A stretch of 64,000 nt of DNA. It comes from an uncultured Bdellovibrionales bacterium. GTDB lineage: Bacteria; Bdellovibrionota; Bdellovibrionia; Bdellovibrionales; UBA1609. Of the stretch, positions 1 through 64,000 are shown one piece after another. Within the stretch, counting starts at the first letter, position 1. Each line of letters opens with the position of its first letter. The DNA is taken from assembly GCA_903833275.1 (NCBI GenBank), contig CAILEP010000031.1, forward strand, positions 62,001-126,000. Direction: 5' to 3'. The translations under genes were made by a program, and so were the position numbers. The notes under the pieces were generated by a model. It made no database searches. It was not told the DNA's origin and worked only from the letters and a program-made list of their open reading frames with translations.

Positions 1-1428
1 CAGCGAATGCCCGAATTCATGAAAGAGCGTATTGACTTCGTCAAACGTCAAAAGCGATGGCTGATCAGCCGTTGGCTTTGTGAAATTGCAAACAATTGAG
101 ATGTGTGGGCGATGAATTTCACCTCTGAAAAGGCCCTGATCAAAATAGCTCGTCATCCAGGCGCCGCCATTTTTTGATTCACGCGGAAAGAAATCGGTAT
201 AAAACAAGCCAATAAATTTGCCGCTGCCCTCTTCGTGAACTTCGTAGACTTTCACATCGGGATGATAAGGCGGGTAATGGCGCGCTTCGCGAAACTCGAG
301 GCCATAAAGCCGTCGAGCATGTTCGAAGGCACCGGCAACGACATTTTCAAGTTTGAAATAGGGGCGTAGCTCTTCTTGATTTAGTTTGTAACGATTTTCT
401 TTGAGGCGTTCTGACCAAAAACTAAAATCCCAAGCCTCAAGGGGAGTCGGTGCCCCAGCTTCTGCGGCGAACGCTTCGACTTCTTTGACATCGCGGCGAG
501 CCGCGATCAACGAAGGCGTTTTGATGCGCTCTAAAAATGCCATGACCTGTTCTGACGTTTCGGCCATACGTTTTTGAAGTACAAAATGGGGGTGATCTTT
601 AAAGCCCAGCAAGCGCGCTCGTTTCTGTTTCAAGCGCAGAAGTTTCAAGATCAACTCTCTATTGTCTTGGCCGCCGCCGTAGGCTCGCGCCCCAAAAGCC
701 CGGTACATTTTCTCGCGCAAGCCGCGGTTTTCAGAATATTGCATAAACGGGATGTAGCTCGGCATTTGTAGGCTGAAGACCCAGCCGTCAAGTTTGCGCT
801 CGGTGGCCGCTTCGTGGGCACCCGCCAAGAGCGACGGAGGCAAGCCCTTGAGGTCCGCTTCTTTAGTCACATGCATGGTAAAAGCATTGGTGGCTTTGAG
901 AACGTTCTCCGAATACTGCGGGCTGAGCTGTGAAAGCTCGGCGTCGATTTTACGAAGATCCGTCTTTTGGGTGTCGTTGAGCATGGCGCCATTTCGAACA
1001 AAATCAGAATGATATTTATCAAGCAGGCGGTCTTCTTCGGTTGAGAGACCTAGGCTGTGGCGCTTTTCAAAGAGCATTTGGATGCGCTTAAAAAGCTTTT
1101 GATCGAGTAAAACGTCGCTGGCATGGTTCGACAGCAGCGGCCCAATTTCTTTCGCTAAGGCTTGTAGGCGATCATTGGTGTTGGCCCCGAGCATATTGTA
1201 GAAAACGGTTGAGACCAGTTCAGCGTCTTCTCCGGCAGTTTCAAGCGCCACAATTGTGTTGATGAAGGTTGGCTCTGCGGGGTTGTCGCGAATCGCATTG
1301 ATGCGCTCTTTAGCATCACCGAGCGTTGATTTTAACCGCGGTAGGTAGAGATCATCATTGAGATGGTCGAAAGGGATTGCGTGATTCTTGAGCTGCGAAA
1401 ATTCGAGGGGATTTGTTGTAGACGCCAT
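1..1428 (-). CDS. M3-family zinc oligopeptidase (OpdA/Dcp type), 3' end outside window
   Basis: The first 476 codons of a cytoplasmic thimet-oligopeptidase-like enzyme that degrades short peptides. The zinc motif HEFGH is at residues 470-474, just before the window edge, preceded by the helical N-terminal region normal for M3 enzymes. Family members are about 680 residues, so roughly 200 residues, including the third zinc ligand, lie outside. The ATG at 1428 is the only sensible start: an in-frame TAA lies 7 bases upstream and the next in-frame ATG is about 75 codons in. No Shine-Dalgarno is visible, and the start codon lies inside a 12-bp inverted repeat. OpdA (prlC) and Dcp cannot be separated without the C-terminus. 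Confidence 0.93.
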   Translation of the reverse strand, partial: MASTTNPLEFSQLKNHAIPFDHLNDDLYLPRLKSTLGDAKERINAIRDNPAEPTFINTIVALETAGEDAELVSTVFYNMLGANTNDRLQALAKEIGPLLSNHASDVLLDQKLFKRIQMLFEKRHSLGLSTEEDRLLDKYHSDFVRNGAMLNDTQKTDLRKIDAELSQLSPQYSENVLKATNAFTMHVTKEADLKGLPPSLLAGAHEAATERKLDGWVFSLQMPSYIPFMQYSENRGLREKMYRAFGARAYGGGQDNRELILKLLRLKQKRARLLGFKDHPHFVLQKRMAETSEQVMAFLERIKTPSLIAARRDVKEVEAFAAEAGAPTPLEAWDFSFWSERLKENRYKLNQEELRPYFKLENVVAGAFEHARRLYGLEFREARHYPPYHPDVKVYEVHEEGSGKFIGLFYTDFFPRESKNGGAWMTSYFDQGLFRGEIHRPHISIVCNFTKPTADQPSLLTFDEVNTLFHEFGHSL

Positions 1429-1447
1429 ATAATTTTATATGGCGTCT
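1420..1447. repeat. Perfect 12-bp inverted repeat over the oligopeptidase start codon
   Basis: The arms AGACGCCATATA (1420-1431) and TATATGGCGTCT (1436-1447) are perfect reverse complements around a 4-base loop. In the oligopeptidase mRNA the second arm contains the ATG and the next two codons, so the initiation site would be fully paired. The hairpin is also 17 bases downstream of the leftward lipoprotein gene's stop codon, so it could be a 3' hairpin for that gene, but it has no T-tract. Confidence 0.8.
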
Positions 1448-1464
1448 CGCTCATTGCGACAAGA

Positions 1465-2025
1465 TTAAAGATTAAGGTAGAACCACATCGACCCGCCGTA
1501 ATAGTTCGGCTGGGCGTATGGAGAGATCTGGCCGTAGTTTGACCAGGGCATGCAATTGGTGACTCCAGTGCGGGGGTCAAAAATCTGCATCGAGCCCATC
1601 GGGCAAACGCCAGAATAAGGGTAGTTGCCTGCTGGGTTCATGTAGGGCTGATAACCGCCGTAGGGGTTGCAATAGGGGCTGTAGATATTTTGGTTAAGGC
1701 CGCCGTAGCCTGAGTTTACGCCGCCGTAGCCAGGGTTATAGCCCGGGTTGTAGCCTGCGTTTAAGCCGCCGCCGTTCGGGCAAAGTTGTGGTTGAACAAC
1801 GACATTGCGAGTCGTGTCCATACATTGTGAGCCAATCATTTGATAGGGCCCGTAAGCTGACGGATAACCGCTATTGGCGCCGCAAGTGTTGTAATTGCTG
1901 TTTGTTGCATAACAAACGCCGTTAACACAAGTTTGGCCAGTTGGGTTGCTGTTGCCGCTGTCTTTTGAGCAAGCCGATAAAGCAGCAACAACTGTCACGG
2001 CTAATCCAAAAATTAGTTTTTTCAT
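1465..2025 (-). CDS. Small lipoprotein rich in Gly, Asn, Tyr and Pro
   Basis: A predicted lipoprotein of 186 residues. The signal peptide ends in lipobox LSAC, with acylated Cys at residue 19. The mature part is low in charge, contains several Cys, and has short tandem repeats such as NPGYNPGYGG around residues 90-110. No known domain is recognised. The Gly-Tyr-Asn composition suggests a flexible surface or envelope protein (inference). The ATG at 2025 is preceded by a GGAG-type ribosome site (in the reverse complement of ctcctcga at about 2032-2039). Confidence 0.8.
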   Translation of the reverse strand: MKKLIFGLAVTVVAALSACSKDSGNSNPTGQTCVNGVCYATNSNYNTCGANSGYPSAYGPYQMIGSQCMDTTRNVVVQPQLCPNGGGLNAGYNPGYNPGYGGVNSGYGGLNQNIYSPYCNPYGGYQPYMNPAGNYPYSGVCPMGSMQIFDPRTGVTNCMPWSNYGQISPYAQPNYYGGSMWFYLNL

Positions 2026-2263
2026 CTTAAATCTCCTCGATTTATAAACTTACACATCTCTCTGTCTTGAAATATTCGGGCCAACTTAAAACGGCCTAAG
2101 GTATTGATTTGACGTGTTAAGTCTACAATGCAAGCGACAATTTTGGGCTTTTGCGCCGTTATTTGTCACACAACGTGATAGATCTACATCATTTGCCGAT
2201 GGGCCTGATCTTCAGTTAGCCTATCCTTATATAGACGTTGATTTTTTGATTCAGGGGGCACTG

Positions 2264-2794
2264 ATGAGAATTCTAACTTTCGCGACAATCTCGGTATTGG
2301 TTTCGCTTTCTTTAAGCGTTTCTATCGCGGCGGTGGATCGTCGTCTCGCTTCGAACCAGAAGACCAATCACTACCTACAATACGGCACAATTATTGGTGG
2401 CGAAACGGCCAACGGTTCGCGCGGTTACAGCCTTCTCGATGTGCGGCGGATTTTTGCAGCCAAAGATAAGATTGAGCGCGTTTTGATCGACTTCGGTGAT
2501 GGCGAAGGCAAGGCGCTTAAAGGGGTCCCCGGTTATTATCACGTCAGCATTGAAAAGGGCCAAACTCGCATTGTTATCGATTTGTCGCAGATGCTCGGCT
2601 CGAATATTAACCAAGAAAAAATTCGCCAAATCTTTCGCGGCTCGACCATGGTGAAAGAAGCTCGAATTAATTACGACCCAGTGGATTCAAATATTACACT
2701 CCAACTTATCTTAAAGAAAAAAGCCTTGCTTGAGGTGTTTCAGCTGCCCTCGCAAGATAAACCCAGCCGACTTGTGATTGATCTAAAAGGCTAA
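2264..2794 (+). CDS. Exported AMIN-domain-like protein
   Basis: A 176-residue exported protein with an N-terminal signal peptide ending near SIAAV. The mature part is beta-rich and resembles the AMIN fold: it has the phrases VLIDFGDG, RIVIDLSQ and a terminal RLVIDLKG, typical of AMIN strands that bind peptidoglycan or secretin-associated structures. The frame extends upstream to 2114, but ATG 2264 has a GGGGG ribosome site at the right distance and begins the signal peptide, so I chose it. One base separates its stop from the next gene, suggesting translational coupling. AMIN assignment is by motif and is moderate. Confidence 0.75.
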   Translation: MRILTFATISVLVSLSLSVSIAAVDRRLASNQKTNHYLQYGTIIGGETANGSRGYSLLDVRRIFAAKDKIERVLIDFGDGEGKALKGVPGYYHVSIEKGQTRIVIDLSQMLGSNINQEKIRQIFRGSTMVKEARINYDPVDSNITLQLILKKKALLEVFQLPSQDKPSRLVIDLKG

Positions 2795-2795
2795 A

Positions 2796-3602
2796 GTGAA
2801 GTTTCTCAATTACGCCCGATTGCGGTGGGCCTTTTTTCTCTCGCTTTGTCTTTGCGCTCAATTGGCCGAAGCCCGAGTGTTCTCATTCAAAACGAATTGG
2901 GTGGCGGCGCATTTGATAGGCACTGGCGGCACGACAACCCAAAGTGGCGAGGCCTATAATGGCACGAGCGGTTCGGACACTGGGTTTGTTGATAAAGTGA
3001 AATACGATTTTTCTGGCGAGTTTGGCTTTACTTTTCTTCTCGGCGAAAAGGTCGCCATGCGCATCGGCGTTGAGGGAGTTCAAAGTAAATCGATTACCGC
3101 CCTCGGCAACAGTTACGGCAGCGGAACCAACTATCTCTCCGTTGTTAGTGGGTCGACGGTATTCAACCCAAATCTCACTTTTGAATCGGCTTTCGCTAAT
3201 TCAGGCACTTCGCGCTACTTTGGTTTTATCGGTGGCGGTTATGCTTCTGCAAAAGTAAACAACAGCTACACGATGACGGCGGCGGGGCAAACGCAATATG
3301 CATCGACCCCGGCAACGTTTGGCGATGAGTGGCAGGGCACCGCAATCTCTGCTGATGCCGGATTAGGCGCCGAATATTTCATTTTCGACAATGTCACTAT
3401 CAGCCTTGTTGGTGGCTATCGCTACATGAATTTTTCGACATTGACGTACGTTAAAGCCGGCAGCGCTTTTCACAATGGTACGTATCAAACCGTTACCGCC
3501 GGTGAAAATGTCACAGACACATTCGGCAAAGCCGTACACGTCGACATGAGCGGCTACTTCGGCGGCATGATGCTTCGATTTTTTATCCCGCCACTCAATT
3601 AA
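2796..3602 (+). CDS. Outer-membrane beta-barrel protein
   Basis: A 268-residue protein with a signal peptide cleaved near AEA-RVF, followed by alternating strands rich in Gly, Ser, Thr and aromatic residues, ending ...MMLRFFIPPLN. This is typical of an 8- to 12-stranded barrel such as OmpW/OmpA-like proteins, though no family signature is visible. The start is GTG one base after the AMIN-like gene's stop, so the two are probably one transcription unit. The gene's TAA forms the first bases of a repeated hairpin element. Confidence 0.75.
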   Translation: MKFLNYARLRWAFFLSLCLCAQLAEARVFSFKTNWVAAHLIGTGGTTTQSGEAYNGTSGSDTGFVDKVKYDFSGEFGFTFLLGEKVAMRIGVEGVQSKSITALGNSYGSGTNYLSVVSGSTVFNPNLTFESAFANSGTSRYFGFIGGGYASAKVNNSYTMTAAGQTQYASTPATFGDEWQGTAISADAGLGAEYFIFDNVTISLVGGYRYMNFSTLTYVKAGSAFHNGTYQTVTAGENVTDTFGKAVHVDMSGYFGGMMLRFFIPPLN

Positions 3603-3627
3603 AAGGTGCCAAGCACTTTTTGGTAGG
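3600..3627 (+). repeat. Gene-end hairpin element, copy A
   Basis: First of three copies of AAAAGGTGCCAAGCACTTTT followed by GGTAG. The core can fold as AAAAGGTGC/GCACTTTTT with loop CAA and one G-U pair. The gene's TAA stop is the first part of the element. This copy has T in place of the first G after the T run. Confidence 0.8.
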
Positions 3628-3637
3628 ATTTTTTACC

Positions 3638-3667
3638 AAAAAAAAGGAGACGGTGGTTACCGTCTCC
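3638..3667 (-). terminator. Rho-independent terminator for the Lys-rich small gene
   Basis: On the minus strand, GGAGACGGT pairs with ACCGTCTCC around a 4-base loop (3646-3667), followed by eight T (3638-3645). This is a textbook intrinsic terminator about 45 bases downstream of the 3713-3901 gene. Confidence 0.85.
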
Positions 3668-3712
3668 TCGAGTTGTGCACGATTTATCATCGCGCGCAAA
3701 ATGGTCTAAAGC

Positions 3713-3901
3713 TTAGTTCGTTTTTGTAGCTTCAGCTTTGCCTTTTTTCTCGCCTTTTTTGCCGTGTTTCTTTTTGCCTTTTTTTGCAGGAGTAGCTGCA
3801 GGCGCAGGTGTTTCAGTTGGGGGAGTAGTCGGTGCTTGTGCAAATGCAACTGAACCTACGAAAGCCAACGCTGTAAGAGCCGTCAAGATTGATTTATTCA
3901 T
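3713..3901 (-). CDS. Small exported Lys/Pro/Ala-rich protein
   Basis: A 62-residue protein with a clear signal peptide (cleavage near AFA-QAP), a short Pro/Thr/Ala stretch and then a very basic tail with runs such as KKGKKKHGKKGEKKGK. No catalytic domain is possible at this size; a cationic envelope or nucleic-acid- or polymer-binding role is only a guess. A good ribosome site (AAGGAG) lies 6-7 bases upstream of the ATG, and a strong terminator follows, so it looks like a well-expressed single-gene unit. Confidence 0.8.
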   Translation of the reverse strand: MNKSILTALTALAFVGSVAFAQAPTTPPTETPAPAATPAKKGKKKHGKKGEKKGKAEATKTN

Positions 3902-4011
3902 AATATTCTCCTTTTATGAGTGCAGATTAACCGCACTCGGTTTATATGCTTCTATCTTACGGCGGCGGGGTGATGTCGAGATGATCAGGGCTTGGAGATT
4001 TCTTCAAGCGC

Positions 4012-4040
4012 TTGATTTTTCTTAAAAATATCACTAATAT
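4012..4040 (+). promoter_or_regulatory. Candidate sigma-70-type promoter of the hybrid kinase gene
   Basis: TTGATT (4012-4017) and TAATAT (4035-4040) are separated by 17 bases, about 30 bases before the hybrid kinase start codon. Each hexamer matches the consensus at 4 of 6 positions, so this is only a plausible call. Confidence 0.4.
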
Positions 4041-4071
4041 CAAATAGTTAGATATTTACCGAAAAGAGATT

Positions 4072-6261
4072 ATGCGGCGCGAATTTAACATTATTTTCTG
4101 GCTCGGGATTATCTTCTTTCTAGGTGTGTCTGGTCTAGCTGGGTGGAGCCTTCTGCAGCTTCACAATGAAATTCAACTTCGCGAAGAAACTTCGCGTATC
4201 GAAGATAAATTGGGAGACCTCTATGACACCCTTCTTGAGGCCGACGTAACCTTTTTGATTTTGCGTAATTCAGAAGACGAATCGGATATGAATAAGCTTT
4301 TGAAACTGACCAAAGTGGCGCGACGCCAAGTCGATGACCTAAGTAATATGGTTAATTTGAAAAGCCAAATTCACGGTCAGGTGAATGACCTTCATCAGAT
4401 GGTGGTCGAAAAGGTCAATTTGAGTGACAAGTTGATGTCGAATCTTGATCTTGAGGCGCCCGAGCCATTTGAGCGGGCTTTGGTTATTCAAGATGATTTA
4501 CTGTTGACCCAAAAAGTAAACGAAAAGATTAAAACGATTGAAGCTCATGTTCTTGGCAATCTCGAGAAGCACCGCGCGTACGTCGGCCGCTATTTCAGCG
4601 TGAATATGATCACCATTGCGTCGGCCGTGATGATGACGTTTTTCTTCTTTCTGACTTTTGCGCGGTTGGTGTCGGGCGAGATCGATCGACGGCAGAGTCT
4701 TGAAAAAGATCTGCGGCAAGCGCAAGAGGCGGCGATTCAAGCCTCGAATTTAAAATCGCAATTTTTGGCAACGGTGAGCCACGAGATTCGCACTCCGCTT
4801 AATGGGATTATTGGCATGAGTGAAATTCTCGCTGATCGCGTGAGTGGTGAGGCGGCCAAGTATGCGCAGATCTTGCAGGGGTCAGGTCGCACCTTGCTTC
4901 GGATCGTAAATGATATTCTCGATTTTTCGCGAATTGAGGCCAACCGAGTTGAATTTGAAATGCAAGAGGTGCAGCTGAGCGCCGTGCTCGAGTCGGCCAT
5001 CGAACTCTATTCGCTGCAGGCTAAAACTAAAAATATTGAGCTCAGTTGTACTTACGACCCGCGGTTGCAAAATTATTTTGCCGCCGATGGCGCGCGTTTG
5101 TCTCAAGTTGTGCATAACCTTGTGAGCAACGCGATTAAGTTCACCGATACGGGTACCGTTGAAGTCTTGGGTGAGATAATCACCGGCAGCAATGATGAGT
5201 TTCGAGTGAAAGTCAGCGTCAATGATACGGGCCCTGGGATTGAAGAAGATAAGCTTGGGCTGGTTTTTGAGCCGTTCTATCAAACAAAAGCCCACCATCA
5301 GCATGAGGGCACGGGTCTCGGCCTTGCGATATCGAAAAAACTCGTTGAACAAATGGGCGGCAGCATTGGTTTTATTCGGCGAGCGCCCACGGGGTCTCAA
5401 TTTTGGTTTGAAATTGTTTTGCGTAAAATCAAAGAAAGTTCGGCGGCTGGCGCTAGTGCCGAGGGGCCTGCCGTGCGGTTTGTGGCTCGACCCATGGGGC
5501 CACTGGCTGAAAATGGAGTGCTGCAGCCCATCGCTCAAGGGTTGAATGCTCGCGATGTGTTATTGATTGAAGATAACCCGACAAATCAAATATTAGCCCA
5601 GGCCCAGATCGAGCAGCTCGGGCACTTGGTGCATGTCGCTTCAAACGGCGAAGAAGGCGTGATCGCCGCTCGCGATCGTGAATTTTCTTTGATTTTGATG
5701 GATTGTCGAATGCCCGTGCTTGATGGGTTCGAGGCAACGAGACGGATTCGGGAAGGCGAACTTGAGCTTAACCGAAAGCGAGTGCCGATCGTGGCGATGA
5801 CCGCAAATGTTCTCGAAGAAGATCGCCAGCGCTGCATCGCCGCCGGTATGGACGACTATCTTGCAAAGCCCTTTGTTATAAGCACGCTTCGAAAAGTTTT
5901 CGACAAATGGTTGCCTTCGGCGGTCGAAGCTGTTGATTGGGCGACCTTAGCTGACCTCGAGGGTAAACTGAGTCGCGACGTCGTGGTGAAGCTGATTAAA
6001 TCTTTTATTTTAACTTTACCCGCGACCATGAACGAAATTAATGACGCCTACGAAAGTAAAGATTACGCACAATTTGCGGCGCTCGCCCATCGTTTGAAAT
6101 CATCGGCAGCGGCCCTCGGGGCACGGAGACTGGCTGAAATTTGCGAACGCGCAGAAAAGCAAGGCCATTATTCTTCGCGCATTGACGCCGATCTTTACGA
6201 AGAATTCACCGCCGAATTTGTAAAAGTCTTGAGTGAATTTAAGAACCAGAAGAAATATTAG
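4072..6261 (+). CDS. Membrane hybrid sensor histidine kinase with receiver and HPt domains
   Basis: A 729-residue tripartite kinase for phosphorelay signalling. It has TM1 at about 8-28, a helical periplasmic region of about 145 residues, TM2 at about 177-200, HisKA with SHEIRTPL (His237), and a complete ATPase domain (N box SNAIKF, G1 DTGPGI, G2 GTGLGLAIS). A receiver follows with acidic ends IEDN, phospho-acceptor Asp544 in LMDCRMP and Lys in AKPF. The C-terminal HPt has His673 in AHRLKSS. All catalytic residues are present. The signal is unknown; the periplasmic part resembles a four-helix CHASE3-like module. It converges on an OmpR-type regulator, with the two 3' ends overlapping by 4 bases. 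Confidence 0.95.
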   Translation: MRREFNIIFWLGIIFFLGVSGLAGWSLLQLHNEIQLREETSRIEDKLGDLYDTLLEADVTFLILRNSEDESDMNKLLKLTKVARRQVDDLSNMVNLKSQIHGQVNDLHQMVVEKVNLSDKLMSNLDLEAPEPFERALVIQDDLLLTQKVNEKIKTIEAHVLGNLEKHRAYVGRYFSVNMITIASAVMMTFFFFLTFARLVSGEIDRRQSLEKDLRQAQEAAIQASNLKSQFLATVSHEIRTPLNGIIGMSEILADRVSGEAAKYAQILQGSGRTLLRIVNDILDFSRIEANRVEFEMQEVQLSAVLESAIELYSLQAKTKNIELSCTYDPRLQNYFAADGARLSQVVHNLVSNAIKFTDTGTVEVLGEIITGSNDEFRVKVSVNDTGPGIEEDKLGLVFEPFYQTKAHHQHEGTGLGLAISKKLVEQMGGSIGFIRRAPTGSQFWFEIVLRKIKESSAAGASAEGPAVRFVARPMGPLAENGVLQPIAQGLNARDVLLIEDNPTNQILAQAQIEQLGHLVHVASNGEEGVIAARDREFSLILMDCRMPVLDGFEATRRIREGELELNRKRVPIVAMTANVLEEDRQRCIAAGMDDYLAKPFVISTLRKVFDKWLPSAVEAVDWATLADLEGKLSRDVVVKLIKSFILTLPATMNEINDAYESKDYAQFAALAHRLKSSAAALGARRLAEICERAEKQGHYSSRIDADLYEEFTAEFVKVLSEFKNQKKY

Positions 6262-6983
6262 GTTTTTGCGGCCTGTTTGTCGGCGTCAGTTTTTGGCACC
6301 ATTCGATAACCAGCCCCGACCACTGTTTCGATCTTCATTTTTGACTTCGCAATTTTTTTACGAAGATGGCCGACGTGGGTATCAACCGTTCGGTCTGTGA
6401 TATTAATGTCAGAGCCCCAAACTTCATTCAATAGTTGTTCGCGAGAAAACACGCGCTCGGGCGATCGGGCAAAATATGAAAGCAATTTAAATTCGAGTGT
6501 CGTCAAATCGAGAACTTCGATGTGGGCGCCTGCCGCGTCTAGGTGAAGCGCGGCCTTTTGTTTAATAAAGTCGATGCTGAGGTCGCCAATTCGAACGAGC
6601 TCCGAACGCGATTGAGCTCGGTCCATTTTCTTAAGCTTGGCGGCGACCCGAGCTTGAAGCTCAAGTGGGTCAAAGGGCTTTGAAATAAAATCTTCAGCAC
6701 CAATCGAAAAGGCCATAATCTTATTCGAAGTCTCAGTTTTACTGCTTAAAATCATTACCGGCACGTTTTTGGTTTGCGGGATGGTTGAGAGCTCGGCCAA
6801 AAATTTAAGGCCATCACCGTCGGGTAGGCCAATATCGAGCATAATCAATTGAAAGCTGTGGTGGCTGACGACTTCTCGAGCTTCTCGAAGAGTTGTACAA
6901 AAATGCAACGAATAGTCGCTCAAGCTCGACTCGAGAAGAATTTTTATTTCGGGGCTGTCTTCGACTACTAAAATTTCGCGCAT
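6258..6983 (-). CDS. OmpR/PhoB-family response regulator
   Basis: A 241-residue regulator. The receiver (1-120) has acidic pocket residues E8-D9, phospho-acceptor Asp50 in IMLDIGLP and Lys102 in SKPFDPLEL. The C-terminal winged helix (about 130-228) has the recognition region DRTVDTHVGHLRKKI typical of OmpR/PhoB proteins. It probably binds direct-repeat DNA sites as a dimer when phosphorylated. Its stop overlaps the hybrid kinase's stop from the other strand. Pairing with that kinase is plausible, but a hybrid kinase with its own HPt could serve other regulators too. Confidence 0.93.
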   Translation of the reverse strand: MREILVVEDSPEIKILLESSLSDYSLHFCTTLREAREVVSHHSFQLIMLDIGLPDGDGLKFLAELSTIPQTKNVPVMILSSKTETSNKIMAFSIGAEDFISKPFDPLELQARVAAKLKKMDRAQSRSELVRIGDLSIDFIKQKAALHLDAAGAHIEVLDLTTLEFKLLSYFARSPERVFSREQLLNEVWGSDINITDRTVDTHVGHLRKKIAKSKMKIETVVGAGYRMVPKTDADKQAAKT

Positions 6984-7016
6984 GAGGGCCTGTCTTTAGG
7001 GTTCAATTAAATAGTA

Positions 7017-8795
7017 TCAGTGATACAGCTCATCAATTTCAGCTTGGTATTTTCGATCGCAAACGCGGCGTTTGACTTTTAGACTCGGGGTTAACTCGCC
7101 AGACTCAATAGTGAAATCATTCGGTAAAATTGTAAATTTCTTAATCGACTCGTAGCTCGCGAGATGGGTGTTGGCTTCGGCCACCGCATCGCGAATTAGG
7201 CCATAGACCTCTTGGGTTTTAATCAGCTCGGCGAAGGTGGTCTCTTTTAGGCCTTTGCTTTTACCGAAATCGAGAATGGATTTTCGATCGAGGGTCACGA
7301 GCGCTACAATATATTTTTTCAAATCACCATGAATCAAAACATTTGAAATATTATGGTTAAGCTTAATCAGCCCTTCTAATTTTTGGGGGGCTACATACTT
7401 TCCGCCAGCGGTTTTAATCAAATCTTTCTTGCGATCGGTTATATACAAATAGCCATCCTTGTCTAAATGGCCGATGTCTCCAGTTTTAAAATAACCTTCT
7501 TCAAACACTTCACGCGTGGCCGCTTCGTCTTTGTAATATTCGGTCATGACTTTTTTAGATTTGACGAGCACTTCGCCATCTTCGGCAATTTTTATTTTAA
7601 CATCAGTCAGTGGCCGCCCCACTGACCCAATCTTGTAATTATAGGGAGTATTAAAAGTGACTCCGGCAGTGGTTTCGGTCAAGCCGTAGCCTTCACAAAT
7701 CAGCAGGCCGAGACCGTGAAAAAAGCGCGTGATATCTGAGTTGAGCGGGGCGCCGCCCGAGACGGCAAAGCGCAGGCGCCCACCAAGACCCTCGAGAATT
7801 TTTTTAAACACGAGCTGGTAGGCCAGCGCAAATTCGAAAGCCAGAGGCAAGCCAAGCGGCCTTTGGGCCTGAGTGCGCTCGCTAACTTGGCGACCGATTG
7901 AGAGAGCTCGTTCGAATATTTCGCGTTTAATCCGATTGCTCGCAACTTGCGACAAGATCCCAGCGTAGATTTTTTCAAAGATTCGCGGGACTGCGATCAA
8001 AAATGTGGGCTTTATTTCAACAAGATTATAGCGAAGCTTTTCGATGCTTTCGGCAAAAGCGAGAACGTAACCGGCGTAGACGTTACCCCAAGCCTCAACT
8101 CGGCCGAAGATGTGCGAATAAGGCAGAAACGTAACGCTGATGTCGGCCGCGGTTACATTTATTGTCGTAAATACGTCGATCAGTTCGCTCATAATTTGCT
8201 CGTGGCAAAGAACGACACCTTTTGGTCGCCCTGTCGTGCCCGAGGTGTAGAGTATGGTCGCCATTTCGTCCATTTTTGTATCACGGCAAAGGTCGGTGTA
8301 AATTTTGGGTTCGACAGCTAATTTTTCTCGGCCATGGCGTAGGATTTCGGCCCAGCTTAAAACTTTTGTGGTGTTGTCGGCGATCGTATCAATGACAATG
8401 GCTTCTTTAACGCTAGGGCAGCGTTCTGAAATGCGTTGCCATTTTTCAAACTGTGCGCGGTCTTCGAGAAAAAGGACCTTAATCTGCGCATTGTTTATAA
8501 TAAATTCAACGTCTTCGTCTGAGTTGTTTGGGTATATCGGCACCGTTACGGCGCCAACGCCCATTATGGCCATATCGATGAGAGGCCATTCAGGTCGCGT
8601 CTCGCAAATGATCCCGACGCGTTCGCCTTTGGCAACGTCGAATTTCAATAGGGCCGTGCCGAGCGCTTCACAGAGGTGGTAATACTCTTGCCAGTTGTAG
8701 GTGATCCAGCGGCCGTTTTCTTTAAATTGCAAGGCAGGGCCTTTAGGTGCCTGCTCGCGTCTTTCGACTAAATAATGAAGAATCGTTTTTGCCAT
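7017..8795 (-). CDS. Long-chain acyl-CoA ligase (AMP-forming)
   Basis: A 592-residue ANL-superfamily enzyme that activates fatty acids to acyl-CoA through an acyl-AMP. Motifs seen are the P-loop YTSGTTGRPKG, the adenylate motif EGYGLTETTAG, the hinge motif TGDIGHLDKDGYLYITDRKKD and the catalytic lysine region ending ...LKVKRR. Length and motif layout fit the bacterial long-chain ligase group (FadD15-like) rather than acetyl-CoA synthetase. It lies 63 bases after the Ser/Thr kinase on the same strand and may be cotranscribed with it. The likely role is use of exogenous or recycled lipids, important if the organism feeds on prey (inference). Confidence 0.93.
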   Translation of the reverse strand: MAKTILHYLVERREQAPKGPALQFKENGRWITYNWQEYYHLCEALGTALLKFDVAKGERVGIICETRPEWPLIDMAIMGVGAVTVPIYPNNSDEDVEFIINNAQIKVLFLEDRAQFEKWQRISERCPSVKEAIVIDTIADNTTKVLSWAEILRHGREKLAVEPKIYTDLCRDTKMDEMATILYTSGTTGRPKGVVLCHEQIMSELIDVFTTINVTAADISVTFLPYSHIFGRVEAWGNVYAGYVLAFAESIEKLRYNLVEIKPTFLIAVPRIFEKIYAGILSQVASNRIKREIFERALSIGRQVSERTQAQRPLGLPLAFEFALAYQLVFKKILEGLGGRLRFAVSGGAPLNSDITRFFHGLGLLICEGYGLTETTAGVTFNTPYNYKIGSVGRPLTDVKIKIAEDGEVLVKSKKVMTEYYKDEAATREVFEEGYFKTGDIGHLDKDGYLYITDRKKDLIKTAGGKYVAPQKLEGLIKLNHNISNVLIHGDLKKYIVALVTLDRKSILDFGKSKGLKETTFAELIKTQEVYGLIRDAVAEANTHLASYESIKKFTILPNDFTIESGELTPSLKVKRRVCDRKYQAEIDELYH

Positions 8796-8858
8796 CGAAG
8801 TTAATATCTAATCTCTTTGAAGTTGAATTTCAATCTTGAACTCATGGGTGGATGTTTA

Positions 8859-11027
8859 CTATCGGCTCGACGGTGCTCGGCCTTTGTTGAGTTCAAATAG
8901 CACTTGGTAGTGTTGGTCCACCCGTAGAGTAACGGTGCGTTCTTGATCGACCCCAGAGACCAGGTCGACGGCCCTGACCCGCACTGAAACATTGGCCGGG
9001 ATGGCATAATTGGCAATCGGTAGAATTTCATTTTTTAGCGGCTCGCCATTGATAAACACTCTGACATTGACCGGTGGTTTGACGTCGATATCGAGGTACC
9101 CCACCATAGCGCGCTGTAAATTGGCGGTGAAGGTGTGGCCGGTGATAGCGGTCGTCAGCCTCGGTTTTAGGTAATCAATGTAGTGATCAAGCTTTAACTG
9201 AATAGTGAATTCGCCCTCAGCAGGGACGTCAATTTTTTCAGGCGTCGTCTTGCCTGTGGTCATATTGTTTACATAAATTTCGGCCCCTGAGGGCACGCTG
9301 TTGACGATTAAACTGTAAGTGCTTTTGAAGTCTTTCGGAGCAATGGGCTGTACCGGCCCCTCGTCCATGCTGAATTTCGGGTCAGGTATTTGCTGCGTTT
9401 TTGGCTGGGCTGCTTCTGAAGGCACTTCTGCCGAATTCTTGCCGGCGATCATTCTTTTTATAGCGCCCTCGAAGTTACCAGTCTCTTTTGGAAACAAAGT
9501 GCTTGCGACGATGTAAGTCATGATGGTGAACGCAACGAAAATCATTAGATTCAGCGACTGGTTCGATTGGCGAGGCACTGGCCCACGGGTTTTTACTCGC
9601 TGTTTTTGTGGCTGCGCCCGATTTCCGTCATAAGACTTTTGTAACTTGGGCTCCATGCTGTCGTCATTAAGCGTGTACGGCATTTTCGGCTTGATGGCGA
9701 GCGAGCGGTCCATCGACTTTTTCAGAATATTTTCGTCGAGAAGGGGCCCTGTGGGTATTTTAATAACCGGCTTGGTGTCTTTTGAAATGCTGATTGAATC
9801 GCCCATGCGCTCATTTGTGCCAAGGGGTGGGCGTGTTACGGAGGCTTCATTATTATTCGTGTCGTCTGAAAAAGTTTGGGTAGCGGTAATAGAAGGCTCT
9901 GTGCCTCGTTGTGTTTTGCCTTCGGCGGAGCCGTCGGCTTGGTCAGACGAGGACGACTTGACCGTTCGGGCGTTTGTTTTCATTTCGCTGGACTGCGGAA
10001 ACGAAGTGACGATCGTCTTGTCTTCTTCGTATCTCGATGAAACTTGGCGAAACGGAATTTTGGCGTATTCAACGAGGCGCTTTCGTAGATCTAAAATTTC
10101 ATCTGTGTAGAGCGTCTTGATAAAAACAGAATAGTCATGCGGAGAAAAATCTGGAAATTGGCGATTTAAAAATTTATTAAGGTCGCGATGCAGTAGCGAC
10201 GCCGTTTGATAACGAAGGTTTCGATCGCGCGTAAGAGCTTTCATAACAATGCGCTCAAGCTCTGGGTGAATACTTGGGTTTATTTTGGTTAGCGAGGGGA
10301 CATTGCACTCGCGAATTTTCTTGAGGGTGTTAATCTCATTATTGGCAATAAACAGGCGGTCGTTAGCGAGAAGCTCCCATATAATAATCCCGACCGAGAA
10401 GATGTCAGTTCGCAGATCGGTGGGGTGACCCTCGGCTTGCTCGGGGCTCATATAACCAAACTTACCTTTGAGTGTACCCGTGCGAGTGGTTTCGACTTGG
10501 CTTTCGGCCTTTGCGATACCGAAGTCGACAATTCGAACTTCTCCTTCGAACGTCAACATCACGTTTTGCGGGCTCATATCACGGTGGGTGATATTGAGGG
10601 GCTTACCGGTGGCACTGTTAAGCGAGCGGTGGGCGTGATCAAGACCTGCGGCGATTTCTTTTAACATGTAAACAATTTGATCGGTCGCGAATTTGTGATC
10701 GGTTGTTTTCATCTTGTTCAGCATTTGCCGAAGGTTACGGCCCTCGACGTAGTCCATGACAAGAAAGAGCTGATTTTTTTCTTGGCCAAATTCGTAAATC
10801 GAAACGATGTTCGAATGCGAAAGGTTCATCGCAATCGCAGCTTCATCTTTAAACATTTGAATAAATTCAGGGTTATCAGAAAACTGCGGTAGAATTTTTT
10901 TAATCGCTACAAACTTGCCAATACCACCAGCGCCCGGCGCTCGCGCCAGCCAAACCTCGGCCATCCCGCCCATAGCGAGTTTTTCGAGGAGAATGTATTT
11001 GCCAAAATATTCGAAGCTCTGCGACAC
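8859..11027 (-). CDS. Membrane Ser/Thr protein kinase with C-terminal PEGA domain
   Basis: A 722-residue eukaryotic-type kinase. The catalytic domain (about 8-290) has the glycine loop at 17-25, Lys43, HRD at 148-150 with downstream N, and DFG at 168-170, so it should be active. A Ser/Thr- and Pro-rich juxtamembrane region follows, then one TM around 495-515 (LMIFVAFTIMTYIVASTLF), then an extracytoplasmic part with a PEGA domain (YSLIVNSVPSGAEIYVN) and more beta-rich sequence. PEGA domains are surface-layer or wall-associated sensor domains. It probably autophosphorylates and signals to FHA proteins; one FHA protein lies in the gliding locus of this window, but no direct link is shown. Confidence 0.93.
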   Translation of the reverse strand: MSQSFEYFGKYILLEKLAMGGMAEVWLARAPGAGGIGKFVAIKKILPQFSDNPEFIQMFKDEAAIAMNLSHSNIVSIYEFGQEKNQLFLVMDYVEGRNLRQMLNKMKTTDHKFATDQIVYMLKEIAAGLDHAHRSLNSATGKPLNITHRDMSPQNVMLTFEGEVRIVDFGIAKAESQVETTRTGTLKGKFGYMSPEQAEGHPTDLRTDIFSVGIIIWELLANDRLFIANNEINTLKKIRECNVPSLTKINPSIHPELERIVMKALTRDRNLRYQTASLLHRDLNKFLNRQFPDFSPHDYSVFIKTLYTDEILDLRKRLVEYAKIPFRQVSSRYEEDKTIVTSFPQSSEMKTNARTVKSSSSDQADGSAEGKTQRGTEPSITATQTFSDDTNNNEASVTRPPLGTNERMGDSISISKDTKPVIKIPTGPLLDENILKKSMDRSLAIKPKMPYTLNDDSMEPKLQKSYDGNRAQPQKQRVKTRGPVPRQSNQSLNLMIFVAFTIMTYIVASTLFPKETGNFEGAIKRMIAGKNSAEVPSEAAQPKTQQIPDPKFSMDEGPVQPIAPKDFKSTYSLIVNSVPSGAEIYVNNMTTGKTTPEKIDVPAEGEFTIQLKLDHYIDYLKPRLTTAITGHTFTANLQRAMVGYLDIDVKPPVNVRVFINGEPLKNEILPIANYAIPANVSVRVRAVDLVSGVDQERTVTLRVDQHYQVLFELNKGRAPSSR

Positions 11028-11167
11028 TGTTTTTTACCTATTCCCTTAGTATTTCTATCGGATTAGGCGACTTTAAATTAAAAGAAATATGCCGCGGGCG
11101 TTGGTCGCTAGACTCGACGAAAGATCAACGAAAGTTTTACGAACGATACCTAACCAGGGAGCAAGAA

Positions 11168-11758
11168 TTGAAATGGGTGGGCCTTACCGGTGGCATCGCG
11201 ACAGGCAAAAGCGCGGTGGCAAAGATTCTGCGAGAGTTGGGCTACCCCGTCGTCGATGCGGATGTGCTTGCACGGACGGTGGTGAAGCCGGGCTCGAAAG
11301 GGCTAAAGTCGGTGACCCAGGTCTTTGGGCCCGAAATTATTTTATCAAATGGCGAACTCGACCGCTCGACCTTAGGCCAAATTATTTTCTCTGACCCTGC
11401 CAAGCGAATCCAACTCGAAGAAATTTTGCACCCTTTGATCCAAGAGCAGCGAGCCCACGAGCGCCGCGAGCTCGAGCGAAATGAAACCGAAATCGCGTTT
11501 TATGACGTGCCGTTGTTATTTGAAAAAAATATGCAAGATGAGTTTGATGCCACAGTTTTGGTATATGCCAAACCCGAAGTGCAGAAATCGCGACTCAGCG
11601 AGCGTGATAAAATTTCAGCAGATGAAGTCGAACGGCGATTGGCAGCGCAGATGCCGATCGATGAAAAAGTGAAGCTCGCAAAATATGTTATTATCAATGA
11701 AGCGGGTTTGGCTGAGCTGCGCGCGAATGTTCAAGCCGTCGTAAATGATTTGGGCTAG
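11168..11758 (+). CDS. coaE: Dephospho-CoA kinase
   Basis: A 196-residue enzyme for the last step of CoA synthesis, phosphorylating the 3'-OH of dephospho-CoA. The P-loop GGIATGKS is at 8-15; VDADVLAR and the downstream LHPLI region match CoaE. Length is normal (about 200). The start is TTG at 11168, with GGGAG about 5 bases upstream; a GTG three codons later is the alternative. It diverges from the Ser/Thr kinase gene. Confidence 0.95.
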   Translation: MKWVGLTGGIATGKSAVAKILRELGYPVVDADVLARTVVKPGSKGLKSVTQVFGPEIILSNGELDRSTLGQIIFSDPAKRIQLEEILHPLIQEQRAHERRELERNETEIAFYDVPLLFEKNMQDEFDATVLVYAKPEVQKSRLSERDKISADEVERRLAAQMPIDEKVKLAKYVIINEAGLAELRANVQAVVNDLG

Positions 11759-11765
11759 ATCGGCG

Positions 11766-13637
11766 CTATCGATTGGGTGTTGTTTTTAGGCCTTCGAGGC
11801 AGGCGTTTTGTACATTGGATTCATTCGCCGGAAAGCAAACATGAATGTGATCATCGTGGCCTTCGCGATAGGTCGATAAGCCGCCCATATTTTTATAGTC
11901 GTTAAAATAGATCGGCGCGGCTTGAAGCGCATTTTTTGTTTTCAGCCTTTGCATGTCGCCCTCTGAAATGGGGGCCGCGAGACTGTCATCGGTCACTTTG
12001 CCGACCCCACCTGCCTGCCTAAAAAAGGCCAGAAGCTCTTTGGTTTTATCTTGGTCGTAATTGCTGGCGCAGTTTTTGTTTTTAGCTTTGTCGACGGTGC
12101 ATTTCGAATAGCTGACGCCGCCGAAATCAGGCGTTTGCTTCATTAGGCGCACGTCGACGCACTCGCCCGAGCCATGTTCTTGGTGCGAATAGTGCTCGGT
12201 TGTTTCGACAATAGTTTTTTCTGGAGTCGTGTCAGTGGCGGGTTGAACGATTGTTTTTTGTGATATTTTCGGGCCTAGGTTTTTAGACCAAAAAAAATCA
12301 CCCCATTGAACTATGTTTTTGACACCTTTATTTTCTGAATTAAAGGCATGCACGGCGCTGAGAAAGGCGCATGCTGACCAGGGCTGAGCAAACGCGTCGT
12401 TGTCATTGGCGCCCTTGTCAGACGAGTGGTAGTGGATTGTGTTCATGGGGCCGTACTCGACGAACTTGAGCTCGCCTTGGGCTTTGTCGTAAGCGTTTTT
12501 GAAGGCTTTGAGGTAGCCCGTTTCATCGTCGCCGTATTTAGGTTTCAATTCTGCCGCAAGTTCGCTTTTCAATTCGGCGTCGATCCATTTTGGCTGATCT
12601 TTTGTTATGACCAATTTTATGACGTGACCGTCGAGTTGTTCGATATCGGTAATTTTCAAACCGGGGTTGGTCTTTTTTGCGGCCTCGTAGATTTCGCGCA
12701 AGGGTTGAATTTGATCCGCGAGCAGTGGCATTAGCGATTCGCTCAAGCTGCAATCGCTGTTATCGAAGAATTTTTTGATAACCTTGCTCGGGTCAGAATC
12801 GGAGACCACATTAAAAACATATTGATAGGTGCATTTGGGGGGCTCGCTGACGCTGATAATTTTACAGCACTCCCGCGCCAAATACTGGTGGTCTTTTTCT
12901 TCGTAGCGAATGTTAGCGTTTTTAAGAAAGGGCTCTAGGCCCGGAAATTGATGAAGAATCGTGGGCTCGGTCAGCTGGTAAAGAAAATCACCCGCGTCTT
13001 TGAGCATCGCCTTTTGCACCCAGCCCGTATGGCCCTTCTTGGCAATCGTTGAATCAGACACACTCAGCTTGCCCAAACCATTTTTTGAAGCGGCGAGGTT
13101 TCGCGCCGCCTTTTCATTTGGGATCGAAACCACCTCAACATGCACGCTATCATTTGGTTTTGCGTTCGCAAAATTACTTAGGGTTTTTAGGTGGTCAGAG
13201 TCGTAATGCAGACGGACAATCGAGAAGGCCGGTAGCCTTTTCACCCGTGGCTCGTTCTGTTTCGTTTTGGTGTCGTCTTTAAAATTGCACGAGATGGTGG
13301 GTTTACTCTCTTGGTCATCGATGTTTTTTGGCTGAAGGCAAACATTGAAGGGGGGTTCATCAATGTACGCCGGTGGTTTGCACATTGAGGCGCCTGGCAA
13401 TTCGACTTCTTTAATTATGGGCGCAATTTGATCTAGCCCATTGTTGGCACTGGCGGAATCTAATGAAGGGGCAGTTTCTTGGGCCAATGGCATGGCTTCA
13501 GTGGTTTGATCTTGAGTTTGTGCAAAAAGCGGAATCGAAAAGCAAATCGCAGCTAACAATGCGGTGGCGATTGCAGCGCTGCAAAATGGAGCGCTGAAAA
13601 TTCGAAAAAAACGAACCGAAAAAAAGCGAGAAATCAT
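11766..13637 (-). CDS. Large exported protein with a C-terminal LAS-type zinc peptidase site
   Basis: A 623-residue protein with a hydrophobic signal sequence (about 1-40, ending FAQ). The N-terminal and central parts (to about 400) match no family I recognise and contain scattered Cys. The C-terminal part carries H488-x2-G-x3-D495 (HGSGECVD) and H597-I-H599 (HDDHIHV), the arrangement of zinc ligands and catalytic His in the LAS group (MepA, VanX, D-Ala-D-Ala peptidases). The likely role is cutting a peptidoglycan bond in the periplasm or in a prey wall; substrate is unknown. LAS proteins are usually 200-300 residues, so the 400-residue N-terminal extension is unusual. Assignment rests on motif spacing only. 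Confidence 0.7.
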   Translation of the reverse strand: MISRFFSVRFFRIFSAPFCSAAIATALLAAICFSIPLFAQTQDQTTEAMPLAQETAPSLDSASANNGLDQIAPIIKEVELPGASMCKPPAYIDEPPFNVCLQPKNIDDQESKPTISCNFKDDTKTKQNEPRVKRLPAFSIVRLHYDSDHLKTLSNFANAKPNDSVHVEVVSIPNEKAARNLAASKNGLGKLSVSDSTIAKKGHTGWVQKAMLKDAGDFLYQLTEPTILHQFPGLEPFLKNANIRYEEKDHQYLARECCKIISVSEPPKCTYQYVFNVVSDSDPSKVIKKFFDNSDCSLSESLMPLLADQIQPLREIYEAAKKTNPGLKITDIEQLDGHVIKLVITKDQPKWIDAELKSELAAELKPKYGDDETGYLKAFKNAYDKAQGELKFVEYGPMNTIHYHSSDKGANDNDAFAQPWSACAFLSAVHAFNSENKGVKNIVQWGDFFWSKNLGPKISQKTIVQPATDTTPEKTIVETTEHYSHQEHGSGECVDVRLMKQTPDFGGVSYSKCTVDKAKNKNCASNYDQDKTKELLAFFRQAGGVGKVTDDSLAAPISEGDMQRLKTKNALQAAPIYFNDYKNMGGLSTYREGHDDHIHVCFPANESNVQNACLEGLKTTPNR

Positions 13638-13711
13638 GCAATAGGTATCGGATTTTGGTCAGTGCCGATTAACAAAATATCCGGCGTCCGGGGCATAAAT
13701 TGAAAATAATT

Positions 13712-13738
13712 CTACCCAAAAGTGCTTGGCACCTTTTA
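13712..13738 (-). repeat. Gene-end hairpin element, copy B
   Basis: Minus-strand copy of the AAAAGGTGCCAAGCACTTTT element followed by GGGTAG. It begins with the TAA stop codon of the 13736-14890 gene and can form a 9-bp stem with loop CAA. Similarity to copy C continues weakly into flanking CCGGAC-type sequence. Confidence 0.8.
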
Positions 13739-14890
13739 GAAGTCGAGGCTAGCCTCTAGAATGTAGCGGCGGCTTTCGTGCTTTGCATCGGTGGTGCCGA
13801 CTTCTTCGCCCCAACTGGCGAGGTCGAGTTGAAAGATCGCCATTCGTGCGCCGAACCCAGCTGTCCAATAGCCCTGATTTATGCCGACACTCCAGTGGCC
13901 CTTCCACCAGTTGTACATCTTCCAATAAAGTTCGGCGCCGGCGTGCAGCCCTTTCATCGGGGTCCAAGAGTCGTAGCCGATATCGCGCACATCAAACGCA
14001 ATTTTAGGGTCAAACACCCAAAACGTGGGCAGGCCAAGTTTGGTGCCGACGTCGAGGCGTCGCTGCAGCCGTGGCGGTGGGCTTGCGTTTTTGTTTAGAA
14101 AGCGCATTTTGATCGGAAAGCCTTCGTCGATCACATTTCGTACCATCAATCCAAACGAAGGTTTAATTTTGGCGTCGTCGGCGACGGGGACGGTATAAAG
14201 CGCGCCCATGTCGACATCGACGGTGCCGCCTTCTTCGGCGTTAGTAAGTGAAACAAGATCTTGGCCGCTCGCGATTTCAGCAGATTGGATGACGTCAGAA
14301 TAGTAAGCGCGGTGAAGAAATTTAACTGTGGCGCCGACAGCCACGGGGTATTTCTTGTTGTTAAACCAGGGCACTTGTACAAAATTGCCGTAGCCCCAAG
14401 CGACTGTTGAATCAAGATAGGCGTTAACAAAAATACTTGCTGCAACCGAACGGTGAAGGGCAAGATCAACATCAAAATCGACCGGTAAAATAGCGAGACC
14501 CCAGTGGGGGCGAACAAGTACGGCGCCAAGAGTAGGGGCGCGAAAATAGAGATGATCTTGGTAGTTCTTTTCGATGGCCGCATTGATTTTGTTATCGTCT
14601 TTACCGGCATTTTTAATATCATTGTAAAAGCTTACGACGTCTTTGTCGGCGCCGGCCCGCAAAAACATTCGAAGCTGGGTGTCTTTGCGTAAAGCTAGCG
14701 CGGCGGGGTTGTAGAACAACGAACTGTGGTCGTCGACAACTGCAACATAAGCATTGCCCATACCGAGGGCGCGCGTGCTGGTGTATTCTTGGTGAATCTG
14801 AAAATCGTGATCTGAGTTGAAGGCCGAAGCCTGGCTGGCGAGCGCGCCAAGTGAAATAGCGATCGCAAATATCTTTATAGTAAAATTCAT
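13736..14890 (-). CDS. Outer-membrane protein of the FadL/PorV-like type, paralogue 1
   Basis: A 384-residue protein with a signal peptide cleaved near ASA-FNS and an N-terminal signature RALGMGNAYVAVVDDHSSLFYNPAAL shared, with changes, by two paralogues at 16591 and 18553. That signature is characteristic of FadL/OmpP1-like and PorV-like barrels. The rest is beta-strand-rich and ends with a strand finishing in Phe (LEASLDF), as expected for BAM-assembled barrels. It may transport hydrophobic compounds or anchor surface proteins. It is divergent from the 14967 gene. Confidence 0.8.
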   Translation of the reverse strand: MNFTIKIFAIAISLGALASQASAFNSDHDFQIHQEYTSTRALGMGNAYVAVVDDHSSLFYNPAALALRKDTQLRMFLRAGADKDVVSFYNDIKNAGKDDNKINAAIEKNYQDHLYFRAPTLGAVLVRPHWGLAILPVDFDVDLALHRSVAASIFVNAYLDSTVAWGYGNFVQVPWFNNKKYPVAVGATVKFLHRAYYSDVIQSAEIASGQDLVSLTNAEEGGTVDVDMGALYTVPVADDAKIKPSFGLMVRNVIDEGFPIKMRFLNKNASPPPRLQRRLDVGTKLGLPTFWVFDPKIAFDVRDIGYDSWTPMKGLHAGAELYWKMYNWWKGHWSVGINQGYWTAGFGARMAIFQLDLASWGEEVGTTDAKHESRRYILEASLDF

Positions 14891-14966
14891 TTGGCACCTT
14901 TCTGAACATCAGTCTTGAAAGTAAAATTTTATATTCATTTGGATTGGTTCAGGTATACTTAACTCT

Positions 14967-15662
14967 GTGCGAACACGAATGAATTTCTTAATTTCGACTT
15001 TGGTCTTGCTAACTCGACTCGTGAGTCTGGTAAGCGGGTCCGTTTTTTTGTCATTTGAGTCGGCCTCTGCGGCTACTCACTCAGAGGGGCCTGCCCCTAA
15101 ACGTGGCGATGATCCAGATGTTGTTGCGCCGCCTGAAAAGCTTGAGAATATTTCTGTATCGCCGGTCAAACAGTTTCAGGGTGACATCGATGCTTTTGTA
15201 ACCAAATACAATCGCAATGATTTTTTTTACCCCTACCGACAAGAACTAATTTGGCATGCCGGTATCGTTATCGGCTTTAAAGACTCGTCGAATTCTTCAA
15301 ATATTATTAACCCGCTTTTGGGCTTCGATTATATATTGCCGCGCGAATTTTCGCCTAAATACGAAACGGGTGCCGACTTGTCATTGATGACGGCCCGCGG
15401 GCATTTTTGGTTTGTGCGGCGACGAATTATCAATGAAAAGGGCTCGTTTCGGCCTTACTATAGTTACGGGCTGATGCATAATTTTGTGCCTGATCAGCGG
15501 CTGGCCAGTTTTTCGAATAGCGAAAACTATCTTGTGCGAGTGGCGGCTGGTCTTGAAAACATAATGCAGCCTCCGAAATCAGCCATTGTTGAGCTGGTGT
15601 TAGCAGTTGGGCAAAATGATATGCTTATGATGTTTACGTACGGCGCGTCCTGGGGTTTCTAA
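14967..15662 (+). CDS. Exported probable outer-membrane beta-barrel protein
   Basis: A 231-residue protein (219 if ATG 14979 is used) with a signal peptide to about ASA-ATH, a Pro-rich linker, and strands with barrel-like alternation ending MFTYGASWGF, a typical C-terminal barrel strand. No named family is recognised. A good -10 hexamer TATACT lies at 14954-14959, only 7 bases before GTG 14967. The transcript would start at or very near the GTG, so it is leaderless if that start is right, or has a very short leader if ATG 14979 is used. It is flanked by FadL/PorV-like barrels. Confidence 0.7.
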   Translation: MRTRMNFLISTLVLLTRLVSLVSGSVFLSFESASAATHSEGPAPKRGDDPDVVAPPEKLENISVSPVKQFQGDIDAFVTKYNRNDFFYPYRQELIWHAGIVIGFKDSSNSSNIINPLLGFDYILPREFSPKYETGADLSLMTARGHFWFVRRRIINEKGSFRPYYSYGLMHNFVPDQRLASFSNSENYLVRVAAGLENIMQPPKSAIVELVLAVGQNDMLMMFTYGASWGF

Positions 15663-15700
15663 GCCCCAATTTTGAAAAAATTTAAATTAAACCCAAAATA

Positions 15701-16375
15701 TTAATGAAGCGAGGCGATCAGGGCGTCCCCGATTGCAGTGGTTGACCCACCGGCGGCGACTGCACTATTTATCGTTATGCAAACTTCTGAGGTCACATTG
15801 CTGCCGGTGCAATAACTTGAGGCGAGGGTAACGGCGGCCGAACCAATGACGTCGGGGCTGCAAGAGGCCGGCGTGGCTTGGCAGTTTGCAATGAAAGTCG
15901 CAGGCGTAGCGCTACCGCCGCCCACCACGAGCGCGGTGCCGGTGACGCTGACTCCGGCTAAATAAATCAAGCTTGGTGTTTCTGATGATACGCAATCATT
16001 GAGAGTCGCTTGTGCGGTTTGCAATGCGGTTAATGGCGCGACGGCGCTTTCGGCGAGTGCGCCCATCAATGTGGCGGTTTGTTGTGCCGACGATTGAGTT
16101 TTCATGGCCTGAAAGGCCGCGATAAGTTGGGTGGGGTTGATGCCGGCGGCTAGAAAATCAACCGAGCAGCGAATGACGTAGGCTGATGGGCTGGTAATGC
16201 CCGAAATAAAATTAAGGCAGGGTTGTGCATCTGCGGCTGTTGCTGAATCTGAAAGTCGATCGAGACACTGTTGGGCTTCGGCGACTTTGTTTTGCTCGTT
16301 GGTTTCGCATCCGCTGGCCACGATAATAAAAGCGCCGGTAAAGAGAATAAGCGCGGGGGCAAAAGACATTTTCAT
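15701..16375 (-). CDS. Cys-containing lipoprotein
   Basis: A 224-residue predicted lipoprotein with lipobox VASGC. The mature protein is Ala/Ser/Thr-rich with several spaced Cys (EAQQCLDRL, AQPCLNFI, VIRCSVDF, LNDCVSS, ANCQATPASC, SYCTG, EVCITI), suggesting disulfides in the periplasm. No domain recognised. Its small-helix, Cys-rich character resembles the lipoprotein at 17702, which is coupled to the paralogous barrels, so the two may serve similar roles (inference from composition). Confidence 0.75.
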   Translation of the reverse strand: MKMSFAPALILFTGAFIIVASGCETNEQNKVAEAQQCLDRLSDSATAADAQPCLNFISGITSPSAYVIRCSVDFLAAGINPTQLIAAFQAMKTQSSAQQTATLMGALAESAVAPLTALQTAQATLNDCVSSETPSLIYLAGVSVTGTALVVGGGSATPATFIANCQATPASCSPDVIGSAAVTLASSYCTGSNVTSEVCITINSAVAAGGSTTAIGDALIASLH

Positions 16376-16590
16376 GTTGTCTCCAAATCAGCGTGGCGGG
16401 TTTGAGACAGATAATATAATTTCACTGGGCTCACGTCATCTGGGCCTTGGGCGTGAGCCGAAAAATATCTCGTAAATCTCGACAAACGTCCCAACCAAAA
16501 ACATTCATTTTGTAGCCGACAAATCGCGGCAAATGACGCAAAATAAATAATAGCGTGCACATGATGTGCTCGCATTTACGAAGAATTTTG

Positions 16591-17730
16591 ATGAAACGGA
16601 TTTTCGTCTTTTCTTTCATTCTCAGCGCATTCTTTTCTGTCGTTAACGCGACGGCCGGCGAACGCTTTGATTTTTATGACGGCATCCGCGAAGAGTCTAT
16701 GGGTGGTACCGCTGTCGCCGTTGTCAACGATGAGACTTCGTTGCTTTTAAACCCAGCCGGTTTGGGTCGTTTGCGAAACTTTTTTGTAACCGTGGTCGAC
16801 CCGGAAGTCGAACTAGGGGCTAAGACTCAGGGTCTGATTGGCACGAACGTGACCGATTTCATGGACCCTCAAAAAACTCTAACAGATTGCACGAAAACCC
16901 CCGGTGACCATCTGCACGAGCGGGCCCAACTCTTCCCGTCATTTGTCGTCACGAATTTTGGTTTTGGCGTTTATGGCCGCTATGCCACCGATGCCTTTCT
17001 CGATAAAACCAGCACGACTTACACTTACCAATACCGAAATGATTTCGCCGGAGTTCTCGGCTTTGATCTTCGCTTATTCGATGGCGAGGTTAAAATCGGC
17101 GCCAACGTAAGAGCGATCAATCGCGTCGAATCCAACCGCACCGATATTCCGGTGGCGAGTACAGGTCTTACCTTTACGACTCCGATTAGCGGTTCGACGG
17201 TGGCGAGTGAGGGCTTTGGGGTTGGTAGCGACGCCGGGATTATTTTGACAGCTCCGTGGGATTGGTTGCCGGCTATCGCCGCCGTTTATCATGACCTCGG
17301 CGTAACAAGTTACAATATCAACCAAGGTATGCGCTATAGCACAACAAATCGGCCGGCCCGAACGCCTTCGACAATCGATGCCGGTTTTTCGTTAAGCCCC
17401 GTCTTGAGCAATTCGGTTCGCATGGTGTTTACAGCAGAGATGCGTGATGTGGCCGACGCGGTCGAGCCGCTGACGTTAGAGGCTTCAGATCAAATTACCC
17501 GTCGACTTCACGCCGGTATGGAATTCAATTTCGGCGATATTTTTTATCTCAGGGCTGGTTACAATCAAGGCTACTACACAGCGGGCGTTGAGATAAATAT
17601 GCTCAACACACAGCTTCAAATAGGCACTTACGGTGAAGAAATCAGTGACGTTGTTGCAAAAGGTTCTACATCAACCTACACACCAATTGAGGATCGTCGA
17701 TATGTTGTCAAATTTGCGTATCGTTTCTAA
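16591..17730 (+). CDS. Outer-membrane protein of the FadL/PorV-like type, paralogue 2
   Basis: About 379 residues from ATG 16591, chosen over the in-frame ATG at 16555 because it starts a normal signal peptide (MKRIFVFSFILSAFF...ATAG). The signature SMGGTAVAVVNDETSLLLNPAGLG is shared with the paralogues at 13736 and 18553. The C-terminus ends in an aromatic barrel strand (YVVKFAYRF). The next gene, a lipoprotein, starts 29 bases before this stop, so the two are translationally coupled. Confidence 0.82.
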   Translation: MKRIFVFSFILSAFFSVVNATAGERFDFYDGIREESMGGTAVAVVNDETSLLLNPAGLGRLRNFFVTVVDPEVELGAKTQGLIGTNVTDFMDPQKTLTDCTKTPGDHLHERAQLFPSFVVTNFGFGVYGRYATDAFLDKTSTTYTYQYRNDFAGVLGFDLRLFDGEVKIGANVRAINRVESNRTDIPVASTGLTFTTPISGSTVASEGFGVGSDAGIILTAPWDWLPAIAAVYHDLGVTSYNINQGMRYSTTNRPARTPSTIDAGFSLSPVLSNSVRMVFTAEMRDVADAVEPLTLEASDQITRRLHAGMEFNFGDIFYLRAGYNQGYYTAGVEINMLNTQLQIGTYGEEISDVVAKGSTSTYTPIEDRRYVVKFAYRF

Positions 17731-18568
17731 AATTGTTTTGCTTGCGCTCGTTGTGGCCTTTGGTGGCTCAATGCTTTTGGCAATTGGCTGCAGTAAAAAT
17801 TATTTCGAAGGCTTTGCGACTCAAACAGACGACGAATCTCTTTTTTACACCGCGCGCGAGTATTTACGAACGGCTGACTACCCCAATGCAATATTGTCTT
17901 GCACAGGTCTATCGGCGAATTATCTCAAAGAAGATAATGTCGCCATCGTCTGCGCGTCGGCCTATGCCGGTCGTTGCGGTTATAAAATGGATTGGTTTCT
18001 GCCGACTAACCACGTCCTCGCCACGCCAATCTTTACATACATGTTTCAGCAACTTTCGGGCACAACGGCAGGCATGGCCACCGACTGCGACACGGCCGAG
18101 TCGATCTTAAGAAAGATCGGCGGCGCCACAGCGCGCTCAGATGATGCGAATATGTTTATGGCACTTCTTTCAATTTATAAAATTGGCGTCATCGTAAACA
18201 ATCTTGCCGACGCGGCCCCCGACGACGGCACGCTTGATGGGGCCTTTGATGCTTGTGCAATGTCAGTAGCGAATCAAAATTTGATTGGTTCAGCTCTTTG
18301 GGAGCTCAATTCAAGTGTTAACCAACTGACCTCGACATTTTTTACTGCAATCAAGGCGGGGCTTGCGGCCAATTGCACCGCACTTGGCCTTCTCGGCACG
18401 CCCGAGAATTTTTGTCTGGCCACCGATCCAACCGCATTGACCGTTAATCAGCTCAAAGGGGCCATGAGCACCATTAAAGAAGGCTCGTTGTTTGGTGTGA
18501 ATCAGGGTGGTGCAGGTGGTTGTAACGGTGGCACTGTGTCGGCGGGGGTGCAATGCAATTGCTTGTAA
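17702..18568 (+). CDS. Lipoprotein coupled to FadL/PorV-like barrels
   Basis: About 288 residues from ATG 17702. The signal sequence ends in lipobox LAIGC. An upstream in-frame ATG at 17633 would put about 23 charged residues before the signal peptide, so I rejected it. The mature part has helix-like repeats, multiple Cys and a Gly/Cys-rich tail (GGAGGCNGG...CNCL). No family recognised. The start overlaps the upstream barrel gene by 29 bases and the stop overlaps the next barrel gene by 16 bases: a barrel-lipoprotein-barrel cassette. In other bacteria, barrels and lipoproteins paired this way often form one outer-membrane complex (inference). Confidence 0.75.
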   Translation: MLSNLRIVSKIVLLALVVAFGGSMLLAIGCSKNYFEGFATQTDDESLFYTAREYLRTADYPNAILSCTGLSANYLKEDNVAIVCASAYAGRCGYKMDWFLPTNHVLATPIFTYMFQQLSGTTAGMATDCDTAESILRKIGGATARSDDANMFMALLSIYKIGVIVNNLADAAPDDGTLDGAFDACAMSVANQNLIGSALWELNSSVNQLTSTFFTAIKAGLAANCTALGLLGTPENFCLATDPTALTVNQLKGAMSTIKEGSLFGVNQGGAGGCNGGTVSAGVQCNCL

Positions 18569-19755
18569 AAGCCGTTGCGCTTTTATTCTTAATTAGTTTT
18601 GCCGGTGCAGTTGCCCCTGCGGCCGAACTATATGAGTCGCATCTCAATGCGCGCGCGCTTGGAATGGGAGGCGCTTATAATTCTGTCGTCGATGATGAAG
18701 AGTCTCTTTGGTTTAACCCAGCCGGCATAGCTAAGAATATGGGCATACACTGGACCATTATTGACCCCAAGGGCGGTATCTCAAGCCCAGGTGATTTATC
18801 GACACTTAAAGATTTGCAAAACGCGAGCACATTTAATACGGCGCTGGCATCTCTTTACGGTAAAGAAATTTGGGCCGGCGGCGGGGCCAAGTCAGCGATC
18901 ATTTTACCTTTCTTTGCTGGGGCCTATTATTACGATGCGAATGCGAGCATTCTTGCTGACAACCCCGTCAATCCTACTCTGTCAGTCAACTATGTCACGG
19001 ATCAAGGATTCGCGCTCGGCACTGGTTTTTCGATCGCGCAAGTTTTAGAAATGGGTTTTGTTACTCGCTACATTAATCGAACCGGGGTGCGCAAAGATTT
19101 TGGGCCGGCGGTTATCAGTGACATTATGGCCGGCACTTCGAAGCCGAGTACGATATTTGATAATCTGAATAATAAGGGCACTGGCTATGCACTTGATTTG
19201 GGCGGCAACATAACAATCCCCGGCCCGGTCAAGCCGACACTGAGTTTCGTTTGGAAGAATATGGGCAATACCACCTTTCGTGCCTCAACAACGGGTGGGA
19301 CCCCACCGCCGTCGGATGACCAAGACATGCAAGTGGGCGCCTCACTTTTGATCGACGCGTGGATCATTCACATTTTACCCGCCATTGAAATTCGCGAGAT
19401 CATGGACAGTTCGGTGCAACTCGGCAACAAAATGCACTTGGGTGTTGAGCTTGGTGTGCCACTACTTGATTTGCGAGCGGGTATTTACCAGGGTTACGCA
19501 ACTTATGGCTTCGGCTTGAATCTTGGCCTTCTTGAAATTGAAGGCGCGTCGTGGGAGACCGAACTCGGCGGTTACCCCGGTCAACTTGGCAATCGACGCT
19601 ATATGGTACAGGCCACACTTCGATTGGGGTTCGACTTTCTGGGCGGTGGTTCGGGTGGGTCAAAATCGGGTGCTGGCGGCGCCGGCGGTTCGGCTGGCTC
19701 GGGCGGTTCCGGTGGATCTGGCGGCGGTTCGCATCATATGAAAGTTCGGCGCTAA
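18553..19755 (+). CDS. Outer-membrane protein of the FadL/PorV-like type with Gly/Ser tail, paralogue 3
   Basis: A 400-residue protein with signal peptide (to about APA-AEL) and the family signature RALGMGGAYNSVVDDEESLWFNPAGI. The barrel-like part ends around residue 362 (MVQATLRLGF...). It is followed by about 30 residues of almost pure Gly/Ser/Ala and a basic end (HHMKVRR). A normal barrel ends with its last strand, so this tail would extend past it, into the periplasm if the usual topology holds. Paralogues 1 and 2 lack it. The start overlaps the lipoprotein gene. Confidence 0.8.
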   Translation: MQLLVKAVALLFLISFAGAVAPAAELYESHLNARALGMGGAYNSVVDDEESLWFNPAGIAKNMGIHWTIIDPKGGISSPGDLSTLKDLQNASTFNTALASLYGKEIWAGGGAKSAIILPFFAGAYYYDANASILADNPVNPTLSVNYVTDQGFALGTGFSIAQVLEMGFVTRYINRTGVRKDFGPAVISDIMAGTSKPSTIFDNLNNKGTGYALDLGGNITIPGPVKPTLSFVWKNMGNTTFRASTTGGTPPPSDDQDMQVGASLLIDAWIIHILPAIEIREIMDSSVQLGNKMHLGVELGVPLLDLRAGIYQGYATYGFGLNLGLLEIEGASWETELGGYPGQLGNRRYMVQATLRLGFDFLGGGSGGSKSGAGGAGGSAGSGGSGGSGGGSHHMKVRR

Positions 19756-19789
19756 TAATTCTGCATTGCTCGGCCAATCGTGAACGCAT

Positions 19790-22570
19790 ATGCTATCGCC
19801 TTTGAGGCGGGCTCTAGCGATGTTACGTATTCACCAATACAAAACTCTGAATGAAAAATGGCTTCGCCTTCAAGATTTTGATCTTAATCAATCGACTTGG
19901 TTGGTCTCAGATCTTAAATCAAAATCTGAATTACAGCGCCGCTTGCTTCAACGCACCGATTGTTTGCCTGAAGATGCGATCTTGCGCGCCAGCGAATTAT
20001 GGCAAAAAATATTCTATCGTCACTTTGCCGATTACGAATTAATATCGACCGCTCTGACCACAACCTACTTGGCGGAGTGGCTTGAGAAACGCGATATTAG
20101 TTGGGCCAAGCACGCGGGGACCCCGCGGATGCTACTCAATTATATCGGGTTTTTCTTGCCGGTGCTCGCGCATAGCGAAGATGTCATTCGCCTAAAAGAT
20201 TGGCTGCGAACCCAACCCGAAGCGTTTTTACGATGGGGCAATTGGTTTTTGCTAGCGCACGAAGCCTGGCAAATGTTTTCAAGCGAAAAGAATTTGGCGC
20301 GGCCCTGGTCGTCTGCATTTTTGGCGGGCCAAGAAAGTCTAGATTGGTCAGCCGGTGGTGTTTGGTCTCGAGAATTGATTTTTGATCTAGGCCCCGATTT
20401 GACGGCTGTCGAAGTTGATCTCATTCAGCAGTTGGCACGAAATCACAATGTTGAGGTGATTGCGCCCTCGAAAGAATTGCGAGACGCCCACGGCTCAAGT
20501 CTTTGGCCGTATTCGCTTTTATTGGGCGAAGATATAAAGATTCGGCCCCAACGTAAAAAAATTGAATTCGATTCAAGCGGCGAGGCGGCTGGTGTCGACA
20601 TCTCAACTCAAGCTCAAACCGAATATGCGCGACTGAGTTCGCCATTGGCCGAAATTAAATTGGTTACCAGCAAAGTGCGCGAATTATTAGACGCGGGTGT
20701 TGCGCCCCACGAAATCGGGATTCTCGCCGCGCGAATCGAAGACTACTGGCCGGTGCTCGAAGCCTACCTGCGAATTGAAGGCATACCCGTTGCCAAAGAT
20801 GTCGTCATGACGACCGGTTCGTTGCCGACAGTCGCTCGATGGTTGGCTCGCGCCCGCATTGAAGCCCAACAAATATCTAGCGGCGATCTTGAGCACTCGC
20901 TCTTTGGTTTAAGTAATGACAGCCCGCCGCTCAGCTTTGATGAGTACGCCCCTCTCTATCGGCAAATCTATGAGGCCGATGACCTCAGTCGCGACTCGCG
21001 TGTGCAAAAGCTTTTTAAGAAGAAATTCGAAGCGAAAGATAAAATTGACCGAGATACGTTTTTCGTCTGGATGCTCAAGTTTTGGGAGGGCGATCTGCTT
21101 GGCCTTGAGCGTATCGCCGCTGAGTTTTTGCAGGAGTGCCCGACTCTTCTGCGCCTCGAAGTGCGATCATGGTTGCGCTACCTCGAAACACTTGTCGCCA
21201 AAATTGAAATAAAAATTGGCGACGGCGGCAGTGGCGACGGCGTCATCTGCGGCAATTTCGATGCCGCGGCTCACCTAGAGCTTCGCGCCGTTTTTGCCAT
21301 GGGTCTCAGCGAGGGCCAACTTTCAGAAGAGAAGAATCTCGCTGTGAGCCTTTCAGATGTTATTAAGTTAACCAACGATCTTGGGCTGCGAATGCCCGAG
21401 CTGAGTTCTATGCCAGGCGAGTTCTGGGTCGATACAATCACCCGGCAGACGCGCGAACAAATTTGTTTGATTTTTGCCGCCACAAATATTGGCGGCGACC
21501 CCGAGACGCCGAGCCTTATTTGGCTGCGGGGGGCCCAGCAGAAGCTTGAAAACCTTGAAGCGTGCCAAACCCCACCAACTTCACGGTGGGATGAAATTCA
21601 GCACCACCCATTTAGGTTGGGTGACGATGGGGCCGGGAGTGAGCTCGAACGGTTATCTAACATCGAGTTGGGCCGGCAGCCGGCTGATTTAATCGAGCAC
21701 AAACTTGCTCTTCGCTACTCGGCTTCGCAACTTGAAAAGTATCAATCTTGCCCTTTTATCTTCGCCGCCGAGAAAATGTTTCGTTTAAGCGAAAAGCCCG
21801 ATGTTGATCTCGACATCGATGCAATGACAAGCGGGCAATTGATTCACGCGGTCTTGGATTTTTTAATGACAGAACCGTTGAGTCTTTCGCGAAGCAAAGG
21901 TGAGATTCAAGATGTTGTTGAGCGCGTTCGCACGCAAATGGCCTTTACCGTGGCTGTCGAGGCCCTGTGGCCGAAGCAGCGGGAAAAGTACGTCAATATC
22001 GCTGAAAAATTTTTGAAATTTGAGAGTGAGTGGCGACGACAGTATCCTCAGACTAAAACTATGGGGCGTGAAGTGATGCTAAAGGGCGAGCTTGAAATCT
22101 CGGCCCAGAAAAAGATCAACGTCTCGGGTAAAATTGATCGCATTGATCGCAATACAGCCGGTGAGTACGTCATTCTTGATTATAAATCATCAGGTTACGA
22201 ACTTCGCAATTATGATTCGTGGCTAGAAAAAGATGAGCTTCAACTGCTTTTTTATTCGCTGTGTATCGAACAAGGGCTTGTCGAAGTTGAAAAAGGCGCA
22301 GTTATTGGGGCGTTCTATTTTATTCTTAATTCAATGAATCGTGAAAAGGGCTTTCGCAATTTAGCTAAAGTCGGCACTCTTTTCGGCGAATCAAAGTCGA
22401 CTCAACTTGAGCGCGATGCGCTCGACGCGATGTATGTTTCTCTGAAGAATAAAGTGGCCGGGATTGTTGAGAAGATTGAAATTGGGCAAGTGGGGCCAAA
22501 CCCAAAAAAAAACGAAGAATGCACAACCTGTGACTGGAAGACCGTATGTCGAGCCCCGCACTTGAATTAA
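19790..22570 (+). CDS. addB: AddB-like helicase-nuclease subunit with C-terminal PD-(D/E)XK nuclease
   Basis: A 926-residue partner of AddA for double-strand break resection. The N-terminal helicase-like part has no obvious Walker A, unlike B. subtilis AddB. The C-terminal nuclease has ILDYKSS (Asp797, Lys799) after KIDRID. The iron-sulfur ligands C654 (QSCPFIF) and C911-x2-C914-x5-C920 reproduce the AddB cysteine arrangement. The start may be ATG 19790 or 19820. The 3' end overlaps addA by 25 bases. The order addB-addA and the Fe-S nuclease support AddAB rather than RecBCD. Confidence 0.87.
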   Translation: MLSPLRRALAMLRIHQYKTLNEKWLRLQDFDLNQSTWLVSDLKSKSELQRRLLQRTDCLPEDAILRASELWQKIFYRHFADYELISTALTTTYLAEWLEKRDISWAKHAGTPRMLLNYIGFFLPVLAHSEDVIRLKDWLRTQPEAFLRWGNWFLLAHEAWQMFSSEKNLARPWSSAFLAGQESLDWSAGGVWSRELIFDLGPDLTAVEVDLIQQLARNHNVEVIAPSKELRDAHGSSLWPYSLLLGEDIKIRPQRKKIEFDSSGEAAGVDISTQAQTEYARLSSPLAEIKLVTSKVRELLDAGVAPHEIGILAARIEDYWPVLEAYLRIEGIPVAKDVVMTTGSLPTVARWLARARIEAQQISSGDLEHSLFGLSNDSPPLSFDEYAPLYRQIYEADDLSRDSRVQKLFKKKFEAKDKIDRDTFFVWMLKFWEGDLLGLERIAAEFLQECPTLLRLEVRSWLRYLETLVAKIEIKIGDGGSGDGVICGNFDAAAHLELRAVFAMGLSEGQLSEEKNLAVSLSDVIKLTNDLGLRMPELSSMPGEFWVDTITRQTREQICLIFAATNIGGDPETPSLIWLRGAQQKLENLEACQTPPTSRWDEIQHHPFRLGDDGAGSELERLSNIELGRQPADLIEHKLALRYSASQLEKYQSCPFIFAAEKMFRLSEKPDVDLDIDAMTSGQLIHAVLDFLMTEPLSLSRSKGEIQDVVERVRTQMAFTVAVEALWPKQREKYVNIAEKFLKFESEWRRQYPQTKTMGREVMLKGELEISAQKKINVSGKIDRIDRNTAGEYVILDYKSSGYELRNYDSWLEKDELQLLFYSLCIEQGLVEVEKGAVIGAFYFILNSMNREKGFRNLAKVGTLFGESKSTQLERDALDAMYVSLKNKVAGIVEKIEIGQVGPNPKKNEECTTCDWKTVCRAPHLN

Positions 22571-25500
22571 ATAATGAGATTGTGCGAGCTGGGGCTGGGG
22601 CGGGCAAAACCACGCAGCTGACAAAGCGCGTGCTCGATGTCGCTCGCCTTTGGCACGAAAAAAGCGGGCGCCTACCGCGTATAGTGGTGACAACGTTTAC
22701 CAAGAAGGCGACCGAAGAGTTGCGCGAGCGATTGCTAAAAAACGCCATCGAAGATAGCAGCGAAGTGATGCTTGAGTTCGTCACCCAACCGGCGCACTTG
22801 CAGATATCGACCATACACGGGGTGTTGGTGACATTTTTAAGGCGTTACGGCCCCTTGCTTGATATCGACGCCGGTTTTTCAGTTCTCGATGGGGCCGGGG
22901 CCCTCAAGCGTAAACGCCGTCTTTTGCGTCAGGCGCTGGTTGCGGAGCCAGAATTTCAAGATTTGCTTGAGCATTACAATACTTCAAAAATGATCTTGCT
23001 TCTCGACTCGTGGCTTGAGGTCTCAGTTGAGGTGCAGCCGGTGACGTTGGACGAACTCAACGCCTCGTACGATAAACATGTCGCAATGACGCTTAAGAAT
23101 TTGATCGGAGTTTGCGACGAAATTCTTGCCGAGTGCTCAGCTGTCAATTGGCGAAGTGCCATTGAAGATTTGCGACAAAGAATGGTCTCGGTACTTGAGC
23201 TCGCAAGTGCGGCGAGCAGTTCGGTCGTTAACAGGCTGAGTGGCGATGAGATTTTGGCGAAGATTGAAGATTTCAAGATGCCGAAATTTATGAAAAAGGC
23301 TCAAGCCTACAGCGAGCATCTGAATCTCGAACTCAAAGAGGCGATGCTGGGCCTGAAAGAATTGGCGGCACCACGTTTTCAGCCCGATAACTTTCAAGCG
23401 TTTGAGCAATGCGCTGAAATATTTGCGCGTTTGGCCGCCGATTTCACGACGCGCCTTGATCACGAAATAGAACAAACCGGTGTTTTTGAAATGCGCGATC
23501 TTGAGCGCTATTCGCTGAAGGCAGTGGTTAACTTTCCTGAACTGGCGCAAGCTTTCGCCGCCGATGTGGATTATTGGCTGATAGATGAATTTCAAGATAC
23601 CAGCCCCCTACAGATTCGAATCTTGCGGGCATTGATGGGGTCGCGCCCTGGCTTTTTCGTCGGTGACCCGCAACAAAGTATTTACCTTTTTCGAGGTGCC
23701 CGCAGCGAAGTTTTTACCGAGAAAGAGAGCGAGATCGTCGCTTCAGGCGGCGCCAAATCGACCCTCGAGGTTAACTACCGATCTCGGCCCCCTCTGGTTG
23801 AGTTTTTTAACGTATTTTTTTCGACTTTTGCTCAACCCTTTATGCAAATGAAGGCGGCCGATAAACCCGAAGAGCCCTCTGCGAACCCTGCCGTGAAGAT
23901 TTTTGTAACGTCCAAAGATGATGAGGCTCCGCACTTCGAGGTGGCTCGCGAAATTGAGCGCCGGGTCGCAAGCGGCGAGCGCTTTGATGATTTTTGCGTT
24001 CTGGCGCGAACGAACACCGACCTGATCGAAGTCGCTCGCTATTTTGAAAGTGTTAGCCTACCGGTGCATGTTCATTCGGGCGGGCGATATTATGAGCGTC
24101 GCGAAGTGCTTGATTTGGTTTCGATCTTAAAGTTTTTAGTGAATCCGTTTGATAATAAAAATCTGGTGCGTTTGCTGCGCTCGCCTTGGCTCAGAGTTTC
24201 AGACACAGAGCTTGTGAGTGTTTTGAGTCAAGCTCCTGTTTTTTACTTCAAGGCCCTTAAAGAAAAGTGGCCGCTGCAGCCGGTTCTGTTGAAGCTTGAT
24301 TCGTATCAGCAAAAGGCCCGGCAAATAGGTATTTATGAAACTCTGCGCGAAGCCGCTATCGAATTGCGGATGATTGATCTGGCGCAATTTCACGATGTAA
24401 CTGGGCGTAGAGAGGCCAATATTTGGAAGTTTTTTACTCTTTTAAAAGAGAAAGAAAAAACTCCAGGGTTTAGTTACCTGCAATTCGTACAAGACGTTCT
24501 TGACCCCAAAAGTGATGAGGGCGATGCCGAGGCTGATGCCGTTGCGGCACTCGAACCCAACTGTGTCAACTTTATGACCGTGCACAAATCGAAGGGTTTG
24601 AAATTTCAGAATGTTATTTTAATCAATATGCAAAAGCCGCCCAAGTATTCAAGATCTCGCGGTCATGATCGGCCGCTTGTGATTGACGAACAAAAAGGCT
24701 TGATGAGCGTCGGTCTTCGTCTTGGAGAAGAGCTAAAATTCGAGCACTCGATTTTGGCGCGTTTGGTTCTTAACTCTGATTCAGAGCGCGAAATGGCTGA
24801 ATACGAGCGGTTGCTTTACGTAGCGATGACCCGTTCGGCTCGTTCTTTAATTTTGCAATGGCAGGGCAGCGAGCCAACCAAGGGTTCGTGGGCATCCTAT
24901 CTGAGCGGCTTTTTGGCTTCTGATCGTACGCTTAAGCCCAATATTGTTGAGCTAAGCGAAGTGCCAACTTTAGGTTCGCATGAAGCTCGCAACGATTCGG
25001 CCTCACGGTCTGAAAGAGGGCCCTTGGTCACAGCGGCTGATTTAACAAAGAAACCAGAGGCGAGGGCCCGCTATGTGATTCAAGCCTCGGCCGTTTCAAT
25101 GTCGACAGTTTCGGTAACTAAACTGTTGGCAGAAAAAGACCCTGCGGCCGCAATTCAACCACCGGCGGCCACTGATCGAGGCAGCGAGTTTAGTGAAGTT
25201 AAAACGAGTCAGTTGATGATCCCGGTGGTGGGCCAAAAAATTCACACTCTTTTCGAGCGCCTGAAATATTCAAAATCGTTCAATCGAGAAGAGTACATGA
25301 AGCGCTGGTTTCGCTCGAGTGAAGTCGAGATTTTGTCAGGTATCGAGTTCACTCTTGGTTTAACAGCGCCACCTGTTCAAAAACTTATCGAAAGCGGCGA
25401 AGTCGAATGGGGTTTTCAGCTCAAAGCCAATGGTCGTATTGTCGAGGGCCAAATTGATCTTTGGGGTCGGGCTGATGGTGTTACGTGGATTGTCGATTAT

Positions 25501-25683
25501 AAATCTGGAACTTCACGTTTTCGCGACAAGGCCTTTGCCCAGCTCGACTTGTATTCGTTGGCGCTTCGCCAATTTGGTGAAACTAATGCGATCAAATGTG
25601 CCGTTATTTACGTAGTGGAGAAAAAGGTTGAAGTTCGGGATGCCAGCGATGCCCAGGCCACTCGTCGGCAATTTAATCTTTAA
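22546..25683 (+). CDS. addA: AddA-like UvrD-family helicase with C-terminal nuclease
   Basis: A 1045-residue SF1A helicase-nuclease that unwinds and degrades broken DNA ends with AddB, preparing them for RecA. Walker A GAGAGKT is near 16-22, DEFQDT at 347-352, VGDPQQSIYLFRGA motif III, TVHKSKGLKF motif V and YVAMTRS motif VI. The C-terminal nuclease has EGQIDLWGRAD and IVDYKSG (Asp984, Lys986). All catalytic motifs are intact. The TAA stop straddles the junction of the target duplication with the insertion sequence: its first two bases are genomic and the third is the first base of the element. The reading frame is not shortened. Confidence 0.92.
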   Translation: MSSPALELNNEIVRAGAGAGKTTQLTKRVLDVARLWHEKSGRLPRIVVTTFTKKATEELRERLLKNAIEDSSEVMLEFVTQPAHLQISTIHGVLVTFLRRYGPLLDIDAGFSVLDGAGALKRKRRLLRQALVAEPEFQDLLEHYNTSKMILLLDSWLEVSVEVQPVTLDELNASYDKHVAMTLKNLIGVCDEILAECSAVNWRSAIEDLRQRMVSVLELASAASSSVVNRLSGDEILAKIEDFKMPKFMKKAQAYSEHLNLELKEAMLGLKELAAPRFQPDNFQAFEQCAEIFARLAADFTTRLDHEIEQTGVFEMRDLERYSLKAVVNFPELAQAFAADVDYWLIDEFQDTSPLQIRILRALMGSRPGFFVGDPQQSIYLFRGARSEVFTEKESEIVASGGAKSTLEVNYRSRPPLVEFFNVFFSTFAQPFMQMKAADKPEEPSANPAVKIFVTSKDDEAPHFEVAREIERRVASGERFDDFCVLARTNTDLIEVARYFESVSLPVHVHSGGRYYERREVLDLVSILKFLVNPFDNKNLVRLLRSPWLRVSDTELVSVLSQAPVFYFKALKEKWPLQPVLLKLDSYQQKARQIGIYETLREAAIELRMIDLAQFHDVTGRREANIWKFFTLLKEKEKTPGFSYLQFVQDVLDPKSDEGDAEADAVAALEPNCVNFMTVHKSKGLKFQNVILINMQKPPKYSRSRGHDRPLVIDEQKGLMSVGLRLGEELKFEHSILARLVLNSDSEREMAEYERLLYVAMTRSARSLILQWQGSEPTKGSWASYLSGFLASDRTLKPNIVELSEVPTLGSHEARNDSASRSERGPLVTAADLTKKPEARARYVIQASAVSMSTVSVTKLLAEKDPAAAIQPPAATDRGSEFSEVKTSQLMIPVVGQKIHTLFERLKYSKSFNREEYMKRWFRSSEVEILSGIEFTLGLTAPPVQKLIESGEVEWGFQLKANGRIVEGQIDLWGRADGVTWIVDYKSGTSRFRDKAFAQLDLYSLALRQFGETNAIKCAVIYVVEKKVEVRDASDAQATRRQFNL

Positions 25684-26734
25684 AAACTGCCCCCTTTAAC
25701 TGATGTTGCATCGAACTTATCTCGATAAGTTTGGCATAGTTGTTGCCTTACGGTTCGGGAGTGAACCGAAAATGCCCTAATCCTCAGTGCCTAAGTCCCG
25801 GCCTTATCCGATTCGGATTTTTTGTCCGGAAATGCGACCGAAAGCGGATCCAACGCTATCGTTGTCGAAAGTGTAAGAAGCAATTCTCGAGTGCTACTTT
25901 TAGCGACATGTATCGCCACCGGGTTCGGCATTTAAATAGTCTGATTCTAGAAATGTTTTCGTCTGCGTATTCGCAAAGACGGATGGCGCGCACATTAAAG
26001 GTAAATCGCAAAACTATTGTGAGAAAGTTTGTTTTTCTTGCGCTCCGAGCAAGGGAGCGAAATTTAATCTACTTCTCGCAACTGCCGAAAATTCACGAGC
26101 TGCAGTTTGATGATTTAGAAACTTTTGAACACACAAAACTCAAGCCCCTTTCGGTGACTTTGGCGGTTGAGAAAAACTCTCGAAAAATTATTGGTTTTGA
26201 AGTCAGCTCAATGCCGGCGAAGGGGCATTTAGCTCTCAAATCGGTGAAAAAATATGGCCGTCGCGCTGATCAAAGAACGCAGGCTAGAGAAGATTTGTTT
26301 GCAAAAATTAAAGTAAAAGTTTCGAGGCTTGCGACAATCGAGTCGGATTCAAATCCGCACTATGTCGGCGACGTCAAAAGACACTTTCCAGACGCCTATC
26401 ATAAAACCTACCTCGGCGGCCGTTCAGCTATCGTTGGTCAGGGAGAACTTAAGAAGCTAACCTTTGACCCATTGTTTTCGCTCAACCACACATGCGCCAT
26501 GCTTCGAGCCAACATCAATAGATTAATAAGAAAGACTTGGTGTACGACGAAAAAGAGTGAAAACCTCGCGCGACACCTAGAGATTTACGCATATTTTCAC
26601 AACCACATGCTTCTCGATCAATAGCCGAATGCGGGTCCGGCGAATTTCTTAAAAAATGTGAGTTATGCACTCAAAGATCGTGGCCGAAAGCATCAAAAAT
26701 TAAGCTTGAAACATCAATCAAAGGGGGCAGTTTT
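25683..26734 (+). mobile_element. Complete insertion sequence, 1,052 bp, with 28-bp IRs and 8-bp target duplication
   Basis: Left end 25683-25710 and right end 26707-26734 are inverted repeats beginning AAAACTGCCCCCTTT, 25 of 28 positions matching. They are flanked by the direct repeat AATCTTTA at 25675-25682 and 26735-26742, an 8-bp target duplication. One transposase gene fills the element. Both ends and both duplications are intact, so the insertion looks fairly recent. The site is the overlap of two convergent stop codons. I cannot assign an ISfinder family; the zinc-ribbon transposase and 8-bp duplication recall IS1- or IS1595-type elements. Confidence 0.93.
25740..26624 (+). CDS. Transposase with N-terminal zinc ribbon (IS1/IS1595-like)
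   Basis: A 294-residue transposase of the insertion sequence. A zinc ribbon (C-x4-C at CPNPQC and C-x2-C at CRKCKKQF) lies in the first 45 residues, then a helix-turn-helix region (MARTLKVNRKTIVRKF). A probable DDE core follows, with candidate acidic residues in QFDDLETF and IESDSNPHY; the third is not certain. No frameshift or stop is visible, so it may be active. The start is uncertain: TTG 25740 or GTG 25761, neither with a strong ribosome site. Confidence 0.85.
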   Translation: MLPYGSGVNRKCPNPQCLSPGLIRFGFFVRKCDRKRIQRYRCRKCKKQFSSATFSDMYRHRVRHLNSLILEMFSSAYSQRRMARTLKVNRKTIVRKFVFLALRARERNLIYFSQLPKIHELQFDDLETFEHTKLKPLSVTLAVEKNSRKIIGFEVSSMPAKGHLALKSVKKYGRRADQRTQAREDLFAKIKVKVSRLATIESDSNPHYVGDVKRHFPDAYHKTYLGGRSAIVGQGELKKLTFDPLFSLNHTCAMLRANINRLIRKTWCTTKKSENLARHLEIYAYFHNHMLLDQ

Positions 26735-26739
26735 AATCT

Positions 26740-27273
26740 TTAAGTTCCGCCACCGCTTGAGCCATTGAACTCAAAAACAACTCCAAGCCCGAAAAACACT
26801 GTGGTGCCTGGGTTGGCATTGAATTTCATATCGAAACGCAAAAGGGTGGATTCGCCTAGTCGAGACATTACGCCGCCGATAAAATGTTCACCGACCACAA
26901 ACTTTTGAGTGGTTTTATCGGAGCTGTATTCGGTGAAGTCGACGCCCAGCCCGACGCACACAATCAAGGTTTCAACGGCGGCCTGCATGCTCGCGTCGAG
27001 CGCGGCCCCTGCCCAATGGACTGAGCTTCCGTTACCGCTAATCAAAGAAAGGTCGGCAAAAATGCCACCGCCACCCTTGTCAGATTTGCCCATAGGCTGA
27101 GAATAGCGAACGCCCCACTGTGTGAAGATGTCGTCATTGACGCTTATCCCGTGGGGCAGAGTTCGGCCCAAAAACACACCGAATTGAGGGCTATGGCCTG
27201 TGCCGCCACTGTCTTGAGCATAGCTAGAACTGGAGGCCATAAGTGCCAGAGCAAATAATAAAACATATTTCAT
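26740..27273 (-). CDS. Exported probable small beta-barrel protein
   Basis: A 177-residue protein with a clear signal peptide (cleavage near SYA-QDS) and strand-rich sequence (RFDMKFNANPGTTVFFGLGVVFEFNGSS) typical of small outer-membrane barrels. No family recognised. Its TAA stop lies within the right-hand 8-bp target duplication of the insertion sequence and is restored by it. Before the insertion, its stop would have overlapped the addA stop in a shared TTAA. Confidence 0.7.
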   Translation of the reverse strand: MKYVLLFALALMASSSSYAQDSGGTGHSPQFGVFLGRTLPHGISVNDDIFTQWGVRYSQPMGKSDKGGGGIFADLSLISGNGSSVHWAGAALDASMQAAVETLIVCVGLGVDFTEYSSDKTTQKFVVGEHFIGGVMSRLGESTLLRFDMKFNANPGTTVFFGLGVVFEFNGSSGGGT

Positions 27274-27352
27274 ACTATTTTAGACTAGGCGGTGTTCGCG
27301 AAATTCACAAGTGACTTGTAGGTTGGCAGGAGTGTGCTTAAAATAATTTTCT

Positions 27353-28198
27353 ATGGCTGAAAGACTTGAAGGAACATTCTGGGGCTACCAAGACGCTGAA
27401 CTCTTTTACCAAGTGTGGCGACCAAAAGAATCTGTCGGGACCTTGGTCGTGACCCATGGTCTGGCTGAGCATTCAGATTGCTATGCGCGCTTTGCCGAAA
27501 CTATGTCGGAGGCCGGGTGGACAGTTTTCACCTGGGATCTTCGCGGGCACGGGCGTTCAGAAGGTAAGCGCGGTTACGTCAATCGTTTTCAAGACTACTG
27601 CGATGACCTCGATAATGCCATTCGATTCGTTAAGACAAAGTACAGTGATCGTCAGAAACCTTTAGTGCTGTTCGGCCATTCGCTAGGCGGCTTAGTCACC
27701 GTTAAAACGGTGAGTCACAATTCGCCGCCCGATATCGCGGCGATTTGCTTGAGTTCCCCTGCGCTGGGCTTATCACTTGCGGTGCCGAAGTTGAAAGAAA
27801 AAGCCGCCCGTCTACTTGCCGAATGGCTACCCAAAGTGACCTTACACAATGAAATTAATTTTGATGATTTGGTGCGCGATCAAAATTTAGTCCGTGAGTA
27901 CAAAATGGACCCGTTGCGCCATGATAAAATTTCACCGCGTCTTTTTCTAGGCATGACAGGCGCATTCGTCGAGGCTTTGGCCGCTGCGCCTGAGATCCAT
28001 TTGCCGGCGTTGATGCAGCTTTCGGGCCACGAAAAGGTTGTGAGCACTCCAGCTTCTGAGAAATTTTTCGAAGCCCTTGGCGCAAAGAAGAAACAACTCT
28101 ACATTTATTCAGAAAGTTTTCACGAAATTTTCAATGACCTTGATCGCCAAGATGCTTTTCGAGATTTAGTTAAATTCTTGAAAACCCTAGGGGAGTAA
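27353..28198 (+). CDS. Alpha/beta hydrolase, monoacylglycerol-lipase-like
   Basis: A 281-residue serine hydrolase of the Hydrolase_4 (monoglyceride lipase / lysophospholipase) type. The oxyanion region VTHGLAEHS is near residues 35-43, WDLRGHGRSEG near 64-74, and the nucleophile elbow GHSLGG near 108-113. A late SESFHEIFND supplies the catalytic His, with the acid likely in the region before it (HEKVVS). No signal peptide, so probably cytoplasmic. The start of the next gene follows its stop directly (TAA-ATG), so the two are one unit. Substrate is likely a lysolipid or monoglyceride (family inference). Confidence 0.87.
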   Translation: MAERLEGTFWGYQDAELFYQVWRPKESVGTLVVTHGLAEHSDCYARFAETMSEAGWTVFTWDLRGHGRSEGKRGYVNRFQDYCDDLDNAIRFVKTKYSDRQKPLVLFGHSLGGLVTVKTVSHNSPPDIAAICLSSPALGLSLAVPKLKEKAARLLAEWLPKVTLHNEINFDDLVRDQNLVREYKMDPLRHDKISPRLFLGMTGAFVEALAAAPEIHLPALMQLSGHEKVVSTPASEKFFEALGAKKKQLYIYSESFHEIFNDLDRQDAFRDLVKFLKTLGE

Positions 28199-28792
28199 AT
28201 GAAACCAATCATTGCGGCTATAATTTCATCGGCAGTTGTGTTGGGTTGTGCTCACACTGAAGCGACAAAAGCCCCAGTTGAAATCGGTGCCAAGTTAGAC
28301 GAGCGCGCATACGCCGATCTGGTGGGCAAAAACACTCAGCACAGCGTTCAGTACGAAGGGTTTTATAATAAATTTGAAATCTACGCGACCTTTCTGAATT
28401 CAGAAACACAGACGGCTATTCTACAGAAAAAAAGCGAAGTTTTTCTCTGGGATCAAAAACAAGCTCAAACGGAGCGAGAAAAAGTATTTCAAGAGAATTC
28501 AAACCAAACTAAATTTGCCATCAGCTTTTTTACCCCAAGTATCAAGTTGAATGACTTGGCTAAGGGCAATTCGATCTGGAAGATTTATCTCGAGGCTGGC
28601 GGCCAAAGATATGAAGGCAAGGCGACGAAGAGCAGTAGCAAGCTTGAAGATGTGCGCGCGCTCTTTCCGACTCACAATCGCTGGAGCACGGCTTATGAAA
28701 TTGTTTTCAAAGTACCATTGAGTGCCATCGAAAAAAGCCCCGTGACATTTATTATCACCAGCACTCAAGGCTCGGCCTCGCTTAAATTCTAA
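28199..28792 (+). CDS. Lipoprotein of unknown function
   Basis: A 197-residue predicted lipoprotein with lipobox VLGC (Cys17). The mature part is mixed alpha/beta (YEGFYNKFEIYATFLNSETQ; VPLSAIEKSPVTFIIT), which looks like a single beta-sandwich-type domain, but no family is recognised. It starts on the base after the hydrolase stop and is probably translated together with it. Its 3' end overlaps hslO convergently by 4 bases. Confidence 0.75.
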   Translation: MKPIIAAIISSAVVLGCAHTEATKAPVEIGAKLDERAYADLVGKNTQHSVQYEGFYNKFEIYATFLNSETQTAILQKKSEVFLWDQKQAQTEREKVFQENSNQTKFAISFFTPSIKLNDLAKGNSIWKIYLEAGGQRYEGKATKSSSKLEDVRALFPTHNRWSTAYEIVFKVPLSAIEKSPVTFIITSTQGSASLKF

Positions 28793-29709
28793 TGTAGTTT
28801 TGTGCTGAAGCGGCGATTGCGAATGTCGCTAATTTCAGCGAGTTCAAGTGCGTACTGACGGCCGCAGAATTCGCAGCGCGCGACCACAGGTTTTTTCTTT
28901 AAAATCATGTCATCAAGATCTTCTTCGGTGAAGAGCTCCATAGCATCTAACAGTCGCTCACGTGAACACTTGCAGGTGTATGCGACAACGTGTGGGTGGG
29001 GCAATTCATGTATTTTAAAACCACCCAAATACCGATCTAGAATCTGCTCGGCCGAATCGCCACGGGCAAAGGCTTCAGAAATCGAGCCGGCGCGACGAAA
29101 TTGATCTTCGACAATGACTTCAATATTAGCGTCAGCCGCAGGTAGAAGTTCAATAAGAACACCGCCGGCCGCCTCGATATGGCCAAACTCATTCATTTTA
29201 ACGCCGACCGCGATCGCCGAACGAATTTGCTGCGATTGTTGAAGATAATAGGCGATGTCGTCGCCAATTTCGCCGGTCTGAATCTCAACAGTCCCGCGCT
29301 GAGACGACTGGCGCTTCGGGTGGGTGCGCACGACGGTGAGAAGGCCTTTGCCGATAGCACTGCCAAGATCAACTGAGCCTTTGTTGTCAGGCAAATCAAT
29401 GTGGGGGTGGGCGACATAGCCGCGAACCCCACCCTCGAAACTGGCTTCGGCAAACACCTTTTCAATGGGGCCATCGCCCTTAAAATAGAGACTCACGACT
29501 TCGCCATCTTTAAGTTGGCTCGCCATAAGTGTGGCGCCAACCATGGCTCGCCCCACCAATAAAGTGGCAATTGGGCCCGTGCTTTGAATCGATTGCATTT
29601 CGCGCACGGCTTCAGTGGCGTTGACGAGGGCCACTCGAACGCCGTGCTGATCGTCCAAAAATTTGCGAATTCGATAAGTCTCTGAATTCATGGCTTTCAG
29701 TTTTTTCAT
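28789..29709 (-). CDS. hslO: Redox-regulated chaperone Hsp33
   Basis: A 306-residue cytosolic holdase activated by oxidation. The C-terminal redox switch has C246-K-C248 and C279-EF-C282, the CxC...CxxC zinc ligands of the family. The N-terminal domain has the family phrases GRAMVGATLMASQLKDGE and RGYVAHP. Translation may begin at ATG 29709 or at the ATG 6 codons later; neither has a strong ribosome site. Confidence 0.95.
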   Translation of the reverse strand: MKKLKAMNSETYRIRKFLDDQHGVRVALVNATEAVREMQSIQSTGPIATLLVGRAMVGATLMASQLKDGEVVSLYFKGDGPIEKVFAEASFEGGVRGYVAHPHIDLPDNKGSVDLGSAIGKGLLTVVRTHPKRQSSQRGTVEIQTGEIGDDIAYYLQQSQQIRSAIAVGVKMNEFGHIEAAGGVLIELLPAADANIEVIVEDQFRRAGSISEAFARGDSAEQILDRYLGGFKIHELPHPHVVAYTCKCSRERLLDAMELFTEEDLDDMILKKKPVVARCEFCGRQYALELAEISDIRNRRFSTKLH

Positions 29710-29749
29710 AATCTTGCGTATCGGGCAATATCAATTACAGGGTGGTACC

Positions 29750-29799
29750 ATTTTTGGATATCATTTTTGACTAACCATTTTTGGACGCCGTAATTTTTG
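29750..29799. repeat. Four short direct repeats of ATTTTTG upstream of hslO
   Basis: ATTTTTG starts at 29750, 29763, 29777 and 29793 (spacing 13, 14, 16), with alternating GGA and AC following. It lies between the divergent hslO and the small exported gene at 29911. It may be a multi-site operator or simple AT-rich sequence; no protein is known to bind it. Confidence 0.5.
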
Positions 29800-29910
29800 A
29801 CAGCCTTCTAAACATTCGACGGCCCAACTATAGATTATCTAAATTTGGCACGCCCAAATCGACTATGTTGGTTCCGTCACTTGGCATTATCGGTGCATAT
29901 ACCTCTAGTT

Positions 29911-30366
29911 ATGAAGGCGATGATAATACGTTTCATTTTGATACAGACACTACTTGGTGCCATTGACGCGTGGGCAGGTGCCGTCGTTTCACCGACGGCT
30001 TCGAAGGCCCCTAATGTTAATGTAAAAGCTCACCAGCCGACAACTCGCCCTGTCTATCGACCAAAGCTGCAAAAGGTTATTGCCATAGACTTTGGCGGAG
30101 ATGATGAAACTCTAGAGCCGCAACGATTAGCTCCACAATATGAAAAAGCGCATTCGCGTGGCCCGGCCAATATAAAGTTGGGGTCTGTCGAAGAGCAATT
30201 AAAGGCTGATCAGAATTTTGGAACCGCTAATGACGGCAAGAGTTGTCAAAATCTTGCGTCGACTGAAGAGAAAAATGAGGGCAAAGACAAATCTTTGGAT
30301 ATTGAAAAGGCTCTTAATTTGCTTAAACGCGAATCGGCGCATGAGCTAGATAAAAACTACGAGTAG
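29911..30366 (+). CDS. Small exported protein of unknown function
   Basis: About 151 residues from ATG 29911. The first 20 residues (MKAMIIRFILIQTLLGAIDA) form a signal peptide with likely cleavage at AWA-GAV. The rest is hydrophilic, with Pro/Thr stretches, an acidic patch (IDFGGDDETLEP) and a charged helix at the end (DIEKALNLLKRESAHELDK). No family. The frame is open upstream to ATG 29845, but that would bury the signal peptide. No clear ribosome site supports either start, so this call is moderate. Confidence 0.55.
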   Translation: MKAMIIRFILIQTLLGAIDAWAGAVVSPTASKAPNVNVKAHQPTTRPVYRPKLQKVIAIDFGGDDETLEPQRLAPQYEKAHSRGPANIKLGSVEEQLKADQNFGTANDGKSCQNLASTEEKNEGKDKSLDIEKALNLLKRESAHELDKNYE

Positions 30367-30377
30367 TTTCATCGATA

Positions 30378-30422
30378 AGCGACAGCTCGATCAGCAATAG
30401 CTTAATTAGCGACAGTTCAATC
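30378..30422 (+). repeat. Pair of 15-bp near-direct repeats between convergent genes
   Basis: AGCGACAGCTCGATC (30378) and AGCGACAGTTCAATC (30408) are 30 bases apart in the short gap between the 29911 gene and nadB. They differ at two positions. No function can be assigned. Confidence 0.5.
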
Positions 30423-30439
30423 TCACCCAGACGGTAAAA

Positions 30440-32098
30440 TTAAATAATCGAATCTTCGGCGCGGCCGATCAGTGTTTTCGGATAGTCGAGATTGTAATGG
30501 ATGCCTCGTGATTCTTTGCGCATTAGCGCGCAACGAACCGTGAGTTCAGCAACCACGGCAATGTTGCGCAATTCGACAATATCGGAATGGGTCTTAAACG
30601 AAGAGTAGTATTCATCGAGTTCAGACAAAATATTGGCGAGTCTATGTTGGGCGCGTTCAAGTCGGCGATTGGTGCGAACGATGCCGACGTAGGCCCACAT
30701 AAGACGGCGAATTTCTTCCCACATGTGGGTGACCAGTATCAGTTCGTCAGCATTTTCGTCATTGTTTTGGGCGAAATTTCGACCTTTTGCTCCCTTACCG
30801 CCGGGGTGCTTGGGCTGCCATTTTGCAATATCAAGCTCACTCAAGCGCAGGTCGCCGAGTTCGCGATCAAGACCTTCACGATTCTCGCCAATCCAACGGG
30901 CGGCATCGTGTGAGAACACCAAACATTCTAGAAGCGAATTTGAAGCGAGGCGATTGGCGCCGTGTAAACCTGTGCAGGCCGTTTCGCCAACCACAAATAG
31001 GCGATCGATGTCGGAGCGTCCATTGAGATCGGTCATGACTCCACCGCATAGATAGTGTGCCGCCGGCACAACCGGTATTGGTCGCGCCGTAATGTCGATG
31101 CCGAGCTCGAGACAGCGTTTATATATTTGCGGAAAGCGCGAGCGAATAAAATCGGCCGATTTTGCGGACATGTCGAGGTAGACGCAATCGGCGCCCGATT
31201 TTTTCATTTCAGCATCGATCGATCGGGCCACAATATCGCGAGGGGCAAGGCTTCCGAGTGGGTGATATTTACGCATAAAGGCTTCGCCGCGATCGTTGAC
31301 TAATTCGCCGCCCTCACCGCGCATCGCTTCGGTGATCAAAAAATTGCGAGACTCGGGATGGTAAAGGCACGTAGGGTGAAATTGCATAAACTCGAGATTG
31401 GCGATGCGTGCCCCGAGGCGGTGGGCCATGGCGATGCCGTCACCGGTCGCGCCACTCCAATTAGAAGTGTAGAGATAAACTTTGCCGGCACCGCCACAGG
31501 CGAGAATGGTAAAGTCGGCAGTTTGTGAGTAAACCTCTTGAGTGTTCTTATCAATAACGTACGCGCCGACGCACATATCGCGACCAAAATAGTGTGGACG
31601 CATTTTTTTCATGCTGATTAAATCAATAGCAAAATGATTTTCGCGAAAAGTAATATTTGGGTTTTCTCGTGCGCGCTTTAATACTTGGCGGTGAATTTCA
31701 AGCCCGGTTTGATCTTCGACATGGAGAATGCGCCGAGCTGAGTGCCCGCCTTCGCGAGCAAGTGAAATCTTTTGATCGGGGTCGTGATCGAAGACAACCC
31801 CCCATTCTATTAAATCCTGTATACGATGTGGGGCTTGTTCGACCACATGTCTGACGGCGGGTTCAAAGCAGAGCCCGGCGCCGGCGGTGAGGGTGTCTTG
31901 AGCGTGTTTTTCTAGACTATCGTCCTGAGACATAACCGCAGCGATGCCCCCTTGGGCCATCTCGGTGTTGCTAATCTCTAATGAAGTCTTACTTAAAACC
32001 AAAACGCGGCCTTGCTGTGCGACTTTTAACGCAAATGCAAGGCCGGCAAGGCCCGAACCAATAACCAAAAAGTCGTAATGCTTGTGTCTCATTCCCAA
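30440..32098 (-). CDS. nadB: L-aspartate oxidase
   Basis: A 552-residue FAD enzyme oxidising L-aspartate to iminoaspartate, the first step of de novo NAD synthesis; quinolinate synthase (nadA) is not in the window. The N-terminal Rossmann motif is VIGSGLAGLAFA; MAQGGIAAVMS, HSARRILHVEDQTG and GGxGKVYLYTSN match the fumarate-reductase/NadB family, and the C-terminal helical part is present. Length fits NadB (about 530-550) better than SdhA. It is divergent from the 32244 gene. Confidence 0.93.
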   Translation of the reverse strand: MGMRHKHYDFLVIGSGLAGLAFALKVAQQGRVLVLSKTSLEISNTEMAQGGIAAVMSQDDSLEKHAQDTLTAGAGLCFEPAVRHVVEQAPHRIQDLIEWGVVFDHDPDQKISLAREGGHSARRILHVEDQTGLEIHRQVLKRARENPNITFRENHFAIDLISMKKMRPHYFGRDMCVGAYVIDKNTQEVYSQTADFTILACGGAGKVYLYTSNWSGATGDGIAMAHRLGARIANLEFMQFHPTCLYHPESRNFLITEAMRGEGGELVNDRGEAFMRKYHPLGSLAPRDIVARSIDAEMKKSGADCVYLDMSAKSADFIRSRFPQIYKRCLELGIDITARPIPVVPAAHYLCGGVMTDLNGRSDIDRLFVVGETACTGLHGANRLASNSLLECLVFSHDAARWIGENREGLDRELGDLRLSELDIAKWQPKHPGGKGAKGRNFAQNNDENADELILVTHMWEEIRRLMWAYVGIVRTNRRLERAQHRLANILSELDEYYSSFKTHSDIVELRNIAVVAELTVRCALMRKESRGIHYNLDYPKTLIGRAEDSII

Positions 32099-32156
32099 GG
32101 CACCTTATGCGCTGGCAGACGCAAGTGGTCAAGGGTTGTGCATAATGATCGCAGGC

Positions 32157-32186
32157 TTGATCGACTTACCTCTGGCTAGCTAGAAT
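32157..32186 (+). promoter_or_regulatory. Candidate promoter of the long 32.2-kb operon
   Basis: TTGATC (32157-32162) and TAGAAT (32181-32186) with an 18-base spacer, 57 bases upstream of the 32244 start codon. The -10 matches 5 of 6 and the -35 4 of 6 consensus positions. It is the best promoter-like sequence before a run of closely spaced genes reaching at least 39.8 kb. Confidence 0.5.
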
Positions 32187-32243
32187 AAAGGTGCGCAATT
32201 ACTGAGATTTGTTTGCACACTAAACCAAGGAAGGTCTGTGGCT

Positions 32244-34166
32244 ATGAATTTTCGTCACCCGCTTATTATCGTGTCGGTGGCTGCCATTTTAATTACTGCA
32301 CTTTGTGTCAGCGCCATTTTGGCTAGCTATTCGGCTGAACAACTTCGCAGCGAAAAACGAGCGCAAGTTCTTGAGCTGCGAGAGGCCGCACGCGGGCTGG
32401 TTTCAACCGTCAATCAATCGTTAATGAAAACAATCGTTGGGGTTTACGAGCGCGAACTTGCGGCCCCCGAGTCGACGGCCTCACTCGAGGCGAGCGAATT
32501 TACGGCCATTGGCTCTTTCTCACAAGATACATCGAATCGCTGGGTTGATGATTGGTTTGTTTCGCGTTCACCGCAAGTTGAACGTGGTTGGTTCGCGAAA
32601 ATTGAAAGACAAATTCAAATTGGTGAAGTCAAGCCCGGTGAACTAACTTGGGTTCGCCTGATCTCTGAAAACGAACAAGTGCTTTTCGCAGTTCTAACTC
32701 GGGTGCAGGTTAAAACTGGCGACATCCTTAAAACGAAAATTGTTATCGCGATCAGTTCGCAGGCGCTATTATCGCCAATCAATCTCGTTTCAAAAGGCAA
32801 CCCGACACAAATTTTTGCCGTTGACCGCGAGGGCTATACTTACAGCTATCCAGAAGCGCAATATGTCGGAGCCAAAATTGACACGCACCCTGTAGTTAAG
32901 GCGTTAATTAGCACCGACGTGGGCCCCGAGGTTTCTGAATATGTTAATTTAGATGGGGCGGCCATTTTCGGTGCCAGCGAGTGGGTTCCGGATTCGAATC
33001 TCGCCGTAATAGTAACGGCACCCAAAGTTTCAACTCGCCATTTGCTCGCTCAGTTTTTTACTCATGCAATGATTATCGTGATGGCATTGATCGCATTGGT
33101 GAGTGTGGGCCTTGCCCTTTTGATGGCGCGGGATGGTCGCGAGCGCAGCGTGCTATTAAGAAATCTTGAGCTGCTGCAAAAGCCCAAAGATGACAAAACG
33201 ACGGCAAACGAAAACTCAATCGGAGTAGTGCCTGGGGCCTCATTGCATTCTGCTACCCATTTGGCGGTCAAAGAGATTGTTAAAGCCATTGCCGATTACA
33301 TGAGAATGCCATTAACGGCCGTCCTCGGCCAATTGCAAATTGCCGACCATCAAGACTCGGTTGTGGCCATTAAAGAAACGGTCGGCCCGACGGTCGCCGA
33401 TGTTCGGCGCATGCGCGACTTTGTCGAGTCACTTTGCGCAGAAGTTCAGCTGCCCGATGTGAAAAGAGAAGTCGTCGATGTTTTACCGGTCATCAATCAG
33501 GTGATTGCAGCGCAAAAGGGTCTATGTTCAAAATTTGATATTAATATCGAAGAGAATTTTCGAACCGATTTCGCCATCCGTGCTGATTTTGAGCGTGTGA
33601 AGTCGTCGATTCAGGCGCTGGTGCTTTTTGGCATAGAATTTCTAGGGGCCGCACCGCTCTCCGACGTAAGAACGACCAGAACTGTCGGTGAGCTAAATGA
33701 AAAGAGAATTATTATCCATATCGAAAAATTAGCAGGTCTTGGCCAAATTCAAATTGAGTGTCGGGGCCGCGAACTATCGAGCGATACCAAACGGCAGTTC
33801 TTTATGCCGTTTAAAACTAAGCTCAATATGGGCACTCAGTTTGGTCTAGATCTAGTGGTGGCTCAGGCCAGAATCGAAGAGATGCAGGGCGAAGTATTTA
33901 TCGAAAATTCAGGAGCCAACTGTTTTCGAATCGTCGCGCGCTTCGCAACCGCATTGAAGGTAACGGCCGACCAACTTCTGCCTCTAAAAGAGTCGACGGT
34001 GTCATACCCATCGATTAAAGAAACATTTGTTGAAGACCCTCTCGAAAGCAAAAAGGTATCAGAGGCCGAACAGCAGACCTTGCCGCCGGCCCCAAAAATC
34101 ACCTTTAATGTCGCCCCTGAGGACGACATTCTCATTCGAAAACCGAAGTTGAGGTTAGACTTGTGA
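32244..34166 (+). CDS. Membrane histidine-kinase-like protein with inactive kinase core (pseudokinase)
   Basis: A 640-residue protein with TM1 at about 6-26, a periplasmic domain of about 245 residues (Cache-like: TSYPEAQYVGAKIDTHPVVKAL), TM2 at about 274-296 and a kinase-like cytoplasmic part. In the H-box, ADYMRMPLTAVLG replaces SHELRTPLTAILG: Asp351 stands where the phosphorylated His should be. The N-box Asn is lost (LVLFGIEF), the G1 box reads CRGREL instead of DxGxG, and only part of the G2 region survives (GTQFGLDLV). It probably senses without phosphorylating. ATG 32244 fits the AAGGAAGG ribosome site better than GTG 32238. The stop overlaps the next gene's GTG by 4 bases. Confidence 0.85.
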   Translation: MNFRHPLIIVSVAAILITALCVSAILASYSAEQLRSEKRAQVLELREAARGLVSTVNQSLMKTIVGVYERELAAPESTASLEASEFTAIGSFSQDTSNRWVDDWFVSRSPQVERGWFAKIERQIQIGEVKPGELTWVRLISENEQVLFAVLTRVQVKTGDILKTKIVIAISSQALLSPINLVSKGNPTQIFAVDREGYTYSYPEAQYVGAKIDTHPVVKALISTDVGPEVSEYVNLDGAAIFGASEWVPDSNLAVIVTAPKVSTRHLLAQFFTHAMIIVMALIALVSVGLALLMARDGRERSVLLRNLELLQKPKDDKTTANENSIGVVPGASLHSATHLAVKEIVKAIADYMRMPLTAVLGQLQIADHQDSVVAIKETVGPTVADVRRMRDFVESLCAEVQLPDVKREVVDVLPVINQVIAAQKGLCSKFDINIEENFRTDFAIRADFERVKSSIQALVLFGIEFLGAAPLSDVRTTRTVGELNEKRIIIHIEKLAGLGQIQIECRGRELSSDTKRQFFMPFKTKLNMGTQFGLDLVVAQARIEEMQGEVFIENSGANCFRIVARFATALKVTADQLLPLKESTVSYPSIKETFVEDPLESKKVSEAEQQTLPPAPKITFNVAPEDDILIRKPKLRLDL

Positions 34167-35671
34167 ATTTGGATCGCTATAGAGCCGCGTTCAATGTCTT
34201 TGTCGCGACCTCAGATATGATTCTAGGTCGCGAAGTCGCAAATCAACTTGAGCGAGCTGGTTACACCTGCGAGCAGCGTTCAAGCCATCAGAGTCTTTGC
34301 GAAGAGATTATTAAAAACCCGCCGCATATTATAATCCTAACTTACGGTGATCAAAATTTCTTCCCGACCAGTCGGGCCTATCAGGAGATTATCGAAAGCC
34401 TGCTGACTCAACTGCCTGAGGTTCAAATTATTTTTCTTTCTCAGAAAGAAAAAATGAAGAGCTGCGCTGACCTTTATGAATTCGGTATCTACGACTGCAT
34501 TGCCTGGCCGCTCGAGCACCCTCGCCAACTTTTGCGTTCGGTCGATCGTGCTGGCGAGACCAATTATTATATGTATCTGAACGAACATCTTCGCGATAAA
34601 CCCAGCCCAGGCCCTCGAGCTGCTGACATGGGCATGTACCAAGTTTGGCTCAAAGAGATTGAGAGTACGCGCGATCATGACGATGCGGCAGCGCTTTTTG
34701 TGCGAGAAGCCGTTCGTTATTTGCAGGCTGAGCAGGGCTACTATTTTCGGTACCGAGAAGCGCACCGGTCACTTCTGCTCACAAAATCGTTTGGAGCAGA
34801 TAGTGCTGATGTCGAGGGTGTTGGCCTCGACTTGGCGGCGCTCGAGCCGGGCTTCATGCCGGCGCTTCTTGCCAAGCCACATCAACTTTTCTCATTGCAA
34901 GAGTTCGTCAAAAAAGGTTTGTCGCGTCGGCAAGCTGTTATAATGCCGTTGCAGTTTCGTGATCAAATATTAGGCGTTTTTGTCGTGCCGGCTCGCCTCG
35001 ATCAAGTTTTTCGTGATGATTGTCACGATGACGCCTATCTCGGCACTTGTTTGATGGCCTTAAAAAGACACTTCGAAATGAGCGATTTGCGAGATCGGCT
35101 AAAGCGGCTGACTGTTTTTGATTTTGAGTCTGAGGCATTTCAGCCCGAGGTCATCAACGCCAAGTTGCGCGAAGAAGTGGTTCGAGCGCGTCGAATATTG
35201 AGGCCCGTTACGGCGCTGGTTTTACAGCTAGACGGCTTTGCTGATCTGACGCTTTCACAGACTTCTGAGGTGACGCGGGTATTTCTAAAGGCCTTTCATG
35301 AAATTCTTCGTAGTAACAGTCGGCTAAATGATTTGGTCGGTCGTTTGAGTCTGGATCAATTTCTTGTCTGCCTGCCTCACACTGAATTGCGCGGTGCCGT
35401 TGTCAAAGCAGAACGATTGCGCCGAATTATTGAGTCAGCTGATTTTTCTGCCATTCTCGGTACGAGCAAGAATATCACCGTAAGCATCGGTGTGAGCGAA
35501 TACCCGGCGCGCTGTCATGACGCAATTGAACTGCATAAATCAGCTGAGGGTGCTTTGAATGAAATCAAGCGCACTGGGCGCAACCGGGTTGGGGTCGCGG
35601 CACTGCCGGCGCGATTTGAGCCAGACTTTGTGGTGACAGATGACCATCGCGCTACGCCCGCTCCGAGCTGA
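34163..35671 (+). CDS. Pseudo-receiver, GAF-like and degenerate GGDEF protein
   Basis: A 502-residue soluble protein. Residues 1-125 resemble a receiver (FNVFVATSDMILGREVANQL; HIIILTYGD), but Thr60 replaces the phospho-acceptor Asp. Residues about 155-300 look like a GAF domain. Residues about 340-490 form a GGDEF-type fold (VTALVLQLDGFADL; ITVSIGVSEYP), but the signature is SLDQF (396-400) instead of GGDEF, which should abolish cyclic-di-GMP synthesis. It is coupled by a 4-base overlap to the pseudokinase, suggesting a phosphorylation-independent sensor pair. It could bind nucleotide or c-di-GMP as a receptor; unknown. Confidence 0.82.
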   Translation: MNLDRYRAAFNVFVATSDMILGREVANQLERAGYTCEQRSSHQSLCEEIIKNPPHIIILTYGDQNFFPTSRAYQEIIESLLTQLPEVQIIFLSQKEKMKSCADLYEFGIYDCIAWPLEHPRQLLRSVDRAGETNYYMYLNEHLRDKPSPGPRAADMGMYQVWLKEIESTRDHDDAAALFVREAVRYLQAEQGYYFRYREAHRSLLLTKSFGADSADVEGVGLDLAALEPGFMPALLAKPHQLFSLQEFVKKGLSRRQAVIMPLQFRDQILGVFVVPARLDQVFRDDCHDDAYLGTCLMALKRHFEMSDLRDRLKRLTVFDFESEAFQPEVINAKLREEVVRARRILRPVTALVLQLDGFADLTLSQTSEVTRVFLKAFHEILRSNSRLNDLVGRLSLDQFLVCLPHTELRGAVVKAERLRRIIESADFSAILGTSKNITVSIGVSEYPARCHDAIELHKSAEGALNEIKRTGRNRVGVAALPARFEPDFVVTDDHRATPAPS

Positions 35672-36803
35672 GATAAACCTACGGCACTTGAGGCATAACT
35701 ACCGCCTCTTGAAGTCGATGGCCGACTCGCTGGTGACTGCCGGTGAGTCGAAATTTTTTTGCCCAATGGTAAAAGCGTTTGGTTATGGGCACGACGACGT
35801 AGCCGTTTCGAAGACACTTGTTGATGAAGGGGTTAGTTGTCTTGGTGTCGCCCTTTTTGAAGAAGGCTTTCGGTTGCGCGAAGCGGGGCTTTCAAAAATT
35901 GATATTTTGGTTTTTCACCCGATAATCAGTAGTGAATGCGTCGAGATGGCTGCCGAGCAGAATCTAATTCCGGTACTGAGCTCTTGGCGAGAAATTAGTT
36001 TCATAGAAAAAGCCAAACGCAAACCGCTTGCCGTGCATATTAAATTTAATACCGGCATGAACCGCCTCGGCTTCGAAATTTCTGAAGCCGAAAAACTGAA
36101 AGCCTATTTCGAAGCCAACAGTGCGGTGAAGCTAACGGGGGTTTGCACCCATTTTCACAGCGCTGAAGATTTGCCGAAAGTGGGGGGCCACACCAGAAAG
36201 CAGATTGCGCTTTTTGGTGCTTTGGCAAAAGCCTTTTCGAGCGAATCTATTGTCTGCCACGCGCACAATAGTTCGGCTCTGGTTTCGGCCTTTTCGACCC
36301 AGACAAATGCGCCATTTGGCGCGCGCCCGGGGCTCGCAATTTATGGTGTTAAGCCGGAGGTAACTCATCTGACTCCGGCCCAAAAAGAGATCTATAATCA
36401 AATCGATTTAAAGCCCGTGATGAAGGTGACCTCTCAGATTGTTCATCAACACGAATTGAAGCGTGGGGAGAGCGTGTCGTACGGGGCGCGCTTTGTGGCT
36501 GAAATTAATTCAACAGTTGGAGTTGTTCCGATCGGCTACGCTGACGGTTACCCCCGGCATTTGTCGTCGCGTGGCGCAATGCTCTATGATGGACGGCCCG
36601 CGCCGGTTTCGGGTACTGTCTGCATGGATTTCACCATGATTAATTTAACACTACTTAAGGCCCCCGACTCCGGCTGGGTTGGGCAAAATATTGTAATTTT
36701 GGGCGATTCAATTTCGGCTGGTGACCTCGCGCGCTTGGCGGGTACAAACTCCTACGAAATCTTAACCAATTTTAGTCGGCGAGTGCCACGGGTGATGGTG
36801 TGA
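35640..36803 (+). CDS. alr: Alanine racemase
   Basis: A 387-residue PLP enzyme making D-alanine for peptidoglycan. The N-terminal PLP lysine lies in MVKAFGYGHD (usual form VKANAYGHG), the barrel has HIKFNTGMNRLGF, and the C-terminal domain holds the catalytic Tyr in SYGARF and the substrate motif GTVCMDFTMINL. It overlaps the upstream gene by 32 bases and mlaE by 4 (GTGA), so it is coupled on both sides. Confidence 0.95.
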   Translation: MTIALRPLRAEINLRHLRHNYRLLKSMADSLVTAGESKFFCPMVKAFGYGHDDVAVSKTLVDEGVSCLGVALFEEGFRLREAGLSKIDILVFHPIISSECVEMAAEQNLIPVLSSWREISFIEKAKRKPLAVHIKFNTGMNRLGFEISEAEKLKAYFEANSAVKLTGVCTHFHSAEDLPKVGGHTRKQIALFGALAKAFSSESIVCHAHNSSALVSAFSTQTNAPFGARPGLAIYGVKPEVTHLTPAQKEIYNQIDLKPVMKVTSQIVHQHELKRGESVSYGARFVAEINSTVGVVPIGYADGYPRHLSSRGAMLYDGRPAPVSGTVCMDFTMINLTLLKAPDSGWVGQNIVILGDSISAGDLARLAGTNSYEILTNFSRRVPRVMV

Positions 36804-37642
36804 TCAAAGGATGGCTCAGCATACGCGAAAAAGTGAATGCTTCAATTGACGATGCATTTGCTCGCGTGGGCCACTTCGTCGCGAATTTTTTTGTCGAGGC
36901 TGGCCGCGTAGTCTTATTCTTTCTCGATGCGGGTAAATTGATCTTCGCGAGGCCCTACCGAATCGAAGAAATTTTGAAACACATTGAGTTTATCGGCAAC
37001 GGTTCGATATTGATCATAATGTTGACGGGTGCTTTCACAGGGATGGCACTTTCTTATCAAATTTATCTCGGGTTTCACCTGGTAAACGCGACAAATTTGG
37101 TGGGGCCAACTGTTGCCCTGGGTATTTCTCGCGAGTTGGGGCCAGTTCTCACCGGTTTAATTGTTTCGGCCCGCGCCGGTGGTGCAATGGCCGCTCGACT
37201 CGGAACAATGCGAGTGTCAGAGCAGATTGATGCGCTTGATGTGATGGGTATAGACCCAATTCAATATCTAGTTTCGCCCCGTCTCGTTGGTGCTCTCGTG
37301 TCGATGCCGCTACTTTGCGGAGTTTTTGATTTCACGGCCATGACGGGGGCCTACATACTTTGCGTAAAATTGCTTGGCCTTGATGAGGCTATTTTTTGGG
37401 ACAAAATTCAGGGCTGGCTGCATCCGCGTGATATCTACGAGGGGCTGATTAAGTCGGGCATTTTCGGTTTAATTTTTGGTTCTGTTTGCACGCATCGCGG
37501 GTTTAATACGACTGGCGGAGCAAAAGGTGTGGGCGAAGCCACCAATAGCGGCGTGGTAAATAGTATGGTGCTGATTATTGTCGTGAACTTTTTCGCGACC
37601 AACGTGATTCGCTTTTATTATCACATGATAGGTATTCGATGA
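36800..37642 (+). CDS. mlaE: Mla phospholipid-transport permease
   Basis: A 280-residue inner-membrane permease of the MlaEFD lipid transporter, with about five to six hydrophobic segments and the family pattern TGLIVSARAGGAMAARLGTMRVSEQIDAL. It carries lipid between the inner membrane and the MCE ring. The GTG start overlaps alr by 4 bases and the stop overlaps mlaF by 4. Confidence 0.95.
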   Translation: MIKGWLSIREKVNASIDDAFARVGHFVANFFVEAGRVVLFFLDAGKLIFARPYRIEEILKHIEFIGNGSILIIMLTGAFTGMALSYQIYLGFHLVNATNLVGPTVALGISRELGPVLTGLIVSARAGGAMAARLGTMRVSEQIDALDVMGIDPIQYLVSPRLVGALVSMPLLCGVFDFTAMTGAYILCVKLLGLDEAIFWDKIQGWLHPRDIYEGLIKSGIFGLIFGSVCTHRGFNTTGGAKGVGEATNSGVVNSMVLIIVVNFFATNVIRFYYHMIGIR

Positions 37643-38400
37643 GCGAGTCGGCGGTCAGCATTCGTAACATTACCAAAACATTTGATGGCAAAGATTTTGT
37701 GCTTAATGGGCTCAGTCTTGAAATCCCGCGTGGTGAAATCACCGTAATTATCGGATTTAGTGGTACTGGTAAGTCGGTCCTGCTCAAGCACATTTTGGGT
37801 CTTGAACACCCGACTTCTGGCGATGTGGTCGTGCTGGGCAAAGATCTAAAAACAATGAATTACCAGGAGATTATCGACTTTCGTTGTAGGCTTGGCGTTT
37901 TATTTCAAAACGCCGCCCTATTTGACGATATAACTGTATTAGAGAACGTGTGCTTTCCGATTATCGAGCATCGGCGAAATATTTGGAAGGCAGACAAAAT
38001 ACAGGAAGTCGCAACAAGAAAGCTCAACGAATCTGGTATGGAGAATCGACATTTTCACAAGCTCCCCGGTGAACTCTCTGGTGGTCAACGCAAACGCGTT
38101 GGTTTGGCGCGAGCTTTGGCATTAGATCCTGAAATTATTTTGTATGATGAGCCGACTACGGGTTTAGACCCGATTCTTACCGAAATGGTCGATGAGCTTA
38201 TTGTGGCCACTCACGCCAAGAATAAGGGTTCAACCAGTATTGTCGTCACCCACGACTTGCACGCTGCCTTTCGAATTGGGCAGTTTATTGTCATGCTAGA
38301 TAAGGGTCGCGTACTTTTGCAGGGCAATCGCGAAACATTTTTCAAATCTGATATTCCACTGGTTCAAAGGTTTCTTGAAAAAGGATTTAAGAAAGAATGA
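37639..38400 (+). CDS. mlaF: Mla phospholipid-transport ATPase
   Basis: A 253-residue ABC ATPase. Walker A GFSGTGKS is at 39-46, with Q-loop LFQNAALFDDITV, signature LSGGQRKRVGLARALALDPE, Walker B ILYDEPTTGLDP and His switch VVTHD. It powers the mlaE permease. It overlaps both neighbours by 4 bases. Confidence 0.95.
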   Translation: MSESAVSIRNITKTFDGKDFVLNGLSLEIPRGEITVIIGFSGTGKSVLLKHILGLEHPTSGDVVVLGKDLKTMNYQEIIDFRCRLGVLFQNAALFDDITVLENVCFPIIEHRRNIWKADKIQEVATRKLNESGMENRHFHKLPGELSGGQRKRVGLARALALDPEIILYDEPTTGLDPILTEMVDELIVATHAKNKGSTSIVVTHDLHAAFRIGQFIVMLDKGRVLLQGNRETFFKSDIPLVQRFLEKGFKKE

Positions 38401-39776
38401 TGCTCAACACGCCCGAATTTAAAGTTGGCGCGCTCGTTGTGATCGTTTCAGGTCTCATCGGGCTCATGTCACTCAAGGTGAATGAGGGGCCGGGTTTATT
38501 TTCACGCACCAAGCGTTATTATTTTGATATCGGCGACGCCGGCGGGCTCGTCGAAAGTAGCGCGGTGAAGTCGGCCGGTATTCGCGTGGGCTCAATCGAG
38601 AAGATTGAACTCGTCGATGATAAAGCTCGAATTCATGTCATCATCAACGGCGATCTCAAAATGCGCACCTCGGGTTACGTCGAGTTGCGTTCAGATGGTA
38701 TCTTGGGTGATCGACACGTCGAAATGGTGCCGGGCAAGTTCACAGACCCAGAACTGGCCGACAACTCGCCAATTTTGACGGCCAACGAAAAGGGTTCGCT
38801 GAATGCTTTGATGAAAGAGATAAGTAAGATCGCAGATTCGATCGGCAAGGTGGCCGACAATCTCAATCGAGCGACAGGGGCTGAGGGCGATACGACAACA
38901 GCTCTGGGTCGTATTGTGCATAACGTAGAGAAGTTGACGGCTGACGTTGCCGAGATGACTGGGCAAAACAAAGAGAAGCTTAACGAGATCGTCGATAATA
39001 TTCACAATATCACGCACGAATTAAATCAAGTTGTATCAGACAAGGGCCCTGAGGGCTTCAAGGCCGATTGGCACAAATTGTCGTCGAGCTTAGATCGCAT
39101 CGAAGGCAGCGCTCGAAATATCGAAGAGATCACAGCTAAGATCAACAAAGGCGAAGGTACCATCGGGCGCTTGATCAATGACGAAGAAACTGTTGATAAG
39201 ATCAATGAGGCCGTTACCAGCGTTAATGATCTTTTGGGTGGTGCGAGTGCCCTTGAGACTAGCTTTGACTTTCACTCTGAGTTTCTTACCACACCAGGGC
39301 TTACGAAGTCGTACCTATCGGTTAAGCTTCAGCCGGGGCTCGACCGCTACTACGAACTTGGCGTTGTCAGCGACCCCTATGGAGTTGTCGACCGCACGAA
39401 ATGGGTTGATTCGGGCACTGCAACCAACAACTACACCGAGACAAAAACATTCTACAATAAAGTTTCGGTCAATGCGTTGTTCGCCAAGAATTTTTACGAC
39501 TTCACGCTCAAGGCCGGTATTATGCAGAACACCGGCGGTATTGGTTTTGATTACTTCCCCTGGAAGCGCGATTTGCGGCTCTCAGTCGAAGGCTACGACT
39601 TTCAAGAGTTCAACCTCAAAGCCTACGTGCGTTACAATGTGTTAAAAGGTCTCTACCTTATTGGTGGCGGCGATCACATTACTGACAAAGACTTACACAG
39701 CGGCTTTGTCGGCGCCGGTCTCTTTATCACCAATGACGATTTAAAATATTTGTCAAACAAGATGAACTTTCAGTAA
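38397..39776 (+). CDS. mlaD: MlaD-type MCE protein with long C-terminal strand-rich extension
   Basis: A 459-residue protein: N-terminal TM (about 8-25), one MCE domain (about 38-120), a long helical region (about 125-285) that may form the needle-like part of the MCE ring, then about 170 residues of alternating strands (SYLSVKLQPGLDRYYELGVVSD; KAGIMQNTGGIGFDYF; GAGLFITNDDLKYL). E. coli MlaD is only about 180 residues and ends after MCE plus a short helix. The extension looks like an outer-membrane or barrel-like domain, known in some deltaproteobacterial MCE proteins. No mlaB, mlaC or mlaA is nearby. Confidence 0.9.
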   Translation: MMLNTPEFKVGALVVIVSGLIGLMSLKVNEGPGLFSRTKRYYFDIGDAGGLVESSAVKSAGIRVGSIEKIELVDDKARIHVIINGDLKMRTSGYVELRSDGILGDRHVEMVPGKFTDPELADNSPILTANEKGSLNALMKEISKIADSIGKVADNLNRATGAEGDTTTALGRIVHNVEKLTADVAEMTGQNKEKLNEIVDNIHNITHELNQVVSDKGPEGFKADWHKLSSSLDRIEGSARNIEEITAKINKGEGTIGRLINDEETVDKINEAVTSVNDLLGGASALETSFDFHSEFLTTPGLTKSYLSVKLQPGLDRYYELGVVSDPYGVVDRTKWVDSGTATNNYTETKTFYNKVSVNALFAKNFYDFTLKAGIMQNTGGIGFDYFPWKRDLRLSVEGYDFQEFNLKAYVRYNVLKGLYLIGGGDHITDKDLHSGFVGAGLFITNDDLKYLSNKMNFQ

Positions 39777-39821
39777 ATTAGCCTCTAGCAAAGAATCATC
39801 GCAAAACCGAGGTTCATCTTG

Positions 39822-41327
39822 ATGCGTTTTAAGAATGCTCTTGTCAGTTGCTCTGACAAAACCGGGCTGGTCGAATTTTTAACTCCTTTAGCAAAAAATG
39901 GTCTTCGAATTGTCTCAACGGGTGGCACCGCCCAGATGCTTCGCAAGGCCGGTCTTAAAGTGGTCGACGTGTCGGAGCAAACGGGCTTTCCAGAAATTAT
40001 GGATGGCCGAGTGAAGACGCTGCATCCGAAAATTCATATGGCGCTGTTGGCACGGCTCGAAGAGAGTGAAGATCGAGATATTCTTAAAAGCGAAGGGGTC
40101 GAGCCGTTCGATCTCGTGATCGGAAATTTGTATCCGTTCGAAGAGAACCCTTCAATTGAAACCATTGATATCGGTGGCCCGTCGTTCTTAAGATCGGCGG
40201 CCAAAAGTTTTAATCGTATTGCGGTGATTTGTGACCCAAGCGATTTTGGTTGGGTTTCGGAGAAAGAAGAGCTGACCTTGGCCGATCGCCAGAAATTAGC
40301 TGCAAAAATTTTTGCGCACACGGCGGCCTATGATTCAATGATCGCGAGTCATTTTGCCGGCTTTGAGCGCATCGAATTTCACGATCTTTCACTTGGGGGC
40401 CAGCTGGTACAGCCCCTTAGGTACGGCGAAAACCCGTCGCAGCGTGCGAAGTGGTTTCGAACTCGCGGCGAACCGCAAGGCTTGCATCGGGCTAAAATTT
40501 TGCAGGGCAAAGAACTTTCGTACAACAACTTGCTCGATCTTGATTCTGCTATATCGACACTTCGAGAATTACGGGGTCGTTTTGCTGCTGTAGCAGTTAA
40601 ACACAATAGCCCGTGCGGGGTCGCTATTGGTTCGACCGGCGCGCAGGCTGTGGCACGGGCAATTGCGGCGGACCCCCAATCTGTTTTTGGAGCCATTGTT
40701 GCCGTTAATACTCCAGTTGAGACTGAGATGGCTGAAGAGTTAAACAAAATATTTCTTGAGTGCATTGTCGCACCGAAGTTTTCGCTTGAGGCTCAAGCCA
40801 TTTTTGCCAAGAAGAAAAACGTGCGTCTGCTCGAGTGGCCTGATTTTGAGAAGACTGGTGATTCGGCGAAGTTTCGATCAATTGCTGGCGGGTTTTTGGT
40901 TCAGGCCGGCGACCAAGTTGCGAACGAATGGATGCCAAATTGGGTGGTTTTAGGTGAGCCACTCAGTGTCGGGATTAAGGCGGATATGCTTTTTGCCAAT
41001 CAAGTCGTTGCCCACCTGAAGAGCAACGCGATCGCGGTTGTTGCTCAAAACCAGACCGTTGGTCTAGGTATGGGCCAGGTCAATCGCGTAGATGCCGTCG
41101 AACAGGCCCTTTCGCGAGCGCAACGATTTCACTCAAATGCACAAAATGCGGTCTTGGCCAGCGATGCGTTCTTTCCGTTTGCCGACTCAATTGATAAAAT
41201 TTCAGATGCGGGCATTCGGTATGTGATACAGCCCGGCGGTTCAGTGAAAGATGAAGAAGTGAAGGCGCGTGCTCGCGAACGCGGGATTACGATGGTCCTC
41301 ACCGGCCAGCGCCACTTTACTCACTAG
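39822..41327 (+). CDS. purH: Bifunctional AICAR transformylase / IMP cyclohydrolase
   Basis: A 501-residue enzyme for the last two steps of IMP synthesis. The N-terminal IMP cyclohydrolase domain (ALVSCSDKTGLVEF; STGGTAQMLR; MDGRVKTLHPKIH) and the C-terminal AICAR transformylase domain (RYGENPSQRA; SYNNLLDLDSA; KHNSPCGVAIG) are both complete. ATG 39822 is preferred over the TTG one codon upstream. It lies 45 bases after mlaD; whether it shares that transcript is unclear. Confidence 0.97.
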   Translation: MRFKNALVSCSDKTGLVEFLTPLAKNGLRIVSTGGTAQMLRKAGLKVVDVSEQTGFPEIMDGRVKTLHPKIHMALLARLEESEDRDILKSEGVEPFDLVIGNLYPFEENPSIETIDIGGPSFLRSAAKSFNRIAVICDPSDFGWVSEKEELTLADRQKLAAKIFAHTAAYDSMIASHFAGFERIEFHDLSLGGQLVQPLRYGENPSQRAKWFRTRGEPQGLHRAKILQGKELSYNNLLDLDSAISTLRELRGRFAAVAVKHNSPCGVAIGSTGAQAVARAIAADPQSVFGAIVAVNTPVETEMAEELNKIFLECIVAPKFSLEAQAIFAKKKNVRLLEWPDFEKTGDSAKFRSIAGGFLVQAGDQVANEWMPNWVVLGEPLSVGIKADMLFANQVVAHLKSNAIAVVAQNQTVGLGMGQVNRVDAVEQALSRAQRFHSNAQNAVLASDAFFPFADSIDKISDAGIRYVIQPGGSVKDEEVKARARERGITMVLTGQRHFTH

Positions 41328-41352
41328 AACAAAACTTTTTTGAGGGGGCCAA

Positions 41353-43137
41353 TTGCGAATCGGCTTTAATACACCTTGGTTAGTGAAGAGTGATGGGCGC
41401 GTTGTCGGCCCATACCTCGAGCGCCAGATTGGTGATTTATTGCGCGAGCATGTACTTCGCCCGATTGACGAAGTGGCACGCCCCTGTGGTCGTTGGAACT
41501 ATCTTCGAGACGAACCCTCATTTGCAAAAATGATTGAAGAAATTCGCTTGCGCGGGCTTCGAAATCTTGACGACACCACGACAAAGAACGGAGACCTTTC
41601 CGATATCACGCGCACCGAGTCGATCTCGCAAACCGAACCAGATGAATTAACTCAAGAGATCACACAATTTCCGAATGTCAGTGCGGTCGGCGCACAAGAC
41701 GTGATGTTTCATAGTATCGAAGAGCCACAACGTGCAAGCCCGCGGTCGAGTGGCGAGTCCTTTACCCATGACGGCGATCTTCTCGTTAAACTTCGCGCTT
41801 CGCAAGCCACGCGGTGGGTATGGGCCGTGTCGACGATGGTGATTCTTCTCACACTTGGTTTCGTGGTCTTTCGGCAATTTATTGCAATCCCGATTCAAAA
41901 CAAATCAGAGCTTGATCAGAGTACGACTGCGGGCATAGAGGCTCTTGAAACCGGAGATTACACTCGTGCTACCGAATTGTTTAATCGGGCCTACGCTCTC
42001 GACCCGAAAGATCGAAGCATTTATCTCTATCTCGGCATTTTAAAAATTCAAATTGAGAATCAGGCCTTTCGTGGCCGTCAGCTACTTGAGCAATTGCGCG
42101 CTGATGGCAATCGAGATCTGAAGCAGGTTTTGACCGGCATAGGCCTAGCTTATCTTAAAGAGGGCGATTTAAAGGCGGCTGAAGATTCGTTTAAAAAATC
42201 GCTCGAAATCGACCCGTTATTTCAATACGCGCTTATTAATCTTGGAGCAACTGCCGTCGCGAGTGCCGATTGGACCAAGGCCAATAACCACCTGAAAGTG
42301 GCCCTTCGAGACGGCAGCCATGACGGTGCAGAAATTTTGCTGCTGGCCGACGTTGTTGGTCATATTTTTGAGCAAACAAAAGATAAAACATCAATTGAAG
42401 CAGGGATTAAGAGCCTCAACGAATTCAAAGCGCGAAATTTTGACTATCGGGCCGAAACCCTAATCGCCGCGATGTACTTAGAGATAGTGGCCGGCGATAA
42501 GTCGAAGGTTTACCCTCAGATTGACGAATTTCTTGAAATGGATTTTTCGCTCACGGAAAATCATAGACACACACTCTTTGTACATCGCGACCAAATCGGT
42601 TGGACGCAGCTATCGCAGTGGTGTCTTAAGGCCACTCAAGATCTGGATCCAAGCTCTCACGTCATCGCAATGGAGGCCGTTTGTTTGCTAAAGGCCGGTG
42701 AAGTCGCAGAGGCTACACGAAAGATAGACGATGCTTTGGCTCAAACACCCAAAGACCCATTGGTACTGGCCGTCGCGGCTCACGTCCTAACAGAGACAAA
42801 TGCGAACGAGCGAGCGGTCGTGAGTCTTGAGAAGGCAATCGAGTTCGACAAAGAGGGGCATTGGTTGCAGCCGCTTCGGCAAAAAGCCCGCGTCTGCCGC
42901 GCTCGGGGAGATCATGACTGCGAGCGCGATACTTTCAAAGAAATTCTAGTGCACGAGCCTGGCGCTTTGCAGGCTCTTGCGGGCCTTGCCCGAATTATGA
43001 TCGAAGAAAAAAACCTACCAGAGGCTAAAAAATATTTCGGCCAAGGGCTTCGCGAGTCTGAGAGCTACCGGCCTTTCTTTGCGATTAATAAAACGATTTC
43101 GCAGGCTGAAGATCGTGAGAAAGCCCGTGGGCTATAA
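41353..43137 (+). CDS. Membrane protein with N-terminal GYF-type domain and periplasmic TPRs
   Basis: A 594-residue protein. Residues 1-65 match a GYF_2-type module (WLVKSDGRVVGPYLERQIGDLL...RWNYL). A hydrophilic linker follows, then one TM at about 155-175 (WVWAVSTMVILLTLGFVVF) and at least eight TPR-like helical repeats (for example ALETGDYTRATELFNRAYALDP). The GYF part would be cytoplasmic and the TPRs periplasmic. The TTG start has a strong ribosome site (TGAGGGGG). GYF domains occur again at 48315 and in Myxococcus GltJ, so a link to gliding is possible, though it sits after purH, not in the gliding locus. Confidence 0.85.
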   Translation: MRIGFNTPWLVKSDGRVVGPYLERQIGDLLREHVLRPIDEVARPCGRWNYLRDEPSFAKMIEEIRLRGLRNLDDTTTKNGDLSDITRTESISQTEPDELTQEITQFPNVSAVGAQDVMFHSIEEPQRASPRSSGESFTHDGDLLVKLRASQATRWVWAVSTMVILLTLGFVVFRQFIAIPIQNKSELDQSTTAGIEALETGDYTRATELFNRAYALDPKDRSIYLYLGILKIQIENQAFRGRQLLEQLRADGNRDLKQVLTGIGLAYLKEGDLKAAEDSFKKSLEIDPLFQYALINLGATAVASADWTKANNHLKVALRDGSHDGAEILLLADVVGHIFEQTKDKTSIEAGIKSLNEFKARNFDYRAETLIAAMYLEIVAGDKSKVYPQIDEFLEMDFSLTENHRHTLFVHRDQIGWTQLSQWCLKATQDLDPSSHVIAMEAVCLLKAGEVAEATRKIDDALAQTPKDPLVLAVAAHVLTETNANERAVVSLEKAIEFDKEGHWLQPLRQKARVCRARGDHDCERDTFKEILVHEPGALQALAGLARIMIEEKNLPEAKKYFGQGLRESESYRPFFAINKTISQAEDREKARGL

Positions 43138-43867
43138 TTTCACTCCGCGCGCCTATTCTCCTTCCGAATTTCGTAGCCTAATATTTATTCTATTCGCCAT
43201 TTTGTGGGTTGGGGGTTGCAAAAATGAAATTGGCGGCAAGGTTGATTACGCCCCTGGGCTTGTCGAAAAAACGAGTAAAGAGTTTTTAATACCACGCGAT
43301 TTAAGAGAGTCGATTGAAAACGATTATCTGGCGTATATTAGAAAAGAAAACATTAAAAATGTTTTGCCCGATACTGAAATACTGTCTCGGATCCCTCGCG
43401 AGTTTCTTGATATCGACTTATTTTTTCGTAGTTCTGCGCCAGGGGTTCTTACCGATCACACGCGGTTTTCGTTACCAAGGGGTGGCGGAGAAATCGATCT
43501 AAAGAATTGCGTGAAGGGCAAAAAGGGCAGTTTCTATCTTAACTATCAGGTTAAGCGAACCCATGACCCGAATGTGAAACCTAAAAGTTTGCATGTTTAC
43601 TTTTTAAGCGAGGTGCGACCACGTAAGATTGGTGGGGAGCTATTCGGTGCCGGCTGCTATAAGTATATGGATATCACCAAAGTGATGGAGCATGCCAATG
43701 AGGGTGAGGGTTTGCAACTGAATGCGACCGACCATCGCTACTTGCCTGTGATTTCTGGAGTTTTGTATTTTGTTGATTTCGACCCTGAACGAAAAATCTA
43801 TTTAGCAGCCGTAAGAGTTGTTGATTCGCGCTATGGCGACGAACAATGTGCGGAGCCAATTAACTAA
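43115..43867 (+). CDS. Lipoprotein of unknown function
   Basis: About 250 residues from GTG 43115. A signal sequence ends in lipobox WVGGC at about residue 35, after an unusually long N-region; GTG 43127 would shorten it. The mature part has no family I recognise (FSLPRGGGEIDLKNCVKGKKGSFYL; HVYFLSEVRPRKIG). It overlaps the GYF-TPR gene by 23 bases and lies 2 bases before the Nudix gene, so they are one transcription unit. Confidence 0.7.
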   Translation: MRKPVGYNFTPRAYSPSEFRSLIFILFAILWVGGCKNEIGGKVDYAPGLVEKTSKEFLIPRDLRESIENDYLAYIRKENIKNVLPDTEILSRIPREFLDIDLFFRSSAPGVLTDHTRFSLPRGGGEIDLKNCVKGKKGSFYLNYQVKRTHDPNVKPKSLHVYFLSEVRPRKIGGELFGAGCYKYMDITKVMEHANEGEGLQLNATDHRYLPVISGVLYFVDFDPERKIYLAAVRVVDSRYGDEQCAEPIN

Positions 43868-43869
43868 TT

Positions 43870-44430
43870 ATGAGCAGCGAACATAAGCCTTGGCGGCGAA
43901 AAAACTCAAAAGAGATTTATGCGAACCGGTACTTTCATCTTCGAGTGGATGAATGCGAGTTGGGCGACGGACGGGTCATGCCGCATTACTTTGTGCTCGA
44001 CTTCCCAGATTGGGTTCACGTGGTCGCTCTAAATAAAAGCGGTCAACTGATCGTCGTCCATCAGTACCGCTATCCTGGCGAAGGGTGGTTTTTTGAATTC
44101 CCGGGTGGGTCGACGCATCCGGATCGAAAAGAACAACCTTTAGCGGCGGCAAAGCGCGAATTGCTCGAAGAAACTGGCTTTAGTTCGGATGAGTGGAGCG
44201 ATCTTGGTTTTTACTTTCCGAACCCCGCTCTCATGAGCAATCGCTGCCACGTGTTTCTGGCGCAAAACTGTGTGCGTACGGCGGCAACATCACTCGACCC
44301 CTACGAGGTTCTCGAGGTTCAAGAATTGCCCGTTGTCGAATTCGAAGCCCAATTTTTTAAATCAAATAAACTGCACGGCATGATGCTCGGTACCTATCAA
44401 ATGTACCAAAATTTTATTTCGAAGAAGTGA
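43870..44430 (+). CDS. Nudix hydrolase, ADP-ribose-pyrophosphatase-like
   Basis: A 186-residue cytoplasmic enzyme hydrolysing nucleoside diphosphate derivatives. The Nudix box is present as E-x7-REL-x-EE-x-GF (EQPLAAAKRELLEETGF), with GGS upstream. The spacing before the first Glu is two residues longer than the classic pattern. ADP-ribose or a nucleotide sugar is the likely substrate, by family only. Confidence 0.9.
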   Translation: MSSEHKPWRRKNSKEIYANRYFHLRVDECELGDGRVMPHYFVLDFPDWVHVVALNKSGQLIVVHQYRYPGEGWFFEFPGGSTHPDRKEQPLAAAKRELLEETGFSSDEWSDLGFYFPNPALMSNRCHVFLAQNCVRTAATSLDPYEVLEVQELPVVEFEAQFFKSNKLHGMMLGTYQMYQNFISKK

Positions 44431-44459
44431 TCGGTAGCTTTGAAAAGGTTAAATAACGC

Positions 44460-45218
44460 GTGAATCACTCAAAAGAAATTTTCAATCAAATGCTTGTCGA
44501 AGTCGAACGCGGGCTTGGTCGGCCTGTCGCCGTATTTGATCTTGATTCGACGTTGTTTGACGTCAGCCCCCGCACGCAGAATATTCTTCGCGAGTTTTTG
44601 GCGCTACCGCAAATTCGTAAAGACTTTGCCGCCGAAGTAGAATTTCTGAGAAATCTTGTTATTTTGCCCCAGGATTGGGGTTTGCGTCAGGGCGTCGAGC
44701 GTTCGGGCCTCAAGTCCACCGAAATTTTCTATCGAGCTCTTCGCGAATATTGGCGTAAGAATTTCTTTAGCTCTGATTTTATGCATTTTGATAGACCCTA
44801 CGACGGGGCCATTGAGTACGTGCAGGCGCTAGCCGCAAAAAATATTGAAATTTTCTATCTCACAGGTCGAGACGAAGAGAACATGAAAGCCGGCACCTTA
44901 AGAGTTCTAGCCCATTGGGGTTTTCCGTTGTTGAGCGCACACACTCATCTCATGATGAAACCAATTAAGGGGAGTGTCGATGACGCCGAATTTAAAGAAA
45001 TTGAACTGCGCAAACTTGTGCAAAAACATTTGGCGGCGACAGCAACTTCGACGGAGGCACCATCAATTTGGTTTTTTGAAAATGAGCCAATAATTATTCG
45101 CCGAATTGTAGATGCGGGTCTACCCATCAAGGTTGTATGGATCGACACCACGCACTCGGGTCGGGCGGCCCCTCCGACCGGTCTGCCAATAATTCAAATC
45201 GACGGTTGGCAGTTTTAG
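44460..45218 (+). CDS. HAD-superfamily phosphatase-like protein
   Basis: A 252-residue protein with HAD motif I DLDST (FDLDSTLFDV), motif II Thr in YLTGRDEENM and a late acidic region WFFENEP. The cap region lies between about 45 and 115. Substrate unknown. The start is GTG 44460. It follows the Nudix gene by 29 bases; such pairs often act on nucleotide or sugar phosphates, but this is not shown. Confidence 0.85.
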   Translation: MNHSKEIFNQMLVEVERGLGRPVAVFDLDSTLFDVSPRTQNILREFLALPQIRKDFAAEVEFLRNLVILPQDWGLRQGVERSGLKSTEIFYRALREYWRKNFFSSDFMHFDRPYDGAIEYVQALAAKNIEIFYLTGRDEENMKAGTLRVLAHWGFPLLSAHTHLMMKPIKGSVDDAEFKEIELRKLVQKHLAATATSTEAPSIWFFENEPIIIRRIVDAGLPIKVVWIDTTHSGRAAPPTGLPIIQIDGWQF

Positions 45219-45266
45219 TGTGCAGCACCTACGTCATGGAATGCGCTTTGCTATTCTATAGAGCGC

Positions 45267-46121
45267 ATGGATAAAGCTATTGTAAAACCCAGTTGGCGAC
45301 GTAGAAGTGTCGAACTTTTCGACACCTATCGCGCTATATTTGGCACCAGTTTATTGTTAGTTGGGCTCTTTAGCGGCGTGGCGTTTAGTGCTGATTGGTC
45401 CACTCGATCGCTTGAAATTTCGAAAGAAGAGGTCGTATTTAACCGAGATCTCGGAGAGTTTCTTCTTAAAAATTATCCGCCGAAAAAATACCTTTACGTC
45501 GGCGTTGGCCGAAGCCCAACTCTCCTGAGCGCGCATTTGCAATTAATTGACCCAAAACTTGTAGTAAATTTGCCGGCATCGAAAGTAAAGTCTGGGCGCC
45601 CATTTGCTCAAATGACACCTGAGCAAAAGGCTCTTCTTAAAGAACATTTGATCCGATTTCTGCCTTCGAAGGCTGAATTGGCCGGCCGCACTTTGCTGCT
45701 CATTGATTTTGTACACTCTGGCGTCGGCCTCGCTTGGGTACAAGAATATGTGAATGGCCTTTTACCACTTGATCATCGTGCCGAATCTTTGGGCCTCGTC
45801 TATGCCAAGGCCGACCCGAGCCTTCGAGTCGTTTGGAGACAGATCGATCATTCTTATATAATAGGTGGTCGAAGAGAGGCTCTCCCGCTCTATACTCAGA
45901 AATACGACAGTTTTGCGGCTTTCACGCCGGCAGACCTGCCTTTTCAAAATGAGAATGACCTTGAAAACGTAAGGCCAAACCCGAACTATCTTGCTTTGGT
46001 CGACACGCTTAAAGAGGCGGAGCAGAAGTACCCGCGAGGTCTTACTTGCGGAGAACTTTTGAAGGCCGGGGCAGAGTTTATTTTCAAAAAGTTGAGTACA
46101 AGAATCGAATACGAAATGTGA
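45267..46121 (+). CDS. Exported phosphoribosyltransferase-like protein of unknown function
   Basis: A 284-residue protein. An N-terminal hydrophobic segment after a basic start (about 22-45, ending FSA-DWS) looks like a signal peptide or anchor. The rest resembles a PRTase fold: a beta-loop YLYVGVGRSPTLLS, then GRTLLLIDFVHSGVGL, where the usual PRPP motif LVDDVxTTG is altered (Asp-Phe instead of Asp-Asp, His-Ser-Gly). PRPP is cytoplasmic, so an exported PRTase-like fold would need another substrate, or the N-terminal anchor leaves the domain inside. It lies just before the gliding motor gene. Confidence 0.55.
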   Translation: MDKAIVKPSWRRRSVELFDTYRAIFGTSLLLVGLFSGVAFSADWSTRSLEISKEEVVFNRDLGEFLLKNYPPKKYLYVGVGRSPTLLSAHLQLIDPKLVVNLPASKVKSGRPFAQMTPEQKALLKEHLIRFLPSKAELAGRTLLLIDFVHSGVGLAWVQEYVNGLLPLDHRAESLGLVYAKADPSLRVVWRQIDHSYIIGGRREALPLYTQKYDSFAAFTPADLPFQNENDLENVRPNPNYLALVDTLKEAEQKYPRGLTCGELLKAGAEFIFKKLSTRIEYEM

Positions 46122-46337
46122 GTTGGGCCGAATCGGTGATCTCAATCTGAGACGCCGTCAGTTCAAGTCAAAAAAGCCTGTCAGAATAATCGACAAAAAA
46201 AATGACTTTCGAGGCCGCCAATTGCTCGCCTAAAATGTCACCGAAATTGCTAAGACTTTTATCAAGTTAAAAACTTTGCTGGCCGATAGGCCTGATGAGA
46301 TAGGGCAACGAGAACAATGGCCCTCTCGGGAGTTACC

Positions 46338-47060
46338 ATGGAAGTCGTATTAAGAGTTCTGGTGGATTATAAGATCGTCGACATATGTATCGGCGCTGTA
46401 GGGCTCTTTGGTCTCTACCTTATGTTCGACCGATTTAAGGCTTTGTTTTTTGACCTGGCTTTACCCACTGAACAGTTTATGAAACAAGTCAGTCAGATGG
46501 TGGAGCATGACAAGATCGAAGAAGCGATTACGTTTTGCGCGGCAAACGAAAGCAAACCACTGGCTTACGTCGCCAAAAGAATTCTTGAAAGAGCTGATCG
46601 CGAAAATGAAGCCATCGATCATGCGCTCGATATTGCCGCAGCAGAGGTTGCGCCAAAACTGACTAAAAATCTTGGCCATCTAGCGATGGTGGCAAACGTG
46701 GTAACTTTGATCGGTCTTCTCGGCACAGTAACGGGTCTCATCGTGGCCTTTAAGGCAGTGAGTTTCGCTGATGTATCGCAGAAACAGACTCTTCTTGCTG
46801 AGGGTATATCAATTGCAATGTCAGCGACAGCAATGGCGTTGATGGTGGCGATACCGACAATGTTTATCTACTCGTTTTTGCACGCTCGACAAACTAAACT
46901 TTTCTCGGATATCGATCTTTATTCAAACAAAATTATCGAGACCCTGAAGGCGCGTCATGTTGCCCCGTTCAAGGCTCATAACGTCTATCCAAATGGAATG
47001 CGCGCCGAAGCGGTTTCTAAGGGCAAATTGCCACCCGCACCGAATGGTAAAGTAGCGTAA
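46338..47060 (+). CDS. aglR: TolQ/ExbB/MotA-type channel protein of the gliding motor (AglR-like)
   Basis: A 240-residue three-TM protein. TM1 is near 8-25; TM2 and TM3 (VANVVTLIGLLGTVTGLIVAF; ISIAMSATAMALMVAIPTMFIY) have the Gly/Ala/Thr-rich face of TolQ/ExbB proton channels. ATG 46338 has a GGGAG ribosome site at 7 bases, better than ATG 46317. It is followed by two ExbD/TolR-like genes, as in the Myxococcus AglRQS proton-driven motor, and then by Glt-like genes. TolQ and ExbB cannot be excluded on sequence alone; the neighbours decide the call. Confidence 0.85.
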   Translation: MEVVLRVLVDYKIVDICIGAVGLFGLYLMFDRFKALFFDLALPTEQFMKQVSQMVEHDKIEEAITFCAANESKPLAYVAKRILERADRENEAIDHALDIAAAEVAPKLTKNLGHLAMVANVVTLIGLLGTVTGLIVAFKAVSFADVSQKQTLLAEGISIAMSATAMALMVAIPTMFIYSFLHARQTKLFSDIDLYSNKIIETLKARHVAPFKAHNVYPNGMRAEAVSKGKLPPAPNGKVA

Positions 47061-47090
47061 CGGTATCTTGCGAACTAGAGGTAAGAAGCA

Positions 47091-47624
47091 ATGAGTTATC
47101 ATCGCCGAGCAGGGGATGCAACTTTCGAACTGAACTTGGCACCATTTCTCGACATTATCGTGTCGATCGTGCCAATGCTATTGCTGAGTATCGCATTTGT
47201 GCAAATTAAAATGATTGAGGCTCCGACCCCGCAAGTGGTGACCCAAGACCAAGTAAAGGCGCCGCCGAAACCCGAAGCCACGCTTACTTTACATGTTTCA
47301 AAAAAGACCGGCTTTCAATTTGAAGTCGACGACAGTGGTAAGAAGCAGAACACCAATGTTAATAATGTAACTGGGCAATTTGATATGGATGGCCTCGTGA
47401 CATCCGCGATTGCAATTAAGACCAAATATCCACAAATCACGAAGCTTCAGTTGGCTCCTGATAGCGACATTGCATTTGATGATCTTGTTAAAATCATGGA
47501 CCGAGTTCGTGAAAAGCCTCAAAGCCAGCGGGCGGCGGCTTCGTTTACCGACAAGGCCGTTGATGCCAAAGCAGAAAACCGACAGTTGTTTCCGGACATC
47601 GTTTTCTCGAGCGTAGGAGGTTAG
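47091..47624 (+). CDS. ExbD/TolR-type motor protein (AglQ/AglS-like)
   Basis: A 177-residue protein with one N-terminal TM carrying the proton-accepting Asp21 (LAPFLDIIVSIVPMLL), equivalent to TolR Asp23, then a periplasmic domain (about 55-150). Two different TolR-like proteins with one TolQ-like protein is the hallmark of the AglRQS motor. The 3' end is one base from the next gene. I cannot tell which of AglQ or AglS it is. Confidence 0.85.
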   Translation: MSYHRRAGDATFELNLAPFLDIIVSIVPMLLLSIAFVQIKMIEAPTPQVVTQDQVKAPPKPEATLTLHVSKKTGFQFEVDDSGKKQNTNVNNVTGQFDMDGLVTSAIAIKTKYPQITKLQLAPDSDIAFDDLVKIMDRVREKPQSQRAAASFTDKAVDAKAENRQLFPDIVFSSVGG

Positions 47625-47625
47625 T

Positions 47626-48141
47626 ATGGCCGCGCGAGGGATGCGAAAATATCTAGACCGTCGAGCTTCTGGTAATTTTAAAATTCAGATCACCTCAATG
47701 GTCGATATGTTTATTATTCTTTTGGTGTTTCTTCTTAAGAGCTATTCGACCAGCCCGGTCAATATCACTCCTAACGACAAACTGCGTTTGCCCCAATCAA
47801 CATCAGCGGTTGACCCAATTGATGTTTTGAAAATCATTGTCTCAAAGACCGCCGTGTTTGTTGAAGATTCGAAAGTCGCCGACATTAAAGGCGGCCATGT
47901 AGACATTTCAAGCGTCGACAATACTGACCCACAATTTATTCGCCCACTTTTCGAAGAGCTTGATAAAAAGGCCCAACACGCAAAAGACTTGGCGAAGGTA
48001 AATGAAACAGTTCAATTCGATGGCAAGGTTCTTATGCAGGTTGATAAAGATCTGCCCTACGCCGCGCTTCAACAGATCCTTTACACCTCTATGTTGGCCG
48101 GCTATTACGATGTTAAATTTGCGGTGATGACTAAAGATTGA
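47626..48141 (+). CDS. Second ExbD/TolR-type motor protein (AglQ/AglS-like)
   Basis: A 171-residue protein with a basic N-terminus, a TM with Asp27 (ITSMVDMFIILLVFLL) and a periplasmic domain. A GGAGG ribosome site overlaps the end of the preceding gene. It is clearly diverged from its neighbour, so they are not a recent duplication. After it comes a 173-base gap before the PilZ gene, where a separate promoter could lie. Confidence 0.85.
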   Translation: MAARGMRKYLDRRASGNFKIQITSMVDMFIILLVFLLKSYSTSPVNITPNDKLRLPQSTSAVDPIDVLKIIVSKTAVFVEDSKVADIKGGHVDISSVDNTDPQFIRPLFEELDKKAQHAKDLAKVNETVQFDGKVLMQVDKDLPYAALQQILYTSMLAGYYDVKFAVMTKD

Positions 48142-48314
48142 TGTAGTCACTAAGTTAACAGTCGCTCTAAAGCCATCACGGGCCTCGAATTCGAAATTTT
48201 TCGTAAATAAAATAGACACCTCGTCTCATAAAGAGAATCTCAAAACTGACTTTAGTCGATAGCGATTTAAACCGATAATATGATTGAGTTATTATATTTT
48301 TCATGGGGAGAGCC

Positions 48315-49166
48315 ATGCAGACGAAATACTACGTTTCGCATTCTTCGCAACAGATGGGTCCGTATTCAGTGGACGAAATAATTTCATTTGTCGGTGAGGG
48401 CACGCTATCGCCGCTTGATTATATTTATGACGAAGAAAAAGCGGATTGGCTGACTTTTGTTGATCACCCACTTTTGGCAGAAAAGGTAAAAGCGTTGAAG
48501 CCGGCGGCCCCTCCAAAGAATAGCGAAAAAGGGGCGGAGGCAAAAATACACAAGGCTCAGCCCAAGAAGGGTAAAGCGGGCGACTTATCGCCTGAACTGG
48601 CGAAGCCAATGGCTCATGAGTGGTTCGTACTCAAGGGCGAAAATAAATTTGGCCCTTTCGCATATATCGACGTAGTGAAAATGCTCCAGCAAGGGGCCGT
48701 TTTTGAATTTGATTTTGTTTGGCACGAAGGTATGGATGGTTGGCATCGCGTGGCTGAAACTGGCGACTTTGCCAGAGATCAACTTAAGCAACTTAAAGAA
48801 TCGGCGATGCCTGAAATCAGTGAAGTGTTTTTCAGGCGGCGGTATCGCCGAGTTAATTATGGCGGCACAATTATTGTTCACGACAATAAAAAGGTCTGGA
48901 AGGGCCAAGCCATGGAAATCAGCGAGGGCGGGGCGGGCGTTGTGATGGACAATGCGATGCTTATACCCGGCCAAGAGTTGTATCTGCATTTTAAGCCGGG
49001 CGATGGCGTGCCACCATTTAATGCCATTTGCGAAGTTGTCAGTAAAGAGTTCGTGAGTGATTTACGCAATCGAACGGCGCCGATTAAATATGGATTGAAG
49101 TTTAAGACATTAAGCTCTGAAACGCAGAAGTTTTTGAAAGATTATACAAGAAAGTCGGCGGCTTAA
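48315..49166 (+). CDS. Double GYF-type plus PilZ-domain protein in the gliding locus
   Basis: About 283 residues from ATG 48315 (GGGGAG ribosome site; ATG 48303 is less likely). GYF_2-type module 1 is near 1-55 (YYVSHSSQQMGPYSVDEIIS), module 2 near 105-155 (HEWFVLKGENKFGPFAYIDVV), and a PilZ domain near 172-280 with RRRYRRV at 174-180 and the second motif EISEGGAG (Ser203, Gly206). These are the usual c-di-GMP contact motifs, with Glu in place of the first Asp/Asn of the second. No TM or signal, so cytoplasmic. It lies between the motor and the Glt-like genes, and may couple c-di-GMP to gliding (inference). Confidence 0.88.
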   Translation: MQTKYYVSHSSQQMGPYSVDEIISFVGEGTLSPLDYIYDEEKADWLTFVDHPLLAEKVKALKPAAPPKNSEKGAEAKIHKAQPKKGKAGDLSPELAKPMAHEWFVLKGENKFGPFAYIDVVKMLQQGAVFEFDFVWHEGMDGWHRVAETGDFARDQLKQLKESAMPEISEVFFRRRYRRVNYGGTIIVHDNKKVWKGQAMEISEGGAGVVMDNAMLIPGQELYLHFKPGDGVPPFNAICEVVSKEFVSDLRNRTAPIKYGLKFKTLSSETQKFLKDYTRKSAA

Positions 49167-49251
49167 AAGCTGCCACTGGCACTAAAATTTAGCTTACGCT
49201 CATAAAACTGTATGTACTCTGAGAGCGCTGTTGGACGTTGATAGGGTATAT

Positions 49252-52200
49252 ATGGCATTTGGGCCTGCAAATTTTATTTTATTTCTCGCGACTGTTCTGG
49301 TCGCTATTGGGGCTGCGCCGCTTGCTGTCGCTGAGACCAAAGAGAAATCTAAACAAGACAACGGGCTCTCAGACCTGAAATACAAAGCCGGCGACGAACG
49401 TGGCAATGACGTTCGAGCTCTTAAGGCTGAAGTTCTAATCGCCCAACAAGAAACCAAAGCTCTTGATCAGATCCAAAAGTTGTTAAAGAAGTATAAGGGC
49501 ACCCCGCTTGAGGCTGACCTCTTGTTGAGACTCGGCGAGCTCTATATGCGCCGATCAAAGACCGACCGCTTTCTCGAAATGCATCGAGAAACGGAAGACG
49601 TCATTAGATTCGCCCCGAACTTAGTTAAGAGCGCGGCCTCTCGAAAACAAATAGAAGCGGCGATCGCTGTTTATGATTCGTTAGAAAAGCGCTTTCCGAA
49701 TTATGAAAAGCTTGATTCGGTGCTTTTTGACAATGCCTTTGCTAACGAACAGGTTAATAACTACGAGAAAGCCGAGAAACTCTTCAATAAATTAGTTACG
49801 ACTTTTAACGAGTCTCCACTTCTGCCCGACGCGCACCTGGCGCTCGGTGAAATTCAGTTTTCGAAGCACGATTTCAAAACTGCATTGACCCACTTTCAGG
49901 CAATTCGAAAGTACCCTGAGTCGCACATCTACCCATATGGTCTCTATAAAGCCGGTTGGACATTCTATAATCTACGCGACGCAAAAGCGGCGATGCACGA
50001 GCTAGAAGATGTGATTCGCTACGGTCGTTATGTGAAAGAGCAGGGCATTGACGAGAGGCTTGATTTAAGAAGAGAAGCGCTACTTGATTTGGCGCTATTT
50101 TACGAAGATATCGGCGAAGCCAATCGGGCCTATGCCTACTTGGCAGAGCAAGCCGGTGACCTTGATGTTTCGCCTGTAGTGATGCGACTCAGCGATCTCT
50201 ATAAGCGGCATGCGCGCGATAAAGACATTCTCTTGGTCTTGAGCGATCTTGCTCGTAAGAAGCCCATGAGTGCTTATTTGCCTCTAACTTATGTGGATTT
50301 GATGAGTGCTTCAGAGAATCTCAAAAAGCATCGCGACGTGGTCAGTTTGCTTGGTAGCTTCTTTGAGACCTGCGAGCCCACGGGCGACTGGTCAAAGGCG
50401 CAAGCCAAGACCCAACCGAAAGAGAGCCCTTTGGCTCAAGCTTCAGAAGGGATGCCCGCCAATGCTACAGCTAGCGATCTTTGCCGGCATACGTTTAATC
50501 GCATTGCTCTCGGCTATGCCAATCGTTGGCTTAAAGAGTGGAATAAATACCCACAGCAAACCGATTTGGCGGATGTGGCCGAGCGCGCTTTTGAAATATA
50601 TCTAAAATCAGATGGCACCTCTGACGAGTCGGGGCGTGCGCGCTTTGTATACGCCGAACTTCTTTTTAAACGTGAAAAATTTCGCCCTTCGAGCGAGCAG
50701 TATGCCATCGCGGGCCAATTGACCCATGATAAAAATCTTGGTCATGATTCGCGCTATTATGCGCTGATAGCCCTAGAAAAGGCCGTCAAAGACAAATGGT
50801 CGGATAAAGACGAGCAGCTCTTTCAAAATCTGGCCAAAGAGTATTTGACCAAAAACGCGGATGGCAAGTATGCACTCGATGTTCAATTTAAGGTCGGGTT
50901 CATCGCCTATGAAAAGGCTCGTTACGACGAGGCGGCCCCCGTATTTCTCGCTCTCGGCGCGAAATACCCACTTCAAGAGAAGGGTCTTAAATCTCAAGAT
51001 CTCTACCTCGACATTCTTAATATCAAAAAAGATTTTGCCGGTCTTCGCGAATACGCCTTAAATTTGCGAAACAAAACGACTGTGGCCGAGCGCAAAGACA
51101 AAATGACGAAGCTTTATGAAGAAGCCTATTTTTCAATAATCCAGGGCATGGAGCAAAAGGCCGACTATAAAGGTGCGGCTGAAGAATATGATAAGTTTGC
51201 AAAGATCAACCCAACCTCAAAGTTGACGCAAAAAGCGCTTTGGAATGCGACTGAGTTAAACTTTAAGACCGGCGATCTCATGGCCGGGGCGCAGGCCGCG
51301 ATTCGATACTTTGAGAAATTTCCGACATCGAAAGAGGGCCTAGATGCTTTGCTTAAAGCAGCACAAACATATGAAGCCATCGGTCAGCTGACTGAGGCCG
51401 CAAACGTGTTGATCAAGCTTTCGCAGGTAGATAAAGAATCTAAAACAAAGTGGCAGCTATTGGCCGCCGATTTCTATTTGCTGAGCCATGATGTCAAGTC
51501 GGCGAGGCCGATCTATGAAAACCTAAAAAAATCGGGCTCGGCCGAAAATTCGTTTCGCTCACTTACCCAACTCGAACTTATCGCAAGAGAAGAAAAGAAC
51601 GTGAAATTGCGCGAGCAGTATCTGAAAGAAATCTCAGAGAGCGGGCGTGAGCCGCAGTCGAGTCTTGCCGCCGTTTATTTTGTTGAAAAGGCGTATGGCG
51701 AAGGTCGCATAGAAGAAGCCTTTAACCTGGCCAAAAAAGTCGTTGGCGAAGAAAAGAAGGGTGCTGATCGAGGTGCTTTAGCAAGGGCCCGCCTTATTCA
51801 GGCGAGAGTTTTAGCAAAAGAATTTCATCAGCAGAGTGTTAAGACCTCAATTGAACGTGTTCAGGCCGTGCTCGTTTTAAAAACCGAAAAACTCAGCCGC
51901 GCTCAGGTGGCTTTTCAGTCGGCAGCCAACTACGGCGACGCCTACGTAGCCGTTTTAGCTTACAGAGAACTTGCTGATTGTTATTTAGCGTATAGTGAGG
52001 CCTTGCATGCGATGCCCTTGCCTCGCGGAGTGCCTGATGCCGAGGCCAACGTTTTTAAGTCTGAAATGGAAAAACTGGCAATCCCGATGGAAGAAAAAGG
52101 CATCGACACAAAGATGCAGGCCCTGGTTTTCGCTCGGCAACTCGGTACACACGAAGATGAGATCGTTAATATCGAAACCGAGCTTAAGAAGTTGAATCAA

Positions 52201-52281
52201 TCAGTTGTTAAAGTTAGCGAAGGGCAAAGAGTTCACCCCGCCATGCTTGTAATGCCTCGCTTCGAAGGCAAGGGGGCGTAA
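49252..52281 (+). CDS. Very large periplasmic TPR protein (GltD/AgmU-like)
   Basis: About 1,009 residues from ATG 49252. An N-terminal signal peptide or anchor (FILFLATVLVAIGAAPLAVA) is followed by many TPR-like helical pairs across almost the whole length (for example ADLLLRLGELYMRRSK; DAHLALGEIQFSKHDFKTALTHF). It resembles the large TPR scaffold of the Myxococcus Glt complex, which spans the periplasm and joins the motor to outer-membrane parts. Size, position and order fit that role, but TPR proteins are hard to assign by eye. It lies one base before the next gene. Confidence 0.78.
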   Translation: MAFGPANFILFLATVLVAIGAAPLAVAETKEKSKQDNGLSDLKYKAGDERGNDVRALKAEVLIAQQETKALDQIQKLLKKYKGTPLEADLLLRLGELYMRRSKTDRFLEMHRETEDVIRFAPNLVKSAASRKQIEAAIAVYDSLEKRFPNYEKLDSVLFDNAFANEQVNNYEKAEKLFNKLVTTFNESPLLPDAHLALGEIQFSKHDFKTALTHFQAIRKYPESHIYPYGLYKAGWTFYNLRDAKAAMHELEDVIRYGRYVKEQGIDERLDLRREALLDLALFYEDIGEANRAYAYLAEQAGDLDVSPVVMRLSDLYKRHARDKDILLVLSDLARKKPMSAYLPLTYVDLMSASENLKKHRDVVSLLGSFFETCEPTGDWSKAQAKTQPKESPLAQASEGMPANATASDLCRHTFNRIALGYANRWLKEWNKYPQQTDLADVAERAFEIYLKSDGTSDESGRARFVYAELLFKREKFRPSSEQYAIAGQLTHDKNLGHDSRYYALIALEKAVKDKWSDKDEQLFQNLAKEYLTKNADGKYALDVQFKVGFIAYEKARYDEAAPVFLALGAKYPLQEKGLKSQDLYLDILNIKKDFAGLREYALNLRNKTTVAERKDKMTKLYEEAYFSIIQGMEQKADYKGAAEEYDKFAKINPTSKLTQKALWNATELNFKTGDLMAGAQAAIRYFEKFPTSKEGLDALLKAAQTYEAIGQLTEAANVLIKLSQVDKESKTKWQLLAADFYLLSHDVKSARPIYENLKKSGSAENSFRSLTQLELIAREEKNVKLREQYLKEISESGREPQSSLAAVYFVEKAYGEGRIEEAFNLAKKVVGEEKKGADRGALARARLIQARVLAKEFHQQSVKTSIERVQAVLVLKTEKLSRAQVAFQSAANYGDAYVAVLAYRELADCYLAYSEALHAMPLPRGVPDAEANVFKSEMEKLAIPMEEKGIDTKMQALVFARQLGTHEDEIVNIETELKKLNQSVVKVSEGQRVHPAMLVMPRFEGKGA

Positions 52282-52282
52282 T

Positions 52283-53281
52283 ATGAAGCTGTATCATTTG
52301 TGCTCTCTGGCTTTGCAAAAGTGGATTGTTGTCGGCGCAATGGGCTTGCTCGTTGGTGCATGCGCATCTGACCCAGCTCGCGAAGCTGGCAACCTTGGTG
52401 CTAACTCACCATCGAGCTTAAGCAATCTGTCGGCGGCGGCTCAGGCGAAGTTTTTTTCGGGTCGTTTGTTTAGTGATCTTAAGAGCGAAGAATGCCCGGT
52501 TGGCCCAGCCGGCTGGCAGAGAGAAAGTCTAGCAAAATTAAGTCGAGCGGCAGCGGCGTGCGCTCAGTATAAGAAGAATGAACGCCTTGAGCAGATTGCC
52601 AATCACCTCGCGCGCACATTTGGCAACGAACCCTGGGGCGCTTTCTACTTAAGTGTAGCCGCCGAACAGAGAAGCGAGCTTCCGCGTGCGTTATGGATGA
52701 GCGAACTTGCGCTTAAAAAAGCGTCGAAGGTCGGCCTGCTCTATTACCAAAGAGGTCGCATACATTGGGCCCTTGGCGAAATTGCTGCCGCCGTTGCTGA
52801 TTACAACGAAACTCTCAAGTTCAGCCCGCGTCTGACTGACGCTCATATAGTTTTGGGCCAATTGGCCACGCGCAATCAAGATTTTAAGTCAGCTCAGGCC
52901 CACTATGCGGCGGCCGTTGATATTGAGCCTGATAACCACAGCGTGATTGTGGCTCTGGCAGAGACCAATTTTAGCCTTGGTCAAACAAGAACAGCCATCG
53001 CGCTATACGAGTCGGCCGTTGGTTTAAGCCCAAGCAATTTAGATTACCATTTTCGCTTAGCCGGGCTGTATGAAGTCCATCAAAAAGATTACAACCAGGC
53101 CCTTACCGTTTATCGACGAATTAAGGCCCTAATGGCAGAAAGCAAGTCATCAGGGGATAGTATGGTAATGGATGTTAACGAGAAAATTAAAAAGCTTGAA
53201 GCGTTAGTTACGCCCGAAACCAAAGCTCCGACAAAAGTCATTAGCGCCGCTCAGCCGGCAAAAGCACAGGTGAAAAAATGA
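52283..53281 (+). CDS. TPR lipoprotein (GltE/AglT-like)
   Basis: A 332-residue predicted outer-membrane lipoprotein with lipobox LVGAC and at least four TPR units (YYQRGRIHWALGEIAAAVADYNETL; AHIVLGQLATRNQDFKSAQAHY). In Myxococcus AglT (GltE) is a TPR protein of the gliding complex. Its position next to the large TPR protein and FHA protein agrees. It overlaps the next small gene by 4 bases (ATGA). Confidence 0.78.
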   Translation: MKLYHLCSLALQKWIVVGAMGLLVGACASDPAREAGNLGANSPSSLSNLSAAAQAKFFSGRLFSDLKSEECPVGPAGWQRESLAKLSRAAAACAQYKKNERLEQIANHLARTFGNEPWGAFYLSVAAEQRSELPRALWMSELALKKASKVGLLYYQRGRIHWALGEIAAAVADYNETLKFSPRLTDAHIVLGQLATRNQDFKSAQAHYAAAVDIEPDNHSVIVALAETNFSLGQTRTAIALYESAVGLSPSNLDYHFRLAGLYEVHQKDYNQALTVYRRIKALMAESKSSGDSMVMDVNEKIKKLEALVTPETKAPTKVISAAQPAKAQVKK

Positions 53282-53520
53282 AAAAATTAATTATCGTCCT
53301 ACTTTGTATTTTTGCGACAGTCGCTTGGGCGGATGATAAAAAGAAATCGTCCAAAAAAACTCAAGAAGTTAATTTCGAAGGCGCGGATGTTGACGGTGTG
53401 GTGCGCTCACCCGACGGTGCCTATTTGTCACAGAAAAAAGGTATGAAGTTTTTGCCGCTTTACAATGTGAAGAAAAATTTTGAGCGCGATATTAAAAGTT
53501 CGGTGGAGTACGTGAGGTAG
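53278..53520 (+). CDS. Small exported gliding-associated protein (CglF-like)
   Basis: An 80-residue protein with signal peptide (cleavage near AWA-DDK), a Lys/Ser-rich stretch and a conserved-looking tail (GVVRSPDGAYLSQKKGMKFL; NFERDIKSSVEYV). Size, export and position, between the TPR lipoprotein and the FHA protein, suggest a counterpart of Myxococcus CglF, a small gliding protein. I recognise this mostly from context, so it is tentative. It is coupled to both neighbours. Confidence 0.6.
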   Translation: MKKLIIVLLCIFATVAWADDKKKSSKKTQEVNFEGADVDGVVRSPDGAYLSQKKGMKFLPLYNVKKNFERDIKSSVEYVR

Positions 53521-53522
53521 TC

Positions 53523-55022
53523 ATGAAGCATTTCGAGCTCGAGCTAGAACATCAGTATAAGTCGAAGTTTCTCGGTCGCCGCCGCGTTGCGGCCCGCAAG
53601 AAGCTTCTTGTGGTGGGCAGCTCGCGCGAGGCCGACATTCGCCTTCTTGGTGATGATGTCAGCGCCGTGCACGCGTACATTCAAAATAATGATGGCGTTT
53701 GGTCTATTTCTGATGCCGGCAGCGAGCGTGGCACGTGGCTCGATAAAAAGCCGATTGTTGCGCATGCAATCAACGAGGCCACTGCCGTTACAATTGGTGG
53801 CCACACACTTCGATTAACCCCTCACGCCATTGAGAAATCACTTTTTACCAAAGAAAAAATGGCGCCAGCTAACGGTTCGTCAAAGGGCGAATTGTTTCAT
53901 CAAGTTATTATTCGAAAGCACGGTCACACCCATTCGACGGAGCTGCTTTCACCCGACGAGACTTTTGAATTTATTGCTGAAGGCCAAGTGCGCAAGTTGG
54001 TTCCGCCGAAAGCCGGTGAGGTCGTTCGGTCCGATATTGGGCACTTCGAAATTGTTCAACGAATGGTTAAAGGCGAAACTTTAAATTCTTACGGCGAGTC
54101 TTTTGGGTCAATGATTCGTAACCCTGAAATGCGTGCCCCCTTATTGGCCGCAATTCTATTTTTTCTAGGTATGGCTCTGGTTATTATTGCCATCCCTAAG
54201 CATCCGAACCAAGAGCTAACAGAATTAAAACCTGACAATAAATACAATCGAATGGTTTTTGATGCAGAATTAATGAAGAAAAAACGCGAGCAGGCGAAAG
54301 AAATTCGCAAAACCCTTATGGCCAAGTCGCCCCAGCCGCAACAGCAAAGTGCTCCGGCGGCCCAAATGCCAAGCCCCCAGAAGTCAGCGGCGCCAGCAAC
54401 AAAGGTTGTTAAAAATTTGAAGATGGAGCAGTTGAGTTCATTGCTCGGCAAAATCACCAAGCGCGCGAACACCAAGGGGCCGATGATGGTCGCTTTTGGC
54501 GGGGCACCTGAGTCTTCAAAAGGTCACGCAAGCACTGTCGCGGCGACGGGTAGCCTACAAGGCGTCGCCACCAACGTTGGTGTTGGCGGCAATACATTCA
54601 AAGTTGGCGCCATTGGCACGTCAGGTGTCGGCGGTGGTAAAGGCGTTGCAGGCACAGCCGGCCTTGCAAATGGGGCTGTCGGCAGTGGCACCGTCGGTAT
54701 TCTCGATGAAGAAACTGAAATCGAGGGCGGTCTCGACAAAGAAGTCATCGCTCGCGTCATCGCCGGCTATCTCGGCGAAATTCGTTTTTGTTATGAGCGT
54801 CAACTGAGTGCCGAGCCCGATATTTACGGCAAGGTTCAGTTGAAATTCTCGATCGATGCCGCTGGCATGGTCGCGAATCAAAGAGTTGGTTTATCATCAT
54901 TAAAAAGCGCCATGGTTGAGGGATGTATTCTGAGGCGCGTGGCAAGATGGAAGTTTCCGCTGCCAAAAGGCGGTACTGAAGTTCTTGTCACTTATCCGTT
55001 TATGTTTAAGGCCACCAACTGA
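53523..55022 (+). CDS. gltG: FHA-TM-TonB-like (AgmX/PglI C-terminal) protein, GltG-like
   Basis: A 499-residue inner-membrane protein. The N-terminal cytoplasmic FHA domain (about 20-105) has VVGSSREADIRL, DVSAVHAYI and DAGSERGTWLDKKP, so phosphothreonine binding is possible. A TM at about 207-224 and a Pro/Gln- and Gly-rich linker (about 260-400) follow. The C-terminal AgmX/PglI-type domain is at about 405-499 (IRFCYERQLSAEPDIYGKV; WKFPLP...VTYPF), related to TonB. It would transmit motor force across the periplasm, as TonB does. FHA raises the possibility of control by a Ser/Thr kinase such as the one at 8859 (inference). Confidence 0.88.
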   Translation: MKHFELELEHQYKSKFLGRRRVAARKKLLVVGSSREADIRLLGDDVSAVHAYIQNNDGVWSISDAGSERGTWLDKKPIVAHAINEATAVTIGGHTLRLTPHAIEKSLFTKEKMAPANGSSKGELFHQVIIRKHGHTHSTELLSPDETFEFIAEGQVRKLVPPKAGEVVRSDIGHFEIVQRMVKGETLNSYGESFGSMIRNPEMRAPLLAAILFFLGMALVIIAIPKHPNQELTELKPDNKYNRMVFDAELMKKKREQAKEIRKTLMAKSPQPQQQSAPAAQMPSPQKSAAPATKVVKNLKMEQLSSLLGKITKRANTKGPMMVAFGGAPESSKGHASTVAATGSLQGVATNVGVGGNTFKVGAIGTSGVGGGKGVAGTAGLANGAVGSGTVGILDEETEIEGGLDKEVIARVIAGYLGEIRFCYERQLSAEPDIYGKVQLKFSIDAAGMVANQRVGLSSLKSAMVEGCILRRVARWKFPLPKGGTEVLVTYPFMFKATN

Positions 55023-55086
55023 TTTATCAATTCAGTCGGTAGTTTTAGCATTGCGGGCGCGCTTTTAAGAATAAAAGGGGGGAACC

Positions 55087-55992
55087 ATGCGTTCTCAGAA
55101 GACATCTCTATGTGCAGCTAAGATCGTCAACTACGGTGCCGCTTTGGCGTTGTCTGTCGGGGTTTTCTCCCTAAGCTCAAATGCTTGGGCCCAAGCAGAC
55201 CAATACCAAGCAAAAAAGGCAAAGCCGGCAATCGCGGCCGACGCCCAGCCCGCCACTGGTACAAAGAAAACCGGGGCCGCTGCGGCCGCGCCAACTGAAG
55301 TGGCCAAGCCCGCCGATGCTCCCGCCGGCGACAAACTCGACATTAAAGATCTCGAGCAAAAATATTGGGCCCCGAAAGATACTGACTTCAGCGTCGTTCA
55401 AAATCGCACCTATTCAAAGACCAAGCGTTGGGCAGCCAGTGGATTGTTCGGCCCCATCGTCAATGACCCATTTAGCACGGGCTTTAATTACTCAGGTTCG
55501 GTGAATTACTATTTTGACGAACGGCAGGGTATTGAATTCATGTACATCAAAAATGACCTAAGTGACTCGAAGAACACTTCGGCGTTTAAGCACTTGAGTG
55601 GAGGCGGCACATTGCCAGACTTCAATCGTGACACCAGTTTCTATGGGGTCGCTTATAACTGGGTGCCTTTCTACGCCAAGATGAGTTTCTTGGGGCAAAA
55701 AATTATTTACTTTGATATGCAGATTTCACCACTCGTCGGTATAGCAGGTTACGATCAAATGACGGCCAATGGCCCGAGACCGCAAACCGCCTTTGCATAT
55801 GGGTATGACGTGACTCAATACTTCTTCTTTTCAAATAATTTCGCGGTTCGAGCCAATATTCATAATCACTATTACAGCGAAAAAGTAGTGAGCTACGGCA
55901 ATACATTGGTTCCGGCCGGAACAAGTCTTCGCACGGACACAGCAGATACCACGGTTTTTTTACTCGGCATCACGTACTTTTTTGGTAACTGA
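55087..55992 (+). CDS. Gliding-locus outer-membrane beta-barrel protein (GltH-like)
   Basis: A 301-residue protein with signal peptide (to about AWA-QAD), an Ala/Lys/Pro linker, and a barrel matching the myxobacterial-type outer-membrane barrel family: VVQNRTYSKTKRW, VNDPFSTGFNYSGSVNYYFDERQGIEF, ending LLGITYFFGN. In Myxococcus the barrel genes of the Glt cluster contact the substrate surface during gliding. A GGGG-rich ribosome site precedes ATG 55087. Confidence 0.82.
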   Translation: MRSQKTSLCAAKIVNYGAALALSVGVFSLSSNAWAQADQYQAKKAKPAIAADAQPATGTKKTGAAAAAPTEVAKPADAPAGDKLDIKDLEQKYWAPKDTDFSVVQNRTYSKTKRWAASGLFGPIVNDPFSTGFNYSGSVNYYFDERQGIEFMYIKNDLSDSKNTSAFKHLSGGGTLPDFNRDTSFYGVAYNWVPFYAKMSFLGQKIIYFDMQISPLVGIAGYDQMTANGPRPQTAFAYGYDVTQYFFFSNNFAVRANIHNHYYSEKVVSYGNTLVPAGTSLRTDTADTTVFLLGITYFFGN

Positions 55993-56012
55993 TTTTATTA
56001 ATGAGGTGTGTT

Positions 56013-58496
56013 GTGAAAACACGAAATGTAGTTCTAGTCGCAATTTTAAGCGCGAGTCTTCAGGCTCAAGCGGGTTATGTAGAATCTGCCGAGCGCGCCC
56101 ATGAGCTCAGTAAAGAAGTTGTGGCGGTGTTGATCGAAATCAAGCGTGAGGCCGAAACCGCCGTAAGCGGCTGGATGGCTGCGATCTCAGAACGGTTGAA
56201 TGGCAAAGACAGCTCGGTCGAAAATAAGGCCGCGGCAAAGCCGACAATCCCAACGAATCGTTCGATTGCCAGTGTGCCAAGCGCACCCTTAGCGCCCTCG
56301 ATCGAAAAACAAAATTATTCTCAGATTATTGATCACGCGAAAGCACAAGTGGCCGGCCAAGAGGCTGTGACGGTAGCAAGCCCCGGTCGCGCAGGCACGA
56401 GTGATCTTTCTAAAACAGCGGCAGGAGTGCCTACGATAGGTCTATCGAAATCTGAAAAGAACCAAAAGGCCGGTCTTGATATCGTGGTTAAAGCAATCCC
56501 ACGACTTGATATTGGCGTAGAGCGAACAATCAAAAAAACCGATTTCACCGTTCTTGACAAAAAAGTCGCTCTTGAATTACCCGCAAAACCAAAAGCATTG
56601 CCAACCCCAGAGCTGGTAGCTCAAAAAGAAGTGACAGCGCTGACCAAAGTGCCAGTTGCGGTGGTGGCTAAAGCTGAGCCTCCTAAGCGCGGTGACTTTC
56701 AGCTTGGTCAAATCGTCACTCAGAAAAAGGTTGACGATATTTCTCTAATGTTTGCCGAGACTCGCCCACTTTCTGAGCTCAAAGATTTTAAAAATATTTC
56801 TGACGACGAACTGCTAATGCTCTCGGGCACCTTGCTTTATGAAAAGAAAACCAAGTGTCATATGGTGGCTGGGCTTTTGAACGAACTCGCCAACAAGCCG
56901 GCCTTTTCAGAAGAATCAAATTTTTACCTCGGCATGTGCGCCCATAAGATGGGCTTTCACTCTGAGGCTGTTACTCGTTTGCTCAGAGTACTTCGCGCCG
57001 AATCGCCTGAATTTGCGCGCGAGTCACTGACAAGTCTTGTTGAAGATCTCCCTCGCGATCACGACCAAGAAGTCGTTGAAGTGATCAAAAATTTAAAAAA
57101 TAAAAATTTTGTCGCAGACGAAGCGCGCGACAGCATGAACTTTATTATGGCACGCAATGCTCATGCTCACGAAGCTTGGGGCGAGGCCGTTAGTTCAGCC
57201 GGGTCTGTGAGTGAAAAGAGCAAGCACTACGCAGACTCCCGCTATTATTTAGGGGTCGCTCAATTTGCCCAAAAGAAAGAAAAAGAAGCTGAAAAAACTC
57301 TTCTCGAGTTGCGCGCCTGGCTGCAAAAGAAGGGTGGGGCCAACAGCAACTTAGAAGCTCTTGTCGCCATCAATTTGGGTCGCATTCTTTTTATGCAAGA
57401 GCGATTTCAAGCGGCGCATGATGAATATATGAAAGTGCCGAAAGATCACCCGCTTTGGGTGCAAGCCCTTATCGAAGAGGGTTGGACACAACTGAGTTTG
57501 GACGACGCAGCAGGGGCTATCGGAAACATGTACTCGTTGCATTCTCCTTACTTCAAGTCGGTATTTATGCCCGAGTCTTGGGTCGTTCGAACCATTGGCT
57601 ACATTGATATTTGCCAATACGGCGACGCTTATCGAACGCTCTCGCGTATGGAGCTAATGCATAACAATGAGCTCATTAAGGTTCAAAACTATATGGCTGC
57701 AAGCAAAGAGCCGCTCAAGTACTACTCAACGGTTCGAAACTATATTAAGGCCAATAAAAGTGACGTTGATGTCGATGGTCTACCCGCACAAGTCATTCGT
57801 GAAATTGCCCGGCAGCGTGGCTTTCTGAATGCGCAAAATGCGCTGAATGATCTCGAAGACGAAACAGCACAGTACGGTCTTGTTTATAACATCATCAAAG
57901 CCGATCAGGTCGACAACTCGGTAAAGTTGAAGCGCACGCGTGATCGCCTGGCGAAGACCAAATTTGATTTGGCCAACATTAAAAAACACCCTGATCAAGA
58001 GCGGTTTCTTAACGAGTGGAGCGCACTCAAGCGCAACGACGAACAGCTCGTCTTGACCTACGTTTACCTTGAGGGCCTTTATGAGAAAGCGCGCCTTGGC
58101 TATTTGACCATGAAGTCAATCGGCATCGCCCGCATCGATAAAGAGAAAGACAAACTAAAGGTTGAAGCCGGCCATCAATTGGCACTCCACTTGAAGGATG
58201 TCAAAAAGCGTCTTGAGCAAATTTCTGAAGGCAATGAATTTTTGCGTTATGAGATTTTCGCGGGTAGCGGAGAAAATATTCGGTACCAAGTGGCCGGCGG
58301 GGCAACGGGTGAAACCAAGCGAATCCCGGCCAACATAAAGCCGCAGAAGATATTGAATTGGGAGTTCGACGGCGAGTATTGGGAAGACGAAATAGGCTCT
58401 TACCGTTCAGCTCTTAAAAACAACTGCCCGAACAGCAATAGATCTCGAGCCGCTCTCGAAGGGGCAGCGAAAACCACTGCCTCACGCGATAATTAA
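56013..58496 (+). CDS. Large periplasmic TPR-like protein (GltI-like)
   Basis: About 827 residues from GTG 56013, which has GAGG six bases upstream; ATG 56001 has none. A signal peptide (to about QAQA-GYV) is followed by a low-complexity Ala/Lys/Pro linker (about 60-230), then helical repeats (about 250-720) including HAHEAWGEAVSSA and ALIEEGWTQLSLDDAAGAI. No enzyme motif is seen. As with the other large TPR protein, it likely forms part of the periplasmic gliding assembly. It is 17 bases upstream of a ribosome site and the coiled-coil gene. Confidence 0.75.
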   Translation: MKTRNVVLVAILSASLQAQAGYVESAERAHELSKEVVAVLIEIKREAETAVSGWMAAISERLNGKDSSVENKAAAKPTIPTNRSIASVPSAPLAPSIEKQNYSQIIDHAKAQVAGQEAVTVASPGRAGTSDLSKTAAGVPTIGLSKSEKNQKAGLDIVVKAIPRLDIGVERTIKKTDFTVLDKKVALELPAKPKALPTPELVAQKEVTALTKVPVAVVAKAEPPKRGDFQLGQIVTQKKVDDISLMFAETRPLSELKDFKNISDDELLMLSGTLLYEKKTKCHMVAGLLNELANKPAFSEESNFYLGMCAHKMGFHSEAVTRLLRVLRAESPEFARESLTSLVEDLPRDHDQEVVEVIKNLKNKNFVADEARDSMNFIMARNAHAHEAWGEAVSSAGSVSEKSKHYADSRYYLGVAQFAQKKEKEAEKTLLELRAWLQKKGGANSNLEALVAINLGRILFMQERFQAAHDEYMKVPKDHPLWVQALIEEGWTQLSLDDAAGAIGNMYSLHSPYFKSVFMPESWVVRTIGYIDICQYGDAYRTLSRMELMHNNELIKVQNYMAASKEPLKYYSTVRNYIKANKSDVDVDGLPAQVIREIARQRGFLNAQNALNDLEDETAQYGLVYNIIKADQVDNSVKLKRTRDRLAKTKFDLANIKKHPDQERFLNEWSALKRNDEQLVLTYVYLEGLYEKARLGYLTMKSIGIARIDKEKDKLKVEAGHQLALHLKDVKKRLEQISEGNEFLRYEIFAGSGENIRYQVAGGATGETKRIPANIKPQKILNWEFDGEYWEDEIGSYRSALKNNCPNSNRSRAALEGAAKTTASRDN

Positions 58497-58517
58497 TTTT
58501 ATAACAGGAGAAACTTT

Positions 58518-59159
58518 ATGAAAAAGCTAAGAAATATAACGGTCATCTCGATTCTGCTACTTGGCTCTCATGCCATTGCCAAAACCAATACTGAGCAGAG
58601 CATTAGTCAGCTGAAAACCAATGCTGAAAATAGCGAGGCCAATCACAAGCAGTACCAAGACAATCTTGATATTGTGAATAAGAATGTCGATCAGGCAGAT
58701 AAAGCGGTTAAAGAGCTTCAGAAGATGAAGAAGCAACTGATCAGCAATACCCAAAACGTAGACAAGAATAAGAAGGCCTTGGGCGAAATGGGTAAAGAGA
58801 TCGATCAGATGAAGTTAAAAGAGCAAGAAAAGGTCGCCAAAGAAGACAAGCAGATCGATGATGTCAGAAAGCTGCTCGAAAAGCTTGAGGCTAACAAAAA
58901 GAAGCGCCAAGAAAATTTGCAGGCCTACGGTCAAATGAAAGTGCAGCTCGAGCAAGAGCAGAAAGATTGGGACACTCAAGTTCTGCAAATGGCGACCTTG
59001 CAAAAGCAGCTCGATGAAAAAGAGAAAAAAGCTCAAGTTGAAAAGACCAACTGGCAAGCAAAGCGCAAAGACTACGAGAGCGAAACGCAGAAATGGGGCA
59101 GCAAAGCACAGAGCTCGCGCGACACCTACAACAAGATGAGCAAGCTCTCTGAGCAGTAA
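58518..59159 (+). CDS. Exported coiled-coil protein (possible GltF-like)
   Basis: A 213-residue protein with signal peptide (cleavage near AIA-KTN) and an almost continuous charged coiled coil rich in Lys, Gln, Glu and Asp (residues about 25-200), with no Cys or Pro. Last gene of the gliding run; a good AGGAG ribosome site precedes ATG 58518. Its position in the series suggests GltF, but sequence alone does not prove this. It could act as a spacer or a regulator of assembly. Confidence 0.65.
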   Translation: MKKLRNITVISILLLGSHAIAKTNTEQSISQLKTNAENSEANHKQYQDNLDIVNKNVDQADKAVKELQKMKKQLISNTQNVDKNKKALGEMGKEIDQMKLKEQEKVAKEDKQIDDVRKLLEKLEANKKKRQENLQAYGQMKVQLEQEQKDWDTQVLQMATLQKQLDEKEKKAQVEKTNWQAKRKDYESETQKWGSKAQSSRDTYNKMSKLSEQ

Positions 59160-59188
59160 GTTGCTTTTGCTAAGTTATTTTCGGTAGG

Positions 59189-60268
59189 CTATTTTAGGTC
59201 TTCAATCAATTCGATCGGAAAGACCTGCAAAAATAAATCAAGGTCGGCGAGCACTTTCGAAGTGGCGTTGCGATTTGCCGGCAGGCAAGCGTAGCGCTTA
59301 TCGCGCAACCGCTCGAGGCCATCTCGCGCTTCCGTAACATAATTGCGACAGTTGGCCCGTACAGACGGTTGCAATGTTTTGCCAAAGCCAACCGATTTGG
59401 CGCGAAGATAGTTACTGACTGAGCTTAAGCAAACGTTAGCCTTCGAGCGAAGGTAGTTCACGATATCGCTATTCACATCGTTAGTTAGGTCAGTATTTAG
59501 GGTCGCCATTTTTTCTTCAAATAAATTGGGCATGAGCGAAATCGCACCCATCTGTTGCCCTGGATTTTTATCGCGCGCGGATGCATTGTTTTTGGCGGCG
59601 TCAATTCGTTCAATTATTGGATCACTGGTGTTGGGCTGATCAACGCGAGTCGGGTTTCCGCTGCTTTGGTTGTGTGGGACATTGCTCCACTGAAAAAGTT
59701 CATAAACGCCAACCGTGGTCGGTACAAAGAGCCACTTGTAGATGCTCAATGCGCGGGCCGTGCCGATAAATTTGGTGACCAGGGCAGCGCCACCCTTAAA
59801 AATGCCGGCTTGAACGGCGACCCCTGCAGCGGCATCCCAGATGGCCTCGCGGTCATTCTTTTTTAGCAGGTAAATGAAGGTAAATTGGCTGAATTTGCTA
59901 CCTGGGTAGCACTCTTCGAGCACGCTGCCGAGTTTTGGGTAATTGACGATATTGTAAACTTCCGTTGAAAGCAGGTTGTGATGAATGCGATCCATCGCGC
60001 CGCGTGGGTTCAACATAAAACCATCGCCAAATGCTGAAAATTGTTTCTTCAAATCATCGATCGCACGATCGAACCCCGGCTGGCCGCAAAGGTTGATAAT
60101 CTTGTCGTGCATTGCGCGATCTTCATCAAGCTTCATCTGGCGCGCGCGTCGAACTTCATAAGTTTCACAGGCCTGGTCGCTGAATTCGCCATCGGCGAAA
60201 CTCATAAGCGGGATCGCGATAATAGACGCAATTAGGATCGCAATTAGAGCAAAAGTTGAGTTTTTAAT
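59189..60268 (-). CDS. Exported protein of unknown function with probable AUU start
   Basis: A 359-residue protein if translated from ATT at 60268. The conventional ATG at 60205 would give MSFADGEF with no signal, yet the 21 in-frame codons before it encode a textbook signal peptide (IKNSTFALIAILIASIIAIP) with likely cleavage at SFA-DGE. No ATG, GTG or TTG exists in frame up to a TAA near 60360. GGAGG lies 4 bases before the ATT. The mature part has a hydrophobic segment near 145-180 and several Cys, including CETY and CGQPG; no family is recognised. It converges on the gliding coiled-coil gene, leaving 29 bases. Confidence 0.7.
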   Translation of the reverse strand: MKNSTFALIAILIASIIAIPLMSFADGEFSDQACETYEVRRARQMKLDEDRAMHDKIINLCGQPGFDRAIDDLKKQFSAFGDGFMLNPRGAMDRIHHNLLSTEVYNIVNYPKLGSVLEECYPGSKFSQFTFIYLLKKNDREAIWDAAAGVAVQAGIFKGGAALVTKFIGTARALSIYKWLFVPTTVGVYELFQWSNVPHNQSSGNPTRVDQPNTSDPIIERIDAAKNNASARDKNPGQQMGAISLMPNLFEEKMATLNTDLTNDVNSDIVNYLRSKANVCLSSVSNYLRAKSVGFGKTLQPSVRANCRNYVTEARDGLERLRDKRYACLPANRNATSKVLADLDLFLQVFPIELIEDLK

Positions 60269-60396
60269 AAGCCCTCCACAGGCGACTGAGTGCCGCCAAT
60301 TTATCAGAACCTCGCGCGTATTTCGCCTGTTAGTATTCTGACAGTCGTGAGGTTTTTACATGCGGAGGGCGCCACAACCGCCAATCCGCTTTGCCC

Positions 60397-60430
60397 ATAA
60401 AAAAAGGCCAATCTCTCGATCAGCCTTTTT
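60397..60430 (-). terminator. Terminator downstream of the subtilisin gene
   Basis: On the minus strand AAAAAGGCTGATC pairs with GATTGGCCTTTTT around GAGA (two G-U pairs), followed by a short T-rich run. It lies about 60 bases beyond the subtilase stop codon. Confidence 0.75.
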
Positions 60431-60463
60431 GGTGTCCGTTGTCCGGCCCGTTTATAAAATTTT

Positions 60464-60490
60464 CTACCCAAAAGTGCTTGGCACCTTTTA
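60464..60490 (-). repeat. Gene-end hairpin element, copy C
   Basis: Minus-strand copy of the AAAAGGTGCCAAGCACTTTT element followed by GGGTAG, starting on the base after the subtilase TAG stop. Copy B and this one share further CCGGAC-like sequence downstream. A separate strong terminator follows, so this element is not needed for termination here. Confidence 0.8.
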
Positions 60491-62107
60491 CTACTGGTTC
60501 AACATTCCTTCAACATTGAGGCGGCCGTCGCTTGATACTTTGCCGGTCAATGAAGGCGTCGGGGTCGCTGACTTCAAGATCGCGTTTTTCACTTGCTGCC
60601 AAGAAGCATTTGGGTGAGTCGCGATGTAAAGAGCGGCCGCGCCCGCAACGTGCGGAGTCGCCATTGATGTTCCATCCCAAGTGGCTTTCATACCCATCAT
60701 GTCGATAACAGTGTCTGAGTAATGGCTGCCAACTGTAGTTGAGAACACTTTCACGCCGGGGGCGCCGATGTGAACTGTGCGTTTACCGTAGTTCGAGAAA
60801 ACACCAAGATTGCCAGCCGAATCTGTGGCAGCAACGCTGATAATGATCTGATCAGGGTAAGAGGCGGGCATACCGGGTTTTGAATCGGTGTCATTGTCGT
60901 AACCAGTTGCGCCCGACATTTGGTTTGCCTGACGACCGTTACCAGCAGCAGCGATAAAGAGAACGCCCTTTACCTCAGCTGCATGAATCACATCGCGAAG
61001 CGCTTTGTTGTCATTGGCTTCGCCTGAGTCTTCACCTTCTGAACCCCAAGAGTTTGACATAACTTGCGCGCCGTTTTTCAGAGCGTAGTTGATGGCCTGA
61101 ATTGCGCCAGCTGTCGTGCCTTGGCCTTTTTCGCTCAAGAAGCGAAGGCCCATGATTTTTGCAGACGGGTTAACGCCTGAAATGCCTTTGCCATTACTGC
61201 CCCGTGCGCCCACGTTGCCTGAGCAGTGTGTGCCGTGGCCAGGGTTGCCGCCGTTACCCATGATTAAATCCATTTGGCTAGAGGCAAGGTCATAAGGTTT
61301 GTTATCGTTAGAAACAAAATCCCAACCAATAACGTCGTCGACGAAACCATTGGCATCATCATCAACGCCATTGTTCGACTTATCTTGGCCTTTTGCATCT
61401 GTGCCGGTCTCGCCCGGGTTTCTCCAGAGGTTGTCAGTAAGATCTTCGTGTGTGTAATCAACGCCCGTGTCAATCACGGCTACGATGACGTCGCTGCCAC
61501 GTGATTTGTTCCAGCTGCGAGTCGCGCCAATATCGAGCATGCCCCATTGTTTATCAATAAGTGGGTCCGTGCCGGTTCCTGGAGCTGTTTGTGCCGGGAT
61601 CGCCGGGTTGTCTTGTGCGGGTTGATCGCCACCAGGGTTCGGGGGGTTGTTGCCGCCGCCACCATTATTTGGGTCACAAAGGCCAGGTATCGGGATCGGG
61701 CAGTCATCCTTACCTAAGGTTCTGTGTTCGGCGCGTGCCTTTTCAATCTCGGCTCGCAAAGCCACTAGGCTCGGGCTTTCGCGAAGAAATATTTTGTAGT
61801 TAGGTTGTGCATAAACAACGCCGGGCATGTTGCCCAATGCGTTAATTCCGAACGTCTTTGTGTTCGCAGCGGGCACGGTAACGTGCATCCAGCCTTCAAT
61901 ACCAAGGTTCTCGACCTTAGTTCCGGTGGGTAGCAGGTTGAGCATGGTTTGGCTTTTTAGGCGTGAAGTGCTTGGAGCCAATTTCACCAAGTAGTCACCT
62001 TCGCTAGCTGTGGTTGCGGTCGCCGCTTGCGCAGTGCCGAGGCCCATCACCATAGTGGTAAGAGCGGCAGCAAGTATTCTGCTGTGTTTTGTGAGACTGG
62101 ATTGCAT
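60491..62107 (-). CDS. Secreted subtilisin-like serine protease (S8)
   Basis: A 538-residue protease precursor: signal peptide (cleavage near AQA-ATA), a propeptide of the I9 type (about 35-110, YLVKLAPS...VVYAQPNY), a Gly/Asn/Pro linker, and the S8 domain with the triad Asp213 (VIDTGVDYTHED), His291 (GHGTHCSG) and Ser481 (GTSMATPHVAGAAAL). All catalytic residues are intact. It is exported and probably released or surface-bound; a role in digesting prey or environmental protein is likely for this lifestyle but inferred. Confidence 0.97.
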   Translation of the reverse strand: MQSSLTKHSRILAAALTTMVMGLGTAQAATATTASEGDYLVKLAPSTSRLKSQTMLNLLPTGTKVENLGIEGWMHVTVPAANTKTFGINALGNMPGVVYAQPNYKIFLRESPSLVALRAEIEKARAEHRTLGKDDCPIPIPGLCDPNNGGGGNNPPNPGGDQPAQDNPAIPAQTAPGTGTDPLIDKQWGMLDIGATRSWNKSRGSDVIVAVIDTGVDYTHEDLTDNLWRNPGETGTDAKGQDKSNNGVDDDANGFVDDVIGWDFVSNDNKPYDLASSQMDLIMGNGGNPGHGTHCSGNVGARGSNGKGISGVNPSAKIMGLRFLSEKGQGTTAGAIQAINYALKNGAQVMSNSWGSEGEDSGEANDNKALRDVIHAAEVKGVLFIAAAGNGRQANQMSGATGYDNDTDSKPGMPASYPDQIIISVAATDSAGNLGVFSNYGKRTVHIGAPGVKVFSTTVGSHYSDTVIDMMGMKATWDGTSMATPHVAGAAALYIATHPNASWQQVKNAILKSATPTPSLTGKVSSDGRLNVEGMLNQ

Positions 62108-62387
62108 GGTTCCCTCCCTGGGTCATGTAATATGCAGAACTTGATGTTCTGATCTTATATCCTAAACTTCGGAGGGCCTTCCCTCTTGCCTGACCAAAGT
62201 CTCGTATGTCTTTATGTTGAAAAATTCTAGATTGAACGTTCGTTGGACGACAAACCCAAATCACAACTAATTTCAAAACTAGACCTTTTTTTTATGAGCT
62301 GCGGCATCGGCGACTTTCTTTACCCTCGCTAACTTGCGTGTTAATTGTTTGATGAAAATCAAATGAAAAAGCGCACTTGGAGTACCC
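62108..62387. other. Intergenic region between divergent subtilase and nuoB
   Basis: 280 bases, AT-rich, must hold the promoters of both flanking genes. I found no convincing hexamer pair and no nuoA-like reading frame. Confidence 0.5.
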
Positions 62388-62939
62388 ATGAGTCAAGAAA
62401 ACGCAATCACTCCGACAAACGTCGGGCCAAATAATGCAGCGGCTGAGCTACATCAAGAATTTGGCTTCACAACGCAGCTAAAAAAAATAGCAGCATGGGG
62501 CCAAAAGAATTCCTTATGGCCGATGCCTTACGGCACAGCTTGCTGCGGGATCGAACTGATGTCAGTCATGGGCCCGAAGTACGATCTTGCGCGCATGGGT
62601 GCTGAAGTTGTGCGATTTTCTCCGCGGCAATCGGATCTTCTCGTTGTCGCCGGCACGATCACCGAAAAAATGGCGCCAGTTATATTGCGAATCTATCAAC
62701 AGATGCTTGAGCCTAAATTTGTTCTCTCAATGGGCGCCTGTGCAAGCAGCGGCGGTTTCTATCGGGCCTACCACGTTCTACAGGGGGTCGATAAAGTGAT
62801 CCCGGTCGACGTATATGTACCGGGCTGCCCGCCCACCCCCGAAGCAGTGTTAGACGGCATAATGGTCATTCAAAAAATGATTGCCGACCTCACCCCACGT
62901 CCATGGAAAGACAATTGGCAACCAGGAGTATGGAAATGA
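62388..62939 (+). CDS. nuoB: NADH-quinone oxidoreductase subunit B
   Basis: A 183-residue complex I subunit carrying iron-sulfur cluster N2, the last electron carrier before quinone. Cluster ligands are C52-C53 (GTACCGIE), C118 (MGACAS) and C147 ([10 protein letters not shown]), all present. It is the first gene of the run; nuoA normally precedes it but is absent here. Its stop overlaps the nuoCD start by 4 bases. Confidence 0.96.
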
Positions 62940-64000
62940 CCTCACTCGAAACTCTGCGCACTGATATATCGGCGCGCTTTCCGGCCCAAGATTTTCTTTA
63001 CGACAATCAGGTTGGCGCGAATGTGCTTTCTGTTCCGAAAGAGTCTGTATTGCCGGTTCTTCGACACTTAAAACAAAACGGCCACTTCGATTTTCTAATG
63101 CACATCACCGCCGCCGATTACCCCGGTCGTCAACGCCGTTTCGATGTGGTCTATGAGCTGTTTTCTTCAAAAAACTATGCTCGTTTGAGACTCAAAACTC
63201 AGGTGGGTGAGAACGAGACTATCGAATCCGCCGTGCCGGTATGGCGTTCCGCCAATTGGTTCGAACGTGAAACTTTTGATATGTACGGGATTGTTTTCTC
63301 GGGGCACCCCAATCTTTCGCGTATTTTGGTGCACCACCAGTTTGTTGGGCACCCGTTACGTAAAGACTACGATGCCAATCAGCAGCAGCATTGCACTGAT
63401 ACTATGCCTATTTTTTTCGAAGATGAGCCGAACTACAAGCCCGACCCGAATAAAAATATGATGCCACTGAATATCGGCCCGTCGCACCCGGCCACTCACG
63501 GCACTCTGCGTGTGATGGTTGAGCTTGACGGCGAGCGCGTTAATCGGGCCAATGTCGAACTGGGGTTTTTGCATCGCTGTTTCGAAAAAATGGCTGAGAC
63601 TCACCCTTACAATCAAGTTATCCCTTACACCGATCGTCTCAATTATTGCTCGGCCCCAATGAACAACGTGGGCTATTGCAAAACTGTCGAGCGCTTACTC
63701 GGCGTTGAAATCCCGCCTAAAGCACAAGCGATGCGCATTATCCTCTGCGAACTTTCGCGAGTGATTGATCACATTGTCTGCCTCGGCGCCAACGCGGTTG
63801 ATTTGGGCGCGCTCACCGGGTTTTTTCATCTCTTTCAATATCGTGAGATGGTTTACAATCTTTTTGAAAAACTTTGCGGCGCCCGTTTGACAGTGGCGCT
63901 GACTCGCGTTGGCGGCATGGCGCAAGATGCTCCGGCCGGTTGGTATGACGAAGTTTTGGCTTTTTGCGATCAGATGGCCATCGGCATCGACGAGCTTGAT
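62936..64000 (+). CDS. nuoCD: Fused NuoC-NuoD subunit of complex I, 3' end outside window
   Basis: 355 codons visible. Residues 1 to about 165 are NuoC ([45 protein letters not shown]). From about 170 the sequence continues in frame into NuoD ([53 protein letters not shown]), which forms part of the quinone site. It is a true fusion, as in enterobacteria. It starts ATG 62936, overlapping nuoB. Confidence 0.96.

Follow-up and report, generated by a model that had tools for sequence, protein, structure and literature searches.

Does a run of motor and trans-envelope genes in an uncultured Bdellovibrionales bacterium constitute a gliding locus, with the AglRQS and Glt proteins of Myxococcus in one place, or a related machine? 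The window, that is, the whole stretch of 64,000 nucleotides analysed, carries on its + strand an eleven-gene set at 46317-59159 (AglR, AglQ, AglS, GYF-PilZ, GltD, GltE, GltF, GltG, a GltA/B-type barrel, GltC and a coiled-coil protein), which the original prediction had described as a compact, unified and perhaps ancestral Agl/Glt-like gliding locus. The analysis below suggests that the locus probably represents, in this species, the Bdellovibrionales operon called Bd1473-Bd1483 in Bdellovibrio bacteriovorus HD100, a paralogous branch of the Agl/Glt family whose motor is of the second Myxococcus type (M2), with surface- or biofilm-associated movement as its probable output.

Gene content of the operon

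Ten of the open reading frames (ORFs) in 46317-59159 encode proteins of 171-1016 aa and follow one another in the same direction on the + strand, separated by short gaps; an additional ORF of 80 aa (53278-53520) sits in the gap 5' of the FHA gene. Gene families were assigned with Pfam and NCBIfam profiles, and subunits are named as in Table 1 of Luciano 2011 (PMC3169522), where AglR is the TolQ-type protein and AglQ and AglS are the TolR-type proteins.

46317..47060, +: AglR-type (TolQ/ExbB/MotA) channel subunit, 247 aa; PF01618 6.8e-25; 396 bits against the window-type AglR profile, single copy; clusters with Myxococcus M2 AglR
47091..47624, +: AglQ-type (TolR/ExbD) subunit with the membrane motif N-x-x-P-x-x-D (here NLAPFLD); PF02472 5.2e-11
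47626..48141, +: AglS-type (TolR/ExbD) subunit with a membrane Asp (MVDMF) that is present in every relative examined; PF02472 8.1e-13
48303..49166, +: counterpart of Bd1482, a soluble protein that combines two GYF domains with one PilZ domain; GYF_2 2e-18, PilZ 1.2e-11, PDB 7z3c 7.1e-5
49231..52281, +: GltD-type exported TPR protein, 1016 aa; TPR and YbgF profiles; the window-type GltD profile matches the GltD of Bd0828-type, Nfs and Glt sets
52283..53281, +: GltE-type TPR lipoprotein, lipobox LVGAC; TPR profiles; weak match to NF033758 GltE (4.5e-7)
53278..53520, +: GltF/CglF small exported protein, 80 aa; NF033764 8.6e-9; motif RxPDGAYLxQKRG kept in the relatives examined
53523..55022, +: GltG-type transducer with an FHA domain, a low-complexity linker and a TonB-like AgmX/PglI tail; NF033760 GltG 1.6e-52 (C-terminal half), NF033768 tail (myxo_SS_tail) 9e-30
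55087..55992, +: outer-membrane beta-barrel (OMP_myx_plus) of the GltA/GltB family; TIGR04565 1.3e-17, 64 bits (cut-off 60)
56001..58496, +: GltC-type exported TPR protein, 831 aa; NF033756 GltC 4.5e-29, 87.7 bits in the genome
58518..59159, +: exported protein of 213 aa with a coiled coil; conserved across the order together with the operon

This inventory bears out the genes named in the original prediction: a TolQ-type gene, two TolR-type genes that each encode the membrane Asp, a GYF-PilZ gene, two large TPR proteins, a TPR lipoprotein, an FHA-TonB-like protein with an AgmX/PglI end, a barrel and a coiled coil, all on the + strand, together with a small exported protein that corresponds to the 80-aa CglF/GltF match. 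The start given there, 46338, is an in-frame ATG, but the ORF begins seven codons earlier, at 46317. The scores of the window GltG, GltC and GltE are all below the strict NCBIfam equivalog cut-offs, and GltD was assigned via a profile of relatives. Matches to the GltG, GltC and GltF profiles support an Agl/Glt-family operon in which the motor lies beside the trans-envelope core, as had been proposed. Of the core types present, GltC, GltD, GltE and GltG make up Group B of Luciano 2011, while GltA, GltB and GltF are shared by Myxococcales and Bdellovibrionales. The GltG-type protein has a single membrane helix near residue 207, and the coiled-coil protein has no counterpart in the Myxococcus clusters examined.

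GltA, GltB, GltC and GltK had been thought to lie outside the window. This holds for GltK, which was not found among the operon genes, but GltC and a GltA/B-type barrel are present. A profile of the window barrel built from relatives matches Myxococcus GltB (2.5e-14) and GltA (3.4e-14), the barrels beside gltC, both of which carry TIGR04565; identity with GltH was rejected because this profile reported GltA and GltB, not GltH. The operon contains one such barrel, not two. The predicted lack of GltJ extends beyond the window: no whole GltJ was found anywhere in the genome, where only its tail, its GYF domain and one linker piece match, never the full profile, and the GYF domain sits in the PilZ protein.

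A Tol-Pal or TonB-type system for envelope functions or nutrient uptake was weighed against an Agl/Glt identity. Both the channel subunits and the tail of GltG are distantly related to TolQR/ExbBD and TonB, and TonB-dependent transport was left as a possibility in an early paper (PMC2797640). The TolQ, TolR and ExbBD models score far below their cut-offs (TolQ 75 bits against 221, TolR 21 against 127), whereas GltG, GltC, GltF and the AgmX/PglI tail are matched. Moreover, AglR branches away from 14 TolQ/ExbB-type sequences, and no TolA, TolB, Pal or TonB-dependent receptor occurs among the operon genes. An identity as a Tol-Pal or TonB uptake system was rejected on the profile cut-offs and the AglR tree, and appears extremely improbable.

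An Rfam search of the window gave no match. Upstream of the operon lie a gene for a TPR protein whose N-terminus looks GYF-like by eye (41353-43137) and the gene that follows it (43079-43867); a few genomes (L069, L290, L063 and L058) have relatives of these genes close to their own copy of the operon.

The HD100 counterpart and its spread in the order

Four tonB/agl operons of HD100, Bd1473-Bd1483 among them, were listed in 2010 (PMC2797640). In the genome taken as HD100, the window-type AglR gene is found at 1,402,447-1,403,154, within the run VWA-like lipoprotein (353 aa), GYF-PilZ, AglR, AglQ, AglS, GltD and then GltG. This order matches the published Bd1483 (VWA-like), Bd1482 (PilZ), Bd1481 (aglR) and Bd1480 (aglQ) (PMC2277423, PMC3271064, PMC9140294), and the 353-aa ORF fits Bd1483, whose published insertion lies at position +1022 of the reading frame (PMC2277423). 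Three other sets in the same genome, near 0.40, 0.79 and 2.28 Mb, fit the order of Bd0412-0420, Bd0828-0838 and Bd2368-2377 (PMC2797640), and the positions of GGDEF genes in strain Tiberius are in rough agreement with the operon assignment. Thus, the HD100 gene order and the position of the Bd1483 insertion identify the window operon as one of the Bd1473-Bd1483 type, and the comparison with Bdellovibrio genomes that had been suggested finds the gene order kept, as it is across the order. The arrangement, which had been considered more unified than that of Myxococcus, is not new, as this layout was already known from the HD100 operons (PMC2797640) and from core-plus-motor clusters (PMC3169522); the new detail is the AglQ motif shift described below.

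Of about 54 genomes sampled from the order, 49 each yield a single strong hit (284-400 bits) to the window-type AglR profile, whose best score in the rest of the phylum is 227 bits. Window-type AglR is missing from five same-order genomes, as a looser search agrees, and a scan of viral contigs with AglR found no relatives. The genome taken as the epibiotic predator P. exovorus JSS (G043) is without a window-type motor and keeps one Agl-type set only. GltG-type proteins occur in all 60 relatives searched, mostly several in each. Motor and core are found together in 14 of 20 loci fetched around the GltG type of roughly 500 aa, with the motor 5' of the core in 13 and 3' of it in the remaining one (L064). 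Three loci hold a core without a motor nearby (L057, L062 and L063), and in two of those genomes (L057 and L063) a window-type motor is encoded on other contigs; one locus (L061) is cut by the contig end. Two others (L065 and L075) carry a short PilZ, AglRQS and GltG block with no GltD, GltE, barrel or GltC nearby. The GYF-PilZ gene mostly precedes aglR; among motor-linked loci, its position between aglS and gltD is seen only in the window and a congener (L069).

Linkage of motor and core was seen in all paralogous sets of the order examined, so that an ancestor in which they were linked is reasonable; core-plus-motor clusters have been described, and ancient linkages have been proposed to have been lost in Myxococcus (Luciano 2011, PMC3169522). 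The suggestion that the present arrangement is perhaps ancestral is compatible with this evidence, but linkage is labile even within the window operon type, where it breaks in some relatives, so that the window locus alone does not demonstrate ancestry.

Placement of the motor

A single genome scan, with a chimeric query that joined part of a Bdellovibrio GltC to the GYF piece of Myxococcus GltJ, provided the M. xanthus sequences. Strain AM003 has two AglRQS triads: the first, with an AglR of 245 aa and an AglQ of 162 aa, is M1 of Table 1 in Luciano 2011, and elimination leaves the second (MXAN_3003 region) as M2. A tree of concatenated AglR, AglQ and AglS (62 taxa, 524 columns) joins window-type motors to M2 at 100/100 and Bd0828-type motors to M1 at 95.5/98. 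An AglR tree rooted with the 14 TolQ/ExbB-type sequences gives the same two groups, at 99.4/100 and 90.5/97, respectively. Constraining window-type motors to M1 is 45.6 log units worse and is rejected (KH 0.0004, SH 0.0005, AU about 0), and constraining Bd0828-type motors to M2 is 42.8 log units worse (AU 0.0001); window-type motors as one clade without M2 receive weak support (38/65).

By these trees, the window motor is not orthologous to M1 and falls with M2 in the branch that is sister to the motor of Myxococcus gliding; M1 has its counterpart in the Bd0828-0838-type set, which this genome carries at another site. Bd0828-0838 had been named closest to aglRQS from its agl components (Luciano 2011, PMC3169522), and the motor tree agrees. 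At the level of sequence, the analysis establishes the gene identities, the orthology to the HD100 operon and the M2-type motor.

The equivalence to AglRQS-M1 implied by the original prediction is accordingly not upheld, and it is very unlikely that the window is the gliding locus itself, combining AglRQS and Glt of Myxococcus in one place. The gene set is full, GltF and GltC included, and the GltG-tail tree puts window-type proteins beside Myxococcus GltG/NfsG, with AU not significant. However, the motor tree rejects a grouping of the window type with M1 and assigns M1 a Bd0828-type counterpart, as in Luciano 2011, and within this genome the Bd0828-type set scores far higher than the window set for GltC (207 against 88 bits) and for full-length GltG (256 against 160 bits). 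The GltG-tail and GltD trees leave the closest Myxococcus set unsettled (AU 0.26 and 0.098 for the alternatives), and support in the GltC tree is weak.

The Bd0828-type set of this genome is found at about 247-259 kb of contig C31, and a third set is on contig C7. Directly after aglS of the Bd0828-type set, this genome (L048:6074-6961) and most relatives (L216-L226) carry another GYF-PilZ gene on the opposite strand. Bd0838, the AglS gene of the Bd0828-0838 set, is needed for prey attachment (PMC6561027). The genome also encodes an MglA that is 76% identical to Bdellovibrio MglA; in M. xanthus (L206, contig C76), mglA adjoins a paralogous GltC-GltD-GltE run.

AglQ motif, proposed mechanism and known systems

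In the alignment, all motors of the Bd0828 type (17/17), of M1 (3/3) and of M2 (3/3) retain the AglQ motif N-x-x-P-x-x-D, or at least its Asn and Asp positions, as does the window. Asp and Ala occupy those two positions (D-x-x-P-x-x-A) in 17 of 24 window-type operons, so that the membrane Asp has been lost and an Asp gained six residues earlier; among them is Bd1480 of HD100 (L287:5844-6401), which reads FELDLAPLLAVMV. The AglQs with D-x-x-P-x-x-A form one clade with 100/100 support. The AglS Asp is retained everywhere examined, and Ser replaces the AglQ Asp in 6 of 15 third- or fourth-type motors.

These patterns lead to the tentative proposal that the AglQ motif changed once within the operon family, from an ancestral N-x-x-P-x-x-D to D-x-x-P-x-x-A, while the AglS Asp was kept. 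If functional, the change would leave one canonical proton site and an acid displaced by about one and a half helical turns toward the N-terminal (cytoplasmic) end of AglQ, making AglQ and AglS non-equivalent partners. The window and HD100 would then be a natural pair for testing an AglQ-AglS heterodimer, which is listed as unknown in PMC9389320, and the aspartate shift would allow the division of proton work between the two TolR-type subunits of an AglRQS motor to be tested directly.

The PilZ RxxxR motif of the GYF-PilZ protein is conserved in relatives, and the sole PDB match of its second GYF domain is the GYF domain of Myxococcus GltJ/AgmX (7z3c). Because RxxxR is kept and the second GYF domain resembles that of GltJ, a soluble nucleotide-binding adaptor may take over part of the job done in Myxococcus by the cytosolic end of GltJ; Bd1482 has been proposed to be a nucleotide receptor (PMC3271064). 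The FHA domain of window-type GltG (53523-55022, protein residues 30-75) has Ser in place of the usual phospho-threonine-binding Arg after the first Gly in most copies (GSS instead of GRS), whereas Myxococcus GltG retains GR. A role as a phospho-threonine reader was considered and is disfavoured because of this replacement, which makes a structural role more likely.

By analogy with AglRQS-GltG and ExbBD-TonB, AglR, AglQ and AglS would assemble into a proton-driven inner-membrane motor that moves the FHA-TonB-like GltG. GltG would in turn pass force via the periplasmic GltD, GltE, GltF, GltC and coiled-coil proteins to the outer-membrane GltA/B-type barrel, which would shift surface material or pull on the substrate. 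Coupling of the motor to c-di-GMP or cGAMP may run through the PilZ domain of the GYF-PilZ protein, and coupling to partners through GYF. Operating next to the M1-type set encoded elsewhere in the genome, the machine would probably bring about movement associated with surfaces or biofilms.

Published data on the HD100 operon are in keeping with a surface- or biofilm-related machine, perhaps controlled by c-di-GMP. Insertions in Bd1481 or Bd1483 weaken biofilm reduction while halos are still made (PMC2277423); bd1480 is up on surfaces and down in non-gliding Bd0367 mutants (PMC9140294); and expression of the operon is raised during host-independent growth and lowered 30 min into predation (PMC2797640). 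The mutants found in the literature are insertions with a biofilm phenotype, and no clean deletion of a Bd1473-Bd1483-type operon combined with a gliding assay was found there.

A surface-transport machine of the same build need not move the cell: it could carry a polymer or adhesin over the surface, or serve attachment, while the Bd0828-0838-type set does the gliding. The Nfs machine of Myxococcus sporulation has this build and another job, and the AglR homologue MXAN_3003, which belongs to the second Myxococcus motor, did not interact with GltG or NfsG (PMC3858216). The separate set that corresponds to M1 in this genome, and the retention of one Agl-type set without a window-type motor in the genome taken as P. 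exovorus JSS, fit such a role as well. However, bd1480 expression tracks surface contact and the gliding state (PMC9140294), and Bd1481 insertions affect thick biofilms, not lawns (PMC2277423), which fits movement. A machine that does not move the cell is conceivable but rather unlikely, and surface- or biofilm-associated movement is the preferred output.

The gliding machinery of Bdellovibrio was called unidentified in a 2026 review (PMC13104615). The present analysis sorts the candidates: the bd1480 operon, used as a gliding marker in PMC9140294, is of the M2 type, and the counterpart of the Myxococcus gliding motor is Bd0828-0838. This sorting predicts which deletion should stop gliding.

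Among known systems, Bd1473-Bd1483 has the same genes in the same orientation, and with one AglR profile the window scores 396 bits and HD100 356 bits; the Tiberius copy is identical to the window proteins at about 44% for AglR, 42% for AglS and 32% for AglQ. The PilZ gene lies between aglS and gltD in the window and one congener but before aglR in HD100, and its product has two GYF domains in the window and apparently one in HD100. The AglQ motif is N-x-x-P-x-x-D in the window and D-x-x-P-x-x-A in Bd1480, and the window is without the VWA-like Bd1483 gene directly upstream.

M2 (MXAN_3003 region) resembles the window in its motor triad, which clusters with the window type, but no Glt-type genes lie within the 14 kb fetched around it. 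M. xanthus AglRQS (M1) and Glt (G1 and G2) have in common with the window the GltC, D, E, F and G types, a GltA/B-type barrel, a motor triad and the GltJ GYF domain, yet they occupy three separate loci; whole GltJ is not found here, and the window motor is off the M1 branch. The Nfs sporulation machine of M. xanthus has a paralogous core (barrels and the GltC, D, E and G types) but uses AglRQS, without a motor of its own (PMC3858216). Bd0828-Bd0838 and its copy in this genome also combine barrels, GltC, GltD, GltE, GltF-like, GltG and AglRQS in one run, but differ from the window in gene order and in having two barrels, a longer GltG (681 aa) and a motor that groups with M1.
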